DNA of 20,691 nt, from IMG/VR virus record IMGVR_UViG_3300025652_000702, positions 1-20,691 of that record. One strand, written 5' to 3'. The notes under the pieces are model-generated. The model searched no databases and was not told where the DNA came from. It saw only the letters and a program-made list of their open reading frames with translations. Source of the DNA: a virus. This document shows, in pieces, positions 1 to 20,691 of the stretch (positions within the stretch are counted from its first letter, which is position 1; every line of letters starts with the position of its first letter). The position numbers and the translations under genes are program-made.

Positions 1-314
1 CGGCCAGCCTTATCCAAACCTTCGTCTGTATCTGGAATCACCACAGCATTTTTGAAGATCTGTGTGTAATTTGACAAACGAGTGGTCGCCGTGCGGGCTT
101 CCGCTGCCGTGGCGTCACCCTCGATATGCGCGTTAGTTGTGCTTGCACGCAGTGCATCCGTTTGGTGTTCAACAAGCGTGTTGGACGCTTTTACTTTAGC
201 GCATTTTGTGAAAAATGGAGTTTCTTCTGGAGAAATCTGAGTGATAACATCACTTAAATCTTCCTTGATGCCGACAGCGTCGTAACTGTCAAATGTATTG
301 CCTGGCTGTGCCAT
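1..314 (-). CDS. Major capsid protein, N-terminal 104 codons (runs off left edge)
   Basis: The reading frame starts at the ATG at 314-312 and stays open to the window edge, so about 104 residues are visible. It begins MAQPGNTFDSYDAVG and continues with an ITQISPEETPFFTKC segment. This opening is typical of the DUF5309 / SU10-type major capsid proteins (HK97 fold) that form the icosahedral shell. An AAAGGG Shine-Dalgarno-like element lies 7 to 8 nt before the ATG. It follows the scaffold gene by 20 nt, the usual scaffold-capsid order. The assignment rests on recognising the N-terminal sequence plus position after portal and scaffold; the body of the protein is outside the window. Confidence 0.85.
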   Translation of the reverse strand, partial: MAQPGNTFDSYDAVGIKEDLSDVITQISPEETPFFTKCAKVKASNTLVEHQTDALRASTTNAHIEGDATAAEARTATTRLSNYTQIFKNAVVIPDTDEGLDKAG

Positions 315-334
315 GTCTTAGCCCTTTCGAGACT

Positions 335-1309
335 TTAAGGTTGGATCAACAAGTCAACCGCATCCTCGATGCGGCCTGACTTCTGCAGGCGCGTCTGCGC
401 CTTATTGCGAGTTGCAGCAGTGCTTGAGCTTTTTCGTTTTTTTGCGCCTGACGAAATTGGAGCAACTTGGCTACCCTTGGCTTGCGCGGTTTTGCGCTTG
501 CTCTGGAGCTGTCGCCACTTTGTCGCGTCGTTTAAAACGCGCACCATTCTGGCATCTCTGACGCCTTGTATTTCCTCAGTTGAGAAGCCGTAATGCTCTG
601 TGCCAACGTCGTGCAGTCTCCGCTTGAAAACTTCGCCCTTCTCAGGGTCGGCAATGTCGGGGATATACTCGGCCAGAAGCGCGGCTTGTTCCTGCAAATA
701 TTGGTTCTGAGCGTGTGCTTGCTCAGTTTGCCGTTGTTGCTGAATTTGCTGCACTTGTGCGGCGTTTTGTTGGTACGCGGCTTGATCCTGTTCAAACTGT
801 GCTTTGGCCTCGATCCAACCAATCGGATCGTTTGGGTCATAGACAGGTGGGACAGGCGGCTGCATGCCGCCTTGGGCGGCATTGTTGTAGATTTGTACGA
901 ATTGTTCTTGCTGCTGCGCGAGATGCTGTTGTCGCTCCTTGAACTGCTTTTCAAGGCGCGAAACTTCTTGCATTCGCTGGTTGATGTAACTTTGCCCGCT
1001 CGCAGATTGCTTTAGTTGATCCAGTGTCCAATTTTCATTCTTGCCGTTTACTTTCACGGTGAATGTATCGGGTGTCTCAGTGTCGGCCTCTACCTCGTCA
1101 AATTCATCTGCGCCTATTTCATCGTCGTCGGACGCCTCGACGTCATCCTCGCTTTGAGCTTCAACCTCAACGTCATCGCTTTCAGTTTCCTGAGTTGGCT
1201 CTGGCGTATCCTCTAAAACTTCGCTTGGATTGTCATCACCAGCCTCTTGCTCTGGTGGTTGTATAAGCAGCTCGGCGGCTGCGTAAAGGTCAGTCGTGCT
1301 ATCACTCAC
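335..1309 (-). CDS. Capsid scaffolding protein
   Basis: This 324-aa protein has the charge polarity of phage scaffolds. Residues 19-80 are extremely rich in Asp and Glu. Residues 105-140 and 165-212 are Gln-rich and probably helical or coiled coil. The last 55 residues are strongly basic (KKRK near 290, many Lys/Arg after 265). Scaffolds direct capsid protein into procapsids and are then expelled or degraded; basic C-terminal helices bind the coat protein in P22-like systems. It sits between the portal region and the major capsid gene, as expected. An oddity is that the pentapeptide LLIQP occurs at residues 14-18 and again as the last five residues. Function is inferred from composition and context, since scaffolds are poorly conserved. 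Confidence 0.8.
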   Translation of the reverse strand: MSDSTTDLYAAAELLIQPPEQEAGDDNPSEVLEDTPEPTQETESDDVEVEAQSEDDVEASDDDEIGADEFDEVEADTETPDTFTVKVNGKNENWTLDQLKQSASGQSYINQRMQEVSRLEKQFKERQQHLAQQQEQFVQIYNNAAQGGMQPPVPPVYDPNDPIGWIEAKAQFEQDQAAYQQNAAQVQQIQQQRQTEQAHAQNQYLQEQAALLAEYIPDIADPEKGEVFKRRLHDVGTEHYGFSTEEIQGVRDARMVRVLNDATKWRQLQSKRKTAQAKGSQVAPISSGAKKRKSSSTAATRNKAQTRLQKSGRIEDAVDLLIQP

Positions 1310-1318
1310 GGTGCTATC

Positions 1319-1555
1319 CTATTTGCTACGATTCAGCATCACTTCGTCGCCAATGGCGGCATCAAGCTGTGCTTCAATCAGATTAAGCGCACGCATGATT
1401 GCATGTGCATCCTCACGCCGCTCAATTTCGGCGGCGCTGCTCGTTGCAAACGTGATGAGTTGATTTTCTCTAACCTCGTTGCAGAAGGTCATGAAAGCTG
1501 TGTCTTTTTTAAGACGCTTGGCTTCCTCTGACTGTATTCTTACAACTGTGGACAT
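1319..1555 (-). CDS. Small conserved-looking phage protein between portal and scaffold
   Basis: This is a 78-aa, Glu/Ala/Arg-rich, probably all-helical protein with no signal peptide or membrane segment. It has the feel of the short uncharacterised proteins often found between portal and scaffold genes, but I cannot name a family. The start at 1555 is supported by a GGTGA Shine-Dalgarno-like element a few bases upstream. That element lies inside the arm of an 11-bp inverted repeat (1556-1566 with 1597-1607), so translation could be controlled by RNA structure. It ends 9 nt before the scaffold gene. It could be a head-assembly accessory or a small regulatory protein; neither is shown by sequence. 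Confidence 0.7.
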   Translation of the reverse strand: MSTVVRIQSEEAKRLKKDTAFMTFCNEVRENQLITFATSSAAEIERREDAHAIMRALNLIEAQLDAAIGDEVMLNRSK

Positions 1556-1607
1556 AAATCACCCGTAACGTTTACGGGTATCATAATACCGTAGTCACGG
1601 GTGATTT
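1556..1607 (-). promoter_or_regulatory. Nested alternative inverted repeats at the start of the capsid genes
   Basis: Two perfect inverted repeats share one arm. The outer pair is 1556-1566 with 1597-1607 (AAATCACCCGT / ACGGGTGATTT, 11 bp). The inner pair is 1561-1568 with 1572-1579 (ACCCGTAA / TTACGGGT, 8 bp, 3-nt loop). A further small dyad is 1577-1581 with 1586-1590 (GGTAT / ATACC). In the minus-strand transcript, the segment directly before the ATG at 1555, which contains the ribosome-binding site, can pair either with the far arm or with the near arm, but not both. There is no T-run after either hairpin, so a simple intrinsic terminator is unlikely. A translational switch or a protein-binding operator fits better. 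Confidence 0.6.
1577..1591 (-). promoter_or_regulatory. Near-palindromic motif CGGTATTATGATACC, copy 1
   Basis: Read on the minus strand, this 15-bp element differs at one position from the plus-strand sequence at 18321-18335. It is a near-palindrome (GGTAT / ATACC around four bases), which suggests a dimeric DNA-binding protein. Both copies lie in short intergenic gaps of an otherwise fully coding window. Confidence 0.4.
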
Positions 1608-1612
1608 ACCAA
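1583..1612 (-). promoter_or_regulatory. Weak candidate sigma70-like promoter for the head genes
   Basis: On the minus strand TTGGTA (1612-1607) and TATTAT (1588-1583) are separated by 18 nt. The -35 box matches the consensus at only four positions, the -10 box at five. The -10 box lies inside the near-palindromic motif at 1577-1591, so a repressor or activator bound there would control it. If real, it would give the small protein, scaffold and capsid their own transcript. Such matches occur by chance, so this is tentative. Confidence 0.25.
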
Positions 1613-1620
1613 AAATGGCG

Positions 1621-3714
1621 TTACTGTTGCGGGCCTTGCTGGCCCTGAGCCATGCCTGCCATCGTGCGGAATTTATCTTGCTCCGCCTTGACGGCAGCTA
1701 CGTCAACATTTGTTGCGTATTTTCCGTAAGTTTGGGCGGCTTGCACCATCAGGTCTTGCGCCATTTGATCGCGTGCCAGATCGTCAGCAGCGGCAGCTTT
1801 TTGTGCATCAAGTTGCAATTTTGCCATGTCGCCCTGCATTTTTGCTTGCGCTTTCATTTGTTCGGCTTGCAAGAATGCCGCGTTCGGATCTTGCTGTTGT
1901 TGCTGCGCCATCGCCGCTTGCTGTTGCTGCTGCATCATCAGCATCTGCTGCTCCATCTCAGGCGTCATCGGCGCAAAATACCTGTCAGCGTTGCGCACGC
2001 CAGACGCTGCGAGCAAGTCGGCTAGTGTGTTGCGCATGTTGGTCAAACTGACAATGCCGTTCATTGGCCCCATAGTCTGATAAACTTGCTGCTGAACTGC
2101 CAGCGCCTGCTGAAGCGCAGCGGCCTTTTCATCCTTGCGACCAGTGCCGAGGCCGACGTTGATTTGCACGTCCATGCTGATGTCCCAAATTCGCGGATCG
2201 ACGGGCGCAAAGCTGCCATTGAGCCGCATCATTTGCTCTTCATCAACATTCTTATGGACAATGCGCAATATCAGCCCAAACAAATCGCGCACGCCGCTGG
2301 CGAGATTGCGCGTCATAACTTCAACGCTGCCTTGCGCCGCTTCAACGGCTGCGTCTACGCCTGATTTTGTTGTGCTTTGCAGTGCGTCAGCGTTAAGCGC
2401 GACGTTGTTTGAAACGCCAGATTTGGCTTCTACAAGCTGATCCATGTAAGTCAGAGCTGCAAGCGTTTGGCCTGCTGTGAAGGGCGTTGTAATAGGTTGA
2501 AGCGCGTTGGGCGAACGCAGCCTGACCACAGCGCCAATTTCATTATTTAAGACATCTGACATTTCTGCTTGCCCTTGGACGACGCCGATTCTAGGATTGT
2601 TGACCATTGCAACATTGTCCAGAATGCCGCGCAAAATGGCTGTCGCTGCGTCCTGATCGTCTGTGAGCATTGATGCCAAGCTGTTGCCGAAAAAAGTGTG
2701 CGGCTCTGGGTTGTGTTCAAAAATGCAGAAACAAATTTCATCGGTTGGCTCATGATCCAGCAGCTCATACTTAGTGCCGCCGAGCAGAAACTTATGCAGC
2801 ACCGGGTAGCCAGTGCCGTCGACATCCATGCGCATGTAAGCCTCTGTGACCGTGACAGGCTTCATTGACTTGTCCATCTCGTCACTGTCGGAACTGTCGT
2901 GATCATAGCCTTGGCGCTCGTAAACTTCTGCCTCAGTCATTTCTGAGCCGCTGTCTATGCTGTCGAGCTTGTAAACAATTTCTGGGTCTATGCCCATGCT
3001 TATTAGATCGCCAGCGCGCATTTCAGTGCGGTGCGCAGAAATGTAGCTGTCTTTTAAACTGCGGCAATTGCGATCAACGAAAAATTCCTCTGGCGGCACG
3101 CTTTCTATGCACAGTTTACCCTTCATTGTTTGCTTACTAAGTTTAACCTCATGTATGGGCATTTCCATCTCAGCGCCAAATTCGTTGACTGACAGTGACA
3201 TCTCCGTTGAATGCTCCAGCACTGTGACGTCGTCATCGCTAACAAGCAGCGTGTATTCATCGTCGGACAGGTCTGTAAACGTGTAAATCTTGCTTTCTGG
3301 GTAGTCGCGGTAATACGCTTTCAACACGCCTTGACCTTTAACCAGACTATCGTGGAATGCGTCTGACAACAGTTTAAACCCGTCCAACCGCTCAAACTCA
3401 TGGCTAACGAAAGCTGACGCCTGCTCGGCCATTTGAACATCTTCTGGCCCGCGCGGAATAAACTCTACCGGGCGAGTGGATGACATGAAAACGCGCATTA
3501 GAGAAGGCTTAACAGCGCGCACAACGTCGCGCACTTTAGAGCTGACCACTTTTGAGCGTCCATCTTCGTGGCCGATGTCTACCTCGCCATCCATGTAGCG
3601 CTGCGCTTTCAGGCGTGCGTCACTTATTTCGGATTCTACAAAATCAACTGCCTCATCCATCGCATTTTGGACAATCCCAGCAATCTCGTCGTCGGTCATA
3701 GGTTTAGGTTGCAT
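1621..3714 (-). CDS. Portal protein (P22-like)
   Basis: At 697 aa this has the size of P22-type portals, which form the dodecameric ring at the capsid vertex through which DNA is packaged and ejected. Typical traits include the acidic helical N-terminus, the region around residues 60-90 (SKVVSSKVRD followed by SLMRVFMSSTRPVEFIPRG), the VPPEEFFVDRNCRS stretch at about 206-219, and a long helical C-terminus. Residues 583-611 hold two poly-Gln runs, followed by Ala/Gln/Lys-rich helices that could build the C-terminal barrel. A GAAGGA Shine-Dalgarno element lies 6 nt before the start. It follows the 762-aa ejection protein by 12 nt and precedes the 78-aa, scaffold and capsid genes. Confidence 0.88.
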   Translation of the reverse strand: MQPKPMTDDEIAGIVQNAMDEAVDFVESEISDARLKAQRYMDGEVDIGHEDGRSKVVSSKVRDVVRAVKPSLMRVFMSSTRPVEFIPRGPEDVQMAEQASAFVSHEFERLDGFKLLSDAFHDSLVKGQGVLKAYYRDYPESKIYTFTDLSDDEYTLLVSDDDVTVLEHSTEMSLSVNEFGAEMEMPIHEVKLSKQTMKGKLCIESVPPEEFFVDRNCRSLKDSYISAHRTEMRAGDLISMGIDPEIVYKLDSIDSGSEMTEAEVYERQGYDHDSSDSDEMDKSMKPVTVTEAYMRMDVDGTGYPVLHKFLLGGTKYELLDHEPTDEICFCIFEHNPEPHTFFGNSLASMLTDDQDAATAILRGILDNVAMVNNPRIGVVQGQAEMSDVLNNEIGAVVRLRSPNALQPITTPFTAGQTLAALTYMDQLVEAKSGVSNNVALNADALQSTTKSGVDAAVEAAQGSVEVMTRNLASGVRDLFGLILRIVHKNVDEEQMMRLNGSFAPVDPRIWDISMDVQINVGLGTGRKDEKAAALQQALAVQQQVYQTMGPMNGIVSLTNMRNTLADLLAASGVRNADRYFAPMTPEMEQQMLMMQQQQQAAMAQQQQQDPNAAFLQAEQMKAQAKMQGDMAKLQLDAQKAAAADDLARDQMAQDLMVQAAQTYGKYATNVDVAAVKAEQDKFRTMAGMAQGQQGPQQ

Positions 3715-3726
3715 GTGCTGTCCTTC

Positions 3727-6015
3727 TTAAAATGCGCTAGGCTGTAGGCCCGTTAAGCTTTGAATGCGCTCATCTATTAAATTTCGATTATCTTGGTTTT
3801 GCGCCGCTGCGCCGCCTGCGCCGGGAAGCATGCCAATAGGATCTGGAGTTGGGCTGGCCTTGAGTGCGTTTGCAGTAGCGCCTGCGCCGTATGCTTTAAG
3901 TAGCGGCGTCGTTACAAATTGATCCATCAATGGAAGCCTGCCAGCAATTTGCACGGCGCTGCTTGACCCAAGCGCGGCGGCAATGCGCCCAATAAGGTTG
4001 AAAGCTGAGTTGGCTGAGTTTGAAGCGTTAACCTCGCCGCCAGTTGCGCGCGCTGCGACGTTTGCAAACTGCTCAATTAGATTACGCTCTTCTTGCGTAA
4101 ATAGCGCTTTAATGGCTGTCGGGTTAGCTTTCATCAGCTTTTTCCATTCAGCGCGCAATTTAACGCCAGAAAAAATATCGTCGCCCGATTTGGTTGCCGC
4201 GTCACCTTTGGAAAACAGATTTATAAACGCCTCTTGCCTAATTTGATTCCACTCAGAAGTGGGCAGCATTTTCTTTAACGTAGCAATGTCGTTAACGATT
4301 TGACCCGGCTTCATTAGCTTTGAATTATTAGCGCCAAGTATATAATTTGCAGCGCCCTCTGGAGTGACTTTTAAAACGCTTTCACCGTCTCTGACTGTCT
4401 TTTCAGTCAACGCTTTTAATATGCCACTTTTGCTTTTCCAAGTTGCAGCAAAATCAGCATAGTTTGAAACTGCGTTTGACCATGCTTTGACGGCTTCTTG
4501 ATCGCCAGATATTAAGCTGCGCTCAAAACTATTAGCCATTTGGTCATTAAATACTTGCTTGAGCTTACTTGCCGCAACGCCCTCTGAACCGCCATCAGCA
4601 ATTTGGTTTGCAACTTTTTGACGCCATGCAAACAGATCGCGTATGCTGCCGCCTTTTTCTGACATAATGTCAGTGAGGCTTGAGAGTAATACGCTTGTCT
4701 TTGGCATATTTGCCAGCTCAAAGTTTTCACTGATAGCATCGTTAGACGCTTTCAGCAGCGCGCTACCCGCGCCCTCATCTACGAATGCAGGGCCAGATTG
4801 CCTTGCCGTTCTGTAAAGATCGTCGGCGGTCTTTTTGGCCGCATCAAACTGAGTGTTAAGCGCATCGGAAACAGCCTGACCGCCTTGAAAGCCTTGCTCT
4901 CTGCTTATAACTGGGCTGTCGCCTGCAACCCGCTGTTGGATTGCGTCAACATTTTGTTGAATTGCTTGCTGCGCTGATGCAGCTCGATCATTAAGCATGC
5001 CAGCGGATGACTCTCCGTAAGCGCCACTGCGCACACTATCCTCAAACAATTGTTGGCCCTTGTCGCCAGTAACTTGACCCTTTGTTAGTGGCACTGGTAC
5101 GGGCAGTGTGCCTGCCTCAGCAATGCGTGCAGCCTCGTCAACGTCAACGCCTTGGCGAACTTGCTGGCTCATTGCCGCCGCCATTTCTTCACGCGCTTGT
5201 TCTGGGTCTAATCCAGCCTTGCGCATTTGCTCCGCGATTTCTGGCTTGATGTTGCCGTATTCATCCAGCACAGATTTAGGATTTGATTTAAACAATTTAG
5301 CAAGTTGACCAAGCATGCGTGTGCCTAGCTGCGCAACCGCTTGACCAGCAGCGCCGCCGCCAGCACCGTAAACTAAATCGCTAAATTTAAAGTCATCGTC
5401 AGCCATTTGCGAACTGCCAAGCTCAACTAGGCCAGCTTCAGTTGCGCCTATTGCTGCCGCTGCTTTATACCCAGTTGGCGCTTGTGAAAGCAGGCCGTAA
5501 CCCTTGGTCAGCCCTTTTGCCAAGCCAAGCGCGCCCGATATTTGCATCAAGTTGGTTACGTCCAAACCTTTTGGATTTGGGTAAAAGCGCGTAAATTGCT
5601 CTGTGGCTTTGCCGTCACGGTAAACTGGCGAGGCAATGACCAAATTGCCAAAACTGTCGGTTTGCGCTTCAGCGTTCGGAATAATGTTTTTAATACCATT
5701 TTCTAAGCGGGCAGGGTCGTTAGTTGTCGTAAGCAATGCCAGCATTGCAGTTGCCTTGCCTTTCGGCAGGCCAAGCCCAGCATTGTATGCCAGCGGTATG
5801 TTGGCCTCTTTTTGATTGCCCTTAAACCAATCGCCCGCGCGCTCAAGAATGCCACGCTCGTCAGTTTCTAACTCTTTAGGGTTGTTAATTTCGTTCAGCA
5901 TTTCCTCTATAGACAATAGGTTGTTGTTTTCTTGGTCAGACCACTTAACTACGCTATTGGACGTTTGAGCCTGCTGTTCTTTAATGCCCGCTAGCATTTC
6001 CTCTACAGTAGCCAT
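3727..6015 (-). CDS. Large ejection / internal virion protein (DNA-transfer type)
   Basis: This is a 762-aa Ala- and Gln-rich protein without transmembrane or enzymatic motifs that I recognise. Gly/Ala-rich stretches (about residues 155-200 and 215-240) could insert into membranes. A conserved-looking LTKGQVTGD motif lies near residue 315, and a long helical central region follows. Size, composition and position between the virion lysozyme and the portal fit proteins that are packaged in the head and ejected to help DNA cross the host envelope (compare P22 gp16/gp20). The N-terminus is odd: VEEMLAGI (4-11) and IEEMLNEI (36-43) flank residues 23-32, which are encoded by an exact 30-bp copy of part of the tail-hub gene. 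The stop of the upstream gene is 1 nt before this ATG. Confidence 0.7.
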   Translation of the reverse strand: MATVEEMLAGIKEQQAQTSNSVVKWSDQENNNLLSIEEMLNEINNPKELETDERGILERAGDWFKGNQKEANIPLAYNAGLGLPKGKATAMLALLTTTNDPARLENGIKNIIPNAEAQTDSFGNLVIASPVYRDGKATEQFTRFYPNPKGLDVTNLMQISGALGLAKGLTKGYGLLSQAPTGYKAAAAIGATEAGLVELGSSQMADDDFKFSDLVYGAGGGAAGQAVAQLGTRMLGQLAKLFKSNPKSVLDEYGNIKPEIAEQMRKAGLDPEQAREEMAAAMSQQVRQGVDVDEAARIAEAGTLPVPVPLTKGQVTGDKGQQLFEDSVRSGAYGESSAGMLNDRAASAQQAIQQNVDAIQQRVAGDSPVISREQGFQGGQAVSDALNTQFDAAKKTADDLYRTARQSGPAFVDEGAGSALLKASNDAISENFELANMPKTSVLLSSLTDIMSEKGGSIRDLFAWRQKVANQIADGGSEGVAASKLKQVFNDQMANSFERSLISGDQEAVKAWSNAVSNYADFAATWKSKSGILKALTEKTVRDGESVLKVTPEGAANYILGANNSKLMKPGQIVNDIATLKKMLPTSEWNQIRQEAFINLFSKGDAATKSGDDIFSGVKLRAEWKKLMKANPTAIKALFTQEERNLIEQFANVAARATGGEVNASNSANSAFNLIGRIAAALGSSSAVQIAGRLPLMDQFVTTPLLKAYGAGATANALKASPTPDPIGMLPGAGGAAAQNQDNRNLIDERIQSLTGLQPSAF
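5920..5949 (-). repeat. 30-bp in-frame repeat, copy in the ejection-protein gene
   Basis: Positions 5920-5949 are identical to 11999-12028. In both genes the segment is read in the same frame as exactly ten codons (VKWSDQENNN). Flanking bases differ on both sides. In the tail-hub protein the peptide lies in a normal-looking propeller segment, so the hub copy is the more likely source. Confidence 0.9.
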
Positions 6016-6016
6016 A

Positions 6017-7555
6017 TTATTGACTCCGCTTGGCTTCTAACGCCGCCACAAATTGCGTTCGCTGTGCGCTGTTTAGACTGTTATAATTTGCGTAAACTTC
6101 GTTTAACTCATCTTCCGTCATATCCATGTAAAGATTGCCGCCCGCGCTTGCTGCTGAAGTGTCTCTTCTTTCCCTGACTATCTGCATCCAATCACTGCGC
6201 GTGTTGTTTGGGTTTTGCAAAAACATTGCTGCTTCTTCTGTGTATTCGCGTAATTTTCCTAAAACAATTTTACGATCTACCAAAAATTTGCGTAGCTCGT
6301 CTGGCTTGGCGGTGGATGGATATGCCGTCGCCATTGCAATACTTAGCTCTTTCTCTGAAAGCGCACCGAATGTTACTGACGAAACTACATCCAAGCCCAT
6401 GCGGCGCAGCGCGCTTGTGAGCTGCGCGCTTTGACTTGTAATGTCGGGTAAGAAGCCTTCAATTATGCCTGATTTTGCATTATTATCAATAGCAGTAATT
6501 GCTTGGTTAATATTTGAAATACTTGCTGACAGCTTTCCAGCTTTATCAAATGCTTGGTCAACATATTTTTGTTGAAGTTTCGCCGATTCAGACAACCCTT
6601 CGCCAACTGCTCTATTATCTAGTTCAAACTCATTAGCTTCCTTTAAGACTTTTTCAGCTTCTTGTCCCGTCACTAATTTTCCTGACGGATTATAAACTTT
6701 AACGCCGTTATCTGTCACAGTGTAGACAGTGCCGTTCAAAAACTTTTGAGTTGATCGCGTTGTGTCATCAGTGCTGCCAAATCTTTGTTTTAAAATTGCC
6801 GACATAGCGTCACGCCCGTCAATATCTCCAGCGTCAACCATGTCAGCAATATCATCCATGCCAGCTCTTCTTAAATACTCAACAGTCTTATTACGGCGTT
6901 TTTTCTCCGTGCGCTGATTGCGAATATCTGCAATTGCTTTTGACAGATTTGGGTCTGGATTCATCGTCTGCGAGTTAAGCCAGTTTGCGATATTTCCACT
7001 TAGGTCTTTAAAGCTGTCACGCTCATAAAACTTCTGGCCTGTTTCGCCCGCTGCGCCCGGTTGCATTTTTTGTAAGCCGAGGTTTGCGAGTAAGCCGCCG
7101 CCTAAGTTTTGTTGCATTGGTGCATTCCTTCTTTGGCGCGATTGGTTGAACATGCCGGGGGCGGCTAGGGGCGCTGTTTGAGCCTTGTAGCCTTCCCAAG
7201 CGCCTGTTCCTTGCGTGTCGAAAATCCAGCGGCCAATCTTATCTTGCGTTGCTTGGTTAAAAACTTGGTCATCTGAAATATTAAGGGCTTTGACCGCATC
7301 TTTGAGCGTGCGGCCAACAACTTGGTAAGCGCCAAGCGGCGTTGAAAGTACGCCCTCTGGATTGGTTTTTTTAACGTACCGTGCGTATTCGCCACTAGGA
7401 TTTGTAAAATCTTTTAGCTGGCCAATCGTCATTTTGGTCACGTCAGTATTTTCAAACAAACCGCCAGGTCTATTCTGGTAGTTATACAGTGCGCTGTAAT
7501 TGCCGCCGCTTTCGCCAGCAAATATTCCGCGCTGTGCTGTTGCCCAATCAACCAT
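6017..7555 (-). CDS. Virion-associated lysozyme-like / transglycosylase ejection protein
   Basis: This 512-aa protein has an N-terminal lysozyme-like domain (about residues 5-125). E15 in FAGESGGNY is the candidate catalytic glutamate. STPLGAYQVVGRTL (71-84) resembles the GxYQ segment after the active site in lambda-endolysin-like transglycosylases. The protein probably opens the peptidoglycan during DNA entry. The remaining 380 residues are helical and charged, with a Lys/Arg-rich stretch near 216-222, and resemble an internal protein rather than a free endolysin. There is no signal peptide. The start at 7555 lies 5 nt after the upstream stop; GGAG and AGCGGA sequences precede it. Family placement is by motif, not by database match. 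Confidence 0.7.
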   Translation of the reverse strand: MVDWATAQRGIFAGESGGNYSALYNYQNRPGGLFENTDVTKMTIGQLKDFTNPSGEYARYVKKTNPEGVLSTPLGAYQVVGRTLKDAVKALNISDDQVFNQATQDKIGRWIFDTQGTGAWEGYKAQTAPLAAPGMFNQSRQRRNAPMQQNLGGGLLANLGLQKMQPGAAGETGQKFYERDSFKDLSGNIANWLNSQTMNPDPNLSKAIADIRNQRTEKKRRNKTVEYLRRAGMDDIADMVDAGDIDGRDAMSAILKQRFGSTDDTTRSTQKFLNGTVYTVTDNGVKVYNPSGKLVTGQEAEKVLKEANEFELDNRAVGEGLSESAKLQQKYVDQAFDKAGKLSASISNINQAITAIDNNAKSGIIEGFLPDITSQSAQLTSALRRMGLDVVSSVTFGALSEKELSIAMATAYPSTAKPDELRKFLVDRKIVLGKLREYTEEAAMFLQNPNNTRSDWMQIVRERRDTSAASAGGNLYMDMTEDELNEVYANYNSLNSAQRTQFVAALEAKRSQ

Positions 7556-7560
7556 TCCGC

Positions 7561-9381
7561 TTATCTCGCTCCAGCCATGAACGGTAGGGTCAGATAATTA
7601 AACAATCCGGGGTTTCGCGTTTGCGTTGTTGTGCTTGGCTGCGGGCTTCCCGTAATTGCTGCCATTGGATATTGAAGTGAATTGAAAGGCGCGTTAACGA
7701 AGTTGCCAAATTGGCCTTTTGCCGCGTCGATTAAGCTCTGGTTCATGCCCTGTTGCAGCAGCCCTTGGTTGGCTTGATCTTGCTGCAAAGTGCGGCCCAT
7801 GTTGAAGCCCTGCTGACCTAACCCGCCAAGCTGTGCGCCTGCGCCCATCCTCATGCTTTCTGCCTGCATCTGGTTGCCCATGTTAGCGTTTGTCATGGCG
7901 TTTTGAGCGCCCATGTTTAAGCTGCTGGCATTGTTTAGCGCGCCCTGATTATTTGCGGCGGCGGTGTTAGCGGCGCTTGCTCCGAATTGAGAGGCATTGT
8001 TGACGGCGCGCTGGTTTGCCAATTGGCTTTGCAGAGAATTGGCCGCTGAAGTAGTGGCCGCCTGCAAGTTTGCGTTTTGATTGGCTAAGTTTGCCTGCAT
8101 CGTGCTGTCAGCTCCGTAGCGCCGCTGATTGTTCTGTGCAGCTTGGTTTGCAAGGCTTGCAGTATTTGCAGCGCCAGCGCCGAATTGGCTGGCCTGATTG
8201 GTCATATTGGCATTTTGTAAAGCTGCAGTGTTTTGAGCTTGCGCACCGAATTGTGAGGCTTGATTGCCAGCCGTCATATTTGCTAATTGCTGCTGAAGGC
8301 TGTTGGCTGCCGTGTTAGTTTGGGCTTGCAGATTTGCGCCTTGGTTAGCCATGCCAGCCTGCATTCTACGATCAATGTCAGCTTGGGCAAGAGCTTGCGC
8401 ATTGGTAAAGCCCTGCTGACGCAATCCAGTGGCTGTCTTGGCTGCTTGCTCTGCAAACGCTCGATTAGTTTCGGCTTCTGCAATGCCCTGCCTTGAGCCG
8501 CCGAATGCGTTAGCTGCCGTGGCTGCTGCTGCGTCATTTGTTTGCTGGATTTGGCGATTTCGCTCTATGTCGCCCATAGCTAGATCAATGACGCCAGTAT
8601 CATACTGGTTTTGGTATCGTGACAAATCTGTGCCACCAACCTGACCAGCCGTCACATCCAGCTCGCGTATGTCTCTGACGCCAGCCGCACGTTCAGCATC
8701 ATAGCCTTGAGCAGCAGCTTGCGCTGCGTCATAGCCTTGTGAATTGGCCAATGCTGCTTGGTAATTTTGACCAGCAACTTGATCAGCAGTTATTGCATTT
8801 ACGCCAGCGATTTCACGCGGATTGTATCCCGTGCTTTGCATTTGTGCGGCTCGCATTTGCGCGGCTTGGCCTTGAGGCGCTTGAAAGTTTGTACCTTGCT
8901 GGGCTGTGTTTAGCGCGTTTGTGTATGCTTGCGCGCTTTGGTCAAATACGTTTTGGCCTTGTTGAAATTGCTGTTGAGGCTGCTGTGCTGGCAGACGCGC
9001 CTCCGCATTTGTGAAGCGCGGCTGACCTATCGCTGGCATGCCAGTTCCACGCCGTAAAAGCTCCATCGCGCCCTGCTGATCGCCTGCCATCATCATCTGA
9101 CGCGCCTGCTCAGAATACCCCGGCGCAAGTCCACCTTGGCCGTCCGTGCTGGCCGGACCTAAGCTGTCCTGATACGTTGATGACATTGGGTCGCCTAGAG
9201 ACATTTGCGGCTGGTCGTTCATGCCGGGATATGGCCGTATGGCCTGCACTCCTTGGCCCGTTGTGTCAAAGCCATCAGCACCGAATTGACGTTGAGGCTG
9301 CTGTGCTGGCAGACGCGCCTCCGCATTTGTGAAGCGCGGCTGCTGTGCTGGAATTGCGCCTTGGTTTGATGCACCACCCAT
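7561..9381 (-). CDS. Gln/Ala/Asn-rich internal virion (ejection) protein
   Basis: This 606-aa protein is dominated by Gln, Ala, Asn and Gly. The N-terminus carries a 17-residue duplication (14-30 and 120-136, QPRFTNAEARLPAQQPQ) that comes from a 52-bp exact DNA repeat. Residues 266-330 form a better-conserved-looking helical block (GDIERNRQIQQ to GLRQQGFTNAQ). Residues 357-387 and 446-475 are diverged copies of one unit containing SLQxQLAN and ASQFGA; a third ASQFGA is at 397-402. No catalytic motif is seen. Position in the internal-protein block suggests it is packaged in or ejected from the virion. A perfect AGGAGGT Shine-Dalgarno site precedes it by 7 nt, the strongest in the window, suggesting high expression. 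Confidence 0.65.
   Translation of the reverse strand: MGGASNQGAIPAQQPRFTNAEARLPAQQPQRQFGADGFDTTGQGVQAIRPYPGMNDQPQMSLGDPMSSTYQDSLGPASTDGQGGLAPGYSEQARQMMMAGDQQGAMELLRRGTGMPAIGQPRFTNAEARLPAQQPQQQFQQGQNVFDQSAQAYTNALNTAQQGTNFQAPQGQAAQMRAAQMQSTGYNPREIAGVNAITADQVAGQNYQAALANSQGYDAAQAAAQGYDAERAAGVRDIRELDVTAGQVGGTDLSRYQNQYDTGVIDLAMGDIERNRQIQQTNDAAAATAANAFGGSRQGIAEAETNRAFAEQAAKTATGLRQQGFTNAQALAQADIDRRMQAGMANQGANLQAQTNTAANSLQQQLANMTAGNQASQFGAQAQNTAALQNANMTNQASQFGAGAANTASLANQAAQNNQRRYGADSTMQANLANQNANLQAATTSAANSLQSQLANQRAVNNASQFGASAANTAAANNQGALNNASSLNMGAQNAMTNANMGNQMQAESMRMGAGAQLGGLGQQGFNMGRTLQQDQANQGLLQQGMNQSLIDAAKGQFGNFVNAPFNSLQYPMAAITGSPQPSTTTQTRNPGLFNYLTLPFMAGAR
8973..9024 (-). repeat. 52-bp exact direct repeat, copy 1
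   Basis: Identical to 9291-9342 over 52 bp, with different bases on both sides. It encodes the second copy (residues 120-136) of the peptide containing RFTNAEARLPAQQ in the 606-aa protein. Exact DNA identity implies a recent duplication or continuing gene conversion. Confidence 0.95.
9291..9342 (-). repeat. 52-bp exact direct repeat, copy 2
   Basis: Partner of 8973-9024. It encodes residues 14-30 of the 606-aa protein. The copies start 318 bp (106 codons) apart, so recombination between them would remove or add the segment without a frameshift. Confidence 0.95.
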
Positions 9382-9382
9382 T

Positions 9383-10435
9383 TCAGCGACCTCCTAAGAA
9401 TATGCCGACCGCGAAAAACTGAGCCGTTCGAGCTGCAAACTTTATGCCGCCGATCAAAGTGCGCTTTTCGCCAGTTGCAAAGTCAATATAGTTTCTAAAT
9501 TCTGTGTAATGTTCGTGCGCCTTGCCTTGCTCAATTTTCCGCTTGCCGAGCGTTTGATAGCCGCGCCTGATTGCCTCGCCCCACCATTTGCCATGCAGTG
9601 CCTTCACGCACCACACCACAGCGCGGCGTTTTGTTTTTGGAGTGAAGGCATTATTTGCAACAGCATGCGTTGCGACGACGCAAGCGCCATCACCAGCTTG
9701 GGCGTCACTTGATGTTGTCCCCGTGGCTCTGCTTATGACATTGCCGGGCGGGTCATAGGCTGGAATTGTCAGGGACGAATAAGCGTCACCATACATTCCA
9801 AAATTTGGGTTTTGTTCTGAAATTAAATCTGCACCCGTGTAGTCGTCGAAAACATAACCGTAGCCATCGTTTTGCCCTGCCGCGCCTTGTTGCGAACGCG
9901 CTACGTTCTGCGCAAACAGCGAGTCAGTGTAAAAATCGTTGCGACGTTGCTCGCGCTGATTTGCTGCAATGATTGCCGGGTCTACTGGGGTTTCGGCACC
10001 TGATGCTGAACCATCATATCTGGCGTCAATTTGAAGATTTTCTTGATCTGGCGGCGGTTGCATTTGACCTGTCACTGGGTCAATAAAAAAGCCGTCACGA
10101 TACGCAGCTTGGCCGGGGCGAGCTTCGCGAAATGAGTCAACGCTTTGCTGGTACATTGGATAGCTGCTGTAAGCTGACATGCCGTTAAAGTCTTGTGCTT
10201 GAGGCATGCCTGCATTTACTGGCCCAGACGTATTCATGCCAAATGCACTTAACGCGCCGTCAGTGTTTTGCATCGACGCCTGCTGCCTTGGGGTGAGTGC
10301 TGCTACATCTGGCCCCATATATGGGATATCGCCAAGCCGTGCTAAATCCTCGCCGCGCTGAATGTTGCGCTTTGCTGGGTCTACAATCCAATCAGGATAT
10401 TCAACTTTTGATGTACTGCTGCCACCTTTTGACAT
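9383..10435 (-). CDS. Internal virion protein with conserved basic C-terminal domain
   Basis: I choose the ATG at 10435, giving 350 aa, rather than the in-frame ATG at 10450. GGAAGGA (10448-10442) lies 6 nt before it, and the upstream stop overlaps it as TAATG. Residues 1-250 are Gly/Gln/Ser/Tyr-rich and look disordered. From residue 251 the protein changes to a compact basic domain with CVVATHAVA (252-260), KTKRRAVVWCVKALHGKWWGE (267-287), EQGKAHEHY (302-310) and a hydrophobic Gly-ended tail (330-350). This C-terminal block looks conserved among marine phage virion proteins, but I know no function for it. Neighbours place it among ejection or tail-associated proteins. Confidence 0.65.
   Translation of the reverse strand: MSKGGSSTSKVEYPDWIVDPAKRNIQRGEDLARLGDIPYMGPDVAALTPRQQASMQNTDGALSAFGMNTSGPVNAGMPQAQDFNGMSAYSSYPMYQQSVDSFREARPGQAAYRDGFFIDPVTGQMQPPPDQENLQIDARYDGSASGAETPVDPAIIAANQREQRRNDFYTDSLFAQNVARSQQGAAGQNDGYGYVFDDYTGADLISEQNPNFGMYGDAYSSLTIPAYDPPGNVISRATGTTSSDAQAGDGACVVATHAVANNAFTPKTKRRAVVWCVKALHGKWWGEAIRRGYQTLGKRKIEQGKAHEHYTEFRNYIDFATGEKRTLIGGIKFAARTAQFFAVGIFLGGR
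9389..9395 (-). promoter_or_regulatory. Consensus ribosome-binding site of the 606-aa protein gene
   Basis: AGGAGGT on the minus strand, 7 nt before the ATG at 9381 and inside the last codons of the preceding gene. It is the closest match to the anti-Shine-Dalgarno complement seen in this window. Confidence 0.8.
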
Positions 10436-10791
10436 TAGATGTCCTTCCAAAATGCGACGTGCAAAACGTCAATGTTGTATTTCTTCAAGGCTCTTTCCCA
10501 GCCTTTACGCCCGTTCATGCTAATAGCCGTGCAGCCCTGCAATCTCGCAAATTCTAGCACGTCACGATGAATACTTAAAATTTCGTTTAGGTCGCCAGCG
10601 CCGAGAAAGATGTGCAGAACCTTCTTTTGTGGGTGGCTTATTATTTCTGTAACGATAACGCTGTTTTTAAGCGGCCAGAGCTGCATTAACCCCTTGTAAA
10701 CACCTTCAGCTACGTCAATGAAATCATGCGTATTGCCGCTGTGTTTTAGCGCGTTTTCTATCAAGCCTCTGCATCGTGTGAGCTGATCCAT
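10435..10791 (-). CDS. 118-aa conserved-type virion-region protein, GNAT-like
   Basis: This 118-aa protein has a beta-alpha pattern: VIVTEIISHP (45-54), KVLHIFLGAGDLNEIL (57-72), a helix (73-83), then EFARLQGCTAISMNGRKGWERAL (80-102). The strand-strand-helix-strand order and the GRKGWERALKK segment resemble small acetyltransferase-fold (GNAT-like) phage proteins next to tail-hub genes. The acetyl-CoA loop is not obvious, so a purely structural role is possible. It overlaps both neighbours by one base (TAATG), which implies translation coupled to the tail-hub and internal-protein genes. Confidence 0.55.
   Translation of the reverse strand: MDQLTRCRGLIENALKHSGNTHDFIDVAEGVYKGLMQLWPLKNSVIVTEIISHPQKKVLHIFLGAGDLNEILSIHRDVLEFARLQGCTAISMNGRKGWERALKKYNIDVLHVAFWKDI
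10442..10448 (-). promoter_or_regulatory. Ribosome-binding site that fixes the start at 10435
   Basis: GGAAGGA on the minus strand lies 6 nt before the ATG at 10435-10433. The alternative upstream ATG at 10450 would leave this site inside its own coding region and would lose the TAATG coupling to the preceding gene. Confidence 0.75.
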
Positions 10792-11147
10792 TAAAACGCT
10801 CCGCTTGAGAGTGTCGCGCGCTTCCAGATATGCGCAGAACCGTCATGAGACGCCGTGCAGACGTAGATATAGCTGGCATCCCAGCTCACCAAGCCAGCCT
10901 TATCCCCAGCTACGCCAACGCTGCTAGCTGGTGCTGTGTTTTTAACAACAACCTCGCGGAATGAGTTGCTTCTGCTTACGATTGGATAAAGCGCTGATCT
11001 ATCCCACAGCAATACGCCATCCTCGCTTGGCGTGTCATAGCCGCGCCGTGTTACCATCACGGGTAAAGAGCGTTGCACCCATTTGGTAAAACCCTGCGCC
11101 CAGATGCGAAAATTATCTGTTATTGGAGGTGGACCGAGCGTACTCAT
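10791..11147 (-). CDS. 118-aa tail-associated protein
   Basis: The protein has no signal peptide or membrane span. The last 45 residues (SVGVAGDKAGLVSWDASYIY, then VCTASHDGSAHIWKRATLSS) match a short beta-rich segment commonly seen at the end of phage tail or fibre proteins. The N-terminal half carries a Trp/Arg-rich helix (WAQGFTKWVQRSL). Its ATG overlaps the tail-hub stop as ATGA (11147-11144), and its stop overlaps the next ATG as TAATG. It is probably a minor tail component assembled with the hub; the exact role is unknown. Confidence 0.6.
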   Translation of the reverse strand: MSTLGPPPITDNFRIWAQGFTKWVQRSLPVMVTRRGYDTPSEDGVLLWDRSALYPIVSRSNSFREVVVKNTAPASSVGVAGDKAGLVSWDASYIYVCTASHDGSAHIWKRATLSSGAF

Positions 11148-12619
11148 CTGCGCCCACCTGTTCGAGCATCAAGCCGCATTATGCCGACACGCCAATCAGA
11201 GCCAGCGCCCTCTACGCGCATTCTGACTTGCCTACCTTGGAAACGGACGCTTGTAGGATTGGTCATTGTAAACGGACCGTGCGTTGTTTCGCTCGCATTT
11301 GGGTAAAGTCGTGTTTTGAACTTGGCTGTGACGCTGCCTTGCGTTTTTTCGTCGGGCAACAGCTCCACGACGTTCATCACATTGTCGCCGTTGCCAATGC
11401 TGATTGGCCCTGTTTCGGCGTGTGGTGTAACGCCAGCGTAAGACGTTCCAACCTCATGCTCATAAAGAATGCCAGAAGCGTCAAAATACATTGGATATCT
11501 AAACGTGCCTTTATCGAGGCCGCTAACCCTATCTAACGTGCCAGTTGTCCATATATTTTCAGCATAATCAAAACTGACGTAACGGTCATTTTCCATTGAG
11601 TTAGCGCTGGGATAAAACCAAGTGATTTCTGACCACTCAGAGTTTACAACAGCGTTAACCTTTGTGATTTGGTCTTTGTTAATGTCAGAGAAAACGTAAT
11701 CGCCAACTTCACAAGGTATCGTCTGCACATTGCCGCCCGTGTACATATGAAAAGATCTATGGCCCATCCAAAACACGCCCGCATCAACGGTTGCCGCTGC
11801 CTTCGCGCCGACCATGCCGCACGACGTGCCAACGCGCTCAATGCCGTAAACAAATGGTGGACCTTGGTAGGTCATCGCGTGCGCATCTTCCGTTGTAAGG
11901 ATAAGCGCTTGGCCGCGTGTCCGTAAACCAGCTAGAATAACGCCGTTGGTCTGAATGCGTAAATCACCAGCTTGATTGGTCGCTGCCGCCGTCCACAAGT
12001 TGTTGTTTTCTTGGTCAGACCACTTAACGGTGCGCGGATCGCCGCCAGCGCCAAAGCAGACAACAAATCGCTCCTCAGTCACCATCATAGCGTTACAGTT
12101 TGTCGGCGCGTTTGACAGCAGTGCGGCGTCAGTTGAAGCGTTTAACTGCCACTCATAGAGTTTGCCGTCGTCCGAATGCATTGCTAGAAGATATTCGCCC
12201 CAATTTTCCAAGCTCCAAGTCGTAGCTGGCAAAACCGTTTCAGCATCTGCTCTAGGTGTCCCGTAAGTTTCATTGCCGTATACGCCAGAGCCGTAAGCGG
12301 TGTTAATTGTTGCATTGACGCGGCCTATTGTAAACGTATTCGGCGTTATGTCAGAAGTTGTGCCGCCTGCGTTTATGACGTGCAATTTGTTGTGCGTGCC
12401 AGCGGCAATAAAACGATCAGTACCATTATCTTCCCACGCCATGACAGAGCGCGGAACGCCTGACAGATTAACGCTTTGGCGCTGACGCCAGCCGCCAATT
12501 GGACGCAATGCGCCCTCGTGCCAGCGAACAAGATTAACATCACGCCAGCGATTGGCAGACATCATGTCCGTTCCGTTTCTATGCGCGCCGAGCGGTATAT
12601 TTAAAGGTATGAGCGGCAT
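11144..12619 (-). CDS. Tail-hub beta-propeller protein (P22 gp10-like)
   Basis: This 491-aa beta-rich protein has the length and layout of P22 gp10-type packaged-DNA stabilisation or hub proteins, which sit below the portal and connect to the tail fibres or needle. It has an N-terminal MPLIPLNIPLG segment, a WRDVNLVRWHEGALRPIGGW stretch (25-44), a Gly/Tyr-rich AYGSGVYGNETYG loop (109-120), propeller-like FVVCFGAGGDPRTVKWSD (185-202), and a C-terminal VRFQGRQVRMRVEG / DWRVGIMRLDA block ending in GGRR (457-491). Residues 198-207 are encoded by the 30-bp segment repeated in the 762-aa gene. An AGGA site overlapping the preceding stop supports the start at 12619. Confidence 0.72.
   Translation of the reverse strand: MPLIPLNIPLGAHRNGTDMMSANRWRDVNLVRWHEGALRPIGGWRQRQSVNLSGVPRSVMAWEDNGTDRFIAAGTHNKLHVINAGGTTSDITPNTFTIGRVNATINTAYGSGVYGNETYGTPRADAETVLPATTWSLENWGEYLLAMHSDDGKLYEWQLNASTDAALLSNAPTNCNAMMVTEERFVVCFGAGGDPRTVKWSDQENNNLWTAAATNQAGDLRIQTNGVILAGLRTRGQALILTTEDAHAMTYQGPPFVYGIERVGTSCGMVGAKAAATVDAGVFWMGHRSFHMYTGGNVQTIPCEVGDYVFSDINKDQITKVNAVVNSEWSEITWFYPSANSMENDRYVSFDYAENIWTTGTLDRVSGLDKGTFRYPMYFDASGILYEHEVGTSYAGVTPHAETGPISIGNGDNVMNVVELLPDEKTQGSVTAKFKTRLYPNASETTHGPFTMTNPTSVRFQGRQVRMRVEGAGSDWRVGIMRLDARTGGRR
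11999..12028 (-). repeat. 30-bp in-frame repeat, copy in the tail-hub gene
   Basis: Identical to 5920-5949 and read in the same frame as ten codons. Here the peptide precedes LWTAA in a propeller strand-turn segment typical of this kind of protein, which suggests that this is the ancestral copy. Confidence 0.9.
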
Positions 12620-12626
12620 GTTTATC

Positions 12627-13079
12627 CTACGGCTTTGTCGGCCATGAAATACTGTTTGGAAATTCAGATTGCTGTGGCACTTCGCGGAGCTGCTGGCGGT
12701 AGGTTGTCATTTGGCTTGAGAGAGTTGCGTCTGACAAAGCAAGATAATCGGTTTCGGCAAGCAGGGCGTCACGTTTGGCGCGTTCAGTTGTGGCAAGTGC
12801 TGCGTCATATGCTGCAGTTTCATCTGCGCTTTTTGCCGTCACAGTCCAGCCTGTCGTCCAAGCCCCATTAACTAAAGTTGGCGCTGCGTTTTGGGTGCAT
12901 GTGTGCGTTCTTTTTGTATAACTGGGCCTTTTTAAATATTTAACAGCTTCCACTCCATGCTCTTGCAAAGTTGCAACTGGTATCTCTCGCGGAAACGAAA
13001 TATTTGGATTATCGCGGCGTAAATTGCCAATCGTGTATGGATATTGATCGACTGAGCCGTTTGTAATTTTAGCGAACAT
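12627..13079 (-). CDS. Tail assembly chaperone-like / fibre-associated protein
   Basis: This 150-aa protein ends in a segment characteristic of the phage tail assembly chaperone-like family: RAKRDALLAETDYLALSD (100-117), a helix with YRQQLREVPQQ (127-137), then FPNSISWPTKP (140-150). The N-terminal half (MFAKITNGSVDQYPYTIGNLRR) is of the kind often fused to that domain. It lies directly after fibre genes, where such proteins usually are, and probably helps fold or attach fibre subunits. GAGGA lies 7 nt before the ATG, and the upstream stop is 1 nt away. Confidence 0.65.
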   Translation of the reverse strand: MFAKITNGSVDQYPYTIGNLRRDNPNISFPREIPVATLQEHGVEAVKYLKRPSYTKRTHTCTQNAAPTLVNGAWTTGWTVTAKSADETAAYDAALATTERAKRDALLAETDYLALSDATLSSQMTTYRQQLREVPQQSEFPNSISWPTKP

Positions 13080-13080
13080 T

Positions 13081-14091
13081 TTAATCCTCTGCTTTGATTG
13101 CTACGTAAATAAAATTTTTATTGTTTTGATTTAATGTTCCTGCAGATGTATCGATACTCCAGCCGGTCGCATTTAGGCTAGCATACGTGGTGGATGCCTC
13201 TGCATTAGTTGAATTGGGATACAAAGCTGGATCATTAGAGCCAGTGTTAATTCCCCTAGTAGCATCAAAAATGTGCCATGCATCATCATCATCATATTTT
13301 TTAACAAGCAGCCATTGAGGTTCCCACCCTAAGTCAATAGTTGGACCTGTACTATTACCATTACCTGCATAACTACCACACTGAATCATAGAGTCATCCC
13401 CTGTTTCATGGGCAAAGAGGTAGGCAACGTAGGTTTGTCCATTCCCATTTACTTCACCAGAATTACCCACCGTAAAAACACTACTTGTAGGCCTTACTAG
13501 GCTTGAGCCATCGCCAAATCTAGTAGGGGCATAACCTGATAATGGAGCAGCAGTGCTGTTGAGTCTTAGTACCTCGGTACTCCTGTGTAAAACATCCCAG
13601 TCGTTTGCATTGCCCAGTTCCTTAATCATAAGCATGCCTACTGTGCTGTTTAAACTATGTGCTATTTCTCGTCCTGCTGTTCCATTGCCTGTATATGTAA
13701 CTACATCAAAAAATTTAGGGGCTTTGCGAAAACTCCACGAGACAAATGTTTCACCAGATTTATTAACGCGATTGCCGTTTGGTACGGTAAATCCAGTAGA
13801 CGAGAAGCCGTTAGAAAAATAATCTGGTGAGCCGTCAAATTGTGCAGTCGTAGAATCAGAAATCAGAACGTTATTACCTCTTTCTGTGTCGATTAAAACA
13901 TTATTGTCCGCACTTGATCGTTTCTTAATCCAAGTCAAACCGCCCTCACCAGACATGTCTAAACCTGTGTTTATCGCCTGATTTGATCCATTCCCGGTAT
14001 AAATATCAGTACTGAACACATCCTCTATAGCAACCGCACCGCCTGCCGCCGTACCAGCCGCGCCGCCTAAAAGTTTACTCGCGATCGTCAT
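13081..14091 (-). CDS. Tail fibre / adhesin with three tandem modules
   Basis: I place the start at the ATG at 14091, giving 336 aa. This overlaps the upstream stop as TAATG; a longer reading frame reaching 14214 would add 41 residues that lie inside the preceding gene and look unlike phage protein. The protein holds three related modules of about 100 residues: 26-126, 127-233 and 234-336. Each begins with Y(T/A)GNG, followed by a strand such as GLTWIKKR, GMLMIKEL or WLLVKKYD, and ends with TFVSWSFR, TYVAYLFA or NFIYVAIK. This beta-sandwich-like repeat resembles the DUF7483-type domain of phage tail fibres. It probably contributes to receptor or surface-glycan binding. Confidence 0.65.
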   Translation of the reverse strand: MTIASKLLGGAAGTAAGGAVAIEDVFSTDIYTGNGSNQAINTGLDMSGEGGLTWIKKRSSADNNVLIDTERGNNVLISDSTTAQFDGSPDYFSNGFSSTGFTVPNGNRVNKSGETFVSWSFRKAPKFFDVVTYTGNGTAGREIAHSLNSTVGMLMIKELGNANDWDVLHRSTEVLRLNSTAAPLSGYAPTRFGDGSSLVRPTSSVFTVGNSGEVNGNGQTYVAYLFAHETGDDSMIQCGSYAGNGNSTGPTIDLGWEPQWLLVKKYDDDDAWHIFDATRGINTGSNDPALYPNSTNAEASTTYASLNATGWSIDTSAGTLNQNNKNFIYVAIKAED

Positions 14092-14771
14092 TATGCGAGC
14101 GCCTGTCCAACAACCAAGCCGTACCAAGTTGTGCCGCCATCGTGTGTGATAAATGTAAACAAATCCACGCCATCGTTTGTTGCTGTCAAAGTTGGTGCTG
14201 TCGCCGCTGGCCAATCGACGCTAGATGGCCAAGTTATCGTTTTTGCACTCGCGTTCTGAATGACCTTCAGCGTGAATGCTGACACGTTGCCCGTGCTTGC
14301 TGGGTTACTGAACGTGTAAGTTACGTTTTCTGTCAAATCGTGGACAAAGTTTGTACCGTCACGCATGTTTAAAGTTGCTGCGTTACTGGATGAGGTTACT
14401 GTAACGCTATCCTCAACGATACCGCCAGAAAATGTTACGACGTTGTTTGCGTCTGAGGTAACAACCTTGCTTGCTTCGCTTGTGCCTAGAGAAGCAACAT
14501 TCAAATAACCAATTTCAGTGTCCGATACGTTTGCAACAACTGCTTGCTTGGCGTTTAATTGTGTTTGAATTGCAGACGTGACGCCCGAAACGTAGTTAAG
14601 CTCGGTTGTCGTAACGGTTGCGCCGTTTAGAATTTGAAACTCGGCGTTGTCTACGCCGCCGAGTAAAGTTGAAACCGTGTCCCAATTGCCATTCAGAAAA
14701 GCTCCCCAAGCATCCTCATCGCCGTTTACGGCAGGCTTGTTAAAGCTATAGTGTGTCGTTTGAGTCGCCAT
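14091..14771 (-). CDS. Tail fibre protein, 226 aa
   Basis: The N-terminus (HYSFNKPAVNGDEDAWGAFLN) is a classic phage tail-fibre attachment start. It is followed by TELNYVSGVTSAIQTQLNAK (56-75), a heptad-like segment common in trimeric fibres. The rest is Ser/Thr/Asn-rich beta structure ending THDGGTTWYGLVVGQALA, a usual fibre C-terminus. There is no catalytic motif. It overlaps both neighbours by one base (TAATG), so its dose is probably matched to that of the flanking fibre genes. Confidence 0.75.
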   Translation of the reverse strand: MATQTTHYSFNKPAVNGDEDAWGAFLNGNWDTVSTLLGGVDNAEFQILNGATVTTTELNYVSGVTSAIQTQLNAKQAVVANVSDTEIGYLNVASLGTSEASKVVTSDANNVVTFSGGIVEDSVTVTSSSNAATLNMRDGTNFVHDLTENVTYTFSNPASTGNVSAFTLKVIQNASAKTITWPSSVDWPAATAPTLTATNDGVDLFTFITHDGGTTWYGLVVGQALA

Positions 14772-15409
14772 TATGCAGCCCTTTCAAGTAAGTCAGATTT
14801 TGTCCAATTTGTGTTTGCCGCCGCCGCCTCAGTCCACTTTATCTCACACGCTGCAGTCATCGAGCTTGTGGTCGCCAAGTTGCTTAATACAGCAGAAAAG
14901 ACGCCGCTTCCGACAATTGCCGTTGAGGAAACGCAAGCGATAGTTGAGCCAGAAATAACGTCAAACACAGCGCTTGCTGTGACGCTGGAGGCGCAGGCGA
15001 TTGTAACGCTCGTCTCACGAATGCGCTGACCCGCTGCTGTGGCAGACGATGTGCCAGCAACAACGCTTGCAGCGTTTTCGGTTTTTTCATTTATGCCATA
15101 GTTAAACGTGCCATATGTGCCAACGCCGTAGCCGGGGCGTGTCCCAGTATATATACTGTATTTTATAGCGCTGGCAGATGCGCTTGACGTGGCTTGAATG
15201 CTTGACTCACCGTCTGCATAAATCCGTACTATTTCGGCAGCGCTCGACACGCTTGCAGCGCAAGATGATGTCGCAGCACCGTTTTGAATTAACTGACCAG
15301 CCGCGCTAGCAGATGCAGCGCAAGCTGCAGTTGCCGAGGCATTTGTAAACCCATCGTCTACGCCTGCCGATCCTAGTGCGCTGGCTGATACGGGGAAGAA
15401 ACCTAGCAT
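14771..15409 (-). CDS. Ala/Ser/Cys-rich repetitive tail protein
   Basis: This 212-aa protein begins MLGFFPVSASALG, an opening I associate with marine phage tail proteins. It consists mostly of degenerate units of about 20-24 residues that repeat the theme T-x2-C-x-(A/S)-S-x3-(A/S)-A followed by a hydrophobic strand and Gly: for example CAASASAAGQLIQNG, CAASVSSAAEIVRIYADG and CASSVTASAVFDVISG. A Tyr/Gly-rich insertion (GYGVGTYGTFNYGI) interrupts the units. The pattern could form a beta-helix or solenoid shaft. Its ATG abuts the stop of the 832-aa fibre gene. Function is inferred from position among fibre genes. Confidence 0.6.
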   Translation of the reverse strand: MLGFFPVSASALGSAGVDDGFTNASATAACAASASAAGQLIQNGAATSSCAASVSSAAEIVRIYADGESSIQATSSASASAIKYSIYTGTRPGYGVGTYGTFNYGINEKTENAASVVAGTSSATAAGQRIRETSVTIACASSVTASAVFDVISGSTIACVSSTAIVGSGVFSAVLSNLATTSSMTAACEIKWTEAAAANTNWTKSDLLERAA

Positions 15410-17908
15410 TTACAGCACTCTTACTTTTAGATTTTGCGCTGCAAGTGATTTTATTTTGACGCTTGTTGAGCTAGGAAACTCAGCTTCATAGTCCGTTCCA
15501 TTTATGGCCATCCGCACAAGTGCCTCACTGTCGTAATTTATTGTTACACCGTCCGAAATCGGGGCTGTTGATCCAGATGCAATGTATGTTGCAATCATTA
15601 AATCCAGCGTATTTCCAAGGGTAATGTGATTGGCGTCTGCGACTGCATCTAATTGGGCTTTATTCATACGGTTATTGGCTGTTGCTAGAGCCTGTTGTAG
15701 TGCGCTCAATTCAGTGTTTGTAGTAGCATTTGCCCACGTTTCAGAGCCGTAGGTAGCATTGGTATTTACTTGCCAAGTGCCAGAGTTGTTTTTAGCAATT
15801 GAGCGTGTGCCGTTTGTATTGTGAAGCACCTTCCACGTCACATGATTATCGGTTGAAATTGCATAGCTTAATGTGCCACTGCCAGCCGTTTCGTCGGCTA
15901 CCATAGAGTTAATATCAGTCCATGAGCTGCTGTCGATTTGCCCAGAAGCTGCTGTGACAGATGGAAAATACTGACTTGTGGGGTATGTTTCTGACCCAAT
16001 CAGCCACTGTTTAAAAATTCCAGCCGCACCCTTTTGTGCATAAAAATGTTTCCCAGTGGGTGAGAAACCAAAACTGTTTTCAACGAGATTCGCTATTGTT
16101 GTACCAGATCCGTGTGTAGAGATATCCCAAGCCGTTGAGAGGGTAAAAAACTTAGTGGTGCTTGAGCCAAATTGATCGCTGCAAATCAAAGATTTACCAT
16201 CCGCGCCTAATGCAGCAGAGGTAATTCTGGTCATAATACTACTACTTTGTTCACTATCTAAACTGCAACTATTGATTATGTCATAACTATTTGTCATCGT
16301 AAATTGTCGGATATTTCCTCCGCCTTGTAGATATCCGTCTATGGCCCGAAAGCCTGTAAAACCATCCTTAAACATAACCGCTTTAATTTCTGAATTAGAC
16401 GAGAGGCTAGTAGTTGTTCCGACGTAAGTTACGGTTGAACTAAGATCATAAGCAGTCGCAATTCGGTATTGATGTATCGCACCGCTGCTGCCTCTATTTA
16501 CATAGAAATTTTTACCGTCTGGTGAAATTGACATGCTTCCGTATGACCCACTTAATGCAGCGCCAATTTGAGTCAATGTGATTTGGTTTCCAGAATTTGT
16601 ATAAGATAGAGTAGACATGTCAAAGGGAGTTGAAGCGTTTAAACAAGTTAGTTTGGGTGGGTTTGATTCATCCACAAAAAAGACTTTGTCTCCAGAAGCG
16701 GAAACTACAATGCCACCGCTGTGAGCGCTGCTAACCGATCCACCCGCACTTGTTACTATCCCATGCAGGGCAGACGAAGTTGTAGTTGGGGAAGTTGCAG
16801 AAAAAGGTGATGCAAAATTATAGCCGATTTCGCTTGCAGAAATCGTTAGGCCGCTACCATCACTCTTTGCAACACTCCCGTGCATATCCCACGCACCAGA
16901 AGCTATTGCGTTTGTATTCGTAAAATTGGTCGAACTAGTGTATCCCCCAGCCGCTGAAGTTAAAACCGCAACTCCGCCATTTCCAGTGATTGTTTTACCA
17001 ACGTCTGAAGAAGAAAACGATCCTGATCCAAGCGAAAAAGTGCCTGATCCAACAGCACTTGGTGTAAGCGTGACGGAGGTTGCTTCATCAAGGCGCGTGT
17101 AATTGCTGGCACTGGAATTTACATCCCAGTTGCCTTTGGAACTTAGCCCAGCTTGAGCGATTTCTTTGAACACAGAAACATTTGGAACCGGGCTGATTGC
17201 ACTAGTAAGTGTAATGCTAGCTTCTTCATTATTGGAAAATGTTTTAGTAAGCGTACCAACCGCTGACGCAGCCCCAGAGGATGGCGCAGCAATATTAATA
17301 CTTGCACCCATTCCGCTATGATTCGAGCATTTGTACCAAAGTGCAGGCGCATCTTGCTCAAGCTTTATCTCAGTGTAGCTGCCTTTTGAGCCGGGTGTTC
17401 CAACCGTGCGAACGCCTGTTGAATAAGTGCTGCCGTCAGCGCTGCCAGATGCCAAAACGAGAGGATGCCCTGCATTTGTGTAAATGTTCTGGTGGATGCG
17501 ATAAGTTATGCTGGGAAGCATTGTGATAATTTGCTGGCTTGTGCCATCAATTACAAACTTGCCGCCTGCAACAGTGGCAGTCATTTCTTGCGTGAAATCA
17601 GAGTCAACAGCCGTGATAAACACGTTATGAGTGCCGCTAGCAAGCGTAATGCAATTATTGCTGTTTGAACTAAGCTGAACTAAAGTATCCAAGCGAAAAA
17701 GCCTAGTTCCAGCGCTGGAGCTGTACACTGCCTCACCAATTTCAAAATCAGTGCCGTTTTCCGCTTCGATGCAGTAGCGCAAAACATCGCCATCCACAAC
17801 GCCAGCCGTGGCAAATGTGACAAAGCCGTCAGCCGCACTTCCGAGCGTAATTGTACTCGTGCCAGTTGTCGTTGTTGTCATTTTAGCTCTGTTAAAAAGC
17901 TTGCTCAT
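15410..17908 (-). CDS. Large tail fibre with cupredoxin-like and beta-propeller-like regions
   Basis: Residues 1-105 of this 832-aa protein form an N-terminal attachment domain beginning MSKLFNRAKMTTTTTG. Residues 130-207 look like a cupredoxin fold with AGHPL (H148) and WYKCSNHSGMG (C194, H197, M200), the ligand set and C-x2-H-x2-M spacing of type 1 copper proteins such as amicyanin. Residues 398-645 contain about five blade-like repeats with S(P/A)xGKxFY and xQYRIATAYDLS-like strands (SGDKVFF 405, SPDGKNFY 462, GADGKSL 568, SPTGKHFY 616). Residues 730-832 are helical, then beta. It is probably a receptor-binding protein. It lacks an obvious sugar-cleaving motif. AGGTG near the upstream stop supports the start. 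Confidence 0.68.
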   Translation of the reverse strand: MSKLFNRAKMTTTTTGTSTITLGSAADGFVTFATAGVVDGDVLRYCIEAENGTDFEIGEAVYSSSAGTRLFRLDTLVQLSSNSNNCITLASGTHNVFITAVDSDFTQEMTATVAGGKFVIDGTSQQIITMLPSITYRIHQNIYTNAGHPLVLASGSADGSTYSTGVRTVGTPGSKGSYTEIKLEQDAPALWYKCSNHSGMGASINIAAPSSGAASAVGTLTKTFSNNEEASITLTSAISPVPNVSVFKEIAQAGLSSKGNWDVNSSASNYTRLDEATSVTLTPSAVGSGTFSLGSGSFSSSDVGKTITGNGGVAVLTSAAGGYTSSTNFTNTNAIASGAWDMHGSVAKSDGSGLTISASEIGYNFASPFSATSPTTTSSALHGIVTSAGGSVSSAHSGGIVVSASGDKVFFVDESNPPKLTCLNASTPFDMSTLSYTNSGNQITLTQIGAALSGSYGSMSISPDGKNFYVNRGSSGAIHQYRIATAYDLSSTVTYVGTTTSLSSNSEIKAVMFKDGFTGFRAIDGYLQGGGNIRQFTMTNSYDIINSCSLDSEQSSSIMTRITSAALGADGKSLICSDQFGSSTTKFFTLSTAWDISTHGSGTTIANLVENSFGFSPTGKHFYAQKGAAGIFKQWLIGSETYPTSQYFPSVTAASGQIDSSSWTDINSMVADETAGSGTLSYAISTDNHVTWKVLHNTNGTRSIAKNNSGTWQVNTNATYGSETWANATTNTELSALQQALATANNRMNKAQLDAVADANHITLGNTLDLMIATYIASGSTAPISDGVTINYDSEALVRMAINGTDYEAEFPSSTSVKIKSLAAQNLKVRVL

Positions 17909-17916
17909 GTCCGCAC

Positions 17917-18300
17917 CTAGTCTAGTGTGATGTCTAAATTGCCTGCCGGGATGCGGAATGCGTCGCCGTCGTTAATTGTTTTTGACGCCGACAGCGCAGA
18001 GTAGACGATCATGTTGCCGCCGCTGCTCGCGTCAAAGACAGCCAAATGCGAAACTGCCCCCCAGTTGCCGCCAGAAGCAGCCGCAAATTCAACTGCGGCA
18101 GAATTGGTTGCTTCGTTGCCGCTGACTGAAAACGCTACCGTTTTGCGCGCGTAGGCGTTGCCACTAATCTCGGTGCCGCCGCCAGCTTCGCCCGGTGCGC
18201 CAGTAAACAGGCCGATAAACCAAGCCGTAGGGCGTGTGACGCTCGTTGCGGTGAATGTGTAAGTCAGTAAGTGCGTCTCGTGCGCGTTCGTAAAACTCAT
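17917..18300 (-). CDS. Conserved minor tail / virion protein, 127 aa
   Basis: This compact beta-rich protein resembles a widespread group of small phage virion proteins: it begins MSFTNAHETHLLTYTF, has TAWFIGLFTGAPGEAGGGTE (25-44), NAYARKTVAF, then GNWGAVSHLAVFDASSGGN (78-96) and ends AGNLDITLD. These are encoded beside adaptor and fibre genes and are annotated as tail or structural proteins without a firm role. GGAG lies 9 nt before the ATG. The 49-nt gap upstream of it holds the second copy of the shared intergenic motif. Confidence 0.68.
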   Translation of the reverse strand: MSFTNAHETHLLTYTFTATSVTRPTAWFIGLFTGAPGEAGGGTEISGNAYARKTVAFSVSGNEATNSAAVEFAAASGGNWGAVSHLAVFDASSGGNMIVYSALSASKTINDGDAFRIPAGNLDITLD

Positions 18301-18320
18301 GTTTTTGTCTCCATATCGAG

Positions 18321-18335
18321 CGGTATTATGTTACC
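18321..18335 (+). promoter_or_regulatory. Near-palindromic motif CGGTATTATGTTACC, copy 2
   Basis: It differs at one of 15 positions from the minus-strand sequence at 1577-1591. It lies in the gap between the adaptor stop and the start of the 127-aa gene. The two copies have opposite orientation relative to transcription, which suits a dimer-binding operator better than a promoter. Confidence 0.4.
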
Positions 18336-18349
18336 ATGTGTCATCTGGT

Positions 18350-18970
18350 TTAGAAAGAAGTGACGCGCATGCGAAGCCCAGAGCCAGCATTTCGCGTATT
18401 GTCTGAGGAAGTTTGCATTGAAGCGAGCGCAGCGGCGTACATTGCCCCCCAAACTTGCAGGCGCGCGTCGTCAAGCAAATATGGCGCTGCCTGCATCAAC
18501 GCGCCGTATAGGTAAATGTCAGGCGCGTCTGCCAGCACGAAGTTTGATGTATTGCTGTCACTTAGCGCGGGTATCTTAGCGTAATACGTGAGCTGCGCTG
18601 TATAATCGCCGTCTGGCGTTGGATAAAGCTCGATTTGGTCGCCAATGTGGGCGTATTGCTTGGGGCGTCCTGACGTATTGCCGCTACTTTCGCGCTGAGT
18701 TAGCATTGCGTCTAAGCTGACCAGCTCAAGGCGATGCGTTGTGCCACTTGTGATGCCAAGGCGCACAGTTTCAAGATGATCGCCGGGAAGTTGTACAAAG
18801 CGCGTGTCAAGCGTTGCATTATCGCGGTCAATCATTTGCAGATGCCGCAAATCCCGATTTAATGCCGCCTCAGTCAACGCAATGAAATCGGGAATAACGG
18901 AAGTTAAATCATCCCGATTGAGCCAGCTCGCTATAGCGGTTTTTAACTCTGCGTAAGTGGTGATGCTCAT
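18350..18970 (-). CDS. Head-tail adaptor protein (SU10-adaptor / P22 gp4-like)
   Basis: The protein begins MSITTYAELKTAIASWLNRD followed by DFIALTEAALNRDLR (28-42). This amphipathic helical start is characteristic of the phage adaptor family that docks under the portal and joins it to the tail. The central part (about 55-130) is beta-rich with VQLPGDHLETVRL and HIGDQIELYPTP, and the C-terminal part is helical. The length of 206 aa is typical. GAGGT lies 9 nt before the ATG. The gene stands at the head of the tail block, far from the portal with which it should interact. Confidence 0.75.
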   Translation of the reverse strand: MSITTYAELKTAIASWLNRDDLTSVIPDFIALTEAALNRDLRHLQMIDRDNATLDTRFVQLPGDHLETVRLGITSGTTHRLELVSLDAMLTQRESSGNTSGRPKQYAHIGDQIELYPTPDGDYTAQLTYYAKIPALSDSNTSNFVLADAPDIYLYGALMQAAPYLLDDARLQVWGAMYAAALASMQTSSDNTRNAGSGLRMRVTSF

Positions 18971-18998
18971 TGAAAAGACCTCAACAAATGTTTATATT
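18970..18998 (+). promoter_or_regulatory. Sigma70-like promoter for the plus-strand small gene
   Basis: TTGAAA (18970-18975) and TATATT (18993-18998) each match the consensus at five of six positions and are spaced exactly 17 nt apart. Transcription would start near 19005, giving a short leader with GGGAG (19007-19011) 7 nt before the ATG at 19019. The -35 box overlaps the start codon of the divergent adaptor gene, so the two starts may interfere. Confidence 0.5.
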
Positions 18999-19018
18999 GC
19001 AGGGATGGGAGAAAAATT

Positions 19019-19207
19019 ATGGAAAATCCGTTTGACTTGAATGACCCGCAAGCAATGCGAGAAAATATTGTGCTGCGTGCAATCCATTTGGACAGAAGTG
19101 ACTTAAAGCAACTTGAGGCGTTTGATGCTATGGTCTGTGGCGCACTTGGCCTTGATGCTGAAGATGTACCGCCGCAATTCATCTTTGACTCTCTCTCAGT
19201 TGCATAA
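19019..19207 (+). CDS. Antisense-oriented small acidic protein (moron-like)
   Basis: This is the only convincing plus-strand gene. It encodes 62 aa beginning MENPFDLNDPQAMREN, with 12 acidic and 4 basic residues and amphipathic helices (REN to DAMVCGALGL). There is no signal or membrane segment. Its own promoter-like boxes and a GGGAG ribosome-binding site 7 nt upstream favour a real gene. It overlaps the end of the convergent large gene by 29 nt and fills the gap before the adaptor gene. A minus-strand frame of 71 codons (19182-18967), joined to both neighbours by ATGA, competes for the same DNA but is Ser-rich and rich in otherwise uncommon codons. Size, acidity and independent expression recall phage cargo genes (host-takeover or anti-defence), but no function can be read from the sequence. 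Confidence 0.6.
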   Translation: MENPFDLNDPQAMRENIVLRAIHLDRSDLKQLEAFDAMVCGALGLDAEDVPPQFIFDSLSVA

Positions 19208-20691
19208 GGTAATCGACTATTTCTTGAGTAAATTCTTGCCCCGGAAGTTGAGTTTTCATCGCATAAGTCTTGTGGCTATCTGAAAAAGGCTGACCTTTTT
19301 TAGTAACTTTATTTTTCATGTCATTGTACGTGTCTCGGAACAGCAAGCCCTGATGCACGCGAGGAATGCCGCCAAGATATTTACCTTTAAGCTGCGTGTT
19401 GTAAGTTGAATGCGGTACTGTGGGCGTTTTTAATAAACCTGAGCTTGTGTCAATTTTTCCTAATGCCATGCCAGCCGTGCCAGATGGGCTTTGAATTTGA
19501 TCAGGGTCAGTTACGGCAAGCCTCATTTTTGCTGGACTAGGAAAGCCCATTTTTTGAGCTGGAGACGTGTCCATAAGGCGTATAAACGCTTTACGAATAT
19601 CTGGAGCTGCTTTTTCAACGTAATCGCGTAAATCTGGATTAAGTATTCCCGGCCAGTTAGGGTCAACGGATTTTTTCATAGCAGCATCAAACAACTTGGC
19701 GTCTTTTTTCTTGATTGGAGCCAGTTTTACCATTTCGGCCATCGTTGCGGCAGCGAAGTTGGTAAAGTCTACAGCATCAGGAGCCATGCCAATTGTAACG
19801 CCAACAACATCTTTTTCTTCTTTGTTGGCTTTTTTTATAGCCTCGTCTCTTAACCGCTTAACAATGTTTTGAGCTGATGCCCAAATTGAGCCGTCTGCTT
19901 GTGCCGCCGGGCCAACCATAAAATCAGCGCCTGCCTCGGTCACAACTGACTTGTCAAACTTCATATCGTCAATGCCAGTTATCTCAAGACCGCCGCTTGA
20001 TTTATCGCCAAAGAACGGCAAGGCAATTTTACCAAGTAAGCCTTCAATGTCAGCCTCTTTTCTTGGAAGATTTACTCCAAGATCAGTGCGCTGCACTTCC
20101 ACCTCTGAAAGAGGTTTATCCATTTTTGTTTTTTGGTAACCGAGCGGATCAAGCTCTGACTTTGTCATCTTTGAAGCATCACTTGCCAACAATCCCGCCG
20201 CACCTGCCGACTTGCTCGCGTTTGCGTAAAAATCTTCCAACTCTGGGCGTGCGAAACCTTGCAGAATAGAGTTGGCACTGCGCGGATCTAAAATCTGGCG
20301 CTGTGTAGCTGTCTCCAGAGCGGCCTGCACGCGCTGAATAGGAGCGGCATTTATGTTGGCAGGGTCTACGCCGTTTTGCGTCAGTATGTCAGCCAATTCG
20401 GGCTTTGCGCGAGCGTGCTGGCTAAGTACAAGCGCGCCGACGCTGGCGTTGGCGTTTGCTGTTGTAACAGGTGCAGAAGCAGATGGCCGCACCGCGTTTA
20501 CAGCAGCGCCACCGCCGAGCATAGCCGTGCCAGCCGTTTGCATGGCCGCACCCAGCATTTCGTCGTCTGTCAGCAAACCTTTTGCAGCCATGCCGGGATT
20601 TTCAACGCCGCCGACGAGCGCGCCGAGCGCATCCGTGATATAATCCTTAAACCGTGTTTGCAGCTTGCCACCTTTGAAGGCGTCGAGCAGG
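19179..20691 (-). CDS. C-terminal 503 residues of a very large phage protein of unknown function
   Basis: The frame is open to the right edge (LLDAFKGGKLQTRFKDYITD precedes the internal ATG at 20591), so the visible part is only the C-terminus and the true start lies outside. An Ala-rich, probably disordered stretch is followed by a beta/alpha domain with FMVGPAAQADGSIWASAQ, MAPDAVDFTNFAAATMAEM, DPNWPGIL, DIRKAFIRLMDT, GFPSPAKMRLAVTD and STYNTQLKGKYLGG. I associate this arrangement with conserved C-terminal domains of giant phage 'polyvalent' or internal proteins, but no enzymatic site is recognisable. It may be a virion protein injected with the DNA. The end overlaps the plus-strand gene by 29 nt. 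Confidence 0.65.
   Translation of the reverse strand, partial: LLDAFKGGKLQTRFKDYITDALGALVGGVENPGMAAKGLLTDDEMLGAAMQTAGTAMLGGGAAVNAVRPSASAPVTTANANASVGALVLSQHARAKPELADILTQNGVDPANINAAPIQRVQAALETATQRQILDPRSANSILQGFARPELEDFYANASKSAGAAGLLASDASKMTKSELDPLGYQKTKMDKPLSEVEVQRTDLGVNLPRKEADIEGLLGKIALPFFGDKSSGGLEITGIDDMKFDKSVVTEAGADFMVGPAAQADGSIWASAQNIVKRLRDEAIKKANKEEKDVVGVTIGMAPDAVDFTNFAAATMAEMVKLAPIKKKDAKLFDAAMKKSVDPNWPGILNPDLRDYVEKAAPDIRKAFIRLMDTSPAQKMGFPSPAKMRLAVTDPDQIQSPSGTAGMALGKIDTSSGLLKTPTVPHSTYNTQLKGKYLGGIPRVHQGLLFRDTYNDMKNKVTKKGQPFSDSHKTYAMKTQLPGQEFTQEIVDYLMQLRESQR
19283..19300 (+). terminator. Possible terminator hairpin after the plus-strand small gene
   Basis: AAAAAGG (19283-19289) and CCTTTTT (19294-19300) form a 7-bp stem with a CTGA loop, followed by one more T. 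It lies 75 nt downstream of the plus-strand stop codon, inside the large minus-strand gene. The stem has only two G-C pairs, so it would be a weak terminator; it may simply be coding sequence. Confidence 0.25.

Follow-up and report, generated by a model that had tools for sequence, protein, structure and literature searches.

A conserved antisense small gene exchanged together with the C-terminal domain of its neighbour in the structural region of marine phages

Phage morons are accessory genes that carry their own promoter and lie between other genes of the phage. A Salmonella prophage gene that is antisense to lytic genes and has its own promoter has been read as a candidate moron (PMC7067206). 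The gene described here resembles this class in its small size, its apparent sigma70-type promoter, its orientation against the late operon and its patchy presence among relatives, but differs in lacking both a terminator and a composition shift and in being tied to, and exchanged with, the C-terminal domain encoded by its neighbour. In polymorphic toxin/immunity cassettes, as here, a C-terminal domain and an adjacent small gene are replaced jointly while the N-terminal part and the flanks stay; unlike in those cassettes, the present small gene lies on the opposite strand, has its own putative promoter and is dispensable, with the domain still conserved in its absence and not known to have toxin activity. 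Relatives of this domain are also found as parts of very large multidomain phage proteins, as in the polyvalent phage proteins (PMC5512222), whereas the protein studied here has just 470 residues and no named polyvalent domain was recognised in it by Pfam, PHROGs or NCBIfam.

The window, which is the whole 20,691-nucleotide stretch of viral DNA analysed (IMG/VR record IMGVR_UViG_3300025652_000702), carries all of its other plausible genes on the minus strand. A preliminary description had picked out in it an acidic plus-strand frame of 62 codons, with GGGAG 7 nt before the ATG and TTGAAA-17 nt-TATATT upstream, and every one of these elements was located as claimed (Table 1). The encoded protein has a pI of 4.06 and a net charge of -8. 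A direct search with it found one near-identical contig only. Of 80 related contigs retrieved, 20 were inspected at the junction that precedes the next gene (PHROG 2941), and in L015 this junction holds a 48-aa antisense ORF that aligns with the small protein of the window. The family, here called family A, was widened first via contigs encoding proteins related to the large gene's C-terminal domain, then by profile search, giving homologues of 45-62 aa in 46 IMG/VR contigs, a count that rests on motif-based scans and in which several loci are near-copies. Its members have the motif R-E-x-I-x-L-K/R-A ... L-x-x-L/F-D-x-x-V/I-C-x-x-L/V-x-I/L. The collection of annotated phage genomes contained no family A relative, only distant relatives of the C-terminal domain, and none of 43 pattern matches in bacterial genome contigs was a relative; hosts are identified for the group of Roseobacter phage CRP-902 only.

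Table 1. Positions of the features of the locus, numbered from the first nucleotide of the window.
Feature	Position	Strand	Remarks
Next structural gene	18350-18970	-	PHROG 2941, virion structural/tail tubular protein A-like, E 9.8e-54
Minus-strand ORF, 71 codons	18967-19182	-	not a gene; stops in the antisense register of relatives
Putative sigma70-type promoter	18970-18998	+	TTGAAA (18970-18975), 17-nt spacer, TATATT (18993-18998); recurs in relatives
Exchangeable cassette (domain, small gene and promoter)	18971-20218	.	bounds from L002 versus empty-site L004, and L003
Ribosome-binding site GGGAG	19007-19011	+	7 nt before the ATG; GGGAG/AGGAG-type upstream of homologues
Small gene (family A)	19019-19207	+	ATG to TAA; 62 aa, acidic, predicted two-helix; homologues in 46 IMG/VR contigs
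3'-end overlap of small gene and large gene	19179-19207	.	29 nt; 17 nt in all other lineages
Large gene	19179-20591	-	470 aa; N-terminal part common to L003 and L004, both without the cassette
C-terminal domain, residues 140-470 of the large gene	19182-20174	-	convergent partner; homologues and AlphaFold model

Purifying selection was found in the Ka/Ks comparison of the plus frame that had been suggested as a check. Across the 31 distinct homologous nucleotide sequences of family A, pS was 0.739 and pN 0.263 in divergent pairs (pN/pS 0.36) and 0.0995 and 0.0152 in close pairs (pN/pS about 0.15), and the differences fell 0.27/0.13/0.52 over the three codon positions. On these sequence comparisons the small gene is a genuine, previously unrecognised protein-coding gene under purifying selection; its homology, synonymous bias and recurring promoter architecture bear out the earlier claim that it is an independent gene. 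Both frames are open in the window, which would allow the small ORF to be a product of chance and the 71-codon minus-strand frame to be the real gene, but this reading is refuted and keeps practically no probability: homologues, plus-frame pN/pS and codon-position differences place the small ORF above chance (the promoter match alone being at chance level), and the register of the minus frame is interrupted by stops in 28 of the 31 relatives. The preliminary description had named conservation of that minus frame, with synonymous bias, as an observation that would speak against the small gene; the frame is not conserved and was rejected as a gene.

The putative promoter of the window scores 10/12, and its -35 element begins at the start codon of the opposite-strand tail gene, so that a short stretch serves both strands. 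With 3 promoter-type sites found against 2.4 expected in a region of this size, the match alone is at chance level. In most family A lineages two sigma70-type elements spaced by 17 nt lie some 20-29 nt upstream of the ATG and are followed by GGGAG or AGGAG, as in TTGCCA-17-TATAAT (L092, L090), TTGCAA-17-TAACAT (L147) and TTGTGG-17-TATAAT (L112), with weak matches in L118, L149 and L183; the Fisher combined p for the 17-nt-spaced promoters is 3.5e-7 across 14 lineages whose independence is incomplete. This retention in most lineages agrees with the promoter proposed earlier, and it is strongly indicated that the host sigma70 polymerase transcribes the small gene from this promoter, without dependence on the late operon. 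No intrinsic terminator meeting a perfect-stem criterion was found within 200 nt in 13 of the 14 lineages, and a looser scan gave a single weak site (19280-19303), not above chance. No T7-type RNA polymerase was matched in seven long relatives, though the positive controls gave no match either, and no integrase was found in seven long related records, so expression during lysogeny is not evident.

The small gene lies tail-to-tail with the C-terminal domain of about 330 aa in all 44 family A contigs that show both sides (46 contigs in total), and the overlap of the two genes is constant at 17 nt outside the lineage of the window, where it is 29 nt. That the transcript is antisense to the end of the large gene, as the preliminary description had proposed, must follow from this overlap of 3' ends if the gene is transcribed as predicted. 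Family A and the domain occur at two places in the genome: most contigs have them ahead of the tail-tube gene, whereas L118, L132, L145 and L147 have them ahead of the portal gene; the small gene also stands before the portal gene in L195 and L196, in which the full domain is not visible. Records related to the gene next to the small gene are annotated as tail tubular protein A, and the large protein is probably virion-associated, judging from the position of its gene and from relatives annotated as structural. By sequence, its C-terminal domain matches no known family in Pfam, PHROGs, NCBIfam, PADLOC or PDB.

Two repeats lie elsewhere in the window. An exact 30-nt repeat (5920-5949 and 11999-12028) occurs in two unrelated genes, in the start region of a 762-aa gene and in a PHROG 3287 gene, encodes VKWSDQENNN in both and is a possible trace of recombination. 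A 59-nt direct repeat (8966-9024 and 9284-9342, 97% identity) lies within a 606-aa Gln/Ala-rich gene.

The limits of the exchanged segment were given by L002, a near-copy of the window locus (about 99%), and its relative L004. Similarity between the two ends inside the large gene (at about 20218 of the window) and returns at the start codon of the tail gene (about 18972), and L004 has only 65 nt between these points, which represents an empty site. The DNA of the family A contig L113 and that of the family C contig L216 match at 92-97% identity until 38 nt short of the matched domain, match again once the first 9 nt of the small gene are reached, and cannot be aligned in between; the 75 nt before the ATG of the small gene are identical, so that different pairs of domain and small gene have the same putative promoter. 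Between L099 and L100, identity is 96% for the small gene and 99% for the domain, but only 54% for the tail gene beside them. In Mantel tests, distances between small genes correlate with those between domains (rho 0.72, p 0.001; without the window 0.55, p 0.01) far more strongly than with those between the adjacent tail genes (rho 0.29; 0.16 without the window), in a comparison made without L092, whose tail gene is frame-broken. In that contig the match to the tail-tube gene (L092:5202-5818) does not span a whole number of codons, probably due to a frameshift in the contig.

At the level of sequence, the small gene and the C-terminal domain are thus inherited and exchanged together as a unit, and we hold with high confidence that the locus comprises a real convergent antisense gene that is exchanged with the C-terminal domain of its neighbour. 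The earlier reading of the small gene as a moron stands as regards its own promoter and its presence or absence at the same junction, but the gene is not free-standing, being half of a convergent two-gene cassette. Two hallmarks of morons, an own terminator and an odd base composition, were not found for it: its GC content of 0.455 is at the 27th percentile of the window and that of the cassette, 0.439, at the 8th. A lone insertion between structural genes was rejected as a description of the cassette, in which domain and small gene are replaced jointly.

Presence and absence at the site, which the preliminary description had proposed to examine, vary among relatives at the same junction. The cassette is absent there from the close relatives L003 and L004, and many contigs have the C-terminal domain without any small gene. 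Conservation of the domain is not reduced where the small gene is missing (changes at 7 of 82 invariant sites; control sets, 4.6 +/- 3.2), and three gains or losses of the small gene are needed on the domain tree. L195 presents the opposite case, an intact small gene beside a domain cut down to a remnant of roughly a dozen codons; this small gene differs from that of L132 by 16 nucleotide and 3 amino acid changes, a mostly synonymous divergence. Since the domain is equally conserved without the small gene and L195 retains only a remnant of the domain, the small gene is accessory and is unlikely to encode an obligatory antitoxin.

The replaced part of L195 (L195:1388-2284) has another ORF in place of the domain, with the remnant NVLEGILDYLSNQ beside the intact small gene, and represents a frozen recombination event. 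In contigs without the antisense gene (L018, L021, L042, L219, L224 and L233) the junction often holds short, strongly basic genes on the same strand, such as MGLYSNIAAKKKRIAAGSGEKMRK.

Distant relatives of the domain are also followed by small convergent genes. In Roseobacter phage CRP-902 (OQ401624) gp72 contains a distant form of the domain (about 26% identity), and gp71, which defines family C, encodes an acidic protein of 77 aa on the opposite strand, convergent and 2 nt behind gp72; both are annotated as hypothetical. Among relatives of gp72 a gp71-like gene is present in some and cleanly missing in others. The arrangement of domain and small acidic gene is the same as in the window, but homology between family A and family C is only suggestive from the profile comparison (gp71 against family A, hhalign E 0.0076, probability 5%). 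Family B, of 55 aa, lies convergent behind domains that are about 25% identical and showed no relatedness to the other small families by sequence comparison. Synonymous bias places family C (pS 0.515, pN 0.063) and family B (pS 0.394, pN 0.123) under purifying selection too, and all three families are acidic (pI 4.05-4.43). In the family B loci L201-L213 a TATACT lies about 10 nt upstream of the ATG and no Shine-Dalgarno sequence stands out, suggestive of leaderless transcription.

The structure prediction suggested earlier gave, with AlphaFold, a two-helix model of the small protein (helices 10-23 and 29-43 and a short third, mean pLDDT 73), but the fold search with this model found no structural match in PDB. 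The C-terminal domain was modelled with a mean pLDDT of 87.6, and its fold matches are uncharacterised and very large phage proteins (1231-1489 aa), including one named structural protein, one PcfJ-like protein and one with a NAT domain. The best 21 PDB matches of the domain model were all YTH domains, with a sub-threshold best E of 0.096 and a TM-score by query of about 0.24; the domain may have a diverged modified-base-binding (YTH-like) fold, which we regard as no more than a lead. No toxin fold was found for it, and no literature was found on YTH domains in polyvalent phage proteins.

The reading we favour is that the small acidic two-helix protein is an accessory partner dedicated to the C-terminal domain with which it is swapped. 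Produced under control of the sigma70 promoter, it would bind and modulate the domain so that the latter remains inactive, or stable, within the producing cell; the two would hence be traded as a matched pair, like toxin-immunity cassettes, in phages that can manage without the small gene. We infer such a modulator tentatively, at somewhat less than even probability, and rank it above an independent host-directed moron because the co-exchange is exact and small genes recur behind distant domains; against it, physical overlap alone could cause the domain and the small gene to hitchhike. A moron-like cargo directed at the host, with RNA polymerase or a defence system as conceivable targets, and linked to the domain through the 3' overlap and recombination only, is a less probable but serious alternative, which gains from the dispensability of the small gene and from L195, where the gene is kept with mostly synonymous divergence from L132 after loss of the domain. 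Its own sigma70-type promoter opposing the late operon, its presence or absence at one junction and the precedent of the Salmonella prophage antisense gene (PMC7067206) fit this alternative as well, whereas the small gene was never found away from the domain or a domain remnant, domain relatives of about 25% identity have convergent small acidic genes of their own, an arrangement not expected from hitchhiking, and terminator and unusual composition are absent. The anti-defence or host-modifying role put forward earlier found no support beyond analogy, the small protein having no match in Pfam, PHROGs, PADLOC or PDB sequences.

Regulation by the transcript itself, which would enter the 3' part of the large gene for want of a terminator and lower its expression, leaving the protein secondary, is improbable: the convergent overlap in every case agrees with it, as does the failure to find an intrinsic terminator in the first 200 nt for 13 of 14 lineages, but strong purifying selection on amino acids and the conserved ribosome-binding site show that the protein matters. 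Slightly more improbable still is a strict toxin-antitoxin or immunity pair, in which the domain would poison the cell that makes it and the small protein would be its obligatory antitoxin; exchange as a unit and a small, acidic partner are reminiscent of polymorphic toxin-immunity cassettes, but the domain is just as conserved in many phages that lack the small gene, and no toxin fold was found. Beyond the accessory partnership favoured here, marine phages might have polymorphic cassettes in which a virion-delivered effector domain and a matched antisense modulator driven by a host promoter are swapped as a unit, with at least three modulator families and an effector that may read modified nucleic acid, a speculative extension that we consider unlikely on balance.

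Small genes antisense to structural operons are easily missed in phage annotation, and the one described here is conserved and traded with the domain of its neighbour. The domain and the small protein form a concrete, testable pair in marine phages, and suggest that proteins of the structural region may carry exchangeable C-terminal payloads with antisense-encoded partners.
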